Of a stretch of 64,000 nt of DNA, positions 1-64,000 are shown piece after piece. The DNA is from Burkholderiales bacterium RIFCSPLOWO2_12_FULL_61_40 (GTDB taxonomy: Bacteria > Pseudomonadota > Gammaproteobacteria > Burkholderiales > Burkholderiaceae_C). Location: NCBI GenBank assembly GCA_001770935.1, contig MESI01000127.1:20884-84883 (forward strand), in the 5' to 3' direction. The notes under the pieces were generated by a model. That model had not been told where the DNA came from and ran no database searches. It worked only from the letters and a program-made list of their open reading frames with translations. How positions within the stretch are numbered: the stretch's first letter is position 1; the number at the start of each line of letters is the position of its first letter. The position numbers and the translations under genes are program-made.

Positions 1-9
1 GTTGCCGAC

Positions 10-894
10 TCAAGTGCGGGTTGCTTGCGGCGCGGGTTTGCGCAGGGCGATGGTGGCCCCCAGGCAACTGAGTGCGCAGCCCAGCAGCAGGTAGCCCGTG
101 GGTTGGGATTCGCCAATAAAAATCGACCCCAGCCCACCCACCGCCGGGAACAAGGCCACCATGTAGTTGCTGGCGGCAGCACCGATGCGCTCCACCAGTT
201 TCAGGTAAAACAGCCAGGCCAGGCAGGACGCAACCAGGGTGAGGTAGAGCAGGGCGCCCACATAGTGCAAGGCGGGATCAAAGGCAAAAGGCGTTCCGCG
301 CAGCAGCACATACACCAGCATGAGCAGGGCCGCCACGGCAAACCCGCAGGTGTTGGCATACAGGGGGTGGATTTTGTGCTGGGCGTTTCGGGCCGAGCAC
401 ACGTCGCCCAACGAAGTGAGCAGGGTTCCGAGCACGGCAAAGCCCAGGCCCAGCAGCGTATGGGCGCCGGTGTCTTGCTGCAGGAGGGGAACCACCAGAA
501 CCGCAACCCCGCCTGCGCCCAGCGCGCCGCCCAGGAACACCGCAGGTCGCAGGGTTTGGTTGAGAAAGAGACCCAGCATCAGCGGTGTGCTCAGGGTCTT
601 CAGGGAAAACACCAAAGTCACCAGGGCGGCGGGTACCCAGGTGGTGGCGTAGTACAGCAGCAGGTAGCTCAGGCAGAGGTTCAGCAGGCCAAAGCCAAAC
701 AGAAAAAATCCGTCTCCCCGCCGGGGTCTGCCCGCCGGTTTCAGGGCCCAGGTCAACACCAGGAATACCAGTGCCGTTGCCGCCAGCCGGTACAGCAGCG
801 ACAACTCCAAAGCCACGGTGTGGCCCTGAACTTTGACGGCAATAAAGTTCAAGCCCCACGCCAGCAGGCAAAAGGCATACATGAAGGCATTCAC
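10..894 (-). CDS. EamA/DMT-family membrane transporter
   Basis: A 294-residue protein that is almost entirely hydrophobic, with about ten membrane segments in two similar halves. This is the layout of the EamA (drug/metabolite transporter) family of inner-membrane permeases. The N-terminal stretch with LLAWGLNFIAVK resembles the 'W..n......k' opening of EamA repeats, and the C-terminal repeat has FPAVGGLGSIFIGE near the usual conserved glutamate. The substrate cannot be read from sequence; relatives export amino acids or other metabolites. It ends at the window edge and is divergent from the pilin-like gene to the right. Family assignment is firm, substrate unknown. Confidence 0.85.
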   Translation of the reverse strand: MNAFMYAFCLLAWGLNFIAVKVQGHTVALELSLLYRLAATALVFLVLTWALKPAGRPRRGDGFFLFGFGLLNLCLSYLLLYYATTWVPAALVTLVFSLKTLSTPLMLGLFLNQTLRPAVFLGGALGAGGVAVLVVPLLQQDTGAHTLLGLGFAVLGTLLTSLGDVCSARNAQHKIHPLYANTCGFAVAALLMLVYVLLRGTPFAFDPALHYVGALLYLTLVASCLAWLFYLKLVERIGAAASNYMVALFPAVGGLGSIFIGESQPTGYLLLGCALSCLGATIALRKPAPQATRT

Positions 895-1021
895 GGTGGG
901 AGCGTTTTCCTGTTTGGATGGGGCTGGCGTGCACGCGCCTTAGGCTGGGCGGCACAAGCTTCCCATCTTAAACATAGCTTGGTTGATGGAGTCTGCGTAA
1001 ATTCCACTGAGAATGGAGCCC

Positions 1022-1579
1022 ATGCCTACCACTTTCCGGAAAATACGCGCAGGTCTTACCAATTGGCCCCTGTCCCTGCATTTCAAACGGCTTGGCGCCT
1101 TGAAAAAACTTTGCCAGGGCTTCACCCTGATCGAAATGCTGGTGGTGATCGCCGTCATTGCCATTCTGGCCATGATGGCCATGCCCAGCTACCAAGGGAA
1201 GATTCTGCGCGACCAGATTGTGGAAGGCAGTGCCTTGGCAAACATTGTTAAAACACCCGTGGCCAACTATTGGACAAGCACCAAGTCATTTCCGCCAGAC
1301 AACGCCGCTGTGGGGCTGCCTGTGGCAGACAAGATTGTCAACAACCTGGTGCAATCCGTCACGGTGCAGGACGGCGCGATTCACATCACCTACGGCAACC
1401 GCGCCAGTGGGGCTCTGAAAAACAAGGTCTTGACACTTCGTCCGGCGGTGGTGGAGGATGCCCCCATCGTGCCTCTGGTCTGGGTGTGTGGATCCGCCAA
1501 GGGGCCTGAAAAAATGACGGTCTGGGGGGACGATAAAACCAATATTCCCCAGGAATATCTGCCGCTCAACTGCCGTTAA
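1022..1579 (+). CDS. Type IV pilin-like / prepilin-type protein
   Basis: This protein carries the prepilin peptidase and N-methylation signal, G|FTLIEMLVVIAVIAILA, followed by the hydrophobic pilin helix and a globular domain with two cysteines (VCGSAK and the C-terminal NCR) that could form the usual disulfide loop. It should be inserted in the inner membrane, cleaved after the glycine, and assembled into a type IV pilus or secretion pseudopilus. The start is uncertain. ATG 1013 and ATG 1022 give an unusually long leader; an in-frame TTG six codons before the cleavage site would give a short, typical one. I chose 1022 because GGAG lies just upstream. It stands alone, with no pil genes beside it. 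Confidence 0.8.
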   Translation: MPTTFRKIRAGLTNWPLSLHFKRLGALKKLCQGFTLIEMLVVIAVIAILAMMAMPSYQGKILRDQIVEGSALANIVKTPVANYWTSTKSFPPDNAAVGLPVADKIVNNLVQSVTVQDGAIHITYGNRASGALKNKVLTLRPAVVEDAPIVPLVWVCGSAKGPEKMTVWGDDKTNIPQEYLPLNCR

Positions 1580-1659
1580 ATGCCCCGAAGCCAAGTTATG
1601 AAGTGGAGACCGTGAAATTGTGTTTGAGCCGCTGTTGCTATTCCTGTTGGATGGTTTGC

Positions 1660-2817
1660 TTATTGGGGCGCGGTGCTGGTGTTTGCCACCACCCGCAGCA
1701 AACGCCCTTTGGCATGGTCCGTCAGCACATAGAGCCAGCCGTCCGGCCCCTGGCGCACGTCGCGGATGCGTTCGCCCGCATCTGCCAGCAGCTTGTGTTC
1801 GCGCAGCACCCGGCCCTGGAAGGGCGTGGATAGCTCGATGCGGTCCAGGTAGCCGAACTTGAGAGAGCCGACAAACAGGTTGCCCACCCAGGCCCGGCCA
1901 TACCGTTCGCTGCTCAAAAACGCCATGCCCGACGGCGCGATGGACGGCACCCAGTAATGCAGCGGCTGCTCCATACCCGCCTTGGCCGTGATGCCCTCAC
2001 CGACTTTGCCGCCGCCATAGTTCTCTCCATAGGTGATGACTGGCCAGCCGTAGTTACGGCCCTTTTGCGGCAGGTTGATTTCATCCCCGCCTTGGGGGCC
2101 GTGTTCATGCGTCCACAGGGTGCCGTCGGGCGCGAGTGTGGCGCCCTGGATGTTGCGGTGGCCGTAGGACCAGATTTCGGGCAGGGCACCGGTCTGTTTT
2201 ACAAAGGGGTTGTCGGGCGGCACCGAGCCGTCTTTGCCGATGCGGATGATTTTTCCCAGGTGCTTGTCCAGTTTTTGCGCGTCTTCCCTGTGCGTAAAGC
2301 GCTCTCCTAAGGTGAGGAACAGCAGCCCGTCGGGTTGGCCCTGGGTGCGGCTTTCGACGATGCGGCAGCCAAAGTGCTGCAGGCTGATCACCTTGGGTTG
2401 TTGGCTGAAAAGCACCTTCACGTCTTCCAGCCGGGAGCGGTCGTCGGCCAGGCGGGCGCGGGCCAGTGCTGTGCTGCTGCCGCGCATGCCGACCTCGGAA
2501 AAGCAGAAATACAGGGTGCGGTTGTGGGCAAAGTCGCTGTCTGGCACCAGGTCCAGCAGGCCGCCCTGTCCGCCTGTGGCGACTTCGGGCACGCCTGCCA
2601 GGGGCTTGCCCACCGTACCGCTGGCCTCCACCACCCGCATCCGCCCCGGTCGTTCGGTGATAAGAAAGCGTCCCTCGGGCAAAAATGCGACGGCCCAGGG
2701 GTGCTCCAGACCGGACGCCACCACCTCGGCACGCACGGATTGCGCCCTGGCGATGGGTGCGGCGCCCAGCAGCGCCAACAGAAGCAGACACATTCTTGAG
2801 GAGAAGACGGGGACCAT
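1660..2817 (-). CDS. PQQ-dependent sugar dehydrogenase (glucose/sorbosone type)
   Basis: A secreted beta-propeller protein of the soluble aldose sugar dehydrogenase family (YliI/Asd-like, GSDH domain). Visible family motifs are GLEHPWAVAFLPEGRFLITE near the start, YGHRNIQGATLAPDGTLW, HEHGPQGGDEIN and a C-terminal GPDGWLYVLTD. It probably oxidises aldoses in the periplasm using pyrroloquinoline quinone. I placed the start at ATG 2817, not the longer ORF start, because AGGAG sits six bases upstream and this start gives a signal peptide (MCLLLLALLGAAPIARAQ). No PQQ synthesis genes are in the window. The specific sugar is unknown. Confidence 0.87.
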   Translation of the reverse strand: MVPVFSSRMCLLLLALLGAAPIARAQSVRAEVVASGLEHPWAVAFLPEGRFLITERPGRMRVVEASGTVGKPLAGVPEVATGGQGGLLDLVPDSDFAHNRTLYFCFSEVGMRGSSTALARARLADDRSRLEDVKVLFSQQPKVISLQHFGCRIVESRTQGQPDGLLFLTLGERFTHREDAQKLDKHLGKIIRIGKDGSVPPDNPFVKQTGALPEIWSYGHRNIQGATLAPDGTLWTHEHGPQGGDEINLPQKGRNYGWPVITYGENYGGGKVGEGITAKAGMEQPLHYWVPSIAPSGMAFLSSERYGRAWVGNLFVGSLKFGYLDRIELSTPFQGRVLREHKLLADAGERIRDVRQGPDGWLYVLTDHAKGRLLRVVANTSTAPQ

Positions 2818-2906
2818 GGCAAGCTCCTGGGGGCAAAGCGGGGCATCCATACTAGTCTTGCGCCGGTAGACGTGCTGGGCGTGGGGATTTGCAGTTAAAA
2901 ATGCCT

Positions 2907-2950
2907 GCAGCCCCCGTTGAATATGCGTAAGCAGCTACTATTTTGATAGC
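2907..2950 (+). repeat. Copy 1 of the AAGCAGCT...TTTGATAGC dispersed repeat (intergenic)
   Basis: An intergenic copy between the sugar dehydrogenase and the chemoreceptor: CCCCGTTGAATATGCG, then TAAGCAGCTACTATTTTGAT, then AGC. It matches the better preserved copy at 56805-56850. Other copies in this window lie inside coding sequences. Confidence 0.7.
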
Positions 2951-3032
2951 GACTATGGCGTGGATTGGGGTGCCGCTTTATTCTGTGGAATAGGGCAAGA
3001 GCCTGGACGTTTTCGCCCGGGTTCCGCCAAGT

Positions 3033-5045
3033 TTAATCATGGGTGAGCTGTGGCAGGCGCTTGCTGTGGCCGGTGTGGGGCAATCGGTTCGACGCCTGCA
3101 CGGCATTTTCCGATGTACCCAGCTTGAACACCGACACCGCTTGCGCCAGACGTTGCGCCTGGTCGCGCAGGCTCTCCGCGGCGGCTGCGGATTGCTCCAC
3201 CAGTGCCGCGTTTTGCTGTGTCATCTGGTCCAGCTCATTGACGGCGGAGTTGACCTGGCCAATGCCGTCGGACTGCTCGGCGGATGCCGCGGTGATCTCG
3301 CCAATGATGCTGCTGACCCGCTGGACGGAGTCCACAATCTCGCCCATGGTGCTGCCGGCGGTTTGGACCAGCAAGGCGCCGGACTCTACTTTTTCCACCG
3401 ACGCGCCGATCAGTGACTTGATTTCCCGGGCCGCCTCGGCGCTGCGTTGCGCAAGGCTGCGCACTTCGCTGGCCACCACGGCAAATCCGCGCCCCTGCTC
3501 ACCGGCGCGGGCGGCTTCCACGGCGGCATTCAGGGCCAGAATGTTGGTCTGGAAGGCGATGCCGTCGATCACGCTGATGATGTCGGCAATTTTTTTGGAG
3601 CTGTGGTTGATCTCGTTCATGGTGGTGACCACCTGGCCCACCACCGTGCCACCGCGCGCCGCCACCTCGGCGGCCGATGAGGCGAGGTGATTGGCCTGCT
3701 GTGCTGCATCCGCAGACTGCCGCACGGTCCCGGTGAGCTGCTCCAGACTGGACGCGGCACGCTGCAGGTTGCTGGCGGTTTGCTCGGTGCGCACGCTCAG
3801 GTCCTGGTTGCCGCTGGCGATTTCGGCGCTGGCGGTGCCGATGCTGTCCACCGATAAACGCACCTGCGACAGTGCTTGTACATAGCGCTGGCGCATGCCT
3901 TCCACCTCGTTGACCAAGGCGCCTATTTCATCGCGCCGGTCGTTGTAAAAGGCCCGCGTCAGGTCTCCTTGGGCCACTGCGGTGATCGCCTTGGTCAGCT
4001 CGCCCAGCGGGGCGCTCACGGTGCGCCGCACCAGTATGTAGAGCCCCACTCCCAGCAAAGCGGCGGTGGCCGCCAGCAGCGCCCAGATCATCCGCATATT
4101 GGTCCAGTATTTGGCCATGGACTCGCTTTCGGAAATCTCAGCCACATACCAGCTGTTTCCCGCCTGGGTCTTGCGCATGACGGCCCACCGGTCGTCCTGT
4201 TTGGCGCCGAGCAGCGCCTGTGCATTTCGGACATAACCATCGGGTGCGGCAGCCAGATCGGCCAGGAATTTTTCGGCCTGCGGGTAAACCTCCAGCACTT
4301 TCTTGCCTTTGGCGCTGGGGTGCACCGCAAACCGGGCGTCGGACAGGGCCCCCGGCGCGTCGATGAGGTAGATGCCCCCCGATTCAAAGAAGCGGTTCTC
4401 TGCGGTCTGCTTTTCCAGAGCCGCCTGCTGCAGGGAAAAATCATTGCCCACAAAGAAGATGCCAATGACGGTGCCTGCCGCGTTTTTGATGGGCGCATAG
4501 TGGGTGAAGTAGAACTTGCCGAACAGCATCGCCGAGCCGGTGTAGGTTTGGCCTGCCAGAACCAATTTGTAGGCCGGGTGGGTGCGCTCCAGCACGGTGC
4601 CAACGGCGCGTTCCCCGTCCTCTTTTTTGAGCGAGGTGGTTATGCGCACGAAGTCATCCCCCTTTTTGGCAAATACCGTTGCCACTCCGCCGCCCGTGTC
4701 TCGGGCGAATTTGTCAACGGCGCTGGTATCGTTGTTGACTGCGGCGCCAAAGCTCGTCAGCTCACCGGAGGCCTCATTCAGGATTGGCGCGGGGTCGAAA
4801 TCCTGTCGGAAGGTGCTGAAGGACCGAAGCACCTGCTCGCGGCTGGTCTGGTCGGCGGAATCCGCCGCGCTGACCAGGCTTTGGACCCGCTCCGCCACCG
4901 AGGTTTGCATCAGGGCATGGGTGCTTCTTTGCTCCAGCGCGCCGATGGCAAGGCTGACCGCCAGGAATACCACAGCCAGCCCGGAGAGCGACAACAGTGC
5001 CAGTTTGCGTGCGACGGACTGGCTTTGAGTGCTGGAGTGTTCCAT
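3033..5045 (-). CDS. Methyl-accepting chemotaxis protein (Cache sensor)
   Basis: A 670-residue transmembrane chemoreceptor. TM1 spans about residues 15-36, a periplasmic Cache_3/Cache_2-like ligand domain about 50-310, TM2 about 319-339 ([20 protein letters not shown]), a HAMP linker about 340-392, then a long methylated coiled coil. The hairpin tip has the invariant signalling core [20 protein letters not shown], which contacts CheA and CheW. The C-terminus ends in LPQLTHD without a CheR-tethering pentapeptide, so methylation would depend on other receptors or on direct access. The start is backed by AAGGA six bases before ATG 5045. No che genes are nearby. The ligand is not predictable. Confidence 0.93.
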
Positions 5046-5106
5046 GGGATGTCCTTTTTTAAGCGTTTGGAGGGGGACTCCTCCACCGCAAGTCTAACGG
5101 CGTTCG

Positions 5107-5700
5107 CTATCGCGAGTCCAGATCCACGGTGATCTCTTGTTCAAACAGTTCCACCGCCGTCTGGGCGACCTGCATGGTGTCAAAGTAGGCATAGGCCCCG
5201 ACGCCGACGGCGCCCAGCAAAGGTACAAAACGCGCCGCCCCCTTGCTGATGGCCACCTGGGTGAGTTTGATGCCCAGATTTTTTGCCAGGGTCTGCAAAA
5301 CGCTCAGGGTGGTTTGCTGCACCACCACGCGTTCACCCACCCGCACCACCACGTCACGGAACAACTGGGCCGAGACATGTTTGAACAGGCAGTACAGCAT
5401 TTGCTCTCGGCCCAGGGTTTTTTGCTGGCCGTACACGCTGGCAATGTCGGACACCATTTGTGCCTGTAGTTTCCAGACCCCCACCAGTTCCGGCAAGACG
5501 GTGAGCCAGCCCAGGAAGCCGGGGGGCAGGGACAGGGAGGCCGACAGCAGGCTGGCCTTGCGCGCCGCAGCGCGGCTGATGGCATGGGCGCGCTGTGCGG
5601 GTTGGTCCAGGGCTTGTTCCTGGCTGGGGGGGACTTGCAGCACCAATTCAAAAATGGCGTCTGAAAGCGCGGATGGGGATTGCGGGGGCGGCTTAGCCAT
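5107..5700 (-). CDS. EcsC-like hydrophobic protein
   Basis: A 197-residue protein with an alanine/leucine-rich helical body, a glycine-rich amphipathic segment (FVPLLGAVGVGAYAYFDTMQ) near the C-terminus and an acidic tail. The pattern resembles EcsC-family proteins, which are short membrane-associated proteins of unclear function. Its ATG overlaps the stop of the upstream exonuclease gene by eight bases, suggesting co-translation, although no functional link is obvious. The assignment rests on overall pattern only. Confidence 0.55.
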   Translation of the reverse strand: MAKPPPQSPSALSDAIFELVLQVPPSQEQALDQPAQRAHAISRAAARKASLLSASLSLPPGFLGWLTVLPELVGVWKLQAQMVSDIASVYGQQKTLGREQMLYCLFKHVSAQLFRDVVVRVGERVVVQQTTLSVLQTLAKNLGIKLTQVAISKGAARFVPLLGAVGVGAYAYFDTMQVAQTAVELFEQEITVDLDSR

Positions 5701-6589
5701 GCCGTGGTACCTCCCGGCGCAAGGCCGCCGCGTTGTCTTCGGCGGGGCGGCGGGTCTTGCGGTTGTAGAGGGGGTGCAGTTCGTCCTTCAGCCGGGCTTC
5801 CAGGGCGAAGGCCTCCATTTCGTTTGCCGTTTCGCGCCACTCCACGCGGCGCACCGCCTGTGTGATGCGCATCTCCCGCGCCACCTTGGGGGCGGACTGG
5901 AAATGCCACAGGACTCTGGCGCGCAGGTTGCTGGCCTTGCCAATGAACAGCGGCCTGGGCTCCCCACCCCATAACAAATACACGCCGGTGGTTTCGGGGA
6001 TGTCGGTCACCGGGGTTTGCAGTTGTGGCGGAACAGGGGCGGCGCCTTGCAGCAAGGCGCCGGCCTCGCGGCGCAGCACCTCCACCCCCAGTTCTTGTGC
6101 GGCCAGGGCGAGCCATGCCAGCACCACGTCCACATCGCCCATGGCGCGGTGGCGGGCCTGGTTGTGCAGGCCGTGGCGTTGGGTGATGGCGTCCAGCCCG
6201 TGGCCTTTGTGCTGCGGGTACAACTTGCGCGAGAGGCGCACCGTGCACAGGGTTTTGACCTGCAGCTTGGTACCCATGCGCTCCAGTGCGTTTTGCACAA
6301 AGCTGTGGTCAAAGCGCACGTTGTGCGCGACAAAAACCGCACCGTCCAGCAATTCCAGCAGCGGCTGGGCCACGGCTTCAAACGGGGGCGCGTGGGCCAC
6401 CATGGCGTCGCTGATGCCGGTGAGGGACTGAATGAAGGGCGATATGGGCACGCCGGGGTTGACCAGCGTGCTCCAGCGGGCCACCTCGACCCCGTTTTCC
6501 ACGCGCACCGCGGCGATTTCGGTGATGCGGTCATGCACCGCGCTGCCTCCGGTGGTTTCCAGGTCCAGCATGACAAAGCAGGGCAACAT
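5693..6589 (-). CDS. DnaQ-like 3'-5' exonuclease fused to a GIY-YIG (UvrC/Cho-like) nuclease domain
   Basis: Two nuclease domains in one chain. The N-terminal half is a DEDDh exonuclease like DNA polymerase III epsilon: MLDLETTGG with D9 and E11, HNVRFDHSFV as ExoII, and HRAMGDVDV as ExoIII. The C-terminal part, from about residue 205, is a GIY-YIG domain like the N-terminus of UvrC or Cho (TTGVYLLWGG, then LFIGKASNLRARV). Such fusions are known and are thought to act in DNA repair. I chose ATG 6589, eight residues before the catalytic Asp; ATG 6631 is also in frame but overlaps the Nudix gene by 20 bases. It overlaps the next gene by eight bases. Confidence 0.88.
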   Translation of the reverse strand: MLPCFVMLDLETTGGSAVHDRITEIAAVRVENGVEVARWSTLVNPGVPISPFIQSLTGISDAMVAHAPPFEAVAQPLLELLDGAVFVAHNVRFDHSFVQNALERMGTKLQVKTLCTVRLSRKLYPQHKGHGLDAITQRHGLHNQARHRAMGDVDVVLAWLALAAQELGVEVLRREAGALLQGAAPVPPQLQTPVTDIPETTGVYLLWGGEPRPLFIGKASNLRARVLWHFQSAPKVAREMRITQAVRRVEWRETANEMEAFALEARLKDELHPLYNRKTRRPAEDNAAALRREVPRHG

Positions 6590-6611
6590 AGAAATGGAGG
6601 GCGCGCGCGGG

Positions 6612-7157
6612 TTAAACAATGTCGATGGCATGGATGGAAAACTGGCCCGCTTTGCGGTCGGCAAAATAACGCAACAAAGTTTCCTTGACGGTGCGAAAGG
6701 CAATCTCGTCCCAGGGAATCTCGGCTTCGGAAAAAAGTTGGGCCTCCATGGTTTCGATGCCGGGGTTGAATACGTCACTGAGCAGCTGGGCACGGTAGAA
6801 CAGGTGCACCTGGCCTACGCGGGGCACATTGACGATGGAGAACAGGCCTTGCAGCTCAAACTGGGCGCCGGCTTCTTCGTCGGTTTCGCGCGCGGCGCCT
6901 TCGGCGGTGGTCTCGTTGAGTTCCATGAAGCCGGCCGGCAAGGTCCATTTGCCCAAACGTGGTTCGATATTGCGTTTGCACAGCAAGACCTTGTCACCCC
7001 AGTGGGGCACGGTGCCCACCACATTCAGGGGGTTTTCGTAATGGATGGTGATACACGCCGGGCAGACCGCCCGTTGCTTGGTGTCGCCGTCGTCGGGGAT
7101 GCGGTACACCACGGCGGTGCCGCATTCTCTGCAATGTTTGATGGGGCTGCGCAGCAT
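6612..7157 (-). CDS. Nudix hydrolase with zinc ribbon (NudC-like)
   Basis: A 181-residue protein with an N-terminal four-cysteine zinc ribbon (C9, C12, C32, C35) and a perfect Nudix box at about residues 76-98 (GFMELNETTAEGAARETDEE followed by AGA), which binds metal and hydrolyses a nucleoside diphosphate-X substrate. The ribbon-plus-Nudix layout resembles NADH pyrophosphatase relatives, but the protein is shorter and lacks the SQPWPFPxS motif of true NudC, so the substrate is open. It lies just upstream of the exonuclease gene on the same strand and may share a transcript. Confidence 0.88.
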   Translation of the reverse strand: MLRSPIKHCRECGTAVVYRIPDDGDTKQRAVCPACITIHYENPLNVVGTVPHWGDKVLLCKRNIEPRLGKWTLPAGFMELNETTAEGAARETDEEAGAQFELQGLFSIVNVPRVGQVHLFYRAQLLSDVFNPGIETMEAQLFSEAEIPWDEIAFRTVKETLLRYFADRKAGQFSIHAIDIV

Positions 7158-7298
7158 GGTTCCTCTCAGATGGTGGTGGATTTGGCGTGCTTTTCAATCA
7201 AGGCGCGGGCCTGGTGGCGGGGCGGGGACAGGCCGGGTAAGCGAACTGTACTGCAATGTGCCTTGGCGAGTGGGCTGTGCCCATGTCCTGCACCCTGG

Positions 7299-7994
7299 CT
7301 ACTCCACACGCACTTGAAGGGAGGGGAGCCCGGCAATGGTGCCGGTCAGTGTGTCGCCACGCAGCACAGCGCCCACACCAGCGGGGGTGCCGGTGTAAAT
7401 CAGGTCACCGGGCTGCAGGGTCCAGGCGGCAGACAGTTGTTCGATGGATTCGGCAATGTTCCAGATCAGCTGGGCCACCGTGCTGCGCTGGCGGTCGATG
7501 CCATTGACCTGCAAGGCAATCTCGGCCTGCCCGATGCCGGGCACCTGCGCGGCGGGGGTAATGGCGCCAATGGGGGCCGAGTGGTCAAAACCCTTGCCGA
7601 TGCACCAGGGGCGGCCCTGCTTTTTCATGTCGTTTTGCAGGTCGCGCCGGGTCATGTCCAGGCCCACGGCGTAGCCATAAATATGCTGGTGCGCATCCGC
7701 CGCCAGGATCTGGCTGCCGCCCACACCGATGGCGACCACCAGCTCCACCTCGTGGTGCAGATTGCTGGTGAGGGTAGGGTAGGGCATCACGGCCATGCTG
7801 CCCGGCTCGGCCACCAGCACGGCGTCGGCGGGTTTCAGGAAGAAAAACGGCGCTTCACGGCCGGTGTGGCCCATCTCAAGCGCATGGTCCTCGTAATTGC
7901 GGCCCACGCAGTAGATGCGGTGGACAGCAAAGCGCTCGGTCAGCCCGACCACGGGCACAGACACGGGGGCGGGAGGCGGGAATACGTAAGACAT
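7299..7994 (-). CDS. Fumarylacetoacetate hydrolase-family protein (acylpyruvase-like)
   Basis: A 231-residue FAH-family enzyme. The motifs fit the small YcgM/FAHD1-type group: RIYCVGRNYEDHALEMG near the start, the metal ligands in HHEVELVV, YGYAVGLDMTRRD, and GDLIYTGTPAGVG near the end. Members hydrolyse or decarboxylate acylpyruvates and related oxo-acids with Mg2+. ATG 7994 was preferred over the ORF start at 8060 because homologues begin close to it and the longer form would run into the ABM gene. The exact substrate is unknown. It is followed by a 140-base gap before the Nudix gene in which I see no convincing gene. Confidence 0.88.
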   Translation of the reverse strand: MSYVFPPPAPVSVPVVGLTERFAVHRIYCVGRNYEDHALEMGHTGREAPFFFLKPADAVLVAEPGSMAVMPYPTLTSNLHHEVELVVAIGVGGSQILAADAHQHIYGYAVGLDMTRRDLQNDMKKQGRPWCIGKGFDHSAPIGAITPAAQVPGIGQAEIALQVNGIDRQRSTVAQLIWNIAESIEQLSAAWTLQPGDLIYTGTPAGVGAVLRGDTLTGTIAGLPSLQVRVE

Positions 7995-8034
7995 ACGCAG
8001 CTTTCTGGAAAGGGGGCCGGGGAGGGGGCTGGGG

Positions 8035-8337
8035 TCAGGCCGATTTGGCGACCAGGTCAAAGTGTTCCACCACGGGCGGGCTGGCGAAGAAGGGGCCTAC
8101 GATGGCGCGCCACTGGGTGAAGGCTTCGGACTGGCGAAAACCCACGGTGTGGTCCTCCAGGGTGTCCCAAAAAATTTGCAGGATGTAGCGCTCGGGGCTC
8201 TCAATGCCCTTGTTCACCTTGAAGCCCTGGCAGCCTTGGGCATGGCCAATCACCGTATTCAATCCACGCTGGATGGCTTCTTCAAAAGCGGCGTTTTGAC
8301 CGGGGTGAATGCGGATGTCGGCAAGTTCGAGAATCAT
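8035..8337 (-). CDS. Antibiotic biosynthesis monooxygenase (ABM) domain protein
   Basis: A 100-residue single-domain protein of the ABM/YgiN dimeric ferredoxin-like fold, seen in ILELADIRIHPGQNAAFEEA, GCQGFKVNKGIESPERYILQ and FWDTLEDHTVGFRQSEAF. Relatives act as cofactor-less monooxygenases on quinones or polyketides, or degrade haem; residues alone do not decide. It is 40 bases upstream of the FAH hydrolase on the same strand, so the two may form a small catabolic unit. Confidence 0.8.
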   Translation of the reverse strand: MILELADIRIHPGQNAAFEEAIQRGLNTVIGHAQGCQGFKVNKGIESPERYILQIFWDTLEDHTVGFRQSEAFTQWRAIVGPFFASPPVVEHFDLVAKSA

Positions 8338-8432
8338 GGAAAGCTCCTGTTATGGGGGGGGGAAGTGGGGACTGGCGCGCTTGTGCAACGCAAGGCGTCG
8401 ATGGTAGCGGGCTTGCAGCTATCCTTTGCGCC

Positions 8433-9254
8433 ATGAACATCCCAATGAAATCCGGCGACAGGGCAGGTGCTCCCTGGCATACCGATTGGCTGATCCCGCA
8501 ATGGCCCGCGCCCGCAAAGGTGCATGCTGTATGCACCACCCGTGCGGGCGGCGTGTCGCCCCCACCCTATAACAGCCTGAACCTGGGGTTGCATGTGGGC
8601 GACGACGCGCAGGCCGTGCAAAGCAACCGTGAAACATTGCAAGTTGCATTAGGTGTCCGGGCTGTTTTCATGGACCAGGTGCATGGCACCGATTTATTGG
8701 AACTGCAAGCCGCAACGCCTGACGCGCTGCAGGCAGACGGCGCTTGTACGCGCGAGCCCGGTCTGGCCTGCACCGTGATGGTGGCCGATTGCCTGCCTAT
8801 CTTGCTGTGTGACCAGGATGCCACCCAGGTGGCGGCGGTGCATGCCGGTTGGCGGGGTTTGGCCGGATTCCAGGGTGTGGGCGTGGTGGAGCAAATTCTT
8901 AAGCGTTTTAGGCCTCTATCCCCCGTAGAACCTGCGCAAGCAGCTATTAAAATCATAGCGTGGCTGGGGCCTTGCATCGGTCCGCAGGCGTTTGAGGTGG
9001 GCGACGAGGTGCGCTTGGCCTTTGTCGCCACGGCGCCGCAGGCCGCGCAGTGTTTCACGCCCCAGCCGTCCGGCAAATGGCTGGCCGATTTGCCCGCTCT
9101 GGCCCGGCAACGGCTGCTGGCGGCTGGCGTCAGCCAGGTGTATGGCAATGACGGTAGCGCCGACTGGTGCACCGTCGGCAACCCTTTACGGTTCTTTTCC
9201 CACCGGCGTGACCGGGTCAGCGGGCGCCAGGCCGCCGCCATCTGGCTGGACTGA
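8433..9254 (+). CDS. pgeF: Peptidoglycan editing factor PgeF (multicopper-oxidase-like laccase domain)
   Basis: A 273-residue protein of the YfiH/DUF152 family, which removes wrongly incorporated amino acids from peptidoglycan precursors and was earlier called laccase-like. The zinc-site motifs are DQVHGTD, VADCLPILL and AAVHAGWRG. ATG 8433 matches the family N-terminus (WLIPQWPAPAKVHAVCTTRA) better than the longer ORF. Residues about 160-176 (RPLSPVEPAQAAIKIIAW) are encoded by an in-frame copy of the AAGCAGCT dispersed repeat, replacing a variable surface segment before the LGPCIG motif. Its 3' end overlaps the convergent small membrane gene by about 70 bases. Confidence 0.93.
   Translation: MNIPMKSGDRAGAPWHTDWLIPQWPAPAKVHAVCTTRAGGVSPPPYNSLNLGLHVGDDAQAVQSNRETLQVALGVRAVFMDQVHGTDLLELQAATPDALQADGACTREPGLACTVMVADCLPILLCDQDATQVAAVHAGWRGLAGFQGVGVVEQILKRFRPLSPVEPAQAAIKIIAWLGPCIGPQAFEVGDEVRLAFVATAPQAAQCFTPQPSGKWLADLPALARQRLLAAGVSQVYGNDGSADWCTVGNPLRFFSHRRDRVSGRQAAAIWLD
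8911..8959 (+). repeat. Copy 2 of the AAGCAGCT dispersed repeat, in frame inside pgeF
   Basis: The sequence GGCCTCTATCCCCCGTAG, AACCTGCGCAAGCAGCT, ATTAAAATCATAGC aligns with copies 1 and 7. It is read without a stop as part of pgeF. Confidence 0.75.
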
Positions 9255-9473
9255 AGCCGCCTGCCTTGCAGCGGCCAGCTCCGCCGCCTCGCGGGCCTGG
9301 ATCGCCCGGCGCCGCGCGGGCGAGCCCATGAAGTACAGGACCAGCCCCACGGGCAAGGCCCCGTACAGCACAAAGGTAATGAGGGCGCCCAGTACGGTGC
9401 CGTTGGAGTGGGTGGCTTCGGCCACACTCATCATGAGGGCCACATACAGCCATGCGATGGGGACAAGGTACAT
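9186..9473 (-). CDS. Small two-helix membrane protein, unknown function
   Basis: A 95-residue protein with two predicted membrane helices (YLVPIAWLYVALMMSVAEA, then LGALITFVLYGALPVGLVLY), a basic loop (SPARRRAIQARE) and a proline-rich tail. I do not recognise a named family; the pattern is that of small conserved inner-membrane proteins. Its C-terminal codons overlap the 3' end of pgeF on the other strand, and it is divergent from phaC. Confidence 0.65.
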   Translation of the reverse strand: MYLVPIAWLYVALMMSVAEATHSNGTVLGALITFVLYGALPVGLVLYFMGSPARRRAIQAREAAELAAARQAASVQPDGGGLAPADPVTPVGKEP

Positions 9474-9570
9474 ACAGGGTTCGTTTTGCTTTCCGTCAGC
9501 TTTTTGTAGTCAATACACTGACATACTACGGCGTTAGACTAGATGCACTAAAAAACAAGGTAATGGCGTG

Positions 9571-11289
9571 ATGCAAAACTCTCCCGATTTTTGGACCGAG
9601 GCGGCCCAACAATTTCAAAACTCCATGACCGAGAGCTGGACCAAGGCCCTGCAGTCTTTTCAGACGCTGGACCTGGGCGCCGTGAGCGCAAGCTTGCCGG
9701 GCGCAGGCCAAAAGCTTCCCGACATTCAATTTTCCCCAGAAAAACTGCAAGAGCTGCAACAGCAGTACCTGACTGACGCCTTCGGCCTGTTCAGCCAGGG
9801 CTTTGCGGCGCCCGCCGCAGACGACAAGCGTTTTTCCAACGCCGCCTGGGGCGCCAATCCCATGGCCGCGTTTTCAGCGGCGGTGTACCTGCTCAACGGC
9901 CGCACCATGCTGGGTCTGGCCGATGCCGTGGAGGCGGACGCCAAAACGCGCAGCCGTATTCGGTTTGCGGTGGAGCAGTGGATGGCGGCCGCCGCGCCCA
10001 GCAACTTCATGGCCTTCAATGCCGAAGCGCAAAAGAAAGCCATCGACACCAAGGGCGAGAGCGTTGCCAAGGGCATGCAAAACCTGGTGAATGATCTGCG
10101 CCAGGGTCATGTGTCCATGACCGACGAAAGCCTGTTTGAGGTGGGCGTCAACGTGGCCACCACCGAAGGTGCCGTGGTGTTTGAGAACGCGCTGTTCCAG
10201 CTCATCGAATACAAGCCGCTCACAGCCAAGGTGTACGAGAAGCCCTTTTTGATGGTGCCGCCGTGCATCAACAAGTACTACATCCTGGACCTGCAGCCCG
10301 ACAACTCCCTGGTGCGGTATGCCGTGGCCCAGGGGCACCGCACCTTTGTGGTGAGCTGGCGCAACCCGGATGCCTCGCTGTCGGATAAAACCTGGGACGA
10401 CTACATCCAGGACGCGGTCATCAAAGCGATCAACGTCACCTGTGAGATCAGTGGTTCACCCACCGTCAACGCGCTGGGTTTCTGCGTGGGTGGCACCATG
10501 TTGGGAACCGCCATGGCCGTTCTGGCGGCCCGTGGCGAGAAACCAGTGGCCAGCGCCACGCTGCTGACCACTTTTCTCGACTTCACCGACACCGGCATTC
10601 TGGATGTCTTTATTGACGAGTCCTTTGTCAAATACCGCGAAAAAGAGTTGGGCGCGGGTGGCCTCATGAAGGGGCAGGACCTGTCCTCCACCTTCAGCTT
10701 CTTGCGGCCCAACGATCTGGTGTGGAACTATGTGGTGGGCAACTACCTCAAGGGCGAAACCCCCCCGCCGTTTGATTTGTTGTACTGGAATTCGGATTCC
10801 ACCAACCTGCCCGGTCCCTTTTATGTCTGGTATTTGCGCAACACCTACCTGGAAAACAACCTGGTCAAGCCCGGACGGGCGACGGTGTGCGGCGAAAAAA
10901 TCGACCTGGGGCTGGTGGATGTGCCGGTGTATATCTACGGCTCGCGCGAAGACCATATCGTGCCAATCGGTGGGGCCTACGCCACCACCCAGGTACTGCC
11001 GGGCAAAAAGCGCTTTGTCATGGGCGCGTCGGGCCATATTGCGGGCGTGATCAATCCGCCCACCAAAAACAAGCGCAGCCACTGGATTCGTGCCGACGGT
11101 AAATTGCCCAAAACCCACGACGCCTGGCTGGAAGGTGCGGTGGAGCACCCGGGAAGCTGGTGGACGGACTGGTCGCTGTGGCTCCAGGGCCAGGCTGGCA
11201 AGCAAATTGCTGCACCTAAAACCTATGGCAAAGGCAAGTACAAAAGCACCATGCCGGCCCCCGGCAGCTACGTCAAAGCCAAAGCCTGA
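9571..11289 (+). CDS. phaC: Class I poly(3-hydroxyalkanoate) synthase
   Basis: A 572-residue polymerase that joins 3-hydroxybutyryl-CoA units into polyhydroxybutyrate at the granule surface. The lipase-like box GFCVGG holds the nucleophile at about Cys305. The aspartate and histidine partners are expected in the C-terminal alpha/beta-hydrolase part (YIYGSREDHIVP and MGASGHIAGVINPP). The PhaC_N domain occupies roughly residues 80-250. The ORF could also start at GTG 9568, one codon earlier; ATG 9571 is the simpler choice. phaA and phaB follow, so this is a complete PHB synthesis operon. Confidence 0.97.
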   Translation: MQNSPDFWTEAAQQFQNSMTESWTKALQSFQTLDLGAVSASLPGAGQKLPDIQFSPEKLQELQQQYLTDAFGLFSQGFAAPAADDKRFSNAAWGANPMAAFSAAVYLLNGRTMLGLADAVEADAKTRSRIRFAVEQWMAAAAPSNFMAFNAEAQKKAIDTKGESVAKGMQNLVNDLRQGHVSMTDESLFEVGVNVATTEGAVVFENALFQLIEYKPLTAKVYEKPFLMVPPCINKYYILDLQPDNSLVRYAVAQGHRTFVVSWRNPDASLSDKTWDDYIQDAVIKAINVTCEISGSPTVNALGFCVGGTMLGTAMAVLAARGEKPVASATLLTTFLDFTDTGILDVFIDESFVKYREKELGAGGLMKGQDLSSTFSFLRPNDLVWNYVVGNYLKGETPPPFDLLYWNSDSTNLPGPFYVWYLRNTYLENNLVKPGRATVCGEKIDLGLVDVPVYIYGSREDHIVPIGGAYATTQVLPGKKRFVMGASGHIAGVINPPTKNKRSHWIRADGKLPKTHDAWLEGAVEHPGSWWTDWSLWLQGQAGKQIAAPKTYGKGKYKSTMPAPGSYVKAKA

Positions 11290-11322
11290 ATTATTTGAAT
11301 CACCACACCCAAGGAGAGAAAC

Positions 11323-12501
11323 ATGGAAGACATCGTTATCGTTGCAGCCGCCCGTACGGCCGTTGGCAAATTTGGCGGCACGCTGGCCAAAACCCCGGCC
11401 ACCGACCTGGGCTCGGCTGTCATCAAAAACCTGCTGGAGCGCACCAAATTGGGCACCGACCAAATTGGTGAAGTCATTTTGGGCCAGGTTCTGGCCGCCG
11501 GTGTGGGTCAAAATCCCGCACGCCAGTCGTTGATCAAGAGCGGTTTGGCCAAGGAAACCCCGGCACTCACCATCAATGCGGTGTGCGGCTCCGGCCTCAA
11601 GGCCGTCATGCTGGCGGCCCAGTCCGTGGCCTATGGCGACAGCGACATCGTGATTGCCGGTGGCCAGGAAAACATGAGCCTGTCGCCCCATGTGCTGTTG
11701 GGCTCGCGTGACGGCCAGCGCATGGGCGACTGGAAGATGATCGACTCCATGATCGTGGACGGCCTGTGGGACGTGTACAACCAGTACCACATGGGCATCA
11801 CCGCTGAAAACGTGGCCAAGGCCCATGGCATCACCCGTGAAATGCAGGATGCACTGGCCCTGGCCAGCCAGCAAAAGGCGGCGGCGGCGCAGGATGCAGG
11901 CAAATTCGTGGACGAAATCGTCCCCTTCAGCATTGCCCAGAAAAAAGGTGATCCCATCGTCTTTGCCGCCGACGAGTTCATCAACCGCAAGTCCAATGCC
12001 GAAGTGCTGGCTGGCCTGCGCCCCGCCTTCGACAAGGCCGGTGGTGTGACCGCAGGTAACGCCTCCGGCATCAATGACGGCGCCGCCGCCGTGATGGTCA
12101 TGAAAGCCAGCAAGGCCGCCGCCCTGGGCCTGACGCCCATGGGCCGCATCGCCAGTTTTGCCACCAGCGGCCTGGACCCCGCCATGATGGGCATGGGGCC
12201 GGTGCCTGCGTCGCAAAAAGCATTGGCCCGCGCGGGCTGGAATGCGCAGGACCTGGACCTGCTGGAAATCAACGAAGCCTTTGCGGCCCAGGCCTGCGCG
12301 GTCAACCAGCAAATGGGCTGGGACACCTCCAAGGTCAATGTGAACGGCGGCGCCATTGCGATTGGTCATCCCATTGGGGCGTCCGGCTGCCGTATTCTGG
12401 TCACCCTGTTGCATGAGATGCAGCGCCGCAATGCCAGGAAGGGCATTGCCAGCCTGTGTATCGGCGGCGGCATGGGCGTGGCGCTCACCATTGAGCGCTG
12501 A
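11323..12501 (+). CDS. phaA: Acetyl-CoA acetyltransferase (beta-ketothiolase)
   Basis: A 392-residue biosynthetic thiolase that condenses two acetyl-CoA into acetoacetyl-CoA, the first step of PHB synthesis. The acyl-accepting cysteine is C88 in NAVCGSG. NEAFAAQACAVN and GGAIAIGHPIGASG carry the active-site Asn and His, and the second catalytic Cys is in SLCIGGGMGVALTIER at the C-terminus. Length is typical. A good AGGAG lies 8 bases before the ATG, and phaC ends 34 bases upstream. Confidence 0.97.
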   Translation: MEDIVIVAAARTAVGKFGGTLAKTPATDLGSAVIKNLLERTKLGTDQIGEVILGQVLAAGVGQNPARQSLIKSGLAKETPALTINAVCGSGLKAVMLAAQSVAYGDSDIVIAGGQENMSLSPHVLLGSRDGQRMGDWKMIDSMIVDGLWDVYNQYHMGITAENVAKAHGITREMQDALALASQQKAAAAQDAGKFVDEIVPFSIAQKKGDPIVFAADEFINRKSNAEVLAGLRPAFDKAGGVTAGNASGINDGAAAVMVMKASKAAALGLTPMGRIASFATSGLDPAMMGMGPVPASQKALARAGWNAQDLDLLEINEAFAAQACAVNQQMGWDTSKVNVNGGAIAIGHPIGASGCRILVTLLHEMQRRNARKGIASLCIGGGMGVALTIER

Positions 12502-12593
12502 TTTACCGTTTGTGTGTAAGGACTGCTTGAACCGCACAAGGGTCTGAGCAGCTCCTGTTTTTGTAGCAAGTAGAACCCTAAAGGAGTCAAAAA

Positions 12594-13331
12594 ATGAGTC
12601 AAAAAATAGCTTATGTCACAGGTGGGATGGGCGGCATTGGTACCGCTATTTGCCAGCGCCTGCACAAAGAGGGTTTTAAAGTGATTGCCGGTTGTGGCCC
12701 CACACGGGATTACAGCAAATGGATCGCCGAGCAAGCCGCTTTGGGCTACACCTTTTATGCGTCGGTGGGCAACGTGGGCAACTGGGATTCCACGGTCGAG
12801 GCCTTCTCCAAGACCAAGGCCGAGCACGGCAGCATCGATGTGCTGGTGAACAACGCCGGTATCACCAAAGACCGCATGTTCCTGAAGATGACCCGCGAAG
12901 AGTGGGACATGGTGATCGAGACCAACCTGAACAGCATGTTCAATGTGACCAAGCAGGTCGCGGGCGACATGGTGGAAAAAGGCTGGGGCCGCATCATCAA
13001 CATCTCTTCCGTCAACGGCGTCAAGGGCCAGGCCGGGCAGACCAACTACTCGGCTGCCAAAGCCGGTATGCACGGTTTCTCCATGGCCTTGGCGCAAGAG
13101 CTGGCCACCAAGGGCGTGACCGTCAACACGGTTAGCCCAGGCTACATTGGCACCGACATGGTCAAAGCCATCCGTCAGGAAGTGCTGGACAAGATCATTG
13201 GCACCGTACCGGTCAAGCGCCTGGGCGAGCCGGGCGAGATTGCCTCCATCATTGCCTGGTTGGCCTCCGATGAAGGCGGCTACGCCACAGGCGCCGAGTT
13301 CTCGGTCAACGGTGGTTTGCACATGGGCTAG
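12594..13331 (+). CDS. phaB: Acetoacetyl-CoA reductase
   Basis: A 245-residue short-chain dehydrogenase that reduces acetoacetyl-CoA to (R)-3-hydroxybutyryl-CoA with NADPH. The cofactor loop is VTGGMGGIGTAIC. The catalytic set is S138/S139 (NISSVNG), Y152 and K156 (TNYSAAKAG). It ends in the family signature GAEFSVNGGLHMG. An AAAGGAG ribosome site precedes the ATG. It is the last gene of the pha operon, with a strong terminator 33 bases after the stop. The 92 bases between phaA and phaB contain a possible degenerate copy of the AAGCAGCT repeat. Confidence 0.97.
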   Translation: MSQKIAYVTGGMGGIGTAICQRLHKEGFKVIAGCGPTRDYSKWIAEQAALGYTFYASVGNVGNWDSTVEAFSKTKAEHGSIDVLVNNAGITKDRMFLKMTREEWDMVIETNLNSMFNVTKQVAGDMVEKGWGRIINISSVNGVKGQAGQTNYSAAKAGMHGFSMALAQELATKGVTVNTVSPGYIGTDMVKAIRQEVLDKIIGTVPVKRLGEPGEIASIIAWLASDEGGYATGAEFSVNGGLHMG

Positions 13332-13364
13332 GCCAGCTTGGGTTGGGGCGACGGCCCCATTGTC

Positions 13365-13392
13365 AAAAACCCCGCCTCGGCGGGGTTTTTTT
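13365..13392 (+). terminator. Rho-independent terminator of the pha operon
   Basis: The stem AAAACCCCGCC / GGCGGGGTTTT with a two-base TC loop is followed by a run of T, directly after phaB. The A-rich 5' side means it may also work in the other direction. Confidence 0.93.
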
Positions 13393-13509
13393 GTTTCAAT
13401 GCGAACTGTCAAATATTGAAATGGTTCTGGTGGGAAGCTTCTTCTGGTTGGAGCAGCCCATGTTCACCCATAGTCGAACAGTGGCCTGAATTGATGAAGC
13501 GGGGCCGTG

Positions 13510-15576
13510 ATGACACTGTCTGATTTTATTTCCACCCATATCGAAGCCATTCTGGTGGAGTGGGATGCCTTTGCACAAAGCATTTTTTCGGCGCGCAAAG
13601 CCGACCCCGCCAAGGCGCGGGACCATGCAAAAGGCATATTGTTGGCCATTGCCGCTGCCATTGAGCGCACACAAACACCTCTTGATCAAGCTGAAAAATC
13701 CAAAGGCCACGGCCCGCTGGGAGATGTGGGCAGCCAGGCCAGTATGCACGGCATGTCCCGCCGGGCATCGGGGTTCAACCTGGTGGAGGAAGTGTCCGAA
13801 TTCCGGGCCTTGCGGGCCAGTGTGCTGCGACTTTGGCGCAATGCCAATCCAGTCGCGCCACCCAGTGCCGACGAGGAGCTCATCCGCTTCAATGAAGCCG
13901 TCGACCAGGTGCTGGCCGAATCGATTGCGGGCTATTCGGTTGAAAAGGAACGTTATGCCCTGCTCCTGGACAAGCTGTTGTCGTCTTCCCCGGACCTGAA
14001 CTACATCCTGGATCTGGAGGGCCGCGTCATTTACGCAAACAAGTCCCTGGCGCTTTTATGCCACCTGCCGGTGGAAGACATGCTAGGCAAGCGCTTCTCC
14101 GAACTGGGCTCCGCCACCGACAAAATTCCACAGCATTTGGCCGTGGTCATCCAGAACAAGGAAACTTTTTGCGGCGATCTGCAGTACACGAACGACTCTG
14201 GCCATGTGGTGAGCTACGAATACCTGCTGGTTCCGGTGCTGGATGAACAGGGGCAGGTCGAGGCCATTGCCGGGTCGGCACGCGAAATCACGGCGCGAAA
14301 GCAGCTGGAAGACGATATCGGTCGCGAGCGGTCGATTTCTGACACCATCATCGAGAGCGCCTCAGGCGCTTTTTTCATGATCGACCAGCAATTTCATTTG
14401 GTTCGGTGGAACAAGTACCTGCAAGAGGAAACGGGATGGTCCGATGCGCAATTGCGTGGCGGCTCCATCCTGGACAGCATCCACGGAGACGACCGGGCGC
14501 TGGCCGCCGCCAAATTCATGGCCGCTTTTGCCACCGGCTACGCCCATATGGAGGTGCGCGTGAACACGCACGAACACGGAACGCGGTATTTTCTCAAGTC
14601 GGCGCGGCGTTTCATGGTGGACAACGTGCCCTATGTGGCTGGTTTTTGTTTCGATGTCACAGACCGCAAACAAAGCGAAGAAGCGCTGGAGAAAGAGAAA
14701 ATTTTCTCCGATGCGTTGATCGAGAGTATTCCTGGCGCTTTTTATGTCCTTGATATGGAAGGCAGCTTTTACCGCTGGAACAACTACCTGAATCGGCTGA
14801 CCGGGCTGTCCGATCGTGCGTTGAAGCAACGGCCTTTGCTCCTGAGCATCCATGAAGAGGACAGACCGCTGGCCGCAGCGACCATCAAAGAAGCCTTTGA
14901 CAACGGCTATGCCCAGGCGGAGTTGCATGTACTCACCAAAGACCGCGGTATCCGCCTATTTTTTATGACTGCGCGGCGTTTCCAGGTCGGTCGGGATACC
15001 TATTTGGTGGGGGTTGGCACGGACACCACGGAATGGCTGGCCAAGATGAAGAGCCTGGAGCACCAGGCCTGGACCGATCCGCTCACGCAGGTTGCCAACC
15101 GCAGCCATTTTCTCGACATGGCGCGCCAGGAGTTTGCACGTTGCCGTCGTTATGCGCACCCGGTTTCCCTCTGGATGATCGATATTGACCATTTCAAGAC
15201 GGTGAATGACACCTATGGCCACCATGCGGGGGACATTGCCTTGCAGTCCCTGGTGTCCACCAGCCAGCAGACCTTGCGCGACTGGGACATTCTGGGGCGG
15301 ATTGGCGGGGAAGAGTTTGCAGTGTTGCTCCCGGAGACCGGGGCCGAACGGGCCATGCTGGTTGCCGAACGCTTGCGCCAGGCCGTGGCGGCTTCGCGTA
15401 TCGATGTGGGTGATGGCGCGTCGGTGGTTCTGACGATTTCCATCGGTATTGCCACGGTTGTGGATGATGATGTGGATTTGGAAACGCTTCTGGACCGTGC
15501 GGACCAGGCGTTGTATGAGGCCAAACGCACCGGGCGCGACAAGGTCTGTCAGTCCAAGCAAGTGCTCCTGGGCTGA
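13510..15576 (+). CDS. PAS-containing diguanylate cyclase (GGEEF)
   Basis: About 688 residues. The N-terminal 140 residues look like an RsbRD/DUF-type helical sensor region, followed by three PAS domains (about 150-265, 275-395 and 400-515; the second and third share LRGGSILDSIHGDDRALAAA / LLLSIHEEDRPLAAATI) and a C-terminal GGDEF domain. The active site reads GGEEF at about residue 599, and an RDWD inhibitory I-site sits five residues before it, so the enzyme should be active and subject to product inhibition. It makes cyclic di-GMP from GTP. Two further c-di-GMP genes follow on the same strand. ATG 13510 is preceded by an in-frame GTG. Confidence 0.93.
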   Translation: MTLSDFISTHIEAILVEWDAFAQSIFSARKADPAKARDHAKGILLAIAAAIERTQTPLDQAEKSKGHGPLGDVGSQASMHGMSRRASGFNLVEEVSEFRALRASVLRLWRNANPVAPPSADEELIRFNEAVDQVLAESIAGYSVEKERYALLLDKLLSSSPDLNYILDLEGRVIYANKSLALLCHLPVEDMLGKRFSELGSATDKIPQHLAVVIQNKETFCGDLQYTNDSGHVVSYEYLLVPVLDEQGQVEAIAGSAREITARKQLEDDIGRERSISDTIIESASGAFFMIDQQFHLVRWNKYLQEETGWSDAQLRGGSILDSIHGDDRALAAAKFMAAFATGYAHMEVRVNTHEHGTRYFLKSARRFMVDNVPYVAGFCFDVTDRKQSEEALEKEKIFSDALIESIPGAFYVLDMEGSFYRWNNYLNRLTGLSDRALKQRPLLLSIHEEDRPLAAATIKEAFDNGYAQAELHVLTKDRGIRLFFMTARRFQVGRDTYLVGVGTDTTEWLAKMKSLEHQAWTDPLTQVANRSHFLDMARQEFARCRRYAHPVSLWMIDIDHFKTVNDTYGHHAGDIALQSLVSTSQQTLRDWDILGRIGGEEFAVLLPETGAERAMLVAERLRQAVAASRIDVGDGASVVLTISIGIATVVDDDVDLETLLDRADQALYEAKRTGRDKVCQSKQVLLG

Positions 15577-15644
15577 GTCATTTTTACGCCACCCAGTCGT
15601 GATACGCTCAGGCGCAATAATTTGGATTCGAACTGCGCCCTGGA

Positions 15645-16946
15645 ATGAAAAAAGAAAGCCCCCATTTTGTTGACATCCACCAGCTTCGAACCGGAATGTT
15701 CGTCGAGTTGGATGTCGGCTGGATGGCACATCCTTTTCCCACGGGCAGTTTCAAGATCAGCTCCAGCAAACAGATCGATACGATTCGCGGTCTGGGTTTG
15801 GTTCGTGTGCGTTATGTTCCAGAAAAAAGCGACCCGGAGTCCGCATCCGTTGAAGATGGGGCGGCGACAGCCTGCCGTTCGCCCTCGGATGTGCTGGCCC
15901 TGGAGCGGGCGCAGGCGGCTCAGCATGCGCAACTGCTGCGCCAGCAGCGTGCGCAGCTGTTGAGTGCGCAACAAAACAGCTTGACCGCCTGTGAGCGTCG
16001 GTTTGGCGCTGCCGTATTGCAATACCGCAAGACCCTGGAGCAGGTCAGCGCACAGCCTAAGCTGGTGGCCGAGCAATGCCACGCCATGGTGACCGGGTTT
16101 GTGGGTGAAATGCTGGCCGACGGTGAATCCGCCATCCGCCTGCTGACCGAGACCGCCGGTGACAAGTCCTCCATGCATTCGGTGAATGTGACCATTGTGT
16201 CGCTTTTGATGGGCAAAGCCATGGGGCTGAACCAGGACGATATGCAGGACCTCGGAATGGCGGCCTTTTTGCACGATATCGGCAAGACGCAGCTGCCGGA
16301 CCGTGTGCGTTGGCTGGAAGAGAACTTTTCTTCGACGGAATACAAGGCCTACCAGGAGCATGTGGGGCAGGGCGTGCAGATCGGGAAGACCATGGGCCTG
16401 TCCCAGGGGGCCATGCTGGCCATTGCGCAACACCATGAACTGGTGGATGGCAGCGGCTTCCCGTCCCGCGTCAAGGGCGAAAGCATGTCGGTAGGGGCGC
16501 GGATTCTGGCACTGGTGAACCGGTACGACAATTTGTGCAACCCCAGCCGCCCCGGCGCCGCCTTGACACCCCATGAGGCCTTGGCCTTGATCTTTGCACA
16601 GCTCAAAAACCGGTTTGATGCGGCGGCCTTGAGTTGCTTTATTCGCATGATGGGGGTCTACCCGCCCGGCTCGGTGGTGCAGTTGGTGGATGGGCGGTAT
16701 GCCAGCGTGGTGTCGGTCAATTCCAGCCGCCCCCTGAAACCCCGCGTGGTGGTGCATGAACCCAGTGTGCCCAAGCACGAGGCCTTGATTCTGGATCTGG
16801 AACATGCATCCAACATCAGCATCCGCCGTAGTCTCAAGCCTTCCAGTCTGCCTGTTGCGGCGCTGGATTACCTGGCGCCGCGCCAGCGGGTGTGCTACTT
16901 TTTTGAGCGGGTGGTGGATACGCACATGAAAGACGCTGTTTCATGA
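15645..16946 (+). CDS. HD-GYP domain protein (cyclic-di-GMP phosphodiesterase)
   Basis: A 433-residue protein with an N-terminal DUF3391 region (FVDIHQLRTGMFVELDVGW) and a C-terminal HD-GYP domain. Metal-binding motifs are retained: FLHDIGK, EHVGQG, HHELVDGSG and LVNRYDNL. The namesake GYP triad is GFP here (GSGFPSRVKGE), a mild substitution. A coiled-coil stretch rich in Gln/Ala/Glu (about 85-125) separates the domains. The predicted role is hydrolysis of c-di-GMP, opposing the cyclase just upstream. Its stop overlaps the next start by four bases (ATGA), so it is co-translated with the GGDEF-EAL gene. Confidence 0.9.
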   Translation: MKKESPHFVDIHQLRTGMFVELDVGWMAHPFPTGSFKISSSKQIDTIRGLGLVRVRYVPEKSDPESASVEDGAATACRSPSDVLALERAQAAQHAQLLRQQRAQLLSAQQNSLTACERRFGAAVLQYRKTLEQVSAQPKLVAEQCHAMVTGFVGEMLADGESAIRLLTETAGDKSSMHSVNVTIVSLLMGKAMGLNQDDMQDLGMAAFLHDIGKTQLPDRVRWLEENFSSTEYKAYQEHVGQGVQIGKTMGLSQGAMLAIAQHHELVDGSGFPSRVKGESMSVGARILALVNRYDNLCNPSRPGAALTPHEALALIFAQLKNRFDAAALSCFIRMMGVYPPGSVVQLVDGRYASVVSVNSSRPLKPRVVVHEPSVPKHEALILDLEHASNISIRRSLKPSSLPVAALDYLAPRQRVCYFFERVVDTHMKDAVS

Positions 16947-19363
16947 GCAGTGCTTGGTGGAGTCCATTGCTCAATGCAATGCACCACGCCGCGTGGGTGG
17001 TGGACCCCAAAACCTTGCGTATATCGGCAGTCAATGAATTGGCGACGGCGCTCATTGGTTTGGCGGAATCCGACTTGCTGGGCAAACCCACAATTGAACT
17101 GACATCCACCCCGGAGGATATGTTTTTTTGGGAGGATGTGGCCGCTGGCTTGGCGGACAGTATCCATTCGAACACCTTGCTGCGCTGTGCCGACGGTATT
17201 GCCATACCGGTAGAGCGGCGGGTCAGCCGGGTGTGTTTGACGCCTGACCAACCGATGTATGTGGTCACCGCAGGTGATTTGCGGTCGCAGCACCAGGCCG
17301 AGGATGAATTGCAAGACCGCCTGGCAGAACTGTGCGCCACGCTGGAGTCCACCTGCGACGGTATTTTGGTCACCGACCTGGCGGGCACCGTGCGCAACTA
17401 CAACCGGCGGTTTGCCGAGTTGTGGGATGTGCCGCAGGCCATTCTCGAGTCTCGCGATGATCCGTCGCTTTTCTCGCACCTGGCCGCCAGCGTGGTCGAT
17501 CCTGTGGCTTACCAGGAGCGATTGAAGCAGCTTGCGGGGGAGCAGACCCCACAGCGGGGTTCCGATGTGCTGCTGTTGTGCTCTGGACGCATGCTGGAGC
17601 GTGTGACCTTGCCGCAGCACAGCCGGGGCCGCGCCATGGGCTGGGTGTATTCCTTCCGGGACATCACCCAGCGGGTGGACGCCGAATCGCGCCTGCAACT
17701 GGCTGCAAAGGTGTTTGAGTCCAGCCTGGACGCGATTTTTATTACCGATGCCAATTTTGAAATTTTGCAGGTCAACCCGCGTTGCGAGTACCTGACCCGC
17801 TGTGGACGGGAGCAACTGCTGGGCACGACGGCGCGCAAGCTGTTTTTTGACCCGCAACAGCCGGACTATTTTGACCAGGTTGAATTGGGCTTGGCCCTCA
17901 ATGGAATGTGGTTTGGCGAAGTCTGGCGCATGGCGGGCAAGCATCCTTGTGCGGTGGAGGTGTCCTGGGTGGCGCTGCGCAACGCGCAAGAGGAACTGCA
18001 GTACACCGTGGGGTTTTTTCAGGATATGACCGAGCGCCTGGAAGCCCAAAAACGCATTGAAACCCTGGCCTACACCGATGTGTTGACCGGTCTTCCCAAT
18101 CGCTTGCTGTTGACCCAGCGGGTCGATCTGTCTTTGTGCATGGCGCAACGCCACGGCGGGGCCAGCGCGATTTTGCTGATCGATCTGGACCATTTCAAAA
18201 ACATCAATGACTCACTGGGCCACGCGTTTGGCGACCGGGTGCTGATTGAAGTGGCCCAGCGTGTGAAAGGGTGTGTGCGCGAGGTGGATACCTTGTGTCG
18301 GCTGGGGGCGGATGAGTTTGTGGCCTTTGTGCAAGACGCTGATGCACTGGGGGCCGAGATTGCGGCGCACCGCATATTGGAGGCCCTGGCGCAGCCTTTC
18401 CAGGTGGATGCCATGAATTTCTCCCTGGGCTGCAGCATCGGCGTGGCCATGTACCCGGAAGATGGCAAGTCCGTGGACGAGTTGATCAAATGCGCCGACA
18501 CCGCCATGCACCGGGTCAAAGAGCGGGGCCGTGGAAACTTCCGCTTCTACCAGCCCCAGATGAATGTGGACCTGCTCTCGCGCATGAAAATGGACCATGC
18601 CATGCGCCAGGCCATGGACCAGGGGCTTTTCCGCTTGCACTACCAGCCGCAGGTGTCTTTGCGGGATGGACGGTTGTTGGGCGCTGAGGCTTTGGTCCGT
18701 TGGACGGATGCCCAGTTGGGCAGCGTGCCACCGGCCACTTTTATTCCACTGGCGGAGGAGACCGGTTTCATCATCACCATTGGCAATTGGGTGATGACTG
18801 AGGCCGTGCGCCAGGCAGCGCTTTGGCAGGATGCGGGGCGCCCGGTGGTGGTTTCCGTGAATGTGTCGGCGCTGCAATTTCAGCAGGCCGATTTTGTGGA
18901 GCGGGTGGCCCAAACCCTGCGCAGCGCGGGCCTGGCGCCTGCTTTGCTGGAGCTGGAATTGACCGAGTCCATTCTGATCAAAGACGCCAACGAGGCCTTG
19001 GCCCGATTGCATGCGCTGGCGGCGCTGGGTCTCAGTCTGGCGATTGACGACTTTGGCACCGGCTATTCCAGCCTGGCCTACCTCAAAAAGTTTCCCATTT
19101 CCAAGCTCAAAATCGACCGTGCGTTTGTCATGGGGCTTCCTGAGGATGAAAGCGACCGGGCAATCGTCGGCGCCACGGTGGCCATGGCACGCGCGCTCAA
19201 ACTGGCGGTGGTCGCCGAAGGGGTGGAAACCCAGGCACAGCGGGACTACCTGCGGGAACTGCAATGTGGGTCGTTTCAGGGCTATCTGTGCTCGCCGGGC
19301 TTGCCCGCGGACCAGTTTGAGCAATTGCCTACCACCTGGCCGCCAAGCCGCGCCCGGCGCTAG
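16943..19363 (+). CDS. PAS-GGDEF-EAL protein with altered GGDEF motif (GADEF)
   Basis: An 806-residue signalling protein with two or three PAS-like regions (about 1-110, 120-250, 255-375), a GGDEF domain (about 380-540) and an EAL domain (about 555-800). The GGDEF signature reads GADEF, a change that usually weakens or abolishes cyclase activity, while REVD keeps the form of the I-site. The EAL part looks intact (GAEALVRW, ELTESILIKD, IDDFGTGYSSLAYLKKFP, KIDRAFV), so phosphodiesterase activity is the likelier function. It overlaps the HD-GYP gene by four bases. No membrane segment is visible, so it is probably cytoplasmic. Confidence 0.92.
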   Translation: MSSAWWSPLLNAMHHAAWVVDPKTLRISAVNELATALIGLAESDLLGKPTIELTSTPEDMFFWEDVAAGLADSIHSNTLLRCADGIAIPVERRVSRVCLTPDQPMYVVTAGDLRSQHQAEDELQDRLAELCATLESTCDGILVTDLAGTVRNYNRRFAELWDVPQAILESRDDPSLFSHLAASVVDPVAYQERLKQLAGEQTPQRGSDVLLLCSGRMLERVTLPQHSRGRAMGWVYSFRDITQRVDAESRLQLAAKVFESSLDAIFITDANFEILQVNPRCEYLTRCGREQLLGTTARKLFFDPQQPDYFDQVELGLALNGMWFGEVWRMAGKHPCAVEVSWVALRNAQEELQYTVGFFQDMTERLEAQKRIETLAYTDVLTGLPNRLLLTQRVDLSLCMAQRHGGASAILLIDLDHFKNINDSLGHAFGDRVLIEVAQRVKGCVREVDTLCRLGADEFVAFVQDADALGAEIAAHRILEALAQPFQVDAMNFSLGCSIGVAMYPEDGKSVDELIKCADTAMHRVKERGRGNFRFYQPQMNVDLLSRMKMDHAMRQAMDQGLFRLHYQPQVSLRDGRLLGAEALVRWTDAQLGSVPPATFIPLAEETGFIITIGNWVMTEAVRQAALWQDAGRPVVVSVNVSALQFQQADFVERVAQTLRSAGLAPALLELELTESILIKDANEALARLHALAALGLSLAIDDFGTGYSSLAYLKKFPISKLKIDRAFVMGLPEDESDRAIVGATVAMARALKLAVVAEGVETQAQRDYLRELQCGSFQGYLCSPGLPADQFEQLPTTWPPSRARR

Positions 19364-19373
19364 CGCCTTCCTT

Positions 19374-19475
19374 ATTCCGTTTCCAATTCAATGTGAGATG
19401 AGGCGCACCGACGCAGACAGTGCTTTAGCACGGCAAGGAGGGGCAACGACATATCGCGTTGAATTGGAACGGAAT
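19374..19475. repeat. Inverted repeat flanking an about 67-base spacer
   Basis: ATTCCGTTTCCAATTCAA on the left is matched by TTGAATTGGAACGGAAT on the right as an inverted repeat with a single-base gap. The spacer contains a small hairpin, GTGC-TTTA-GCAC. It lies between two convergent genes. It may be a bidirectional terminator or a short non-autonomous mobile element; there is no T-run next to the long arms. Confidence 0.55.
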
Positions 19476-20290
19476 TATCCGTGCAGGCCTTTGTAGGCCA
19501 TGTAGGCCGCCAGGCAGTACAAGACCAGGGAGAACACTTTTTTGAGCTGGTCCACCGGCAGGCGGTGCGCCATTTTGGCGCCCAAGGGGGCCGTCAGCAC
19601 ACTGCAACTGGCAATCACCGCCAATGCGGGCAACCACACATAGCCCAAAGACCACTGCGGCAATCCGGCCACCTGGCTGCCGCTGAACACATAACCCACC
19701 GTGTTGGCCAAGGCAATGGGAAAGCCCAGCGCGGCACTGGTGGCCACGGCGTTGAGCATGGGGACGTTGTGCGCCACCATGAAGGGAACGCTCACAAAGC
19801 CGCCCCCCGCACCGACCAAGCCCGATAGAAACCCAATCACCGTCCCCGCCGCTATTTGCCCCTGTGCCCCTGGCATGTGGCTGCTGGGTTGGGGTTTTTT
19901 GTTCAAAAACATCTGGGTGGCCGAAAAACCAACGAAAGCGGCAAACAGCAAGGCCAGCGTGGTCCCCTTCAAGACGGAGAAAACCCCCACGCTGGCAATG
20001 GCCCCACCCAGCACAATGCCCGGCGCCAGTCCTTTGACAATGGGCCAACGCACCGCACCACGCTGGTGGTGGGCGCGTACGCTGGAGACACTGGTGAACA
20101 TGATGGTGGCCATGGACGTGGCAATGGCCATCTTGACCGCCAATTCAGAGGGCACCCCCCGGCTGGACATGATGAGTGTGACGAAGGGGCCGATCAACAT
20201 GCCACCACCGATGCCCAACAGACCCGCCAGATAACCCGTGGCCAAGCCCAAAATGGCCAACTCAGTGATCAAAGCGGGTTCGAAAGGCAT
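19475..20290 (-). CDS. TSUP-family permease (TauE/SafE, sulfite exporter-like)
   Basis: About 271 residues of mostly hydrophobic sequence with eight or so membrane segments and the two TSUP signatures, GLLGIGGGMLIGPFV and GLVGAGGGFVSVPFM, one in each half. Relatives move sulfite, sulfonates or other organic anions across the inner membrane; the substrate is not deducible. ATG 20290 is preferred to the ORF start at 20332 because the longer form would be encoded by the 3' end of the 6S RNA gene and because the family normally starts near PALITELAILGLATG. It lies directly downstream of 6S RNA. Confidence 0.87.
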   Translation of the reverse strand: MPFEPALITELAILGLATGYLAGLLGIGGGMLIGPFVTLIMSSRGVPSELAVKMAIATSMATIMFTSVSSVRAHHQRGAVRWPIVKGLAPGIVLGGAIASVGVFSVLKGTTLALLFAAFVGFSATQMFLNKKPQPSSHMPGAQGQIAAGTVIGFLSGLVGAGGGFVSVPFMVAHNVPMLNAVATSAALGFPIALANTVGYVFSGSQVAGLPQWSLGYVWLPALAVIASCSVLTAPLGAKMAHRLPVDQLKKVFSLVLYCLAAYMAYKGLHG

Positions 20291-20302
20291 GGGGGAAGGA
20301 AA

Positions 20303-20480
20303 TAAGGTGTCTGCGGTGGGCCGGACCGGCATCCTGAACCGGGGTTCAGGTGGGCGAGGTCATCTGAACATTGGGTCCATCTAACGCGAGATGGTCACGC
20401 TTGAACAGCTATGTTCCAAGCCCGGGCTCTAAGAGCATTGGTTCAAGGAAATATAAAGCCCGACAAACACCGCAGACAGT
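20303..20480 (-). ncRNA. ssrS: 6S RNA
   Basis: On the minus strand, downstream of zapA, lies a roughly 178-nt segment with the features of 6S RNA. An 11-bp closing stem joins the ends (TGTCTGCGGTG at the 5' side, CACCGCAGACA at the 3' side). The 3' part contains CACCTGAACCCCGGTTCAGG, close to the E. coli segment CACCUUGAACCAAGGGUUCA, and the 5' part has CTTGAACCAATGC. zapA-ssrS is the classical location. A TACAAT box lies seven bases before the predicted 5' end. 6S RNA sequesters sigma-70 RNA polymerase in stationary phase. Ends are accurate to about 5 bases. Confidence 0.88.
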
Positions 20481-20512
20481 GCCGATTGTAGGCGCATCGG
20501 AGCGCAAGCTGC

Positions 20513-20863
20513 TTACAACAAGCGGCCATCTTCTCCAAGCGCTGCATCGAGCCGCTCCAGCAGTGACGTCAACAGCAAATCGGCGTCACCGGCGTGCTGG
20601 GGGGAGTGCGCCCCGCCTACCCACGGCGCAGGGGCTGCGCTGGCTGGGGGCACTGGGGCCTGTTGCTGGTCCGACAGGTCAAACGCCAGATTCAGCGCCG
20701 CCAGCACCGCAATACGCTCACGCGCCCGCACTTTGCCTGCATCGCGAATTTTGCACATGGCGGTATCGACCCGTTCGACTGCTTCCAGCAGTCGGGCTTC
20801 GCCACCTTGCGGGCAACCCAGCAGGTAGCTTTGCCCCATGATTTGAACTTCAAGCTGTTTCAT
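20513..20863 (-). CDS. zapA: Cell division protein ZapA
   Basis: A 116-residue protein with the ZapA start (MKQLEVQIMGQSYLLGCPQG) and the following helical region (AVERVDTAMCKIRDAGKVRA, then ERIAVLAALNLAFDL). It binds FtsZ and stabilises the Z-ring at midcell. The alanine/proline-rich linker before the C-terminal helix (LLTSLLERLDAALGE) is typical of betaproteobacteria. Its start overlaps the stop of the upstream zapB-like gene by four bases, and 6S RNA follows, which is the conserved order. Confidence 0.92.
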   Translation of the reverse strand: MKQLEVQIMGQSYLLGCPQGGEARLLEAVERVDTAMCKIRDAGKVRARERIAVLAALNLAFDLSDQQQAPVPPASAAPAPWVGGAHSPQHAGDADLLLTSLLERLDAALGEDGRLL

Positions 20864-21084
20864 GATGTGGTTTTTTGCGCAGCCATGGCCTCAGGGAGCC
20901 TTTCCAGCAGTGCGTCCATGCGTGCACGTGCGGTACCCAGGCGCGATTTCAGCGAGTCGCGTTCTTGCGACAAAGCCTCCACCTGGCTGACCAACAGCGC
21001 ATTGGTGCGTTGCAACTCTTCATAACGCACGAGCAGGCGTTCTACGCGCTCGGCAATTTGGTCGATTTGAGATGGGTTCGACAT
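20860..21084 (-). CDS. ZapB-like short coiled-coil protein (TIGR02449 type)
   Basis: A 74-residue, almost entirely heptad-patterned coiled coil (IDQIAERVERLLVRYEELQR, then QVEALSQERDSLKSRLGTAR). It is hidden in the track as the C-terminus of a longer shadow ORF; the true start is ATG 21084. Small coiled-coil proteins of this kind precede zapA in many proteobacteria and are linked to Z-ring assembly. The ATGA overlap with zapA indicates translational coupling. The role is inferred from position and fold only. Confidence 0.8.
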   Translation of the reverse strand: MSNPSQIDQIAERVERLLVRYEELQRTNALLVSQVEALSQERDSLKSRLGTARARMDALLERLPEAMAAQKTTS

Positions 21085-21137
21085 AGGTCTTGCATTGTAG
21101 GGTTCGGGACAGCTGATCTCGCGTAAAATCGCAATGT

Positions 21138-21345
21138 TGGTGCTCGCGGTGTGGTTCACACGCCGCAGTTCAACGGGAAGCAGGAGGGTAAGGCGGTCAA
21201 CGCTGCACCTAACCTGCGCTGCCCCCGCAACGGTAAGTGGACGAATCTTAGTATTCAGCCGCCAAAACTGCCACTGAGCGTTCTGAACACGCGCTTGGGA
21301 AGGCTTGGTCGGTTGTTCCACCAGCCCGGATACCGGCCAACAAGG
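21138..21345 (+). promoter_or_regulatory. Cobalamin (adenosylcobalamin-type) riboswitch
   Basis: A 5' leader with the conserved core GCTGCCCCCGCAACGGTAAG (about 21219-21238) and the B12 box AGCCCGGATACCGGCC (21323-21338), set apart by the usual variable arm. The upstream paired region begins near TGGTGCTCGCGGTG. It precedes btuB and the cobalamin operon, so binding of B12 should switch off uptake and possibly synthesis. Confidence 0.95.
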
Positions 21346-21373
21346 TGGTTGCACGTCTGCGTGCAGCCGTGAT

Positions 21374-21411
21374 GCCCATGTGCTGTCGGGGACGACGGTG
21401 AGGGCTTTTTT
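21374..21411 (+). terminator. Intrinsic terminator forming the riboswitch expression platform
   Basis: GCCC and the inner arm CTGTCG pair across GGGA with CGACGG and GGGC, directly followed by TTTTTT, 17 bases before the btuB ATG. A terminator at this place suggests the riboswitch acts by premature transcription termination. An extra hairpin (GGTTGCACG / CGTGCAGCC) lies between the B12 box and the terminator and may be the competing structure. Confidence 0.75.
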
Positions 21412-21427
21412 GTCGGTGTTTCCCTTT

Positions 21428-23359
21428 ATGAAAAATTGGTCTTTTGGCGCACGCTTGAGCGTGCTTTCTTTGGCATTGGGCGCTGCTTTCTCGGCACGCG
21501 CAGAGCTTGTTGCGAATTTGCCGGAGACAGTCGTGACGACGAGTCGCTTTGCCGAGTCTGCCAGCGCCTTGCCCCATGCGGTGAGCGTGATGACGGCTGA
21601 GCAAATTAAGGCTTCCGGCGCCAGCTCCGTGAATGAAGCCATCATGAAGCTGCTGGGGGTGCCGGGGCGGCTGGATACATCCGGTGGTGGCAACTACACC
21701 TTGGACTTGCGGGGTTTTGGAGGAACAGCCGATAGAAACCAAGTGGTCATTGTGGATGGTCGCCGCCTCCGAGAAGACGATTTGTCCGCGACCAATTTGT
21801 CCATTGTGCCGATTGAAACGGTCGATCGGATTGAGGTGATGCGCGGAACCGGAACGGTGCAATACGGCGAGGGTGCAACGGGTGGCGTCATTGTGGTGAC
21901 GACCAAGGCGGGTAAAGGCGTGGACCGTCGCCATGCGGCGACGGTGGGCGCTTCGGTAGGATCTTTTGCCACCCGTGAGGCGCATGCGTCGGCGGTGCTT
22001 GCATCGGGTGGATTTTCGGTGGATGTCTCTGGCAAAGACGTGCGCAGCAATGGCCACAGGGATAATTTTGCATCTACTTCGAATAACCTGGCATCCACCG
22101 TGCAGTGGAGCAATGATTGGTTGCGCCTGGGGGCGCAAAGTGGGCGCCACATGGTGCAAAGCGGCTGGCCGGGTTCGCTGACGGCCGCGCAGTATGCGAG
22201 TGATCCGACCCATGCATCTTCCTTAGGCGATTTTGGCGTCGCCAAAAGTGAAAATACCGGGGTTTTTGCGGAGGCTGATATGGGTGATTGGCTGTTTGGT
22301 GCGGATGCCAATCAACGCAGCAAGCAAGTGCGCAGCGAAAACTGGGGTGCCTCGGCCGCTAATGTTATAGCGTCTAACGTGAATGTGCGTGCCCGTCATG
22401 AAGTGCGGGGGAAGTCGGTCGCGAATGCTTTGGTGCTAGGTTTGGACAATGGAAAGTGGGCCAACACCGTTATCGATTCCACGTACAAAACCATAGGCAG
22501 CTTCTCGGAATCGACTTCAACCGCCATTTATGTGACGGATGATCTGAGTTATGTGCCGAGTGGAACCCGTGTGAGTGCAGGGCTGCGCCAGGAGGTGGTG
22601 AAGAAGTTGGAGAGTTCTAGCGGGATGGGCTTGGATGAACATCCTGTGGCTTGGCAGATTGGAGTTAGTCAAGCGCTTGGGCAATCTGTCACCGCTTACG
22701 GGCATATGGCCACAAGTTATCGCTTGGCGACGGCGGACGAATACACCTATGTCAATACGGGCGTGATCTTGCAAACGCAGACCTCGCGTGACGTCGAGCT
22801 GGGGGCGCGTTGGGTTCAGGCGCTGAATAAGGTGGAATTGCGGTGGTTTCGTAGCGATCTCACGAATGAAATCGGGTTTGATAACGGTGCAAGCCCCAAG
22901 AGGAACGTCAATTTTGACCCCACCCGCCGCCAAGGACTGGAGTTGGAGGCCAAGCACAAGGTTGTGGACGCTTTGGACGTGCGTGCAACCGTCGCTGTGC
23001 GGGATGCCAAGTTCACAGCGGGTGCTTATGCGGGCAACGACATTGCCTTGGTTCCCCGCCAGACCGTGGCCTTGGGTGCCAACTGGCGCCCCATGTCAGG
23101 CCATGCGGTGGATGTGGGGGTGAACTGGGTTTCCAGTCAAAGCCCTACTTTTGACAACCAATGTTCCATGCCCGCATATTCGACGGTGGATGCGCGTTAT
23201 GCCTACACTGCGGGAAAATTGGAGTTGGCGATTGGCGTGAAAAACCTGGGGGATGTGAAGTACTACACCCTTGCCTATGGCTGCGCGGGAGGTGTCACGA
23301 CCTCCATTTATCCGGAAGCCGGACGTGCCGTGACTGCCTCGGTCCAAATGCGCTTTTGA
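21428..23359 (+). CDS. btuB: TonB-dependent outer-membrane receptor, BtuB-type
   Basis: A 643-residue TonB-dependent receptor for cobalamin/corrinoids. A signal peptide (ending FSARA) is followed by the TonB box ETVVTTSR, a plug domain (about 45-155, with GGNYTLDLRGFGGTADRN and VERI-like IETVDRIEVMRGTG) and a 22-strand barrel ending in a terminal aromatic, VTASVQMRF. The ORF track starts at 21305 inside the riboswitch; ATG 21428 is the first start giving a signal peptide and lies after the terminator. No clear Shine-Dalgarno is visible. The B12 riboswitch directly upstream supports a corrinoid substrate. Confidence 0.92.
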   Translation: MKNWSFGARLSVLSLALGAAFSARAELVANLPETVVTTSRFAESASALPHAVSVMTAEQIKASGASSVNEAIMKLLGVPGRLDTSGGGNYTLDLRGFGGTADRNQVVIVDGRRLREDDLSATNLSIVPIETVDRIEVMRGTGTVQYGEGATGGVIVVTTKAGKGVDRRHAATVGASVGSFATREAHASAVLASGGFSVDVSGKDVRSNGHRDNFASTSNNLASTVQWSNDWLRLGAQSGRHMVQSGWPGSLTAAQYASDPTHASSLGDFGVAKSENTGVFAEADMGDWLFGADANQRSKQVRSENWGASAANVIASNVNVRARHEVRGKSVANALVLGLDNGKWANTVIDSTYKTIGSFSESTSTAIYVTDDLSYVPSGTRVSAGLRQEVVKKLESSSGMGLDEHPVAWQIGVSQALGQSVTAYGHMATSYRLATADEYTYVNTGVILQTQTSRDVELGARWVQALNKVELRWFRSDLTNEIGFDNGASPKRNVNFDPTRRQGLELEAKHKVVDALDVRATVAVRDAKFTAGAYAGNDIALVPRQTVALGANWRPMSGHAVDVGVNWVSSQSPTFDNQCSMPAYSTVDARYAYTAGKLELAIGVKNLGDVKYYTLAYGCAGGVTTSIYPEAGRAVTASVQMRF

Positions 23360-23374
23360 AGTAGTCTTAGGCTG

Positions 23375-23390
23375 ACACACACACACACAC
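23375..23390 (+). repeat. (AC)8 dinucleotide repeat upstream of cobB
   Basis: Sixteen bases of alternating AC lie in the 42-base gap between btuB and cobB, ending 11 bases before the ATG. Such tracts can change length by slippage; here that would change the spacing in the leader and not the reading frame. Confidence 0.8.
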
Positions 23391-23401
23391 CAAGGCTACC
23401 C

Positions 23402-24892
23402 ATGCGCCGCACCATCACCTGTCCCGCCATCCTCATCGCCGCCCCCGCCTCCGGCCAGGGCAAGACCACTGTGGCTTCGGCCCTGGCGCGTCTGCACACG
23501 CGCCAGGGGCGCCGGGTGCGCGTGTTCAAGTGCGGACCGGACTTTTTGGACCCCTATTGGCACACGCTGGCCAGCGGCGCGCCGGTGCACCAAATGGATT
23601 TGTGGATGACGGGGGAGGCGGATTGCCGGGCGCGGCTGGCGGCGGCGGCGCGGGAGGTGGATTTGATCATTGTGGAAGGGGTGATGGGCCTGTTCGATGG
23701 CGAGCCCAGCGCCGCTGACCTGGCGCAGCGCTTTGGCCTGCATGTGCTGGCCGTGATCGATGCCTCCGCCATGGCGGGCACCTTCGGCGCCTTGGCCTTC
23801 GGGCTGCAGCACTACCGCCCGGATATGCCCTGGGCCGGTGTGCTGGCCAACCGGGTTGCCAGCGAGCGCCATGCGGGCATGCTGAAAAACAGCGTGCGGG
23901 AGCCCGCGCAGTGGCTGGGCGCGGTGATGCGCAATCCGGCCATGGTCTTGCCGGAACGGCATTTGGGGCTCACCGTGGCCAGCGAGGTCACGGATGCGCT
24001 GGAGCGTCTGGATGCCGCGGCCGATGCGCTGGCCGCCACGCCTTTGGGGCAGATGACGCTGCTGGATTTGAAGCGCTGGGACGTGGACTTTGCAGTGTTG
24101 GAGCGCTCCCCGGAAAGTGGGCTGGCAGAGCGCTCTGCTTCGTGTCCTTCGCCCGCTTTGCGGGCTCCTCCTTGTACGGAGCAGAGCCCTCTGCCAGCCC
24201 ACTTTCCTACCGTTAATGGAACCTCCCTGCACGGCACCCCCTTGCAAGGCACCACCATTGCCGTGGCCCGCGACGCGGCCTTTTGTTTCATTTACGCCGC
24301 CAACCTGGACTGCCTGCGGGAGTTGGGCGCGGAGTTGGTGTTCTTTTCGCCCTTGAATGACACAGCACTGCCTGCCTGCGACGCGCTGTGGCTGCCGGGG
24401 GGCTACCCCGAATTGCACGCCGAGCGCCTGGCTGCCAACACCGCCTTGCGCGACAGCGTGGCCGCGCATGTGGCGGCGGACAAGCCGGTGTGGGCCGAGT
24501 GCGGCGGCATGATGGTGCTGTTTGACACCTTGAGCACCGTGGACGGCCAGGTGCATGCGCAGTGGGGCGTGCTGCCCGGCACGGTCACCATGCAGAAAAA
24601 ACTGGCGGGCCTGGGGCCTCAGCAATTGACGCTGGACAGTGGGCAGTTGCGCGGCCATACCTTCCACTATTCCACTACGGCGACCGCTTTGCAGGCGCAC
24701 CACCGCACGGCGCGTCCGGGCTGTGAACCCGCGCCCGGAGTCGGTGAAGCCGTGTGGGCCTGTGGTTCGGTGCGGGCCAGCTACTTCCATGCCTGGTTTG
24801 CGTCCTCGCCGGATGCGACTGCCAGCCTGTTTTTGCCACAAGTTTTGCGGCGCGAGGTCTTGGACGACACACCCAGCGGAGCGCACGCATGA
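23402..24892 (+). CDS. cobB: Cobyrinic acid a,c-diamide synthase
   Basis: A 496-residue glutamine-dependent enzyme (CbiA/CobB) that amidates the a and c side chains of cobyrinate using ATP. The N-terminal dethiobiotin-synthetase-like domain has the P-loop APASGQGKTTV (14-24) and KCGPDFLDPYW. The C-terminal class I amidotransferase domain has WLPGGYPE and the nucleophile C367 in AECGGMMVL. Between the domains, residues 237-269 are encoded by an in-frame 96-base palindromic element. It is the first gene of the plus-strand cobalamin operon and overlaps the next by four bases. Confidence 0.95.
   Translation: MRRTITCPAILIAAPASGQGKTTVASALARLHTRQGRRVRVFKCGPDFLDPYWHTLASGAPVHQMDLWMTGEADCRARLAAAAREVDLIIVEGVMGLFDGEPSAADLAQRFGLHVLAVIDASAMAGTFGALAFGLQHYRPDMPWAGVLANRVASERHAGMLKNSVREPAQWLGAVMRNPAMVLPERHLGLTVASEVTDALERLDAAADALAATPLGQMTLLDLKRWDVDFAVLERSPESGLAERSASCPSPALRAPPCTEQSPLPAHFPTVNGTSLHGTPLQGTTIAVARDAAFCFIYAANLDCLRELGAELVFFSPLNDTALPACDALWLPGGYPELHAERLAANTALRDSVAAHVAADKPVWAECGGMMVLFDTLSTVDGQVHAQWGVLPGTVTMQKKLAGLGPQQLTLDSGQLRGHTFHYSTTATALQAHHRTARPGCEPAPGVGEAVWACGSVRASYFHAWFASSPDATASLFLPQVLRREVLDDTPSGAHA
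24112..24207 (+). repeat. 96-base palindromic element inserted in frame in cobB
   Basis: 28-base arms, starting GGAAAGTGGGCTGGCAGAGC and ending in the complementary GCTCTGCCAGCCCACTTTCC-type arm with one mismatch, enclose a 40-base core centred on GCCCGCTTTGCGGGC. The same core, reversed, occurs at 26461-26562 in btuF with different outer arms. It encodes the interdomain linker of CobB without a stop. Confidence 0.88.
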
Positions 24893-25776
24893 GCGCATCG
24901 TTGCTGGACTTCACCCTCGGCCCGCAGCGCATCGTCTGCATGACCGAGGAGACCACCGAGTGGCTGTACCTGCTGGGGCAGGAGCACCGCATTGTCGGTA
25001 TTTCGGGTTACACCGTGCGGCCACGCCGGGCGCGCGACGAAAAGCCGCGGGTCAGCGCCTTCACCAGCGCCAAGATCGACAAGATTCTGGAACTGCAGCC
25101 CGATTGTGTGCTGGGTTTTTCCGACATGCAGGCCGACATTGCCGCCGAGCTGGTGCGCAAAGGGGTGCAGGTCACCATCTTCAACCAGCGCAGCATTGCC
25201 GAGATTTTTTCCATGCTGTTCCAGGTGGCGGCCATGGTGGGGCAGGGCGCACGGGGGCTGGCGTGGATCGAAGCGGCACAAGTGCGCTTGCGCGCTATGC
25301 AGGATGCCGTGGCGGTTCGGCTGGCAGCGGGCGCGCGGCGGCCGAAAGTGTTTTTCGAGGAATGGGATGTACCGCACATCAGCGCCATTCGCTGGGTGTC
25401 GGAGTTGATTGGTCTGGCCGGAGGCGAGGATTGTTTTGCGGAACTGGGGCAGGAGTCCTTAGGTAAGAACCGCATCATTGCCGATGGGGCCGAGATTGTG
25501 CGTCGCAACCCGGACATCCTGATCGGTTCCTGGTGCGGCAAGAAGTTTCGTCCCGAGCTGGTGGCAGCGCGCCCAGGCTGGGAACAGGTCAACGCGGTGC
25601 GCGACCGGCAGCTGTTTGAAATCAAATCCGCCGACATTTTGCAGCCCGGCCCCGCCGCGCTGACCGACGGCGTGGCGCAGTTGCACCGCATTTGTATGCA
25701 GTGGATGGACCGGTGTACCCCCATGCTTGCCACTGCCGGTGATGCACGTTCTGCCGAAGGGGTGGTATTGCCATGA
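24889..25776 (+). CDS. Cobalamin-binding protein, BtuF-like fold without signal peptide
   Basis: A 295-residue protein with the two-lobed periplasmic-binding fold of vitamin B12 binding proteins: RIVCMTEETTEWLYLLGQ, ELQPDCVLGFSDMQ, FFEEWDVPHISAIRWVSEL and RRNPDILIGSWCGKKF. There is no signal peptide or lipobox from ATG 24889, so it appears cytoplasmic, unlike the BtuF three genes downstream. A corrinoid-binding or delivery role inside the cell is inference from fold and context. It overlaps cobB and cobU by four bases each. Confidence 0.8.
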   Translation: MSASLLDFTLGPQRIVCMTEETTEWLYLLGQEHRIVGISGYTVRPRRARDEKPRVSAFTSAKIDKILELQPDCVLGFSDMQADIAAELVRKGVQVTIFNQRSIAEIFSMLFQVAAMVGQGARGLAWIEAAQVRLRAMQDAVAVRLAAGARRPKVFFEEWDVPHISAIRWVSELIGLAGGEDCFAELGQESLGKNRIIADGAEIVRRNPDILIGSWCGKKFRPELVAARPGWEQVNAVRDRQLFEIKSADILQPGPAALTDGVAQLHRICMQWMDRCTPMLATAGDARSAEGVVLP

Positions 25777-26420
25777 GCGCCACGCCCCAAATTGCCCGCA
25801 GCGAATTCATTCTGGGCGGCCAAAAAAGCGGCAAGTCGCGTCGCGCCGAACTGCTGGCGCGCCAGTGGCTGGATGCCGATCCGGCCCACCGCGCCGTGCT
25901 GATTGCCACCGCCCAGCCCTGGGATGACGAGATGCGCCAGCGCATCGTCCGCCACCAGGCCGACCGCGCGGTGCGTGTGCCCGGCATGCACACCGTGGAG
26001 GAGCCTTTGCAGCTGGCGCAGGCGATTACGCAGCACAGCCGGGCCGACACGCTGGTGGTGGTGGACTGTCTCACGCTGTGGTTGACCAACAGCCTGATGC
26101 CCGCACCCGAGCAGTCGGCGCAGCCCCTGGGTGCGTCGGGCGATACAGACCCGGGTTTGCCCCAAATACACGAGTCAAATAGCCCGTTTCGGCATATGGA
26201 GACTGCGCAAGCAGCTCCTTTATTGATAGCAATAGCACAGGCCCCGGGGCCGGTCGTGCTGGTGGGCAACGAAATCGGCCTGGGGGTGATCCCGATGGGC
26301 GCGCAGGTGCGGGCCTTTGTGGACGCGCTGGGCAAGCTCAACCAGGACGTGGCGGCCACCTGTGAGCGCGTGACCCTGATGGTGGCGGGGCTGCCGCTGA
26401 CATTGAAAGGCATGGCATGA
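25773..26420 (+). CDS. cobU: Adenosylcobinamide kinase / adenosylcobinamide-phosphate guanylyltransferase
   Basis: A 215-residue bifunctional enzyme (CobU/CobP) that phosphorylates adenosylcobinamide and transfers GMP to give adenosylcobinamide-GDP. The P-loop is GGQKSGKS (15-22). The guanylylated histidine is expected in the RHQADRAVRVPGMHTVEEP region, and VVDCLTLWLTN and VLVGNEIGLGVIP follow. It is longer than usual because of an insert of about 40 residues after TLWLTN; the second half of the insert (METAQAAPLLIAIAQ) comes from an in-frame AAGCAGCT repeat copy. The ATGA overlap on both sides shows tight operon packing. Confidence 0.93.
   Translation: MSATPQIARSEFILGGQKSGKSRRAELLARQWLDADPAHRAVLIATAQPWDDEMRQRIVRHQADRAVRVPGMHTVEEPLQLAQAITQHSRADTLVVVDCLTLWLTNSLMPAPEQSAQPLGASGDTDPGLPQIHESNSPFRHMETAQAAPLLIAIAQAPGPVVLVGNEIGLGVIPMGAQVRAFVDALGKLNQDVAATCERVTLMVAGLPLTLKGMA
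26181..26231 (+). repeat. Copy 3 of the AAGCAGCT dispersed repeat, in frame inside cobU
   Basis: AGCCCGTTTCGGCATATGG, AGACTGCGCAAGCAGCT, CCTTTATTGATAGC matches the family along its whole length and is translated as part of CobU. Confidence 0.75.
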
Positions 26421-27448
26421 CGATAAATCTACCCAGCAGCCTTCGTGAGCTATGGAACTGGCCAGGAGGCGAGGCGGCAGGGCGTTCTGCGCAGGTAAAG
26501 GAGGAGCCCGCAAAGCGGGCGGGGGACACGGAGCAGAACGGCCTGCCGCCTCGCCTCCTGGCAGCGCTAACGTGTACCTTCGCGCTCACGGTTACGTACC
26601 TATTCGCCGGTGCCGCCCATGCCCTGCAGCTCACCGATGACCGGGGTGTGGTCGTCACCCTTGCGCAGCCGCCTCAGCGCATCGTCAGCCTGTTGCCGTC
26701 CTTGACGGAGACCGTGTGTGCGCTGGACCAGTGCCAGCGGCTGGTGGGGGTGGACCGTTACTCCGATTTTCCGGCCAGTGTGCGGGCCTTGCCCCAGGTG
26801 GGCGGAGGGTTGGACCCGAATATCGAAGCCATCGTGGCGCTCAAACCCGATGTGGTGCTGGTGGCCACCTCGTCGCGCGCCAGCGAGCGCCTGCGGGGCT
26901 TAGGTCTAGCGGTGGTGGCTCTGGAGCCCAAGACCTATGCCGATGTGCAGCGCGTCATGCTCAAGCTGGGGCAGTTGCTGGGGGTGGCGGACGCCCAGCG
27001 CATCTGGCGCGCCATCGATGCCGGTGTGTCGGCGGCGGCCCAGTCGCTGCCCGCCAGCGTGCGGGGCACACGGGTGTACTTTGAAGTGAACCCCGGACCT
27101 TACGGGGCAGGGGAGTTGTCTTTTATCGGCGAAACACTGACCCGACTGGGCGTGAAAAATATTTTGCCCGCCAAGCTGGGTCCGTTCCCCAAGCTCAACC
27201 CGGAGTACATCGTGCGCGCCAACCCGGACGTGATCATGATCGGCCAGCGCTCCGAAGACGGCCTGGCCCAGCGCCCCGGCTGGAGCGGCATCCGCGCCTT
27301 GCGCGAGCTGCGGGTGTGTGTGTTCCCCACCGAACAGGCCAATACCCTGGTGCGCCCCGGTCCCCGCATGGCCGAAGGGGCACGCCTGATGGCGCAATGC
27401 TTGAGCGCCAAGGCGCCTAAAAACCCCGCCGCGGGAACCCAGCCTTGA
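26417..27448 (+). CDS. btuF: Vitamin B12 ABC transporter, periplasmic binding protein
   Basis: A 343-residue BtuF: RIVSLLPSLTETVCALDQ, LVGVDRYSDFP, VALKPDVVLV and NPEYIVRANPDVIMIG are typical of the two lobes. The export signal is internal (LLAALTCTFALTVTYLFAGA, about 47-66), preceded by roughly 45 residues. Residues 16-49 of that extension are encoded by a palindromic element related to the one in cobB. No in-frame ATG/GTG/TTG follows the element before the signal, so ATG 26417, overlapping the cobU stop, seems to be the start; whether such a long n-region is exported needs testing. It delivers corrinoid to BtuCD. Confidence 0.9.
   Translation: MTINLPSSLRELWNWPGGEAAGRSAQVKEEPAKRAGDTEQNGLPPRLLAALTCTFALTVTYLFAGAAHALQLTDDRGVVVTLAQPPQRIVSLLPSLTETVCALDQCQRLVGVDRYSDFPASVRALPQVGGGLDPNIEAIVALKPDVVLVATSSRASERLRGLGLAVVALEPKTYADVQRVMLKLGQLLGVADAQRIWRAIDAGVSAAAQSLPASVRGTRVYFEVNPGPYGAGELSFIGETLTRLGVKNILPAKLGPFPKLNPEYIVRANPDVIMIGQRSEDGLAQRPGWSGIRALRELRVCVFPTEQANTLVRPGPRMAEGARLMAQCLSAKAPKNPAAGTQP
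26461..26562 (-). repeat. 102-base palindromic element at the N-terminus of btuF
   Basis: 30-base arms (GCCAGGAGGCGAGGCGGCAG... and its complement, one mismatch) enclose a core that on the minus strand contains CGCCCGCTTTGCGGGCTCCT, the same core as the cobB element. The outer arm bases differ completely from those of the cobB copy but are still self-complementary. Confidence 0.88.
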
Positions 27449-28518
27449 ACCTGCGCCGCGCCTCCTTTTTAGCCTGGGCACTGCTAGGCATCAGCCTGGC
27501 GCTGGTGTTGTTGGGCGTGTGTGTGGGCAGCACCGGGTTGGAGAACCTGGTGACACCCTTGCTCAACCCCTTGCAGGACCCCGATGCCTACGCCATGGCG
27601 CGGCAAATCGTCTGGGAGATTCGCCTGCCGCGCACCCTGGGTGCCTGGGCGGCGGGCGCCTTGCTGGGGCTGGCCGGTGCGGTGGCGCAGGGCCTGTTTC
27701 GCAACCCGCTTGCCGACCCGTACTTGCTGGGAAGCGCTTCGGGCGCTTCATTGGGCGTGGCACTGGCACTGGTGGCCATGGGCGGGGGAGGCGGCATGTT
27801 GGGCGGCAGCATGATGAATGGCGGGGAGGTGGTCAGCGTGTTTTCCAGCAGCGTGCTGGTGCGCCTGGGCCTGACCGGTGCGGCTTTTGCCGGTGCGGTG
27901 CTGGCGGTGTTGCTGACGCTGGCCTTGTCGCGTGGGGTGCAGCACACGCTGCGCCTGTTGCTGGCCGGGGTGGTGGTAGGTGTGGTGCTCGGCGCCATGA
28001 CCCACATGGTGCTGCTGTTCTCGCCCGATTCGCTGCAGGCCATGCAGGCCTTTATGCTGGGGTCCACCAGCTTTGTCGGCTGGACGGCCTGCCTGCTGAT
28101 GGTGGCGGTGTGGGGCGTGTGTGTGGTCGCGGGGGGCTTGCTGGGCCGGGTGCTGGATGGCCTGAGCCTGGGCGAATCCACCGCCCACAGCCTGGGCCTG
28201 CCGCTGGCGCCCTTGCGCATTGCTCTGGTGGCGGTGCTGGCGCTGGCCACCGGGACCGCAGTGGCGCAAACCGGTCTGATTGCTTTTGTGGGGCTGGCCG
28301 CGCCGCACCTGGTGCGCTCGGTCATCCAGTGCACGCATGGCCGCCTGATCTGGGTCTCCAGCCTGATGGGCGGCGCCTTGTTGATGGGCGCAGACACCCT
28401 GGCGCGCTGGCTGATTGCGCCGCAAGAACTGCCGGTGGGCGTGCTCACCGCCGTACTGGGTGGCGGCTACCTGCTGTGGTTGATGCACCGCGGCAACCCT
28501 TCTGGCAAGGGGGCATGA
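27445..28518 (+). CDS. btuC: Vitamin B12 ABC transporter permease (FecCD/BtuC)
   Basis: A 357-residue inner-membrane permease of the FecCD family with about ten membrane helices. Family motifs are RLPRTLGAWAAGALLGLAGA, FRNPLADPYLLGSASGASLG, TGLIAFVGLAAPHLVRS and GADTLARWLIAPQELPVGVL. It pairs with BtuD to import corrinoid handed over by BtuF. A low-complexity glycine/methionine loop (GGGGGMLGGSMMNGGEVV) follows the second helix region. The ORF starts with TTG (27445) overlapping the btuF stop, and btuD overlaps its own stop. Confidence 0.95.
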   Translation: MNLRRASFLAWALLGISLALVLLGVCVGSTGLENLVTPLLNPLQDPDAYAMARQIVWEIRLPRTLGAWAAGALLGLAGAVAQGLFRNPLADPYLLGSASGASLGVALALVAMGGGGGMLGGSMMNGGEVVSVFSSSVLVRLGLTGAAFAGAVLAVLLTLALSRGVQHTLRLLLAGVVVGVVLGAMTHMVLLFSPDSLQAMQAFMLGSTSFVGWTACLLMVAVWGVCVVAGGLLGRVLDGLSLGESTAHSLGLPLAPLRIALVAVLALATGTAVAQTGLIAFVGLAAPHLVRSVIQCTHGRLIWVSSLMGGALLMGADTLARWLIAPQELPVGVLTAVLGGGYLLWLMHRGNPSGKGA

Positions 28519-29333
28519 ACATGACTTTTGCTACACATTCGATAGCTGTCTGCGCACATTCCATCAGGGCTAGCCTCGGAAATGGTGCTACAAAAGCCGA
28601 GGTGCTGCACGGCATCGATCTGAACCTGCCCGTCGGCCGCTGGACCAGCATCGTCGGCCCCAACGGCGCGGGCAAGTCAACCCTGCTCAAGGTGCTGGCG
28701 GGCTTGCTGCCGCACAGCGGCACGGTGGATTTGCTGGGCCAGCCGCTGCACAGTTTGCCCAACCGCACACGCGCCCGGCAACTGGCGTGGCTGGGGCAAA
28801 ACGAATCCTCGGGGGATGACCTCACCGTGTTGGACGTGGCCATGCTGGGGCGCCTGCCGCACCAGCCCTGGCTGGCGGCGCCCAGCGCGGCCGACCATGC
28901 GGCGGTGGAGCAAGCCCTCCAAGCCACGCAAGCCTGGGACTGGCGTGGCCGCAGCCTGGGCCAGCTTTCGGGCGGCGAGCGCCAGCGCGTGCTGCTGGCC
29001 CGTGCGCTGGCAGTGCAGGCGCAGGTGCTGCTGATGGACGAGCCGCTGGCCAATCTGGACCCACCGCACCAGGCCGACTGGCTGGAGCTGGTGCAAGCCC
29101 TGGTGGCCGAGGGCAAAACCGTGGTCAGCGTGTTACATGAAATTTCGATGGCCTTGCATGCAGACGAGATGGTGGTGATGGCGCAGGGGCGCGTCACGCA
29201 CCAGGGCGCGTGTGCCGATGCCGCTACCCACCGGGCGCTGGAAGCCGTATTTGACCAGCGCATTGCGATCCGTGCCGTGGACGACCAGTGGGTGGCGATG
29301 CCACGCGGGCGCGGCAAGGAGCGTCGCAATTAG
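28515..29333 (+). CDS. btuD: Vitamin B12 ABC transporter ATPase
   Basis: A 272-residue ABC ATPase with Walker A GPNGAGKST (48-56), Q-loop in AWLGQNE, signature LSGGERQR, Walker B VLLMDEPLANLD and the switch histidine in VLHEISMAL. It powers BtuC. Residues about 6-21 (ATHSIAVCAHSIRASL) come from a reverse-oriented copy of the AAGCAGCT repeat that lies within the first beta-strand region before the usual LHGIDLNLP. Last gene of the uptake block; a 131-base gap to cobM follows. Confidence 0.94.
   Translation: MNMTFATHSIAVCAHSIRASLGNGATKAEVLHGIDLNLPVGRWTSIVGPNGAGKSTLLKVLAGLLPHSGTVDLLGQPLHSLPNRTRARQLAWLGQNESSGDDLTVLDVAMLGRLPHQPWLAAPSAADHAAVEQALQATQAWDWRGRSLGQLSGGERQRVLLARALAVQAQVLLMDEPLANLDPPHQADWLELVQALVAEGKTVVSVLHEISMALHADEMVVMAQGRVTHQGACADAATHRALEAVFDQRIAIRAVDDQWVAMPRGRGKERRN
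28530..28575 (-). repeat. Copy 4 of the AAGCAGCT dispersed repeat, reversed, in frame in btuD
   Basis: On the plus strand GATAGCTGTCTGCGCACATT then CCATCAGGGCTAGCC is the reverse complement of the family sequence (GGCTAGCCCTTATGGAATAT...). It encodes the N-terminus of BtuD. Confidence 0.75.
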
Positions 29334-29390
29334 GCCTTCCGGACTCTCATTTTTGTGTTTAACTTATTGACCCCATTCTGAGGAATTTTG

Positions 29391-29465
29391 ATGCATATCG
29401 AAGCTGGGCATTTGGCCCACCCCCCATTGCTTGTGACCGCCTCGGTGGTCGTGGGTGCCGCCTGA
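29391..29465 (+). CDS. 24-residue ORF coupled to cobM (possible leader peptide or remnant)
   Basis: A short ORF (MHIEAGHLAHPP, ending VVVGAA) too small for the track. It has a good AGGA six bases upstream, and its TGA shares a base with the cobM ATG (TGATG), so ribosomes could pass from one to the other. The opening MHIE resembles the N-terminus of CbiM cobalt permeases, so it could be the stub of a lost cbiM; cobalt uptake here is by CbtAB. Both ideas are inference; it may not be expressed. Confidence 0.4.
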   Translation: MHIEAGHLAHPPLLVTASVVVGAA

Positions 29466-30286
29466 TGGGCGCGGGCACCGTCTGGTTTGTGGGCGCCGGT
29501 CCGGGCGACCCTGAGCTCATCACCGTCAAAGGCCGGGGCTTGGTGGAGCGCGCGGGCGCCATTTTGTTTGCCGGCTCTTTGGTCAGCGAAGCCGCCATGC
29601 GCTGGGCGCCCGCAGGCTGTGTGATCGCCGACAGCAAGGACATGACGCTGGAAGAGATGTCGGCCTGGCTGGTGGAGCAGGCCGCGCGCTGCGACACCGT
29701 GGTGCGCCTGCAAACCGGTGACCCCGGCCTGTATGGCGCCTTGATTGAGCTGGTGCAGCCGCTGGACGCCGCCGGTGTGCCGGTGCAGGTGGTGCCAGGG
29801 GTATCGTCCGCCATGGCTTCGGCGGCGGCGGCGGTCGAGAGCCTGACCTTGCCCGAAGTGACCCAAACCGTGATCTTTACCCGCATGGAAGGGCGCACCC
29901 CCATGCCCGAAGGCGAATCGCTGGAAGCGCTGGCCTCGCACCACAGCACGCTGTGCATCTTTTTGAGCATCACCCTCATGGGCAAGGTCACCGCCGCACT
30001 GTCGGCGGCTGGCTGGTCACCCGACGCGCCGGTGGTGGTGGTGCACAAAGCGAGTTGGCCGGGTGAAGAAAAAATCGTGCGCGGCACGGTGGCCACCATC
30101 CAGGGCCTGTGCCGCGAGGCCAAGCTGGTGAGCCAGTCCATGATCATCGCCAGCCCGACCCTGGGGTCGCGCCAGTGGACCACGCTGGCCAAATCCAAAC
30201 TCTACGACGCCAGTTTCACGCACCGGTTCCGGCGCGCCAGCGTCCCCGCATCCACCCTGACCCACGATACCCAGGACAATCCATGA
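29465..30286 (+). CDS. cobM: Precorrin-4 C11-methyltransferase
   Basis: A 273-residue SAM-dependent methyltransferase (CobM/CbiF) that methylates C11 of the corrin precursor. The tetrapyrrole methylase signatures are VWFVGAGPGDPELITVKG, VVRLQTGDPGLYGALIEL and VVPGVSSAMASAAAA. It belongs to the ring-contraction part of the pathway with cobJ, cobH and cbiD nearby. A short coupled ORF precedes it, and its TGA overlaps the cbiX ATG. Confidence 0.95.
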   Translation: MGAGTVWFVGAGPGDPELITVKGRGLVERAGAILFAGSLVSEAAMRWAPAGCVIADSKDMTLEEMSAWLVEQAARCDTVVRLQTGDPGLYGALIELVQPLDAAGVPVQVVPGVSSAMASAAAAVESLTLPEVTQTVIFTRMEGRTPMPEGESLEALASHHSTLCIFLSITLMGKVTAALSAAGWSPDAPVVVVHKASWPGEEKIVRGTVATIQGLCREAKLVSQSMIIASPTLGSRQWTTLAKSKLYDASFTHRFRRASVPASTLTHDTQDNP

Positions 30287-31272
30287 CCACTGAGACCATT
30301 TTGCTGGTGGGCCACGGCTCACGCGAAAAATCCGGCAACGACGAAATCCTGGCCTTTGCCGCGCAGTGGCGCGAGCGCCAGCCGAACTGGTCGATCGAGG
30401 TCTGCTTCATCGAGTTCTCGGAGATCACCATGGGCGAAGGCCTGCGCCGCGCCGCCACCCACGCCCGCCGCGTGATTGTGGTGCCGCTGATTCTGAATGC
30501 CGCAGGCCATGTGAAGATGGACATTCCGCAGGCCATTGACGCGGCGCGGCTGAAGTTTCCGCAGGTGCAGTTTCTGTACACCCCGCAGCTGACGGCCTGC
30601 GACCAGCTGCTGAGTGTGGTCAAACGCCGCCTCAAGTCCGCCATGCAAACCCTGGACATGCCGGACCCCAGCACCACCGGCGTGGTGCTCTTGGGGCGCG
30701 GCTCCTCGGACCGGCATGCCAATGGCGAGATGGCCAAAATGGCGCGCTGGGTGATGGAAGAAACCGACCACGAGCTGGTGGATGTGGCCTTTACCGGCAT
30801 CACCCACCCCCGGCTGGAAAAAGCGGTGCAGCGCCAGAGCCTGTTGGGCATGACCCAGGTGGTGGTTTTGCCCTACTACCTGTTCAACGGCACGCTGGTG
30901 GCGCGCATCCAGCGCCAGGTGGAACACCTGAAAGCCCAGTACCCCACCATCCGCTTCACCTCAACCGATTATTTCGGTTTTGAGTGCGAGATTTTTGAGG
31001 TGCTGGAGCAGCGCGTGCTGGATGTGAAACGCGGCGCACCCGAAGCCCTGATGCCCTGCGACGGCTGCAAGTTTCGTGCGTTTGCGGTGGAGCACGGCCA
31101 AGGCGGCCACCACCATGATGACGACCTGCCGCACAGCCACGACCATGCGCATGATCACGACCATGAACATGCCCACGAACATCCGCATAATCAGGCCCAT
31201 CCGCATGACCACGGCCATGGCCATGCGCATCCCCACGACCACGATCATTCCCCTACAGGAGTCCTGCCATGA
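30283..31272 (+). CDS. cbiX: Sirohydrochlorin cobaltochelatase with histidine-rich tail
   Basis: A 329-residue CbiX that inserts Co2+ into sirohydrochlorin, the committing step of the early-cobalt route. Two CbiX domains are fused: the first starts ILLVGHGSREKSG and the second VVLLGRGSSDRHANGEM. After a CDGC pair, the last 50 residues are dominated by His and Asp (for example HDHAHDHDHEHAHEHPH), probably a cobalt-storage or delivery tail. The start is ATG 30283, overlapping cobM; the ORF track begins further upstream in error. Confidence 0.95.
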   Translation: MTTETILLVGHGSREKSGNDEILAFAAQWRERQPNWSIEVCFIEFSEITMGEGLRRAATHARRVIVVPLILNAAGHVKMDIPQAIDAARLKFPQVQFLYTPQLTACDQLLSVVKRRLKSAMQTLDMPDPSTTGVVLLGRGSSDRHANGEMAKMARWVMEETDHELVDVAFTGITHPRLEKAVQRQSLLGMTQVVVLPYYLFNGTLVARIQRQVEHLKAQYPTIRFTSTDYFGFECEIFEVLEQRVLDVKRGAPEALMPCDGCKFRAFAVEHGQGGHHHDDDLPHSHDHAHDHDHEHAHEHPHNQAHPHDHGHGHAHPHDHDHSPTGVLP

Positions 31273-31961
31273 CCCACGCTGCCGCCAATGTCGTTACCGA
31301 GCAACTCACTGCCGCCGGGCGTGCCATTGAGCACGATTCATTCGCCGTGATCGACCGCGAGGCCGGCCCCTACACCTATGCCCCCGAGCAGTGGCCCATC
31401 GTGCGCCGCATGATCCACGCCAACGCCGATTTTGATTTCAACGGCCTGACCGAATTCCACCCCGACGCGGTAGCCGCCGGGCTGGCCGCGATTGCCGGGC
31501 GCGCCACCCGGGTGGTGGCCGATGTGGAGATGATTTGTGTCGGCCTGTCCGCCCCGCGTTTGGCGCATTTTGGCATCACCACCCACCAGTTCATCAGCGA
31601 CCCCGATGTGATTGAATTGGCCAAGGCCGAAAACACCACCCGTGCGGTGCAGGCCATGCGCAAGGCGCACCGCCTGGGTTTGCTGGACGGCGCCATTGTC
31701 GGCATCGGCAACGCGCCCACCGCCTTGATTGAATTGGTGCGCCTGATCCGGCAAGAGGGCGCCCGTCCGGCGCTGGTGGTGGGCATGCCGGTGGGTTTTG
31801 TCTCGGCGGCGGAGTCCAAGGATTTGATGGCCTTGGAGGCTGAGGTGCCCTGGATCGTGATCCGCGGCCGCAAGGGCGGCTCCACCCTGGTGGTGGCCGC
31901 CATCCACGCCCTGCTGGGGCTGGCCGAAGCGCAAGAATTGGCCAAGGAACAGGCCGCATGA
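31269..31961 (+). CDS. cobH: Precorrin-8X methylmutase
   Basis: A 230-residue CobH/CbiC, which moves a methyl group from C11 to C12 to yield (hydrogeno)cobyrinate. Family motifs: RMIHANADFDF with the catalytic histidine, ADVEMICVGLS, GNAPTALIELVRLI and VGMPVGFVSAAESK. It overlaps cbiX and cbiD by four bases each. Confidence 0.95.
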   Translation: MTHAAANVVTEQLTAAGRAIEHDSFAVIDREAGPYTYAPEQWPIVRRMIHANADFDFNGLTEFHPDAVAAGLAAIAGRATRVVADVEMICVGLSAPRLAHFGITTHQFISDPDVIELAKAENTTRAVQAMRKAHRLGLLDGAIVGIGNAPTALIELVRLIRQEGARPALVVGMPVGFVSAAESKDLMALEAEVPWIVIRGRKGGSTLVVAAIHALLGLAEAQELAKEQAA

Positions 31962-33055
31962 TGGAAAAAGACGCGCCACGCGGCACCCGCACCGGTTTCA
32001 CCACCGGCGCGTGTTCGGCTGCTGCTGCGCGGGCGGCCGTCATCGGCCTGGTCACCGGTCAGGTGCCCGAACAGGTGGAATGCCTGCTGCCCAATGGCGA
32101 CCTGGTGCGTTTTGCCGTGCAGGATGGCCGTGTGCAGGGCCAGGCGGCCCATGCCATGGTCATCAAAGACGCGGGCGACGACCCGGATTGCACCGACAAA
32201 GCCCACCTGACTGCCGATGTGCGCCTGCTGCCCAGCCAGCCGGGCCAGGTGCTACTGGGCGGTGGTGTGGGTGTGGGCACGGTCACCATGCAGGGCCTGG
32301 GGCTGACGGTGGGTGGCCCGGCCATCAACCCTGTGCCCCGGCGCAATATCGAAGCCAATGTGCGTGCTGCGGGTGCGGCATTGCTGGATGAGGTCGGCTT
32401 GGAGGTGACGATTTCCGTGCCCCAAGGCGAGCAAATGGCCAAAAAAACCACCAATGCCCGTTTGGGGATCTTGGGCGGCATTTCCATTTTGGGCACCACC
32501 GGCATCGTCAAGCCCTATTCCACCGCCGCTTACCGCGCCAGCGTGGTGCAGGGCGTGCATGTGGCGGGCACCTTGCCACACGGCGTGGTGGTGCTGACCA
32601 CCGGCGGGCGTACCGAGAAATTTGTGATGGAAGAGCTGCCGCATCTGCCCGAAGCGGCCTTTGTGCAGATGGGCGACTTTTTGCGTTACGCCATGGGTGC
32701 GGCGGTCAAGGCCGGTTTGAAGCAGGTGGTGATTGGCGGCATGGTGGGCAAGCTCACCAAAATCGCGCAGGGTGAAACCATCACCCACGCGGGCCGGGCC
32801 GATGTCAACACCGGCTTGCTGGCCGATCTGGCAGCCGAGTTGGGCGCGCCCGCCGAGGTGTGTGAAGACATTCGCAATGCCAAGACCGCCCGCTACGCCG
32901 GTGAGCGCATGGACGCGCTGGGCCTGGGGCTGGCCTTCCACACGGCGCTGGCGCAACGGGTGGTGAAAACTTTGCGGGAACGTTACCCCGACCCATTTGA
33001 ATTGAAAGTGCTGGTCTGCGACTTTGATGGCCGCAAGATCACGGAGTCTGCATGA
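31958..33055 (+). CDS. cbiD: Cobalt-precorrin-5B C1-methyltransferase
   Basis: A 365-residue CbiD, the C1 methyltransferase specific to the early-cobalt route (the aerobic route uses CobF instead). Recognised by GTRTGFTTGACSAAAARAAV at the N-terminus, IKDAGDDPDCTDKA, VTMQGLGLTVGGPAINPVPR and a C-terminal HTALAQRVV. Its presence, with CbiX and CbiG, is the main reason for calling the pathway the anaerobic-type route. It overlaps its neighbours by four bases. Confidence 0.95.
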   Translation: MMEKDAPRGTRTGFTTGACSAAAARAAVIGLVTGQVPEQVECLLPNGDLVRFAVQDGRVQGQAAHAMVIKDAGDDPDCTDKAHLTADVRLLPSQPGQVLLGGGVGVGTVTMQGLGLTVGGPAINPVPRRNIEANVRAAGAALLDEVGLEVTISVPQGEQMAKKTTNARLGILGGISILGTTGIVKPYSTAAYRASVVQGVHVAGTLPHGVVVLTTGGRTEKFVMEELPHLPEAAFVQMGDFLRYAMGAAVKAGLKQVVIGGMVGKLTKIAQGETITHAGRADVNTGLLADLAAELGAPAEVCEDIRNAKTARYAGERMDALGLGLAFHTALAQRVVKTLRERYPDPFELKVLVCDFDGRKITESA

Positions 33056-34380
33056 ACACTGAAGCGATGAACCTACCCCAAAAATGCCGCATCCTGGGGG
33101 TGCTGGACGACGGCGTTGCCAGCCTGGGCCAAAACGCGCTGGCCCATCTGGCGCAAGCCCAACTGGTCATCGGTGGTGGCCGCACGCTGCAACTGTTGGC
33201 GCAGCACCTGGCACCCGACGCCCAACAGCGCGACCTGACCGGCGCCATGTCGCAGGTGCCCGAGTGGATTCGCGCCGCCCAGGCCCTGGGGCAGCGCGTG
33301 GTGGTGCTGGCCACCGGCGACCCGTTGTGCTACGGCATCGCGGCCTTCCTGCAGTCGCGTCTGTGCATTGAAGCGATTGAGGTCATTCCCAATGTTTCCA
33401 CCCTGCAACTGGCCTGCGCCCGGCTGGGCTTGCCGTGGCAGGACATGAAGTTTTCTTCCGTGCACAGCAAGGACGCTGGCGACTGGGTGGCCGGGTCCGA
33501 CCCCAGCCACGGGCTGTACGGCCTGCTGCGCGACATTCGCCAGCATGACCGCCTGGCCGTGCTGACCAGCCCGTTCAATACGCCGGACCGTATCGCCCGC
33601 ATGCTGGTGGCCGAAGGCCTGGCGGATGACTTCGAGATGGCGGTGGCCGAGCGCCTGTGCCAGCCCGAGGAGCGCATCGTCAGCGGCTTTGGCATCCAGG
33701 CCGCCACACAAATGCCGTTTGCGGAACTGAATGTGGTGCTGCTGTGGCGCAGCACGCTGCGCAAGTCCGAGGTCTTGTTTGGCCTGCCGGATGCCAGCTT
33801 TGCGCAGCGCCACCCGGAAAAGGGCCTGATCACCAAGAACGAGGTGCGCGCGGTGTCATTGGCGCGTATGCAACTGCGCTCCGACAGTGTGGTTTGGGAC
33901 ATTGGCGCGGGTTCCGGTTCGGTGGGGCTGGAAGCGGCGCGCCTGTGCCGCATGGGCCATGTGTATGCCATTGAGAAAAACGTCGATGACTGCACCAACG
34001 TGCTGCAAAACCGCCTGACCATGGGCCTCAGCAACCACACGCTGGTGCATGGCAAGGCGCCGGAAGGTCTGGCGGCCTGGGCCGACCCGGACGCGGTGTT
34101 CATCGGCGGCTCGGGTGGTGAACTCACCGAGCTGATCACCCTGATTTTGCAGCGCCTGAAACCCGGCGGCTGGCTGGTGATGAACTTTGTGACGCTGGAA
34201 AATCTGAGCGCGGCGGTGGAAACCGCCAAGGCCCTGGGCGCGCACTGGGACGTGCTGCAATTGCAGGCCGCGCGCAGCAAACCCATCTTGCACATGAACC
34301 GCATGGCGGCTGAAAACCCGGTGTGGATTGTGTGTGCCACAGCAGGCACCGCAAATGAAGCAGGAATACAAAATGACTAA
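33052..34380 (+). CDS. cobL: Precorrin-6Y C5,15-methyltransferase (decarboxylating), CbiE-CbiT fusion
   Basis: A 442-residue fusion. The N-terminal CbiE part (about 1-225) is a tetrapyrrole methylase (VVVLATGDPLCYGIAAFLQS). The C-terminal CbiT part (about 255-430) has a Rossmann SAM site (VVWDIGAGSGSVGLEAARL). Together they methylate C5 and C15 and decarboxylate the C12 acetate chain. The stop overlaps the cobI start by eight bases. No cobK/cbiJ reductase, needed just before this step, is seen in the window. Confidence 0.95.
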   Translation: MNTEAMNLPQKCRILGVLDDGVASLGQNALAHLAQAQLVIGGGRTLQLLAQHLAPDAQQRDLTGAMSQVPEWIRAAQALGQRVVVLATGDPLCYGIAAFLQSRLCIEAIEVIPNVSTLQLACARLGLPWQDMKFSSVHSKDAGDWVAGSDPSHGLYGLLRDIRQHDRLAVLTSPFNTPDRIARMLVAEGLADDFEMAVAERLCQPEERIVSGFGIQAATQMPFAELNVVLLWRSTLRKSEVLFGLPDASFAQRHPEKGLITKNEVRAVSLARMQLRSDSVVWDIGAGSGSVGLEAARLCRMGHVYAIEKNVDDCTNVLQNRLTMGLSNHTLVHGKAPEGLAAWADPDAVFIGGSGGELTELITLILQRLKPGGWLVMNFVTLENLSAAVETAKALGAHWDVLQLQAARSKPILHMNRMAAENPVWIVCATAGTANEAGIQND

Positions 34381-35164
34381 GCCCGGCACCCTCCATGGCG
34401 TGTCTTTAGGGCCGGGTGACCCCGGTCTGATCACGCGCCGCGCCTGGGCCTTGCTGGAGCGCACCGACACCGTGTGGACCTACCCGGTGCGCAGCCTGCG
34501 CAAGGATAGCTACGCGCTCGACATTGCGGTGCGGGCCGGCCTGGCCTTGCCCACGCAACACCAATCGCTGCTGTTTCCCATGACGCACGACGCCGAAAAG
34601 TTGGCCCGCCACTGGCTCAAGGCGGCAGAAACCGTGCGTGACTTGCTGGCCACCGGCCGGGACGTGTTGTTTCTGGTGGAGGGCGACGCCTCCACCTACG
34701 CCAGCTTTTGTTACCTGGCGCGGGTGCTGCGCGAGTTGGAGCCTGCGGCCCTGGTGGACATCGTGCCCGGCGTCAACTCCTTCAACGCCGCCTGTGCGCA
34801 ATTGCAAATTCCGCTGTCCGAACAGGACGACACCATCGCCATCGTGCCTGCCGCCTACGGTATTGCGGCGGTGGAGAAGATGCTGGACGACTTTGACACC
34901 CTGGTGCTGATGAAGGTCAAACCCCTGCTGGACGACCTGATTGACCTGCTGGAGCGCCGGGGCCTGCTGGAGCACAGCCGCTTCATCGAAAAAGCCGGCT
35001 CACCCGTGGAGCGTATCGTGCACAAGGTGGCCGAACTCAAGGGCAGCAAGGTCAACTACCTGTCGCTCTTGCTGGTGAAAAACCCGAACCGCGAACGCGG
35101 CGAGATGGTCCGCGGCTGCCGTAAAAAAACCACCACCGAACTGGAAGAGGAAACCCAGGAATGA
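34373..35164 (+). CDS. cobI: Precorrin-2 C20-methyltransferase
   Basis: A 263-residue CobI/CbiL that methylates C20 of (cobalt-)precorrin-2. It shows the family start GVSLGPGDPGLITRRAW, LFLVEGDASTYASFCYL and IVPGVNSFNAACAQL. The C-terminus is Lys/Glu-rich. ATG 34373 overlaps the cobL stop by eight bases, and its own stop overlaps cbiG. Confidence 0.95.
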   Translation: MTKPGTLHGVSLGPGDPGLITRRAWALLERTDTVWTYPVRSLRKDSYALDIAVRAGLALPTQHQSLLFPMTHDAEKLARHWLKAAETVRDLLATGRDVLFLVEGDASTYASFCYLARVLRELEPAALVDIVPGVNSFNAACAQLQIPLSEQDDTIAIVPAAYGIAAVEKMLDDFDTLVLMKVKPLLDDLIDLLERRGLLEHSRFIEKAGSPVERIVHKVAELKGSKVNYLSLLLVKNPNRERGEMVRGCRKKTTTELEEETQE

Positions 35165-35940
35165 GCAGTACCACCCCGTCAGACACCGCACCGGCCCAGG
35201 AGGGTGCCGTGCGCGTGGTGCTGATTGCCATCACCAAACACGGTGCACAGCAAACCGCCGAGCTGGCACGCCAGTTGCCTGCCGCCAGCATTTGTGTGGC
35301 CGACAAGTTTGCACCGCTGATGGCCGGTTTGGCCAACCCGGTGCGCGCTTACAGCGGCGCGTTCCGTGACGAAATTGCGCAGTTGTTCGCGGATTTTGAC
35401 CAACTGGTGTTTTTTGTTTCGCTCGGTGCGGTGGTGCGCCTGATTGCGCCGCACATGAAAAACAAGGACGAAGACCCCGGCGTGCTGGTGGTGGACGACG
35501 CCGGGCAATTCGTCATTCCCGTGTTGTCGGGTCATGTGGGTGGCGCCAACGCCATGGCAGAACAGATCGCCGCCTTGCTGGGCGGCACGGCGGTGTTGAC
35601 CACCGCGTCGGACGTGGGCAAGACCATTGCGGTGGATATTCTGGGCCGCGAACTGGGCTGGAAGGTGGAGTGCCCCAAGATCAACATCACCCGCGTGTCG
35701 GCCGCCGTGGTCAATGAAGAGCCGGTGGCCGTGGTGCAGGAGGCCGGCAGCCCGCACTGGTGGACCCGGCCCACGCCGTTGCCTGCCAGCATCCACAGGT
35801 TCACCCGTTTGGAAGATGTGGACCTGGAGCGCTTCAAGGCCGTGTTGTGGATCACCCATGCCGAGGTCACGCCCGAGCGCTGGGCGCAACTCCATGAGCG
35901 CCTGGTGGTGTACCGCCCACCGCAGGGGCAGGGTGTATGA
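35161..35940 (+). CDS. cbiG: Cobalt-precorrin-5A hydrolase, CbiG N-terminal and central domains
   Basis: A 259-residue CbiG core that opens the delta-lactone of cobalt-precorrin-5A and releases acetaldehyde. Visible motifs are VFFVSLGAVVRLIAPHMKNK, DPGVLVVDDAGQFVIPVLSG and GGANAMAEQIA. The C-terminal CbiG_C/CobE domain found in single-chain CbiG is absent and supplied by the next gene. It overlaps cobI by four bases. Confidence 0.93.
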   Translation: MSSTTPSDTAPAQEGAVRVVLIAITKHGAQQTAELARQLPAASICVADKFAPLMAGLANPVRAYSGAFRDEIAQLFADFDQLVFFVSLGAVVRLIAPHMKNKDEDPGVLVVDDAGQFVIPVLSGHVGGANAMAEQIAALLGGTAVLTTASDVGKTIAVDILGRELGWKVECPKINITRVSAAVVNEEPVAVVQEAGSPHWWTRPTPLPASIHRFTRLEDVDLERFKAVLWITHAEVTPERWAQLHERLVVYRPPQGQGV

Positions 35941-35968
35941 GCATAGTGCGCAGCACGGAGGTGCTCCA

Positions 35969-36412
35969 GTGAGCCAGGCGATGATGCAAGTGGCTGTCGG
36001 CCTGGGGTGCGACCGGGGTACGCCGCTGGCCACACTGCAGCGCGCCTTGAGCGAGGCCTTGGCGCAGGTGGGCGTCGGGCAGTCGCAAGTGGCGGCAGTG
36101 GCCAGCATCACCCTCAAGGCCGATGAGCCGGGCCTGCTGGCGCTGGCACGCGAGTTGGGCTGGAGTTTGGCGTTTTACACGCCCGAGGTCTTGGCCGCCG
36201 TAGCGGTGCCCAACCCGTCCGAAACCGTGCGCAAATATACTGGCAGCCCCTCGGTGAGCGAAGCCGCGGCCTTGATGGCCGGTGCGGCACTGGCTGGGCT
36301 GGCACAGGCCCTGCCCATGCAGGCGCTGCTGGTCGAAAAATACAAATGCCGTGGCACGGATGGGCGCAACGCCACGGTTTCCATAGCCCGTTGTGATAGT
36401 TTTTCCCTGTGA
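35969..36412 (+). CDS. cobE: CobE / CbiG C-terminal domain protein
   Basis: A 147-residue protein matching the C-terminal domain of CbiG, known as CobE when separate: VAVGLGCDRGTPLATLQRAL, SITLKADEPGLLALARELG, SETVRKYTGSPSVSEAAAL and LLVEKYKCRGTDGRNATVSI. GTG 35969 is well supported by GGAGGT six bases before it; the track extends the ORF upstream. An 11-codon ORF spans the gap from the cbiG stop to this start, probably by chance. It works with CbiG in the lactone-opening step. Confidence 0.9.
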   Translation: MSQAMMQVAVGLGCDRGTPLATLQRALSEALAQVGVGQSQVAAVASITLKADEPGLLALARELGWSLAFYTPEVLAAVAVPNPSETVRKYTGSPSVSEAAALMAGAALAGLAQALPMQALLVEKYKCRGTDGRNATVSIARCDSFSL

Positions 36413-36449
36413 TTTTTGTCAGTTTTTTAACCCTGAAATGGAGCAAACC

Positions 36450-36641
36450 ATGAACGCATCTTCTGCCACTTCCCCCGCGCTGCCTGCAAGCACGAGCGCC
36501 ACCCGCAGTCTCTTGCTGCAACTCGCCGCAGGTGCCGCATTGGGCCTGGTCGTTCTGTATGGCGTGGCGTTCTCCGAGAGTTCGCTGGCCCACAACGCCG
36601 CACACGATGTGCGCCACATCACGGTGAAACCCTGCCACTGA
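36450..36641 (+). CDS. cbtB: Cobalt transporter subunit CbtB
   Basis: A 63-residue protein with a single membrane helix (LLLQLAAGAALGLVVLYGVA) and the CbtB histidine-rich C-terminus (HNAAHDVRH, ending KPCH), which likely binds cobalt. ATG 36450 is chosen for the GGAG seven bases upstream. cbtA follows 14 bases later. CbtAB is a cobalt uptake system typical of B12 gene clusters. Confidence 0.92.
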   Translation: MNASSATSPALPASTSATRSLLLQLAAGAALGLVVLYGVAFSESSLAHNAAHDVRHITVKPCH

Positions 36642-36655
36642 ACCGGGAGCCCGGC

Positions 36656-37486
36656 ATGATTTTTCAACGTTTGATCTGGGCCGCACTGGCGGCGGCCCTG
36701 CTGGTGGGCAGTGTGCAAACCGGCGTACAGCGCTGGCAGGCCGCACCGCTGATTTTGTCGGCCGAGGTGTATGAGGACCAGAAGGCCGAAGCGCCCGCAC
36801 CGTCCGAAGCGCTGACGGCCCACACCCATGCCGAAGGTGCTGCACCCGAGCATGCGCATGACCATGGCTCCGCCCAGGAGTGGGCGCCTGAAAACGGCTT
36901 CGAACGCACCGTCTGGACCTGGGTTGCCAATGTCCTGCACGCTTTCAGCATGGCGCTGCTGGTGTTTGCGGTGATGGGGCTGTACCTGTACCGGCGTGGC
37001 GCGGCCCTGGCCTCCTTGCCCCTGGCGGGACTGGTGGCGGCAGCCGGGTGGCTCAGTTTCCATTTCTGGCCTTCGCTGGGGCTGCATGCGGAAATTCCTG
37101 GCATGGACGCAGCGCCCCTGCAGGCGCGCCAAGCCTGGTGGATGCTGGCCGTGGGCAGCGCGGCATTGGCTTGTGCGGTGCTGGGTTTTGCCCGTGCACC
37201 CTGGCGCTGGGCCGTGGCACCCGCACTGCTGGCCTTGCCGTTTGCCGTGGGTGCGCCGCACTTGGCCGGTGATGCGCTGGGCGGTTTTGGCCCCGAGGCG
37301 CACGCGGCGCTGGAGCAATTGGGCCAGCAGTTTGTCTCTGCAACCCATTGGGTGGCGCTGTCGTTTTGGGTCTGTATGGGTGTGGCCTGCGGGCTGGCGT
37401 TTCAACGCTGGTTGCGCCCGGCGCTGTTGGCCGCTTTTGAACAGAACAAGCCGGTGACGGCAACTCCCGCAGGTGTGAATCCATGA
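36656..37486 (+). CDS. cbtA: Cobalt transporter subunit CbtA
   Basis: A 276-residue inner-membrane protein with about six helices, starting MIFQRLIWAALAAALLVGSV. A periplasmic histidine-rich loop (HTHAEGAAPEHAHDHG) and a conserved aromatic region (WLSFHFWPSLGLHAEIPGMD) are typical of CbtA. It provides cobalt for CbiX. It overlaps cobJ by four bases. Confidence 0.93.
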   Translation: MIFQRLIWAALAAALLVGSVQTGVQRWQAAPLILSAEVYEDQKAEAPAPSEALTAHTHAEGAAPEHAHDHGSAQEWAPENGFERTVWTWVANVLHAFSMALLVFAVMGLYLYRRGAALASLPLAGLVAAAGWLSFHFWPSLGLHAEIPGMDAAPLQARQAWWMLAVGSAALACAVLGFARAPWRWAVAPALLALPFAVGAPHLAGDALGGFGPEAHAALEQLGQQFVSATHWVALSFWVCMGVACGLAFQRWLRPALLAAFEQNKPVTATPAGVNP

Positions 37487-38463
37487 GTGCTTCTGAAGGA
37501 AAAATCATGCTGGTGGGCATTGGCCCCGGCAATGTGGACCACATGACGCAGCGCGCCCGCGCTGCCATTGCGGAAGCGGATGTGGTGGTGGGCTATGTCA
37601 CCTACATCAAGCTGGTGGCCGATTTGCTGGAAGGCAAAGAAGTCATCCGCAAGGGCATGACCGAAGAGCTGGACCGCGCCGTGCACGCATTGGAGCGGGC
37701 CCGCGAAGGCAAAAAGGTCGCCCTCATCTCCAGCGGCGACGCCGGGGTGTATGGCATGGCCGGGCCTACTTATGAGGTGCTGTTCCAGGCGGGCTGGACG
37801 CCGGAGACGGATGTCGAAGTGGAGGTGATTCCGGGCGCCTCGGCCATCAACGCCTGCGCTTCGCTGGTGGGGGCGCCGCTGACGCACGATTTCTGCTCCA
37901 TTTCCCTGTCGGACTTGCTGACGCCCTGGCCCGCCATTGCGCGCCGCCTGGACGCCGTGGCGGCGGCGGACTTTGTGGTGGCCTTGTACAACCCCAAGAG
38001 CGGTCGGCGCACCCAGCAGATACAGCAGGCGCAAAAGCTGTTTTTGCGCCACCGCAGGCCGGATACGCCGGTGGTGGTGGTCAAGTCGGCTTACCGACGG
38101 CGCCAGAACATCGAGTTCACCACGCTGGACAAGATGAGTGATTGCGACATCGGCATGCTGAGTACGGTGTTGATCGGCAACAGCCACACCTTTGTGCGCG
38201 ACGGCCTGATGATCACCCCGCGCGGCTACGACAACAAGTACGAGCTGGCTGGCGACGGCAGCACACGGGAAGGTGAAAAACGCGGGCGATCCCTGTCCAC
38301 CGGCCTGGCAGGCTGGACCGAGAACCTGCGCCTGGACCATGCCGAGGGGGAAAGCATTGCCGAGCTGGCGCTGCGCCACCAATTGCCCGCCGACTACATC
38401 GAGATGGTGCTGAACGCGCCCGCCGACGAAGAGGACGATGTCGCGCTGGAGTCCGAGGAATGA
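37483..38463 (+). CDS. cobJ: Precorrin-3B C17-methyltransferase
   Basis: A 326-residue CobJ/CbiH that methylates C17 and drives ring contraction. Signatures: [58 protein letters not shown] and [12 protein letters not shown]. It carries about 75 residues after the methylase core, ending in an acidic tail, which is longer than the minimal enzyme. It overlaps cbtA and the ferredoxin gene by four bases. Confidence 0.95.
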
Positions 38464-38807
38464 ACCTGGTGGAAAAACCCAAGATTGGCGCCTACAAGCG
38501 CCACCTGCTGGTTTGCACCGGCCCGCGCTGCACCCAGGACGGTGCATCGCAGGCCTTGTTCGACAGCCTGGGCGACAAATTCAAAGCCGCCGGGCTGCAC
38601 GACGGGGAGATGCGTGTCAAGCGCAGCCGCGTCAGTTGCTTTGCCGCCTGCAAGGGCGGCCCGGTGATGTGTGTGCAGCCTGACGGCACCTGGTACTACA
38701 ACGTGACGCCCGCCAACATGGACCGCATCATCGACCAGCACCTGGTCGGCGGTGCGCCGGTGGCGGATTTGGTATTCCACCAGGGACCGGGAGACTGTGA
38801 TGCGTGA
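38460..38807 (+). CDS. Thioredoxin-like [2Fe-2S] ferredoxin of the cobalamin operon
   Basis: A 115-residue protein of the (2Fe-2S) thioredoxin-like ferredoxin type: [10 protein letters not shown] followed by [18 protein letters not shown] gives the four or five cysteines expected for one cluster. The gene sits between cobJ and cobA with four- to eight-base overlaps, so it probably supplies electrons to a pathway step such as a reduction or ring contraction. The specific partner is not known from sequence. Confidence 0.85.
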
Positions 38808-39555
38808 CGCGAATACTTCAACTGGCCAGGGTTTTGTGTCCATCGTCGGCGCGGGCCCCGGCCCGGCCGATTTGATGACCCTGCGGGCGCTGGACCGGCT
38901 GCAACGCGCTGAGGTGGTGGTGCACGACCGCCTGATCGCGCCCGAGGTGCTGGACCTGATCCCGCAGAGCGCCCAGCGCGTCTACGTGGGCAAGGCCGTG
39001 GGCAACCACGCCGTGCCGCAAGAAGGCATTCACACCCTGCTGGTGGAACACGCCCAGCTGGGCAAACGCGTGGTGCGGCTCAAGGGCGGCGATCCTTTTG
39101 TGTTCGGGCGCGGCGGCGAAGAGGTGCAAGCCCTGCAGGCGGCGGGCATTGCGTTTGAGGTGGTGCCCGGCGTGACGGCGGCCAGTGGCTGCTCGGCCTC
39201 GGCGGGCATTCCCCTGACCCACCGCGACATGGCGGGAAGCTGTGTGTTCTTGCCCGGCCACCTGGCCGACGACAATGCCACGCACGACTGGGCCGCCTTG
39301 GCACGCCCCGGCCAGACGCGGGTGTTTTACATGGGGGTGCAGCGCCTGCCCCATATTGCCCAGCAACTCATCAGCCACGGCCTGGCGCCGGATACACCCG
39401 CCGCCATCGTGCGCGACGGCACCCGCGCCACGCAAACCGTGATCGCCTGCAGCCTGACCCGGCTGGTGGAACTGGCGCCTGCCTACGGTCCCCAGCCGGG
39501 CTTGCTCATCATTGGCGAGACGGTGCAACTCAGTCCTGACTACCAGGCAGTTTGA
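38800..39555 (+). CDS. cobA: Uroporphyrinogen-III C-methyltransferase
   Basis: A 251-residue SUMT that makes precorrin-2 by methylating uroporphyrinogen III at C2 and C7. Signatures: [55 protein letters not shown] and [20 protein letters not shown]. It lacks the CysG oxidase/chelatase part, fitting delivery to CbiX. ATG 38800 overlaps the ferredoxin stop. It is followed ten bases later by the Septu-like genes, which interrupt the cob series. Confidence 0.95.
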
Positions 39556-39565
39556 TCGGAAGCTC

Positions 39566-40939
39566 ATGCCAAGTTTGAACATCGCAAAGCTGAGATTGCG
39601 GGACTATCGCTGCTTCGATGCGATTGATGTGGAATTTCACGAACAGCTCACCGTACTTGTTGCTTCCAATGGTGTGGGCAAGACTTCCATTCTGGACGCC
39701 ATTGCTGTGGCCTTTGGTCCTTATATCGGGGCCTTTGACGAGGCCACGGGAAAGCACTTTGAACCAAGCGACATACGTCTGGTGCGCGTTCGCGAGACGG
39801 CCAGCAATGAAATGGAATATGCAGCCAAAGGTGTGCGTTTGGAAGCCACAGGATTCATCCCCGGCAGCATGTTCGACGAGTTGGGTGAAGACGCGCCGAC
39901 GGTGTGGAAACGTGCTCTAAGCGGCCCCACCAAGGCAAAGACCACGATGAAGGACGCCAAGGAATTGGGCGACTATGGCAAGCGTCAACAAGACGCTGTG
40001 CGCACACCCGGAGCGGATCCTACGCTGCCTTTGCTGGCGTACTACGGCACAGGTAGATTGTGGCAACAAAAGAAACTCATGGAAGGCAAGCTGCCACGCA
40101 CCTCGCGCACCATTGGCTATGCCGATTGCCTTGATCCTGCATCAAGCTACAAGTCATTCGTCGCGTGGTTTCGTTACTGGAGCACCAACGCCTTCAAAGG
40201 GCAACTGGATGCCAGCAAGGCCGGTCTTGCTTACGAGGCAACCGAGTTTGACCATTACATCGAGTCCGTAAGCGGCGCAGTCAATACCTGTCTGGCTGCG
40301 GCCAAATGGAAAAATATTGCCTACTCCCTGTCACGCGAAGAACTCGTGGCACACCACGACCAATACGGCGAATTGCCCGTTGAACTGCTGAGTGACGGCA
40401 TTCGCAACATGATTGGCATGGTGGCTGACATTGCCTTTCGTGCTACCAAGCTAAATCCGCAGTTCGGTAGCGATGCCGCCAAAAAGACACCCGGTATTGT
40501 GCTGATTGACGAAGTGGACATGCACCTGCACCCGCAATGGCAGCAAGTTGTGCTGCAAAGTCTGACGGCTGCGTTTCCCATGTTGCAGTTCATCGTCACC
40601 ACCCACAGCCCGCAAGTGCTCAGCACCGTCCGGCGTGAGTGCATTCGTGTCATTCGGAAAACCGAAGAGGGATACGAGGCGCAGATGCCTTCCATGAGTC
40701 CTCTGGCCCGTGAAGCGGGTGATGCATTGGCTTATGTGATGGATACGCACGCGCAGCCGCAGATGCCTTTGCTGGAAGAGGTTCGTCAGTACGAACAGCT
40801 CGTCAGAGCCGGGCAGGAAGAGACCGATGTGGCACGCCTGGTGCGTCAGCGGCTGGACGTTGCGGGGTATGAAATCCCGGAAAGCAGCCTTGTCACTTGG
40901 CGCTTTCTCGCTTCACGCAACATGCGTTCGGGAGTGTGA
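39566..40939 (+). CDS. ptuA: Septu-like AAA ATPase (PtuA-type)
   Basis: A 457-residue RecF/ABC-like ATPase. Walker A is ASNGVGKTSILDA (about 33-45); Walker B and the D-loop are IVLIDEVDMHLHPQWQQVVL; FIVTTHSPQVLSTV follows. The two-gene arrangement with a TIGR02646-type HNH protein just downstream is that of Septu (PtuA/PtuB) anti-phage systems and the related effector pair of some retrons; no reverse transcriptase or msr/msd-like sequence is seen. The gene lies ten bases after cobA, on the cob strand, and appears less GC-rich than its neighbours. Septu is my best assignment; a generic ATPase/nuclease pair is the alternative. Confidence 0.75.
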   Translation: MPSLNIAKLRLRDYRCFDAIDVEFHEQLTVLVASNGVGKTSILDAIAVAFGPYIGAFDEATGKHFEPSDIRLVRVRETASNEMEYAAKGVRLEATGFIPGSMFDELGEDAPTVWKRALSGPTKAKTTMKDAKELGDYGKRQQDAVRTPGADPTLPLLAYYGTGRLWQQKKLMEGKLPRTSRTIGYADCLDPASSYKSFVAWFRYWSTNAFKGQLDASKAGLAYEATEFDHYIESVSGAVNTCLAAAKWKNIAYSLSREELVAHHDQYGELPVELLSDGIRNMIGMVADIAFRATKLNPQFGSDAAKKTPGIVLIDEVDMHLHPQWQQVVLQSLTAAFPMLQFIVTTHSPQVLSTVRRECIRVIRKTEEGYEAQMPSMSPLAREAGDALAYVMDTHAQPQMPLLEEVRQYEQLVRAGQEETDVARLVRQRLDVAGYEIPESSLVTWRFLASRNMRSGV

Positions 40940-40942
40940 AGC

Positions 40943-41530
40943 ATGGTTGAGTTGCAACACCGTGCCGCCATCCCCTTTGAGCTGCACAGTTTCCTGCAAG
41001 CGCATCCCCGTGCCGGAGTGGCCGCCTTTGATAGCATGGAATTTCAGCTTGCCAAGCGGGCGGTTAGAGCCGCGCTCAACACAGATCAGAACGGGCTCTG
41101 CGTTTACTGCGAACGCAGGCTGGCGGCTGACGAGGGTCAGCTAGAGCACATCAAACCCAAGGGCGGGCCGAATGCGCACCCCTTGCTGTGCTTTACCTAT
41201 ACGAACTTTGCCCATGGCTGCATCAACGACCGCACCTGCGGCCAGAAGAAAAAGAATGGCCTTTTACCCATTGAACCCGGCCCTAATTGCAATGCAGACT
41301 GGACGCTTTCGACCGATGGCGCCATCGAACCCACGAGCAATCAGACCCGAGCCCGCAAGCATGCCGTCCGGCAAACGCGCGACATGCTGGGCTTGAACAA
41401 CGCTGCACTGATGCTCGAACGCAGGAGATTTCTGGACGCTTTTGTCAGGGTTTTGCGAGAAACTCCAAATGACAGCCACCAATTTTTGGGCCTTGTGCCT
41501 TTTCGCCACATTCTTGGCACGGTTTTGTGA
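40943..41530 (+). CDS. ptuB: Septu-like HNH endonuclease (PtuB-type)
   Basis: A 195-residue HNH nuclease of the TIGR02646/PtuB type: [20 protein letters not shown] holds the first zinc cysteines and the catalytic-site histidine, and TYTNFAHGC plus [15 protein letters not shown] complete the zinc finger. In Septu the HNH protein is the DNA-cutting effector controlled by PtuA. The start is three bases after the ptuA stop. The stop overlaps an alternative GTG start of cobO, so the pair is read within the cobalamin transcript. Confidence 0.77.
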
Positions 41531-41553
41531 ATACCCCTTTCAAAAGTTCCCTC

Positions 41554-42123
41554 ATGCAAATTGAAACTCCCCCCTCGGTCAAGCCCTACGACAAAGCCGA
41601 GGGCGAGCGCCGGGGCCTGGTCATCGTCAACACCGGCGACGGCAAAGGCAAGAGCACCGCAGCTTTCGGCCTGGCCCTGCGCGCGCACGGGCGCGGCAAG
41701 GCGGTCAGGATTTTCCAGTTCATGAAGGTGCCCAGCGCCCGTTTTGGTGAGCACCGCATGTTCGAGCAACTGGGGATTCCCATTGAAGGCCTGGGCGACG
41801 GTTTCAGCTGGAAAAGCCAGGACCTGGAGCATTCGGCCGAACTGGCGCGGCTGGGTTGGCAAAAGGCCAAAGCGGCCATTCTGAGCGGTGACTACTTCAT
41901 GGTCACCCTCGATGAAATCACCTACCCGCTGATCTACGGCTGGATGCCGCTGGACGACGTGCTGGAGACCCTGCGCAGCCGCCCCAGCCAGGTGCATGTG
42001 GTGCTGACCGGGCGGCGCTGCCCACCCGAGATCATTGAACTGGCCGACACCGTGACCGAAATGACCCTGATCAAACACGCCTTCAAAGCGGGTATCCCAG
42101 CGCAACGTGGCATCGAAGACTGA
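41554..42123 (+). CDS. cobO: Corrinoid adenosyltransferase
   Basis: A 189-residue CobO/BtuR/CobA-type enzyme that transfers the 5'-deoxyadenosyl group of ATP to the corrinoid cobalt. P-loop-like [41 protein letters not shown] and [16 protein letters not shown] are diagnostic. ATG 41554 is preferred; the track uses GTG 41527, which overlaps ptuB. The N-terminal segment before the P-loop matches the usual substrate-covering helix. Confidence 0.94.
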
Positions 42124-42142
42124 TTCCCAGGAAGACACCAGC

Positions 42143-43186
42143 ATGAACACCTCCAGCACCCACACCCCGGCACCCGAGCAGACCCTGCATTTCCACGCCC
42201 CCCACAAGTCCCCCGCCGCGCGCCACGCAGTGGCCCAGCGGGTGTGGACGGTGGAAGAGGTGCAGGCACTCCTGGAGATGCCGTTTTCCGACCTGATTTT
42301 TCAGGCCCAGACGGTGCACCGCGCCCACTTTGACCCGCAGCTGGTGGAGTTGGCCACACTCCTGTCGGTGAAAACCGGCGGCTGCCCAGAAGACTGCGGC
42401 TACTGCCCGCAGTCGGTGCACTTTGACACCGGTGTCGAGGCCGGCAAACTCATGGGTGTGGACGCGGTGCGCAGCGCCGCCCTGGAGGCCAAGGCGGCGG
42501 GCGCCACGCGTTTTTGCATGGGTGCCGCCTGGCGCGCTCCCAAGGACCGCGACGTGGAGGCCGTGGCCGAGTTGGTCAAGGCGGTGAAGGGCACCGGGCT
42601 GGAAGCCTGCTGCACCCTGGGCATGCTGGCCGAGGGCCATGCCGAGATCCTGCGCGATGCGGGGCTGGACTACTACAACCACAACCTGGACAGCGCCCCC
42701 GACTTCTACGGCGACGTCATCACCACCCGCGACTTCCAGGACCGCCTGGACACCCTGGTGCGCGTGCGCAACGCGGGTGTCAGCGTGTGCTGCGGCGGCA
42801 TTGTGGGCATGGGCGAGTCGCGTCTGCAGCGCGCCGGCCTGATTGCCGAGCTGGCCAACCTGGCGCCGTACCCCGAGTCGGTGCCGATCAACCATTTGGT
42901 GAAGGTGGAAGGCACACCGCTGGCCGATCAGCCCGACTTGGACCCGCTGGAATTCGTGCGCACCATTGCCGTGGCGCGCATCACCATGCCCAAGGCACGG
43001 GTGCGCCTGTCGGCCGGGCGCCAAAGCATGGGCGACGCGGTGCAAGCCCTGTGCTTTGTGGCCGGCGCCAATTCCATTTTTTATGGTGACAAGCTGCTCA
43101 CCACGCCCAACCCCCAGGGCAATGCCGATTTGGAACTGCTGGCGCGCCTGGGTCTGAAGACCGGCCACCCGATGCCCCGCGACTGA
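42143..43186 (+). CDS. bioB: Biotin synthase
   Basis: A 347-residue radical-SAM enzyme that inserts sulfur into dethiobiotin. The 4Fe-4S site is in [15 protein letters not shown]. The 2Fe-2S ligands are expected from [18 protein letters not shown] and the arginine in [11 protein letters not shown], so all BioB cluster ligands seem present. [10 protein letters not shown] and NFLV-like [12 protein letters not shown] are also typical. It sits between cobO and cobD with gaps below 20 bases and none of the other bio genes nearby, an odd place for biotin synthesis. ATG 42143 chosen. Confidence 0.95.
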
Positions 43187-43203
43187 TACCCAGACGAGCC
43201 ACC

Positions 43204-44262
43204 TTGGATTTTCTGGTCCCGATTTTTTCGCCCTGGAGTGCGCAGGCCTTGCCCGCCTGGGGCCTGGGCCTGGCCGTGCTGGTGGCGCTGGGGGTGGACC
43301 GCTGGCTGGGCGAACCCCCGGTACGCTTGCACCCCGTGGTATGGATCGGGAATTACCTGGGCTGGGCCGGGAAACGGTTGCAGCGTCTCACCCGGCAAGG
43401 CCTGGACGAGGCCCCGGATTACAAGGCATTTTGGCTTGGAGCCCTTGCCTGGTGTGCGGGGGCAGCTCTTGTTTTGATAGCATCAGTGCTCTTGCAGTGG
43501 GCGACGCTGCTGGCGCTGGCAATGCCTGGGCCGGGCCACTGGGAACGCTTGGGCGGCACCCTGCTGGCAGCGCTGCTGCTGGGCGTCTTACTCAAACCTT
43601 TGCTGGCCTGGACGCTGCTTAAAAACGAAGTGCTGGCGGTGGAACAAGCCCTGGCGCCGGAGCAGGGCGGTTCCCTGGCCGCCGGACGCGAGCGCCTGCG
43701 CTGGCTGGTCAGCCGCGATGTCAGCCAGCTCACCGAAGCCCAGGTGCGCGAAAGTGCCATCGAGACCCTGGCCGAAAACCTCAACGACTCGGTGGTGGCG
43801 CCACTTTTCTGGTTTGCGCTGCTGGGCCTGCCGGGTGCGGCGCTGTACCGCTTTGCCAACACCGCCGACGCCATGTGGGGCTACCGGGGGCTGTACCAGG
43901 GCCACAACTGGGAATGGGCTGGCAAGTGGGCTGCCCGCGCCGACGATATCCTGAGCTGGTTGCCCGCGCGCCTCACTGCACTGCTGTTGGTGCTGGCGGC
44001 GGGCGGAGTGTCGCTAGACCAGCTGAAATGCGAGGCCCGGCGCACTGCCTCCCCCAACAGCGGCTGGCCCATGGCCGCCATGGCCTTGGGCTTGGGCGTG
44101 TGCCTGCACAAGCCCGGCGTGTATGCGCTCAACGCCCAGGGCCGTGCGCCGGGGCGCCAGGATACCCAGCGGGCTATTGTTTATGCATCAAATGGGCTTC
44201 TAGCCCTTGTAGGTATTGCGCAAGCAGCTATTGTTTTAATAGCGATTAAGGGGCTGGTATGA
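43204..44262 (+). CDS. cobD: Adenosylcobinamide-phosphate synthase
   Basis: A 352-residue membrane enzyme (CbiB/CobD) that attaches aminopropanol phosphate to adenosylcobyric acid. Motifs: ALGVDRWLGEPPVRLHPVVW, RDVSQLTEAQVRESAIETLA, LNDSVVAPLFWF and YRFANTADAMWGY. No ATG is available at the N-terminus; TTG 43204 appears to be the start. Two stretches come from the AAGCAGCT repeat: a loop/helix at about residues 80-93 (GALAWCAGAALVLIAS) and the C-terminal 15-20 residues (VGIAQAAIVLIAIKGLV). Confidence 0.93.
   Translation: MDFLVPIFSPWSAQALPAWGLGLAVLVALGVDRWLGEPPVRLHPVVWIGNYLGWAGKRLQRLTRQGLDEAPDYKAFWLGALAWCAGAALVLIASVLLQWATLLALAMPGPGHWERLGGTLLAALLLGVLLKPLLAWTLLKNEVLAVEQALAPEQGGSLAAGRERLRWLVSRDVSQLTEAQVRESAIETLAENLNDSVVAPLFWFALLGLPGAALYRFANTADAMWGYRGLYQGHNWEWAGKWAARADDILSWLPARLTALLLVLAAGGVSLDQLKCEARRTASPNSGWPMAAMALGLGVCLHKPGVYALNAQGRAPGRQDTQRAIVYASNGLLALVGIAQAAIVLIAIKGLV
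43441..43481 (+). repeat. Copy 5 of the AAGCAGCT dispersed repeat, in frame in cobD
   Basis: GCCCTTGCCTGGTGTGCGGG then GGCAGCTCTTGTTTTGATAG then CA aligns without gaps to copy 7 (GCCCTTATGGAATATGCGCA...). It is more diverged at its 5' half, as if adapted to coding. Confidence 0.6.
44199..44244 (+). repeat. Copy 6 of the AAGCAGCT dispersed repeat, in frame at the cobD 3' end
   Basis: TTCTAGCCCTTGTAGGTATT then GCGCAAGCAGCTATTGTTTT then AATAGC. It encodes nearly the last residues of CobD, so it may have replaced the original C-terminus. Confidence 0.75.
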
Positions 44263-45341
44263 GTGGTTTGGATAGGCCGGGAAACAAGCCCGTGCCGCTA
44301 CCCGCACGCCTGCACGGCGGCCCCGACGCCGCTGGCGTGCCGCGTTTTGATTTTTCCACCAACAGCAACGCCTGTGGCCCCTGTCCGGCGGTTGCCACGG
44401 CTTTGCAGCAGGCCGATGCGACCCGTTACCCGGACCCCCACTACACACGGTTGCGCACCGCATTGGCGGCTTTCCATGGGGTGGATGCGCAGCGTGTGGT
44501 GCTGGCAGGCAGCGCCAGCGAATTCATATTCCGCATCACGGCCTGGGTGGCGCAGCATGGTGCGCGGCGGGCAGGGCGCAAAGTGTGCGTGCCACCCCAC
44601 GCCTATGGCGACTACGCCCAGGCCGCCCAGGCCTGGGGCCTGGGATTGACCACCAAGCCCGCAGCGGCGCAACTCATCTGGGCCTGTGAGCCCTCCAGCC
44701 CGCTGGGCGGGACGCACACCCATTGGCCCGCATGGTTGGTCGACGCTGCTTTGCCCTTGGCGGCCCCCCCCTCCGAACCGGATTCCGCACCCCAGGCCAC
44801 CCCGCTGGTGCTGGACTGCGCCTACGCGCCGCTGCGCCTGAGCGGAGCGCCCACGCTGGACGCGCAGCAGATGGCCTGCGTCTGGCAGATGTATTCCCCC
44901 AACAAAGCCCTGGGCCTGACCGGTGTGCGCGCCGCCTATGCCATCGCCCCGCTGGGCGCCGAGGACGCAGCCGCTGAGTTGGAGCGGCTGGCGCCCTCCT
45001 GGCCGCTGGGCGCGCACGGTGTAGCGCTATTGCAAACCTGGGTGCAGCCCGAGGTGCAGACCTGGCTGACCGAGAGCCTGCACACCCTGCGCCGCTGGAA
45101 AACCATGCAAATCGACATGCTGAAAGCCCTGGGCTGGACCTGCCTGCCCAGCGACACCAATTTCTTCTGCGCCCACCCGGCCAACACCGACGGCCTGGCC
45201 GCTGAGTTGAAGCGGCTGCGCGCGGCAGGCATCAAGCTGCGCGACGCCACGTCCTTCGGCCTGCCCGGCCATGTGCGCCTGAGCGTGCAGCCGCCGGTGG
45301 CGCAGGATGCCTTGCGGGTGGCGCTTGGTGTGGCGAATTGA
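44259..45341 (+). CDS. cobC: L-threonine-O-3-phosphate decarboxylase
   Basis: A 360-residue PLP-dependent aminotransferase-fold enzyme (CobC/CobD of Salmonella) that makes (R)-1-amino-2-propanol phosphate for the nucleotide loop. It shows DFSTNSNACGPCPAV near the start, a PLP-lysine region MYSPNKALGLTGVRAAYAI and a C-terminal LRDATSFGLPGHVRLSV with the carboxylate-binding arginine. It overlaps cobD by four bases and is the last cob gene before the defence block. Confidence 0.92.
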   Translation: MSGLDRPGNKPVPLPARLHGGPDAAGVPRFDFSTNSNACGPCPAVATALQQADATRYPDPHYTRLRTALAAFHGVDAQRVVLAGSASEFIFRITAWVAQHGARRAGRKVCVPPHAYGDYAQAAQAWGLGLTTKPAAAQLIWACEPSSPLGGTHTHWPAWLVDAALPLAAPPSEPDSAPQATPLVLDCAYAPLRLSGAPTLDAQQMACVWQMYSPNKALGLTGVRAAYAIAPLGAEDAAAELERLAPSWPLGAHGVALLQTWVQPEVQTWLTESLHTLRRWKTMQIDMLKALGWTCLPSDTNFFCAHPANTDGLAAELKRLRAAGIKLRDATSFGLPGHVRLSVQPPVAQDALRVALGVAN

Positions 45342-45342
45342 C

Positions 45343-45369
45343 GTACAATTTTGCAAACAGGAGTTGTAC
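45343..45369. promoter_or_regulatory. Possible operator/promoter of the TacAT-like pair
   Basis: GTACAA and TTGTAC form an inverted repeat separated by 15 bases just before the antitoxin ATG, and TACAAT could serve as a -10 box. Type II antitoxins of this family repress their own promoter, so this is a plausible binding site; it is a prediction only. Confidence 0.4.
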
Positions 45370-45370
45370 C

Positions 45371-45640
45371 ATGCCATCCTCTCGCGCCCCTACGGAATCT
45401 GCCCGCATCAACTTGCGCACCAGCTATGAAGTTAAGGAAATGATCGAACGTGCGGCGGCGATCACGGGTTCGACGGTGTCTAGTTTTATTTCCCAGAGCA
45501 TGTACGAAACATCTAGCCGCATCGTGGCGGATACAGACACACTCCTGCTTTCTGCCGATGCGTTTGATGCCTTTGTCGCAAGGTGCGAAAACCCGCCAGA
45601 ACCCAACGAGGCGCTGAAAAAACTCATGGCATTGCGCTGA
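45371..45640 (+). CDS. tacA: DUF1778-type antitoxin (TacA-like)
   Basis: An 89-residue ribbon-helix-helix antitoxin: ARINLRTSYEVKEMIERAAA is the DNA-binding part and VSSFISQSMYETSSR the second helix; the C-terminal half (LLLSADAFDAFVARCENPPE) is the toxin-neutralising segment typical of DUF1778. ATG 45371 has AGGAG upstream. The GNAT toxin gene starts immediately after its stop, the standard TacA-TacT arrangement. Confidence 0.88.
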   Translation: MPSSRAPTESARINLRTSYEVKEMIERAAAITGSTVSSFISQSMYETSSRIVADTDTLLLSADAFDAFVARCENPPEPNEALKKLMALR

Positions 45641-46138
45641 ATGCCCATACGTATTGAGCGCTTGGCTGTCCATCACCAGCGTGCTGGTTTTGATTGCGGC
45701 GAGTCTGCCCTGAACGAGTTTTTGCACCGTCAAGCGAACCAGTTGGCTCGCAAAGGGTTTGGCAAAACCTATGTGGCCTTGGCGGACGATGGCGTTGCGG
45801 TGGTGGGCTTTGTTACCGTCAGTGCGGGTCAGGTTCAAACCCGGCAACTACCGCCGCACTCCAAGCTGCCGCGTTACCCGGCGCCGGTGTTGCGCATCGG
45901 CCGCCTAGCCGTGGATCGGCGTGAACAGGGGCGCGGCACGGGTCAGCAATTGATGTCCTTCGCTTTGCAATTGGCTTTGGAGTTTGCCGGTGTGGTTGGT
46001 ATCTACGCCGTGGTGGTGGATGCCAAGCATGAAAAAGCCAAGGCGTTTTATGAAACGCTTGGCTTTACAGCCACACTGGATAACCCTTTGTGTCTGTATT
46101 TGCCGGTATCGACCTTGCAAAAGTTGCCTGCGACGTAA
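45641..46138 (+). CDS. tacT: GNAT-family toxin (TacT-like aminoacyl-tRNA acetyltransferase)
   Basis: A 165-residue GCN5-type acetyltransferase toxin. The acetyl-CoA loop is REQGRGTGQQLM and the catalytic tyrosine is in KAFYETLGF; the N-terminal FDCGESALNEFLHRQANQLA is the signature of the TacT/AtaT-like toxin group. Such toxins acetylate charged tRNAs and stop translation unless bound by the antitoxin. The start abuts the tacA stop. Confidence 0.87.
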   Translation: MPIRIERLAVHHQRAGFDCGESALNEFLHRQANQLARKGFGKTYVALADDGVAVVGFVTVSAGQVQTRQLPPHSKLPRYPAPVLRIGRLAVDRREQGRGTGQQLMSFALQLALEFAGVVGIYAVVVDAKHEKAKAFYETLGFTATLDNPLCLYLPVSTLQKLPAT

Positions 46139-46159
46139 TGCGGTTTTGATAGGAGTCCC

Positions 46160-46222
46160 ATGCGCGTGAAGCCCCTGAGTTATTTGCAAAACCTGTACAG
46201 GTCCTCTGGAGTGCGCCATTAA
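46160..46222 (+). CDS. 20-codon upstream ORF overlapping the jetA start
   Basis: ATG 46160 is preceded by AGGAG and opens a 20-residue ORF (MRVKPLSYLQ, ending GVRH). Its TAA shares a base with the ATT that seems to start jetA (ATTAA). It may act only to bring ribosomes to the non-standard start. No homologue is recognised and expression is unproven. Confidence 0.4.
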   Translation: MRVKPLSYLQNLYRSSGVRH

Positions 46223-47705
46223 TCTCGACTACACCACCCTGGAAGCCCTGCGCCGCCAGCACCCCGCCTGGCGCCTGCTGGCGGCCGAGCACGCGCCGCT
46301 GATTGGCAGCTTTTTGCACCACGCTTTCATCGTTCCCAACGTGCGGGTGATGGCGCAGTCCGATCTGGTCGAGGGGCTGGAGGATACCTTGTTTGGCTTG
46401 CGCGAGCAGTCGGCGGCGCGTGGCGGTGGGCAGTTGTTTCCCAAGAGTGCGCAAGAGTACCTGAACGACTGGGCCGCCAACGAAAAAGGCTGGCTGCGAA
46501 AGTTTTACCCCGCAGGCTCGGACGAACCGCATTTTGACCTGACCCCGGCCACCGAGCGCGCGCTGGCTTGGTTGACCAGCCTGACGGAGCGCGCCTTTGT
46601 CGGCACCGAGTCGCGCCTGCTCACGCTGTTTGAACTGCTCAAGCAGATGAGCGAAGGCAGCGATACCAACCCCGAGACGCGCCTGCAGGAGTTGCACAAA
46701 AAACGCGACGAGATCGACGCCGAGATAGCGCTGGTGCTGGGGGGTGAGATGCCCCTGCTGGACGACACGGCGGTCAAGGAGCGCTTCCAGCAGTTCACCG
46801 GGCTGGCGCGCGAGCTGCTGACCGATTTTCGCGAGGTGGAGCACAACTTTCGCGGCCTGGACAGACGCGTGCGCGAGCGCATTGCGCTGTGGGACGGCGC
46901 CAAAGGTGCGCTGCTGGAAGAAATCATGGGCGAGCGTGACGCCATTGCCGATTCGGACCAGGGCAAGAGCTTTCGTGCCTTTTGGGACTTTTTGATGTCG
47001 CAGGCGCGCCAGGAAGAGCTGACGCAGTTGCTGGAGCGTGTGCTGCAACTGCCCCCGGTGGCGGCACTGTCGCCGGACTTGCGGCTCAAACGTGTGCACT
47101 ACGACTGGCTGGAGGCCGGTGAACACGCGCAGGCTACGGTGGCGCAGTTGTCGCAGCAGTTGCGCCGCTTTCTGGACGACCAGGCCTGGCTGGAAAACCG
47201 CCGCATCATGGATATTTTGCGCGGCATCGAGGCGCGCGCACTGGCGCTGCGCGCCACAGCGCCCACCGGGGCTTTCATGGAGGTGGACGACTTGAACGCC
47301 AGCCTGGAGCTGCCCATGGAGCGCCCGCTGTTCAGCCCGGCCCTCAAGACCGTGATTGCCAACGTGGCGCTGCAAGCGGGGGATGCGGATATGGACGCCG
47401 CCGCCCTGTTCTCGCAAGTGCGGGTCGACAAGGCCGCGCTGGCGGGCCACATCCGCCAGTCCTTGCAAACCCGAGCCCAGATCAGCCTGGGGGAACTGCT
47501 GCAAACGCGGCCACTGGAACAGGGGCTGGGCGAGCTGGTGGCCTACCTGCAACTGGCCAGTGAGGCCCCGAACTCGGTGGTGGACGAGGCCACGCTGGAG
47601 TCGGTGGAGTGGATGGTGCTGGAGCCACAAGCGGCGCCAGACAATTTGACCACCCCGGTCACCCGCCGCGCCCAACTGCCGCGCGTCATTTTTGTGAGGA
47701 GCTGA
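46218..47705 (+). CDS. jetA: Wadjet protein JetA (DUF3375), apparent ATT start
   Basis: A 495-residue DUF3375 protein, the kleisin-like subunit of type I Wadjet, which with JetB, JetC and JetD recognises and cuts closed circular plasmid DNA. The N-terminus reads NLDYTTLEALRRQHPAWRLL, LPLIG-like APLIGSFLHHAFIVPNVRVM and EDTLFGLRE. The track starts at TTG 46314, which would delete the conserved first 32 residues. The frame is open from 46179 with no ATG, GTG or TTG; ATT 46218 is at the homologous start and has TGGAG six bases upstream. If ATT does not work, this is a truncated or poorly expressed jetA. Confidence 0.88.
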   Translation: MNLDYTTLEALRRQHPAWRLLAAEHAPLIGSFLHHAFIVPNVRVMAQSDLVEGLEDTLFGLREQSAARGGGQLFPKSAQEYLNDWAANEKGWLRKFYPAGSDEPHFDLTPATERALAWLTSLTERAFVGTESRLLTLFELLKQMSEGSDTNPETRLQELHKKRDEIDAEIALVLGGEMPLLDDTAVKERFQQFTGLARELLTDFREVEHNFRGLDRRVRERIALWDGAKGALLEEIMGERDAIADSDQGKSFRAFWDFLMSQARQEELTQLLERVLQLPPVAALSPDLRLKRVHYDWLEAGEHAQATVAQLSQQLRRFLDDQAWLENRRIMDILRGIEARALALRATAPTGAFMEVDDLNASLELPMERPLFSPALKTVIANVALQAGDADMDAAALFSQVRVDKAALAGHIRQSLQTRAQISLGELLQTRPLEQGLGELVAYLQLASEAPNSVVDEATLESVEWMVLEPQAAPDNLTTPVTRRAQLPRVIFVRS

Positions 47706-47729
47706 GGATGGGGTGCCATGTATATTGGG

Positions 47730-47757
47730 TTGTGACGATTTGCTGTTATGGTGTAAT
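47730..47757 (+). promoter_or_regulatory. Candidate sigma-70 promoter before the DUF4143 gene
   Basis: TTGTGA and TGTAAT are separated by 16 bases in an AT-rich 82-base gap between jetA and the DUF4143 ATPase gene. It matches four and five of six consensus positions. It suggests that the inserted module carries its own promoter. Confidence 0.4.
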
Positions 47758-47787
47758 TAATAAAGTCACTGTTTAGAATTTACATTA

Positions 47788-49023
47788 ATGATTCTGCGGC
47801 ATATCCAATCGCATCTGCAAACGCTGCTGACCCACTTCCCCTGCGTGGTGCTGACCGGGGTGCGGCAGTCCGGCAAAACAACGCTCCTGAATTTGCTTCC
47901 CGGCGAATGGCGGCACTTTGATATGGAAAACTCGGCGGACCGCCAGCAACTGCTGGCCGATCCGGATCTGTTCTTGCGCTTGCATGCCGACAAGGTGGTG
48001 ATCGACGAAGCGCAGTTGGCCCCCGCCTTGTTTCCAGCGCTGCGCGTGGCGATCGACCGGGACCGCACCAGGAAAGGGCGGTTTCTATTGTCGTGCTCCA
48101 GTTCGCCGGAATTGGTCAAGAAGATTTCGGAAAGCCTGGCAGGTCGGGTGGCCCGCCTGGAAATGGCACCGCTGAGTCTGGCGGAAGCGTGGCAATTGCC
48201 ACCGTCCCGTCTTTACCCCCTGCTGGCCGAGGGCGCAGCGATTGAGGATATCCAGAGCGCTGCAGCTTCCCGCCTGACGGTGCAGCAGGTGCGTGAGTAC
48301 TGGTTCCAGGGCGGTTATCCAGAGCCCTGGTTGAGTACCAGCGAGGAATTTCGCAGTCTGTGGTACCGGCACTATATTGATGCGTATTTGCTGCGCGATA
48401 TTGGCGCTTTGTTCCCCAATCTGAACCGGGACCGTTACCGGCAGTTCATTGCCCTGTTGAGCCAGCATTCCGGCAACATTCTCAACAATGCCGACATTGC
48501 CCGAACGCTGGGCGTGAGCGAACCCACCGTGCGCGACTGGTTGGGTATCGCGCACGATACCTTTCTATGGCGGCATATCCCGGCCTGGGATCGCTCGGCG
48601 GCCAAGCAACTGGTCAAGCATCCCAAGGGTTTTCTGCGGGACAGCGGCCTGCTGCACCGGCTATTGCGAATCCCGGATATCGACATGCTGGGCACCCATC
48701 CTGCGGTTGGGAAATCGTGGGAGGGCATGGTGGTGGAAACCTTGCTGCGGGGTTTTGAGAACGCTGGCATTGACGTGAACCCCTTTCATTACCGCACGCG
48801 GGGTGGGGCGGAGATTGACCTGATCCTGGAAGGCCCGTTTGGCAGTGGCAACTTCCTGCCGGTGGAAATCAAACTGACGCAGCAGTCCGATAAACGTGCC
48901 TTGCGCTCGCTGTCAGAGTTTGTTGCGGCCCACAACTGCCCGCTGGGCCTGGTCATCAACAACGACGAGCGTCCGCGCTGGCTCGATGATCGTATTCTTG
49001 CCATTCCGGCGGCTAGTTTGTGA
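47788..49023 (+). CDS. AAA ATPase with DUF4143 domain
   Basis: A 411-residue protein of the widespread AAA_14/DUF4143 family. Walker A is VLTGVRQSGKTTLLN (about 21-35), Walker B VVIDEAQLAP, followed by FLLSCSSSPELVKKISESL and LAGRVARLEM. A helix-turn-helix-like region (NNADIARTLGVSEPTVRDWL) and the C-terminal nuclease-like DUF4143 fold (TRGGAEIDLILE, FLPVEIKLTQ) follow. The GGxEIDL...EIK pattern resembles a PD-(D/E)XK core. The family's function is unsettled. It splits the Wadjet operon between jetA and jetB. Confidence 0.88.
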   Translation: MILRHIQSHLQTLLTHFPCVVLTGVRQSGKTTLLNLLPGEWRHFDMENSADRQQLLADPDLFLRLHADKVVIDEAQLAPALFPALRVAIDRDRTRKGRFLLSCSSSPELVKKISESLAGRVARLEMAPLSLAEAWQLPPSRLYPLLAEGAAIEDIQSAAASRLTVQQVREYWFQGGYPEPWLSTSEEFRSLWYRHYIDAYLLRDIGALFPNLNRDRYRQFIALLSQHSGNILNNADIARTLGVSEPTVRDWLGIAHDTFLWRHIPAWDRSAAKQLVKHPKGFLRDSGLLHRLLRIPDIDMLGTHPAVGKSWEGMVVETLLRGFENAGIDVNPFHYRTRGGAEIDLILEGPFGSGNFLPVEIKLTQQSDKRALRSLSEFVAAHNCPLGLVINNDERPRWLDDRILAIPAASL

Positions 49024-49072
49024 CCGTGTTGATCAAGCCAATATGACCAAGTACTACTTTGGGGAAATTACG

Positions 49073-49309
49073 ATGCAAACCATTCTGACCAGCAAGGGGC
49101 AAGTCACGATACCCCGCGTTGTCCGCCAGCATTTTGGGCTCAAGCAAGGCATGGCCATTACCTTTGCAATCGAGGGTGACCACATTGCCCTGCGTGCTGC
49201 GCGCCTCCCCCGACAAACTAATGCCAGTGGTTTTGGCCTGATCCAGAGCCGACGTACCCGCGTGCCAGCGGATTTTGACGTCGCCAGCCTGGTCACTGAC
49301 GTGCCATGA
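49073..49309 (+). CDS. AbrB/MazE-type antitoxin-like protein
   Basis: A 78-residue swapped-hairpin AbrB protein (TILTSKGQVTIPRVVRQHFG is the diagnostic motif), with a C-terminal tail (RVPADFDVASLVTDVP) like those that bind VapC/MazF toxins. ATG 49073 is preferred for GGGGAAA upstream; ATG 49043 is in frame. No PIN or MazF toxin follows: only a 30-codon ORF (starting MTELDARKAG) before jetB. It may be an orphan antitoxin or a regulator of the DUF4143 gene. Confidence 0.82.
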   Translation: MQTILTSKGQVTIPRVVRQHFGLKQGMAITFAIEGDHIALRAARLPRQTNASGFGLIQSRRTRVPADFDVASLVTDVP

Positions 49310-49387
49310 CCGAGCTCGACGCCCGCAAGGCTGGAAGCCGCCGGTCAAATTGTTGGCCAATTGACCGCTTGTGGTGGAGTTCTTGTC

Positions 49388-50059
49388 ATGACGAATGAAG
49401 ACCTTGGCGATACACCTGCGGCAAACCCTGCCGCGCCCCAGCACGACCTGACCAGCCTCGTCGTCCCCTTGCTCAAAAGCGTGCTGTACCGCGATGAAGA
49501 CGCCCAGGCCTGGGCCGCCTTGCTCAAGCTGCAGGCCCGGGTGCGCGACTATGTGGCCGTGCTGGCCCTGGACCTGGTGCTGGACGAAGCTGAAGGGTAC
49601 GCCTTTTTGCGTTCTCGCTCCACGCCCGATGAAGATGCGCCCAAGTTGCCACGGCTGGTGGCGCGCCGGCCCCTGAGTTTCCAGGTCAGCCTCTTGCTGG
49701 CGCTCTTGCGCAAGAAGCTGGCCGAATTCGACGCCAGCGGCGGCGACACCCGGCTGATTTTGTCGCGTGACGCGGTGGTGGAGCTGGTGCGCGTCTTCTT
49801 GCCAACGGGCTCCAACGAATCGCGCCTGATGGACCAGGTGGAAACACATTTGAACAAGATCATCGACTTGGGTTTCGTGCGGCGCTTGAAACCCCAGGCC
49901 AGCCCTGCCGGGCGCGCGGCGCAAGAGCCGGTGTACGAGGTACGGCGCATTCTCAAGGCCTTTGTGGATGCGCAGTGGCTGGCCGAATTTGACCAGCGGC
50001 TGGCCGCCTACCAGGCGCAACTGGCAGCACCTGAAGCGGAGGGCGCTGACTATGATTGA
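49388..50059 (+). CDS. jetB: Wadjet protein JetB (DUF4194)
   Basis: A 223-residue DUF4194 protein, the KITE-like winged-helix subunit of Wadjet. Motifs: [49 protein letters not shown] and [21 protein letters not shown] 49388 has GGAG eight bases upstream; the track begins at TTG 49361. The stop overlaps the jetC ATG by eight bases, as expected for an intact jetB-jetC pair. Confidence 0.92.
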
Positions 50060-53000
50060 TAGCACGATGCCACAAGACTTCCTTGCTTCCGTTCGCCCTG
50101 AGCCTGTCGAAGGGTTGTCGGCTTCGACTGGCTCAGTCCGAACGGTTCGCGAGCCAGAACTGGATTTCAGCGCCCCCGAGGCGCTGACTGGCTTTCGCCT
50201 GATGCGCCTCGAAGTCTTCAACTGGGGCACCTTCGACAAACGCGTCTGGACGCTGGCGCTGGATGGCAAAAACGGTTTGCTGACCGGCGACATCGGCTCT
50301 GGCAAGTCCACGCTGGTCGATGCCATCACGACCCTGCTGGTTCCGGCCCAACGCATCGCCTACAACAAGGCCGCTGGGGCAGATGCGCGGGAACGCTCGC
50401 TGCGCTCCTACGTGCTGGGCCACTACAAATCCGAGCGCAACGAGGTCAGCGGCAATGCCAAACCTGTGGCGCTGCGGGACCAGAGCAACTATTCGGTGAT
50501 TCTGGGCGTGTTCCACAACGCCGGTTTCGACCAGACCGTGACGCTGGCGCAGGTGTTCTGGATCAAGGATGCGGGCGGTCAACCCGAGCGCTTTTATGCG
50601 GTCGCGGAAAAGCCCCTGGCGTTGGCCACTGACTTCGCCCACTTTGGCACGGAGATAGCGCAGTTGCGCAAACGCCTGCGCAAAAACGGCGTCGAGCTGT
50701 TTGACAGCTTTCCGCCCTACGGCGCGCATTTTCGCCGCCGCTTTGGCATCGAGGGCGAGCAGGCGCTGGAGCTGTTTCACCAAACGGTGTCCATGAAATC
50801 GGTGGGCAACCTGACCGACTTTGTGCGTCACCATATGCTGGAGCCATTTGACGTGGCGCCGCGCATCTCTAGTCTGATTGCGCACTTTGACGATCTGAAC
50901 CGCGCCCATGAGGCCGTTCTCAAAGCCAAGCAGCAGGTGGAACTGCTCTCGCCCCTGGTGGCCGACTGCGACCGGCATGCCGCGCTGCTGGCGGCCACGG
51001 ATGAACTGCGCGCTTGCCGCGAAGGGCTCAAGGCCCACTTTGCCGGGCTCAAGCTGGCCCTGATTGATGCGCGCCTGGAGACGCTGGCCGACAATTTCAA
51101 GAGCGAAAGCACCAAGGTCGAGCGGCTGGAAGCACGTAAAACAGCCCAGCAAGTGCAGGAACGCGAACTGCGCCTGAGCATCGCCCACAGCGGCGGCGAC
51201 CGCATCGCCCGCATTGATGCGGAGATTGCGCGCAGGCAGTTGGAGATCACACGGCGCCAAGCCAACGCCACACGTTACGACGAACTGCGGCAAAAACTCA
51301 ACTTGCTGCAGGTACGCAGCGCCGAAGACCTGGTGGTACAGCAGCAAACCTGCGCTCAAAAACACGAGGTCGAGAGCTGCCGCGCCGTGGAGCTGCAAAA
51401 CGAACGCAACGAACTGGGCGTGACTTTTGCCCAGGGGCGCCAGGAGCACGAGGCCCTGAGCGCCGAGATCGCCAGCCTACAGGGTCGGCGCAGCAACATC
51501 GATGCACAGCAAATCGCCGTGCGCGCCGCCCTGTGCCAGGCCCTGAATGTGCGGGAAGATGCCATGCCCTTTGCTGGCGAGTTGATCGAGGTGCGCGACG
51601 ATGAACGCGACTGGGAAGGCGCTGCCGAGCGCTTGATGCACAACTTTGCGCTCTCCCTGTTGGTGCCGGAGGCGCACTACGCCAAGGTGGCTGAATGGGT
51701 GGACCAAACCCATTTGAAAGGCCGCCTGGTGTACTTTTGCGTACGCGCGGCCAAGCAGGCGGACTTGCCCTCGGCGCACGCCGATGCGCTGGTGCGCAAG
51801 CTGACGCTCAAGCCCGATTCGCCGTTTTACGCCTGGCTGGAAAATGCCGTTTGGCAGCGCTTCAACGTGGTGTGTTGCAGCACCCAGGAGCAGTTTCGCC
51901 GCGAACCCAAAGCCATTACCCGCGCCGGGCAGAGCAAAGGCGGCGAGCGCCACGAGAAAGACGACCGCCACCGCATCGACGACCGCAGCCGCTACGTGCT
52001 GGGCTGGAGCAACACCGCCAAACTCGACGCGTTGAACGGCAAGAAGCGCGGGCTCGAAGCGCACCTGGCCCACACCGGCAAACAACTGGCTGACGTGGAC
52101 CGCGAGCAAGGCGAAATCAAGGAACGCCTGGCGACCCTGTCCAAACTGGTGGAATACCGCGACTACGCCGAACTCGACTGGCCCGTGATCGCGCTGGAGG
52201 TGGCCAAGCTGGCCGACGAACTCGCGGCGCTCAAAGCCGCCTCCGATGTGCTGCAGACCCTGACAAAAAGCCTGGGCGAGCTGGAAGCCGAGCTGCAAAC
52301 CACCGAACAGCAACTGACGGAGCAGCGCGAGCGGCGCGCCAAAACCGAGCAAAAAACCAGCGACATGCAGGTGCTGCGTAGTCAAACTGAGGCGTTGCGG
52401 GGCAACTGGGCAAAGCAAGAAGCCCTAGCCACGCGCCTAATCAGTTTGCAACAAGAAATACTTGGCGAACACACGCTGACCATCGAATCCTGCGACAACC
52501 GGGAGCGCGAGATGCGCGACGGGCTGCAAAAAGCCATCGATGCCGACGATGGCCGCACCAAGCGCCTGCGCGACAAAATCATCGACGCCATGCGCAGTTT
52601 CAGCACCCGCTACCCGCTGGAGACGCAGGAGGTGGATGTGGCGGTGGAGGCGGCGGGCGAGTACCGCACCCTGCTCGACAAACTGGCCATGGATGACCTG
52701 CCGCGTTTTGAGACGCGCTTCAAGGAACTGCTGAACCAGAACACCATCCGCGAAGTGGCGCAGTTCAACACCAAGCTGAACAACGAGCGCGAAACCATCA
52801 AGGCGCGCATCGCCCGCATCAACCAGTCGCTCACGCAAATCGATTACAACCCCGGCCGCTACATCGTGCTGGAAGCGCAGGTCAGCACGGACGCCGAAGT
52901 GCGCGACTTCCAGACCGAATTGCGCACCTGCCTGGAGGGCTCGCTCTCGGGCTCCAATGGCAACAACGACGAGGGCCAATATTCCGAGGCCAAGTTCCTG

Positions 53001-53519
53001 CAGGTCAAGCACATCATCGAACGCCTGCGGGGCCGCGAAGGGCAGGGCGAGCAAGACCGGCGCTGGGCCGCCAAGGTCACCGATGTGCGCAACTGGTTTG
53101 TGTTCTCGGGCAGTGAACGCTGGCGCGAAGACGACCGCGAACACGAGCACTACTCGGACTCGGGCGGCAAGTCCGGCGGTCAAAAAGAGAAGCTGGCCTA
53201 CACCATATTGGCGGCCAGCCTGGCCTACCAGTTCGGCCTGGCCTGGGGCGAAAAGCGCTCGCGCAGCTTCCGCTTCGTGGTGATCGACGAAGCCTTTGGC
53301 CGCGGCTCGGACGAGTCGGCGCAATATGGACTGAAGCTGTTCCAGCAACTCAATCTGCAACTGCTGATCGTCACCCCGCTGCAAAAAATCCACATCATCG
53401 AGCCCTATGTGGCCAGCGTGGGGTTTGTGCACAACGAGGAGGGGCGTGATTCCAAGTTGCGCAATTTGAGTATTGAGGAGTACCGGGAGGAGAAGGGGCG
53501 TGTGGAGTTGGCGAAGTAG
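50052..53519 (+). CDS. jetC: Wadjet protein JetC (SMC/MukB-like ATPase)
   Basis: A 1,155-residue SMC-like ATPase, the DNA-loop-extruding motor of Wadjet. Walker A is [16 protein letters not shown] (about 77-92). Long coiled-coil arms occupy about 300-500 and 640-900, with a hinge-like globular part between. The C-terminal head has [20 protein letters not shown] and Walker [17 protein letters not shown]. Residues about 12-32 ([20 protein letters not shown]) are encoded by a common proteobacterial palindromic repeat and are probably disordered. The protein otherwise appears full length and intact. Confidence 0.95.
50089..50145. repeat. Palindromic 'VRPEPVEG' repeat in frame near the jetC start
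   Basis: CCGTTCGCCCTGAGCCTGTC, GAAGG..., CTTCGACTGGCTCAG, TCCGAACGG form an imperfect inverted repeat. I know this sequence as a widespread intergenic repeat in proteobacteria, usually read as VRPEPVEG when it falls in a frame. It adds about 20 residues to JetC. Confidence 0.8.
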
Positions 53520-53633
53520 GATGAAGACGGGTTTGACAAGGCGAGAATGCAACGGTTCGGCTTTCCCAAACAGTTGCCAATACACAGAATTTGAAGTGAT
53601 GACTGGGGTGATACCCCCCATGAAGGACAGACC

Positions 53634-54863
53634 ATGGCATTGATCGAAGGTTTTCGCGTTCAGAATTACCGCGCGTTAAGAGACGTAACGTTGGGCAAGC
53701 TTTCTTCGCAGGGCGGCGAACCGCTGACGCCGTTTACGGTGGTGATCGGTAAAAACGGAGTGGGCAAGAGCACCTTGTTTGATGCTTTTGGTTTCGTGGC
53801 CGACTGCTTGGTGCACGACGTGGAGCAGGCTTGTGACATGAAGCAGCGTGGTGGCTACGAGCGCTTGCGTTCCAGAGGGACAATCGACCCGATTCGGTTT
53901 GAAATCTATTACCGAGAGGCCACGGGCGAACGACCAATGACTTACGAGTTGTCGATTGCATTGGACGAAACCGGGCGCCCCTTTGTCGAGTCTGAGTTAC
54001 TGAAACAGCGGCGTAAGGGACAAAAGCATGGTCGACCGTACCCTTTTTTGCGACTGAACCACGGCAAAGGCATGGTTTGGGCGGGCGAGGAAGCGGTTGA
54101 GGCGGAAGGGGGCGAGGAGGATCGTGCTCAGACCTTGGTTGAGTTGACCGACCTGCGCCAGTTGGGTATTGCTACATTGGGTACGCTCAAAGAGCATCCC
54201 CGCATCAAGCGTTTTCGTGACTTTTTGAAGGGCTGGTACCTGTCGTACTTTTACCCCGATGCAGCCCGCAGTCTTCCAACTGCTGGCCCCCAGAAACACT
54301 TGAACAGCCATGGCGACAACATTGGCAATGTGGTGCAGTTCATGGCGCGGGAGCACAAGGATAGGTTCAAGGCGGTTCTTGATCGCATAGCGGCCAAAAT
54401 TCCCGGTATCAGGAGCATCGACACCCAGGAAACCCAGGACAAACGTTTGCTGCTGCGCTTCAATGACGGGGCGTTTGCTGACCCATTTTTTGCGCAGCAG
54501 ATGTCCGACGGCACCCTCAAGGTGTTTGCCTACCTGCTGTTGATGGACGACCCCGAGCCGCCGCCCTTTATTTGCATTGAAGAACCCGAAAACGGTCTGT
54601 ACCACAAGCTGCTAGAGGCACTGGCGCAAGAGTTTCGCGCACATGCCACCGGCAAGAAAAATGCGCCCCAGATTTTTGTGACGACACACCAGCCCTACTT
54701 TGTCGACGCCTTGTCGCCGGACGAAGTCTGGATTTTGGAGAAGGGCGCGGATGGTTATTCATTCATCCGGCGGGTGTCTGATCTGGAGATTGTCAAAAAC
54801 CTGGTCGAAGAGGGTTTGCCGCTGGGTGGTCTTTGGTACAGCGACTATCTGGAGACGAAGTAA
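53634..54863 (+). CDS. AAA ATPase (AAA_21/OLD-like) of a two-gene insert
   Basis: A 409-residue RecF/OLD-type ATPase. Walker A is VIGKNGVGKSTLFDAF (37-52), with signature-like QQMSDGTLKVFAYLLLM and Walker B FICIEEPENGLYHKLLEAL followed by IFVTTHQPYFVDAL. It has no TOPRIM domain of its own; the next gene may provide one. The arrangement resembles split OLD-type or Abi-type ATPase/nuclease defence pairs. It separates jetC from jetD. ATG 53634 follows AAGGA. Confidence 0.85.
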   Translation: MALIEGFRVQNYRALRDVTLGKLSSQGGEPLTPFTVVIGKNGVGKSTLFDAFGFVADCLVHDVEQACDMKQRGGYERLRSRGTIDPIRFEIYYREATGERPMTYELSIALDETGRPFVESELLKQRRKGQKHGRPYPFLRLNHGKGMVWAGEEAVEAEGGEEDRAQTLVELTDLRQLGIATLGTLKEHPRIKRFRDFLKGWYLSYFYPDAARSLPTAGPQKHLNSHGDNIGNVVQFMAREHKDRFKAVLDRIAAKIPGIRSIDTQETQDKRLLLRFNDGAFADPFFAQQMSDGTLKVFAYLLLMDDPEPPPFICIEEPENGLYHKLLEALAQEFRAHATGKKNAPQIFVTTHQPYFVDALSPDEVWILEKGADGYSFIRRVSDLEIVKNLVEEGLPLGGLWYSDYLETK

Positions 54864-54866
54864 GCC

Positions 54867-55511
54867 ATGCACATCGAGGTTTTGGTGGAGGACAGCTCCG
54901 GGGAAAGGCTGTTGGCACAACTGCTGCCGCAAATCATCGGCGAGCAGGGGGCGCCACACACTTGGCGGCTCAAAGCCTACAAGGGCATTGGACGTATTCC
55001 GCAAGGTCTGTCGCCAAAGGCGGACCCGGCCAAACGCATACTGCTTGATCAGTTGCCCCGGTTGCTGCAAGGCTATGGAAAAACGCCAGGTATCGATGCG
55101 GTCGTCGTGGTGCTGGACACGGATCGGCGAAATTGCAAAGAATTTCTGCAAGAGTTGAAGTCGGTTGCTGACAACTGCAACCCGGTGCCGCACACGCTGT
55201 TTCGGCTGGCCATTGAGGAGGTGGAAGCCTGGTATCTGGGAGACCGCGCCGCCTTGCTGAAAGCCTACCCGCGCGCCAAGCGGGATGTGCTGGACCGTTA
55301 CGTGCAGGACAGCGCGTGCGGCACCTGGGAACTGCTGGCCGATGCCGTCCATGCGGGTGGCGCTGCGGCCATCAAAAAGGCGAGTTGGCCATTGCCTGGG
55401 CAGATAAAACATGAGTGGGCTGAAAAAATCGGCCCCTTGATGCGTCTTGATCAAAACGTGTCGCCAAGCTTCGGCAAATTTCGTGACGGCCTGTTGCGGA
55501 TGATTGCGTAA
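54867..55511 (+). CDS. DUF4276 (TOPRIM-like) protein
   Basis: A 214-residue protein of the DUF4276 type: an N-terminal glutamate in IEVLVEDSSGERLL and an acidic strand VVVVLDTDRRNCKEF have the form of TOPRIM metal sites, and LFRLAIEEVEAWYLGD is the family's helical motif. It starts three bases after the ATPase stop, so the two are surely co-translated and probably form one nuclease/ATPase complex. The exact activity is unproven. Confidence 0.8.
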   Translation: MHIEVLVEDSSGERLLAQLLPQIIGEQGAPHTWRLKAYKGIGRIPQGLSPKADPAKRILLDQLPRLLQGYGKTPGIDAVVVVLDTDRRNCKEFLQELKSVADNCNPVPHTLFRLAIEEVEAWYLGDRAALLKAYPRAKRDVLDRYVQDSACGTWELLADAVHAGGAAAIKKASWPLPGQIKHEWAEKIGPLMRLDQNVSPSFGKFRDGLLRMIA

Positions 55512-55558
55512 AAAGTGTTCGGCATTTTGATGGACTTCCAGCCAAGCCAGGTGCCCGC

Positions 55559-56803
55559 ATGAGCTGGACCACCCCTGCCGACCTGCGCGCCCAAGTGCAA
55601 AAGCTGTGGGACAAAGGAGACTTGCTGCGCCCGTGTGTGCAGGGCGAGGCGATGCCACCCCGGCGCCTGCGGCTGGTGGGACCGACCTCGACCGAGCTGA
55701 GCGAGCGCTTTGACGCGGTGCGCGCCTGGATGGCGGACTTGCGACAAGGCGCAACACCACACAGCACGCCGCGTTATCGCATCGTTTTGCGCGAGTTCCG
55801 CCACCGCGTGCTGGGCGCCAACGCCGTGCCGGACGAGGTCTGGCTGGACACCTTGGATGACGCGTTGGCGCTGATTGGCAAGCAAAAGGACGCCAAACGC
55901 TTCGCCAGCCTGGTGCATGCGACCCGCGAACAATACCCTGTGCTTTGGCCCGCCTTGTTGCCCTGGCTGGAAAAGCGGCCGCTCCAGGTGCTGGCGCTGG
56001 TGGACGCCTGGCCGCGCCTGCTGGCCGTGGTTTGCTGGCTGCAGGACCATCCGCGCCCCGGTATTTACCTGCGGCAGGTGGATCTGGCGGGGGTGGACAG
56101 CAAGTTCATCGAGGCAAACCGGGGCGTGTTGTCGGAACTGCTGGACTTGGCCTTGCCCATGGATGCCATCGACGCCAGCGCCACCGGCACCAGCCAGTTC
56201 TGCCGCCGCTACGGCTTCAAGGACAAACCCCTGCGCATTCGCTTTCGCCTGCTGGACCCGCAAATTACGCTGCTGCCAGCGGGATGTGAGCAGGACATGG
56301 GCGTGACGCAGGCGGCGTTTGAGCAACTTGACCTGCCCGTCAACCGCGTGTTCATCACCGAAAACGAGGTGAATTTTCTGGCCTTTCCGCCGCTGCCGGG
56401 CAGCATGGTGATTTTCGGCGCGGGTTATGGTTTTGAGGTACTGGCCGGTGCCCGCTGGCTGCACCAACGTGACGTGTTCTACTGGGGCGATATCGACACC
56501 CACGGCTTTGCCATCCTGGACCAATTGCGTGCGCAATTTCCCCAGGTGCAATCCTTGCTGATGGACAAAGCCACCTTGCTGGCCCATGCCACACAATGGG
56601 GCGAAGAGCCGCAGCCGGTGCTGCGCGACCTGCCGCGCCTTACGGTGGAGGAGCGTGCTGTGTTTGACGCGCTGCGCGACAACCGGCTGCGTGTGGGCCT
56701 GCGGCTGGAGCAGGAGCGTATTGGTTTTGACTGGCTGCAAAAGAATTTGGCGGCACTGGCCCCTGGAGATGGTGCGGCCTTTGATATTGAGGATAAAAAG
56801 TGA
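55559..56803 (+). CDS. jetD: Wadjet protein JetD (DUF3322/DUF2220, topoisomerase VI-like nuclease)
   Basis: A 414-residue JetD, the DNA-cleaving subunit of Wadjet. The N-terminal DUF3322 domain opens with TPADLRAQVQKLWDKGDLLR; the central part has a winged-helix-like region; the C-terminal TOPRIM (DUF2220) has RVFITENEVNFLAFPPLPGS and FYWGDIDTHGFAILDQLR, including the catalytic Glu and DxD. Length and motifs indicate an intact nuclease. It is separated from jetC by the ATPase/DUF4276 pair, 47 bases after the latter, and followed by a repeat copy and cobQ. Confidence 0.93.
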   Translation: MSWTTPADLRAQVQKLWDKGDLLRPCVQGEAMPPRRLRLVGPTSTELSERFDAVRAWMADLRQGATPHSTPRYRIVLREFRHRVLGANAVPDEVWLDTLDDALALIGKQKDAKRFASLVHATREQYPVLWPALLPWLEKRPLQVLALVDAWPRLLAVVCWLQDHPRPGIYLRQVDLAGVDSKFIEANRGVLSELLDLALPMDAIDASATGTSQFCRRYGFKDKPLRIRFRLLDPQITLLPAGCEQDMGVTQAAFEQLDLPVNRVFITENEVNFLAFPPLPGSMVIFGAGYGFEVLAGARWLHQRDVFYWGDIDTHGFAILDQLRAQFPQVQSLLMDKATLLAHATQWGEEPQPVLRDLPRLTVEERAVFDALRDNRLRVGLRLEQERIGFDWLQKNLAALAPGDGAAFDIEDKK

Positions 56804-56804
56804 C

Positions 56805-56850
56805 TCTAGCCCTTATGGAATATGCGCAAGCAGCTCTTATTTTGATAGCA
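56805..56850 (+). repeat. Copy 7 of the AAGCAGCT dispersed repeat (best preserved, intergenic)
   Basis: CTCTAGCCCTTATGGAATAT, GCGCAAGCAGCTCTTATTTT, GATAGC lies between jetD and cobQ. It marks the right edge of the defence block and is the reference copy for the family in this window. Confidence 0.8.
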
Positions 56851-56861
56851 GGTGGTAGGCC

Positions 56862-58421
56862 ATGAGTGCCCAATGCGTGATGGTGCTGGGCACCACCAGC
56901 GGCGCTGGCAAAAGCTGGCTGACCACGGCCCTGTGCCGCTACTACGCCCGCCAGGGCTTGAAGGTGGCGCCCTTCAAGGCGCAGAACATGAGCAACAACG
57001 CCAGAGTGGTGGGCCCCCACGCTCCACCGCTGTGCGGGTCGCTGCCCCCCGAGGGGGCTAATTCGCCTTGGGGCGGCCCGGCGGCAAATTGGCCGTCTGG
57101 CGGGGGGGAAATCGGCAGTGCCCAGTACTTTCAGGCGCTGGCGGCGCGCGCCATCCCCGATGTGCGCATGAACCCCTTGCTGCTCAAGCCCGAGCGCGAC
57201 ACCCACAGCCAGGTGGTGCTGATGGGACAGGTGGATGAGGTGCTGTCCGCCATGCCCTGGCGTGGCCGTAGCGCCAGTGTGTGGCCGGTGATCGCCCAGG
57301 CGCTGGATGCATTGCGGGAGGAGAACGACGTGGTGGTGATTGAGGGTGCGGGTTCGCCCGCCGAAATCAACCTCTCGGGCAGCGACATCGTCAACATGCG
57401 GGTGGCGCGGCACGCCCAGGCGGCTTGTCTGCTGGTGACCGACATTGACCGAGGAGGGGCCTTTGCCCACCTGTACGGCACCTGGGCTTTGCTGCCCGAG
57501 GCGGAGCGGGCGCTGATCAAGGGCTATGTCTTGAATAAATTCCGGGGCGATGCCACGCTGCTGGCGCCCGCGCCGCAGATGTTGCAGGACCTGACCGGTG
57601 TGCCCACGGTGGCCACTTTGCCGATGTGGTGGCAGCACGGTCTGCCGGAAGAAGACGGCGTGTTTGACGACCGCAGCATCACCAGCGGCGCGGTCACGCT
57701 GACGGTGGCCGTGATCGCCTACCCGCGCATCAGCAATCTGGATGAGTTTCAACCCCTCAAGAATATTCCCGGCGTGCGTTTGCAATGGGTGCGCAGCCCC
57801 TCGGAGTTGGCGGGTTTGGCGGCTACGGACTGGATTATTTTGCCGGGCTCCAAACACACCAGCGGTGACCTGGCCTGGCTGCGCCAGCAGGGGCTGGACG
57901 GGGCCATCGCCCGGCACGCCGGGCAGGGTGGTGCGGTGTTGGGGGTGTGTGGCGGATTGCAAATGCTGGGGGAAGCCTTGATCGACCCACACGGTATTGA
58001 CGGCAATGCGCCTGGTTTGGGCCTGCTGCCGCTGGTGACGGTGTTTGAGGCAGACAAAACGGTGTGCCATACACAAACCTGTTTTGATGCCGGAATTTGC
58101 GGGCCCTGGGGTACTCTGGCCGGTGTGTCGGTGGCAGGCTATGAAATCCACCACGGCCAAACGCAGCAGCATCCAGCCATGGCCCACAGTGGCGATGTGG
58201 CCCGCCCGGTGTTGCCGGGTGGTCTGGGCTGGCAAAACGGCGCGGGCAATGTGCTGGGTCTGTATTTGCATGGTTTGCTGGAAGATCCGGCGGCTTTGCA
58301 GGCCCTGTTTGGCTCCCACTTGCGGGGGCCGGTGCCTACGCTGGACCGGGTTTTTGACGGCCTGGCCGATTACATCGGCCACCACTTTGCGCCGGGTGTG
58401 TTGGCGGGCCTGATTGCGTGA
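56862..58421 (+). CDS. cobQ: Cobyric acid synthase with in-frame insertion
   Basis: A 519-residue CobQ/CbiP that amidates side chains b, d, e and g of adenosylcobyrinate diamide. The N-terminal ATPase domain has LGTTSGAGKSWLTTALCR and FKAQNMSNNARVV. The C-terminal amidotransferase domain has GGAVLGVCGGLQMLG with the nucleophilic cysteine and GYEIHHGQT. In other CobQ proteins NMSNN is followed within about ten residues by GGEIGRAQ; here about 30 extra residues (51-80) encoded by a GC-rich repeat lie between them. The enzyme may still work if this loop tolerates it. This is the first cob gene after the defence block. Confidence 0.93.
   Translation: MSAQCVMVLGTTSGAGKSWLTTALCRYYARQGLKVAPFKAQNMSNNARVVGPHAPPLCGSLPPEGANSPWGGPAANWPSGGGEIGSAQYFQALAARAIPDVRMNPLLLKPERDTHSQVVLMGQVDEVLSAMPWRGRSASVWPVIAQALDALREENDVVVIEGAGSPAEINLSGSDIVNMRVARHAQAACLLVTDIDRGGAFAHLYGTWALLPEAERALIKGYVLNKFRGDATLLAPAPQMLQDLTGVPTVATLPMWWQHGLPEEDGVFDDRSITSGAVTLTVAVIAYPRISNLDEFQPLKNIPGVRLQWVRSPSELAGLAATDWIILPGSKHTSGDLAWLRQQGLDGAIARHAGQGGAVLGVCGGLQMLGEALIDPHGIDGNAPGLGLLPLVTVFEADKTVCHTQTCFDAGICGPWGTLAGVSVAGYEIHHGQTQQHPAMAHSGDVARPVLPGGLGWQNGAGNVLGLYLHGLLEDPAALQALFGSHLRGPVPTLDRVFDGLADYIGHHFAPGVLAGLIA
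57012..57101 (+). repeat. GC-rich repeat inserted in frame in cobQ
   Basis: About 90 bases containing CTGCCCCCCGAGGGGGC and CACCGCTGTGCGGG, two palindromic blocks of the kind found in Comamonadaceae intergenic repeats. They encode Pro/Gly/Ala-rich residues (GPHAPPLCGSLPPEGANSPW) absent from other CobQ sequences as I know them. Boundaries are accurate to about six bases. Confidence 0.65.
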
Positions 58422-58445
58422 TTGTTTGTATAGACTTCTGTCCCT

Positions 58446-61400
58446 ATGCGTAGCAAAGCACATTGGCGCCGTCCCCACACCTACCTGGGTGCCGCGCACA
58501 GGCTGGGGGGGCGGGTGGTTGCGGGATTCCGTTCTAAAAGGCCAGCAGACAAGCCCCTGGTGCCACCGCATCTGGTGGGATCGGTGCCGCCGTATAACCC
58601 AAAGGGACCCGCGCTTTCCAGTCTGCCTTTCCTCACACGGCCAGTGGTCAAAGTTTTCTTTCTGTTGGTGGCCTTGGCATTGATGGCCGCCGCAGCCAGC
58701 CTGGCATGGCAGGAAATGCGCAGCTCGCAGTGGCAGGCCAAGGTCTTTTCGGAACAGGCCCACAAGATGCGCTATACGCTGGAGCCTGGCCCCAGTGCGG
58801 CCGCAGCAGTCCGTTATCCCGTGGACAGTCCGTATGACGAAAGGTTGGGTTACTCCAATTTGCCGGAGTATTTGGGGCGATTGCAGAACAAAAACTTTTC
58901 CATCACAGCACAGGCCCGCATGGCGCCGGAAATGACAGAGGTGATGGATTGGGGCCTTTTTGCGCCGTATCGGGAAAAGCCCCAGTTTGGACTGTCGATA
59001 CTCGATTGCCGAAAACACCCTCTGTTCGCGGCCCTCTACCCAGAAAGGATTTATCCGGGCTTTGAGGATGCGCCGGATATTTTGGTCAAAAGTTTGCTGT
59101 TTATCGAGAATCGGGGGCTTCTGGACCCTCGCTATCCGCTACGCAATCCGGCAGTGGATTGGGGGCGCTTGGGCAAGGCGGTGCTGGACCATGCCTTGCA
59201 CGGCTTTGGACCGGATTCCAAATCGGCGGGAGGCAGCACGCTGGCAACGCAAATCGAAAAGTACCGCCATTCACCGGAGGGTCGCACCACATCCATGAAG
59301 GACAAGCTGCTGCAAATGACTTCGGCCTCGTTGCGCGCCTACCAGCCGGGCCAGGACACCACGGCCACGCGGCGGCAATTGGCGGTGGACTACCTCAATA
59401 CGGTGCCGCTGGCGGCTAAACCAGGTTTTGGCGAGGTCAATGGCATTGGAGACGGCATGTGGGCCTGGTACGGACGGGATTTCACACAAGCCAATGCGCT
59501 GCTGCGCAGCGCCACACAAGCCGTACAGCCTTCCGGCGAAGTGGCTTTGGCCTACAAGCAGGCGCTCAGCCTGGTGATCGCCCAACGCCGGCCGTCCTAC
59601 TACCTGGGTGACAGTGAGAGTGATCTGGAGCCGCTGACCGATAGCCACCTGCGGCTGCTGGCCAGCCAGGGTGTTATTTCCAACGCACTGCGCGACGCGG
59701 CGTTGGCGGTGAAACTGGCCGACAGCAACACGGTGCGTCCTGTGGCGCCCGCAGTCTCCTTTGTCACGCGCAAGGCGTCTACGGCGATACGCAGCCAGCT
59801 CGCCAGTCTGCTGGGAAGTTCCAGTTTCTACAACCTGGACCGGTTGGATTTGCGCGTGGCAAGCACGCTGGATGGCCAGACCCAAGCGGCCGTTACCAGC
59901 GTGCTGCGCCAATTGCGCGACGCACAGGCCGCCAAGGCGGCCGGCCTGCAGGGCAAAGGATTGCTTGGCCGTGGCGACCCGGCCAACGTGGTCTACAGCT
60001 TTACCTTGCTGGAGCGTGGCGAGAACATGAACTATCTGCGCCTGCAGACCGACAACTTCGATCAACCGCTGGACATCAATGGCGGCGCCAAACTGGATCT
60101 TGGATCAACTGCCAAATTGCGTACCTTGGTGAGCTACCTGGACATCATTGCCAATTTGCACCAGCGCTACAAGGTGTTGGATTCAGCGCAGCGAAAGAGC
60201 ATCGTGGTGGACCCGAAAGACAAACTCTCGCAGTGGGTCCTGGACTACTTTGAGCAGCACCACGAAGGTGATTTGCCTGCCATGCTGCAAGCCGCCCTGG
60301 ACCGCCGTTATTCGGCCAGCCCCGCCGAGGGTTTTTACACCGGTGGGGGAATACACACATTCAATAACTTCCGCCGCGAAGACGACCGCAAGGTGCTGTC
60401 GGTGCGCGACGGCCTGCGCAATTCGGTGAATCTGGTGTTTGTGCGGCTGTTGCGTGATGTGGTGCACCACTACATGTTCCAGGTGCCGGGCTCGTCCGCC
60501 AGCTTGTTGCAAGATACCAGCGATCCGCGTCGGGCGGTCTACCTCAGCCGTTTTGCCGACCGCGAAGGCCGGGAATTCATCAACCGCTTTGTCAGCAAAT
60601 ACCAGGGCAAAACGGCGGCCGAGGCGCAGGAGTTGCTGCTGCAAAATGTGCGGCCCACGCCGACCCGCCTGGCTAGCATCTTTCGCACCATTGCACCGAA
60701 AGCCGAAGTAGAACAACTGGCGGCCTTTTTCAAAGAAAATTTGCCCAGTGAACACGAGGTTCCTGCGGCCAAGCTGGCCCTGCTGTATGCGCAGTATTCA
60801 CCCGAAACCATGTCGTTGGCTGACCGTGGCTATACCGCCAATGTGCATCCGCTGGAGTTGTGGGTCGTTGGCTATTTGCGTACGCATCCAGGTTCCACCG
60901 CCACCCAGGTGGCAGCGGCCAGCAGCACGGAACGCCAGGCGGTCTACCAGTGGCTGTTCGCCAGCAAGCTCAAGCGCGCGCAGGATCAGCGTATTTTGAG
61001 TCTGCTGGAGGTGGAAGGCTTTTTGGAAATACACCGCCAGTGGAAACGCATGGGTTACCCCTTTGGCTCCTTGGTGCCGTCCTATGCCACGGCGCTGGGT
61101 GCCTCGGCCGACCGTCCTGCCGCGCTGGCCGAGTTGATGGGCATTTTGGTGAACGGTGGCGTGCGCAAACCGAATGAACGGATTACCACCCTGCACTTTG
61201 CTGCCGATACACCGTACGAAACCTTGCTGGAGCACCAGCCCGGTAAGAGCGAACGGGTGTTGTCGGCGGATGTCGCCAAGGCGGTTTTGGGCGCCATCCG
61301 GGACGTGGTGGAGGAGGGCACCGCCAAACGTGTCAAGAAGGCCTTTGTCAGGGCCGACGCAAGCGTCATCCCGGTGGGCGGGAAAACCGGCACCGGAGAC

Positions 61401-61658
61401 CACCGGTTTGATGTGTACGGCGGGCATGGCCAGTTGGTGGAGTCGCGTGTGGTCAGCCGCTCCGCCACCTTTGTGTTCAATGTCGGTGAACGGTTTTTCG
61501 GCAGCATCACGGCCTATGTGTACGGGCCGCAGGCTGCCAACTACGACTTCACCAGTGCCTTACCGGTGCAACTTCTCAATGTCCTGGCGCCCACACTGAT
61601 GCCCTTGATGGAGCCTGCCTCCAGCAAAGTGGCCCCTGCCGACCCATGCGGCGGTTGA
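58446..61658 (+). CDS. Class A penicillin-binding protein (transglycosylase/transpeptidase)
   Basis: A 1,070-residue bifunctional peptidoglycan synthase anchored by one helix (about 67-88). The glycosyltransferase-51 region lies at about 180-380 (LLFIENRGLLDPRYPLRNPA, GGSTLATQIEKYRHSPEG). The transpeptidase region has the serine motif STAKLRT, the SxN motif NSVNLVF and KTG in GGKTGTGD. An unusually long stretch of about 200 residues (YLSRFADREGREFINRF...) lies between SxN and KTG. The usual E-D/E-R-F motif of GT51 is ENRGL here, so glycosyltransferase activity is less certain. It starts 24 bases after cobQ but is probably independent. Confidence 0.88.
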   Translation: MRSKAHWRRPHTYLGAAHRLGGRVVAGFRSKRPADKPLVPPHLVGSVPPYNPKGPALSSLPFLTRPVVKVFFLLVALALMAAAASLAWQEMRSSQWQAKVFSEQAHKMRYTLEPGPSAAAAVRYPVDSPYDERLGYSNLPEYLGRLQNKNFSITAQARMAPEMTEVMDWGLFAPYREKPQFGLSILDCRKHPLFAALYPERIYPGFEDAPDILVKSLLFIENRGLLDPRYPLRNPAVDWGRLGKAVLDHALHGFGPDSKSAGGSTLATQIEKYRHSPEGRTTSMKDKLLQMTSASLRAYQPGQDTTATRRQLAVDYLNTVPLAAKPGFGEVNGIGDGMWAWYGRDFTQANALLRSATQAVQPSGEVALAYKQALSLVIAQRRPSYYLGDSESDLEPLTDSHLRLLASQGVISNALRDAALAVKLADSNTVRPVAPAVSFVTRKASTAIRSQLASLLGSSSFYNLDRLDLRVASTLDGQTQAAVTSVLRQLRDAQAAKAAGLQGKGLLGRGDPANVVYSFTLLERGENMNYLRLQTDNFDQPLDINGGAKLDLGSTAKLRTLVSYLDIIANLHQRYKVLDSAQRKSIVVDPKDKLSQWVLDYFEQHHEGDLPAMLQAALDRRYSASPAEGFYTGGGIHTFNNFRREDDRKVLSVRDGLRNSVNLVFVRLLRDVVHHYMFQVPGSSASLLQDTSDPRRAVYLSRFADREGREFINRFVSKYQGKTAAEAQELLLQNVRPTPTRLASIFRTIAPKAEVEQLAAFFKENLPSEHEVPAAKLALLYAQYSPETMSLADRGYTANVHPLELWVVGYLRTHPGSTATQVAAASSTERQAVYQWLFASKLKRAQDQRILSLLEVEGFLEIHRQWKRMGYPFGSLVPSYATALGASADRPAALAELMGILVNGGVRKPNERITTLHFAADTPYETLLEHQPGKSERVLSADVAKAVLGAIRDVVEEGTAKRVKKAFVRADASVIPVGGKTGTGDHRFDVYGGHGQLVESRVVSRSATFVFNVGERFFGSITAYVYGPQAANYDFTSALPVQLLNVLAPTLMPLMEPASSKVAPADPCGG

Positions 61659-61671
61659 CCATGGTGGCGTG

Positions 61672-64000
61672 TTATTGCCACTGCACGGGCTCAACGCCCC
61701 ATATCTCGCTGGCGTATTCGCGGATCGTGCGGTCTGAAGAAAATCCGCCCATGCCCGCCACATTGAGAATGGCGCTGCGGGTCCATGCCGCCGGTCTGCG
61801 GTACAGCTCGTCCACCTTGTCCTGGGTGGCAACGTAATCGGCGTAGTCCGCCAGCAACTGGTAGTGGTCGGATTCCAGCAGGGTGTTGACGATCTCCCGG
61901 TAGCGCTGCGGCTCTTCAGGCGAAAAAGCGCCCTCGGCGAGCCGGTCAATGGCGTACTTGAGGTCAAAGTTGTTGTTGTAATAGTCGCGTGGCCGGTAGC
62001 CCTGGCCGCGTATTTCCGCCACTTTTTCTGTGCGGTTGCCAAAAATAAAGATGTTGTCCAGTCCCACCTTGTTGGCAATCTCGATATTGGCACCGTCCCA
62101 GGTGCCGATGGTGAGCGCACCGTTGAGCGCCAGTTTCATGTTGCCGGTGCCCGAGGCTTCGGTTCCGGCGGTTGAAATTTGCTCTGACAAATTGGCGGCC
62201 GGAATGATGGTTTCGGCCAGGGACACCCGGTAGTTGGGGATGAACACCACACGCAACTGGCCACCGACGCGCGAGTCATGGTTAATCACCCGCGCCACGT
62301 CATTGATGAGCCGGATGATGAGTTTGGCCATGTAATAGGCCGAGGCGGCTTTGCCGGCAAAGACCACGGTGCGGGGAACCCAGTTGGCGCGGGGTTGCGC
62401 CAGGATGCGGTGGTAGCGGGTCATGACGTGCAGCACATTGAGCAACTGGCGTTTGTACTCATGCATGCGTTTGACCTGCACATCAAACAGGCTGTCCGGG
62501 TCCGCCAGAACGCCTGTGGTTTTGGCTACCACCTCGGCCAGGCGACGTTTGTTTTGTTGTTTGGCCAGGCGGAATGCGTTTTGGAATGCGGGCTGGTCGG
62601 CGAGGTCTTGCAAACGTTCCAGTTGGTCCAAATCCCCGCGCCAGTCAGGTCCGATGTGGCTGTCAATCAGCGTTGAAAGGGGCGGGTTGGCCAGGGCCAG
62701 CCATCGGCGTGGTGTGATGCCGTTGGTTTTGTTGCAAAACCGATCCGGGTACATCCTCACAAAATCGCCAAAAATGGTGTCCACCATCAACTGGCTGTGC
62801 AAGGCCGAGACCCCATTGATTTTGTGGCTGGCCAAAGCGGACAGATGGGCCATGCGCACCCGGCGTGTGCCGCGTTCCTCGATCAGGGAAATTCGGCGCA
62901 TCAGGGCGTTGTCTTCTGGAAAGCGGCTGTGCACTTCGGCCAAAAAGCGGGCATTGATGTCGTAGATCAATCCCATGTGCCGTGGCAGTACCCGTGTCAG
63001 CAGGTCCACCGGCCAGGTTTCCAGGGCTTCCTCCATCAGGGTGTGGTTGGTGTAAGAGAAGATGCGGGTGCACAGGCCCCAGGCGGTTTCCCACACTACG
63101 TGGTGTTCGTCCATCAGCAGCCGCATCAACTCAGGCACCGCCAGCGCGGGGTGTGTATCGTTCAGGTGAATGGCCACCTTGTCTGCGAGTTCATCAAAGC
63201 CGCTGTGTTTCTTGAGATGGCGGCGCAAAATGTCCTGCAGCGAGGCGCTGACAAAAAAATACTCCTGCCGCAAGCGCAATTCGCGTCCATGCTCGGTGCG
63301 GTCATCCGGGTACAGCACACGCGAAACGTTTTCCGACAGGTTCTTGGCTTCCACCGCCTGGATGTAGTCGCCCCGGTTGAAGGCGTCCAGGTTGACCCCC
63401 CCGCTGGCACGCGCGGTCCACAAACGCATGGTGACCACACTGCGCATCTTGTAGCCCGGTACACCGATGTCGTAGGCGGTGGCAATCACATCTTCGGTTC
63501 CGATCCAGACGCAGCGGCTGTCTTGCGGCGTCAGGCGCCCGTTGAACCGGATGGTGTAGCTGAATTCGGGGCGCATGAATTCCCAGGGGGAGCCGGTGAG
63601 CAGCCAATAGTCCGGCTCTTCCACCTGTTGGCCATTTTCGATGCGCTGGGCAAACATGCCGTACTCGTAGCGAATGCCGTAGCCTATGCCGGGCAAGCCC
63701 AGGGTGGCCATGGAGTCCAGAAAGCAGGCGGCCAATCGGCCCAGGCCCCCGTTGCCCAGGCCGGCATCGGGCTCCAGGTCAATCAAGGCGTCGAAATCGG
63801 CACCCAGCAGGGCACACGCCTGTTTGACGGGTTCGTAGATGTCGGCGGCCAGCATGGCATTGGTGAGCGCGCGCCCGGTGAGAAATTCCATGGACAGGTA
63901 GTACACACGCTTGGCGTCCTGGTCTTCCGCCTGGGCCAGGGATTCGCGCCAGGCGTCCATGATGCGGTCCCGCACGGCATGGAAGACCGCAAAGAGCCAG
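61672..64000 (-). CDS. glgP: Glycogen phosphorylase (5' end beyond the window)
   Basis: At least 776 residues of a GT35 alpha-glucan phosphorylase, which releases glucose-1-phosphate from glycogen using pyridoxal phosphate. The PLP-lysine region is EASGTGNMKLALNGALTIGT; KRVYYLSMEFLTGRAL, LGNGGLGRLAACFLDSMATL and QVKRMHEYKRQLLN are typical. The frame is open to the last base of the window (WLFAVFHAVRDRIMDAW), so the GTG at 63975 used by the track is not the true start. Convergent with the penicillin-binding protein gene, 13 bases apart. Confidence 0.96.
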   Translation of the reverse strand, partial: WLFAVFHAVRDRIMDAWRESLAQAEDQDAKRVYYLSMEFLTGRALTNAMLAADIYEPVKQACALLGADFDALIDLEPDAGLGNGGLGRLAACFLDSMATLGLPGIGYGIRYEYGMFAQRIENGQQVEEPDYWLLTGSPWEFMRPEFSYTIRFNGRLTPQDSRCVWIGTEDVIATAYDIGVPGYKMRSVVTMRLWTARASGGVNLDAFNRGDYIQAVEAKNLSENVSRVLYPDDRTEHGRELRLRQEYFFVSASLQDILRRHLKKHSGFDELADKVAIHLNDTHPALAVPELMRLLMDEHHVVWETAWGLCTRIFSYTNHTLMEEALETWPVDLLTRVLPRHMGLIYDINARFLAEVHSRFPEDNALMRRISLIEERGTRRVRMAHLSALASHKINGVSALHSQLMVDTIFGDFVRMYPDRFCNKTNGITPRRWLALANPPLSTLIDSHIGPDWRGDLDQLERLQDLADQPAFQNAFRLAKQQNKRRLAEVVAKTTGVLADPDSLFDVQVKRMHEYKRQLLNVLHVMTRYHRILAQPRANWVPRTVVFAGKAASAYYMAKLIIRLINDVARVINHDSRVGGQLRVVFIPNYRVSLAETIIPAANLSEQISTAGTEASGTGNMKLALNGALTIGTWDGANIEIANKVGLDNIFIFGNRTEKVAEIRGQGYRPRDYYNNNFDLKYAIDRLAEGAFSPEEPQRYREIVNTLLESDHYQLLADYADYVATQDKVDELYRRPAAWTRSAILNVAGMGGFSSDRTIREYASEIWGVEPVQWQ

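Follow-up and report, generated by a model that had tools for sequence, protein, structure and literature searches.

At which codon does jetA begin in this Burkholderiales genome? In the 64,000-nucleotide stretch of DNA analysed here (the window), the jetA frame was scanned for ATG, GTG and TTG between the upstream stop and codon 33, and none was found before the TTG at that codon (Table 1). When the frame is read from an ATT upstream of this TTG, the PADLOC JetA1 match begins at residue 3 and the DUF3375 profile at residue 11. The first-pass annotation had proposed that jetA starts at this ATT, six bases after TGGAG, that the start is translationally coupled to a 20-codon upstream ORF, and that the arrangement may keep a costly nuclease system at low level. 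Base-by-base verification confirmed the ATT in initiator position with its GGAG, and the open frame indeed lacks canonical start codons upstream of the TTG. The short ORF is also present as described, with its own AGGAG and a TAA (46220-46222) whose first base is the last T of the ATT (ATTAA). A pseudogene is ruled out by the intact reading frame and by a pN/pS of 0.11 across jetA between the window genome (G000) and its nearest relative, G015.

Table 1. Features of the jetA region, in coordinates of the window.
Feature	Position	Strand	Remarks
tacA-like antitoxin ORF (start uncertain)	45338..45640	+	TacA1 family 5e-24
tacT-like GNAT toxin gene	45641..46138	+	Acetyltransf_1; stop 46136-46138, 79 bases before ATT
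AGGAG before the 20-codon ORF	46151..46155	+	ATGAG in nearest relative G015
20-codon ORF ending in TAA overlapping ATT, in frame with tacT	ATG 46160..46222	+	peptide not conserved
GGAG, predicted jetA Shine-Dalgarno (SD), six-base spacer to ATT	46208..46211	+	GGAG at spacing 5-7 in 13/13 AUU/AUC loci
ATT, inferred jetA start codon	46218..46220	+	same column ATT/ATC in 13 clade loci, ATG/GTG/TTG in others
jetA from the ATT (DUF3375; JetA of type I Wadjet)	46218..47705	+	PF11855 E 5e-153; PADLOC JetA1 E 3e-219
TTG, first canonical in-frame codon of jetA (codon 33)	46314..46316	+	rejected as start
jetB (start uncertain)	49361..50059	+	PADLOC JetB1
jetC (start approximate)	50052..53519	+	PADLOC JetC1
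jetD	55559..56803	+	PADLOC JetD1

The gene is the first of a type I Wadjet (JetABCD) cluster in which all four components were matched by PADLOC, and further genes separate jetA from jetB and jetC from jetD. The first interval holds an AAA_14/DUF4143 ATPase gene (47788-49023), listed by PADLOC as the candidate PDC-S01, and an ORF that by eye looks AbrB-like (about 49059-49309). An AAA_21 ATPase gene (53634-54863) and a gene for a DUF4276 protein (54867-55511), which PADLOC designates HEC-01A and HEC-01B, occupy the second and thus form a candidate defence pair nested inside another system.

Reading the codon at the jetA start column in 126 distinct loci, many of them from metagenome assemblies, we found ATG in 64, TTG in 17, GTG in 15, ATT in 12, ATC in 4 and other codons in 14. 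Two ATC loci with a canonical codon two positions downstream were left out of the AUU/AUC count, as was one ATT locus (L060:5093, a Sulfurimicrobium MAG) that lies outside the main clade and has no SD. The 13 that were counted all belong to a single Comamonadaceae clade, mostly Rhodoferax, of about 31 loci (SH-aLRT 96); the nearest named JetA relatives of the window genome, a 5-Mb genome in 132 contigs, are likewise Rhodoferax. A sequencing error concealing a true ATG is very unlikely, since the ATT recurs in independent assemblies: G015, whose JetA is 94% identical, has the same ATT in a separate assembly, and 11 further loci have ATT or ATC. Because the codon and a strong SD recur together in 13 related loci, AUU/AUC with GGAG is, on sequence comparison, a maintained feature of this JetA clade. 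A second family search, started from a different centre, led back to the same genomes. Sampling more broadly, at class level, we saw neither ATT nor ATC at the start column in 17 additional loci; a search for viral JetA homologues found none, and among 10 plasmid records (best 67% identical) none was near enough to inform the start. As a control on the method, jetD was found to start with ATG or GTG in 46 of 47 loci and with AUU/AUC in none.

GGAG stands at a spacing of 5-7 bases in 13 of 13 AUU/AUC clade loci vs 1 of 18 canonical loci of more than 71% identity (Fisher 7e-8, relatedness ignored), and its background frequency is 0.29% per position. Once relatedness is allowed for, by taking supported independent pairs, the SD goes with AUU/AUC in an average of 5.5 of 7 pairs and against it in 0.2, but the sign test then reaches a median p of only 0.06. 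Within the clade, loci with AUU/AUC and GGAG are interspersed with others that start canonically, for the most part without an SD, and in the whole set just 1 of 64 jetA ATG starts has an SD core. Where ATG starts of the two genes were compared in the same loci, the core was present in 13 of 37 for jetD vs 1 of 30 for jetA (p 0.002).

Codons 3-18 show the pattern of coding sequence whether a locus starts with AUU/AUC or canonically, with pN/pS values of 0.30 and 0.27, respectively; for codons upstream of the start column the corresponding values are 0.92 and 0.99. L042 reads TAG TGC ATT, and with an in-frame stop two codons before the ATT, no codon further upstream can be its start. In four other loci (L002, L005, L019 and L129), the frame is free of ATG, GTG and TTG between the upstream stop and codon 9 or beyond. 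Elsewhere other in-frame candidates do exist, either upstream (ATG at -7 in L045, TTG at -8 in L028 and L036, and both GTG and TTG further upstream in L029) or downstream (TTG at codon 3 in L003 and L030, and ATG at codon 10/11 in L005, L028, L033, L044 and L045). The comparison, with ATT or ATC at the same column throughout the 13 loci, strongly supports the proposal that the ATT is the jetA start.

Three other ways of placing the N-terminus are very improbable. If initiation occurred only at an internal canonical codon, here TTG 46314, JetA would be shorter by 32 residues; this is the first in-frame ATG, GTG or TTG, but its use would remove the conserved residues at which the DUF3375 profile begins. 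Purifying selection acts on codons 3-18 of the AUU/AUC loci, and the GGAG accompanies the ATT rather than the TTG. Equally improbable is a start at the in-frame CTG at 46206. CTG is a permissible weak start codon, and in G000 and G015 it has AGG upstream; however, the other AUU/AUC loci do not share it, it would put GGAG inside the coding region, and in L042 the in-frame TAG separates any upstream codon from the ATT. Nor do we give much credence to +1 frameshifting at CAU-UAA, by which the 20-codon ORF would encode the true JetA N-terminus and the ATT would be internal. In its favour, ATTAA belongs to both frames, and the short ORF opens with an ATG behind an AGGAG. Against it, ATT/ATC with GGAG persists in loci without this ORF, whose SD and peptide are unconserved, and the start codon of canonical relatives falls precisely in the ATT column; in L042, L044, L045 and L030, moreover, the same event would fuse tacT to JetA.

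Whereas the ATT withstands comparison, the coupling to the 20-codon ORF does not find support in the form proposed. In the window, this ORF fills the gap downstream of tacT, in the same frame, and ends at the ATTAA junction. It is present only in G000 and G015, and in G015 its SD is lost, so that we found no conserved short ORF with a ribosome-binding site ending at the jetA start. Because an ATT followed by AAT or AAC (AAY) creates the TAA automatically, the stop is a by-product; shuffling the leader yielded an ATG ORF ending at ATTAA in 20% of cases and one with an SD core in 1.1%. The ORF by itself is weak evidence and the weak part of the proposal; coupling through it may occur in this one genome, but the general feature is AUU/AUC with GGAG. 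A structured leader was also sought at 46139-46260, where folding was poorer than in shuffles (z +1.67).

Coupling to the upstream gene tacT is, by contrast, plausible for the lineage, judging by how the two genes meet. The tacAT pair precedes jetA in L002, L003, L030, L042, L044 and L045, and in the last four of these full-length tacT reaches the ATT and terminates at an overlapping TAA or TAG (ATTAA/ATTAG), which suggests termination-reinitiation coupling; in the window, tacT stops short of this junction. Changing ATT to ATG in those four loci would convert the tacT stop to GAA or GAG, so the codon is locked where tacT overlaps. The two loci that combine tacT with an ATG start, L023 and L037, have the tacT stop six bases before the ATG. 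A further arrangement occurs in L026, where tacT terminates at a CATTAA that lies 22 bases upstream of the JetA column and has no GGAG; the ATT of this CATTAA, ~27 bases before the start column and in frame, would add nine codons.

The start codon has changed repeatedly. Mapped on the tree, the AUU/AUC label needs 11 changes, at least 7 of them on supported branches. In G009, a third close relative, jetA starts with GTG and the upstream sequence is unrelated right up to the start codon, and some start-codon switches thus probably accompanied an exchange of the sequence upstream.

From these patterns we infer initiation at the AUU itself, low output, IF3 dependence and coupling, and we consider it likely, overall, that jetA starts at AUU 46218 behind GGAG, with IF3 discriminating against this start and JetA made at a low rate, and with possible coupling to tacT. 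The GGAG would anchor the 30S subunit on the AUU, which the initiator tRNA would read inefficiently and against which IF3 would discriminate. JetA, the kleisin-like subunit of the type I Wadjet anti-plasmid system, would then be made at a low rate and fewer Wadjet complexes would form; in several clade members, tacT termination at AUUAA/AUUAG could lead to reinitiation on jetA. AUU/AUC initiation is thus probably genuine and SD-supported, and probably holds JetA low. That a nuclease system would be expressed at low level here, as was suggested at first pass, is a reasonable expectation for JetA in the light of published AUU/AUA reporters. In Listeria, reporters rank ATG > ATA > ATT (PMC13068326), and in E. 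coli excess IF3 inhibits non-canonical starts and reinitiation (PMC2268962).

The low-output part of this reading, and that part only, has to be weighed against the possibility that the AUU is a frozen by-product of the tacT stop overlap, without a regulatory role. The four loci in which tacT stops on ATTAA/ATTAG fit such an origin, as do the two loci with tacT and an ATG start, in which the tacT stop lies six bases upstream instead. AUU/AUC is nevertheless retained in seven clade loci with upstream genes other than tacT (L005 and L033 have cobC there, L028 and L036 what by eye looks like the tail of a PIN-toxin-like gene, and the rest other genes), and in those seven a single substitution would give ATG. 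The AUU may therefore be a by-product not selected for low output, a possibility we regard as real though rather unlikely. Speculatively, an AUU/AUC start could tie Wadjet to initiation fidelity, such that a shift in IF3 or initiator tRNA (stress, GNAT toxin) would raise JetA and turn Wadjet on; we hold this to be improbable.

AUU-class starts are already known; what is unusual in jetA is that they recur within a single clade and that the start can overlap a toxin gene. Across 36 groups of prokaryotic genomes, a change from AUG to AUU was seen in 1 of 61,358 ancestral AUG starts (PMC5622118), vs AUU/AUC in 13 of 31 clade loci of a single gene here, with at least seven changes. Our searches of the open-access literature, outside which most subscription journals lie, turned up no account of an AUU start for Wadjet or any other defence system. 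The clade constitutes a natural series in which to test the trade-off between start codon and SD, and it suggests that a potentially self-endangering defence complex may be limited at translation. In practical terms, annotation that accepts only ATG, GTG or TTG would misplace or truncate such jetA genes.

Among known systems, infC, the gene for IF3, starts at AUU in E. coli and at AUA in S. aureus, and uses this codon for autoregulation. It resembles jetA in having an AUU-class start, discriminated by IF3, behind an SD; in Rhodoferax relatives, infC apparently starts at ATC after AAGGA (L149, L151, L153, L155, L156, L157, L159 and L160), so that the AUU/AUC start class looks usable in the window's genus. 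The window genome's own infC was looked for in its assembly and not found. Unlike IF3, JetA is not an initiation factor, and the jetA start codon varies between related species. The pcnB gene of E. coli, like jetA, is a non-infC gene with an AUU start, which reportedly limits its output (work of 2002 attributed to Binns and Masters and cited in PMC13009471), but it encodes an unrelated protein and does not head a defence operon. The S. aureus genes cvfC1 (AUU) and ccpN (AUA), which have extended SDs and in poor medium yield about 10% of the output from AUG (PMC13009471), share with jetA a conserved non-canonical start and a strong SD, and cvfC1 is also first in its operon (PMC13009471); they are, however, Firmicutes genes without a role in defence, and their output was measured, whereas that of jetA is predicted from sequence. 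In Streptomyces, the GTC start of sigR sets operon stoichiometry and is repressed by IF3 (PMC5472188); sigR is thus like jetA in its non-canonical start, but the codon is GTC, the product is a regulatory protein, and the start was proven by experiment.
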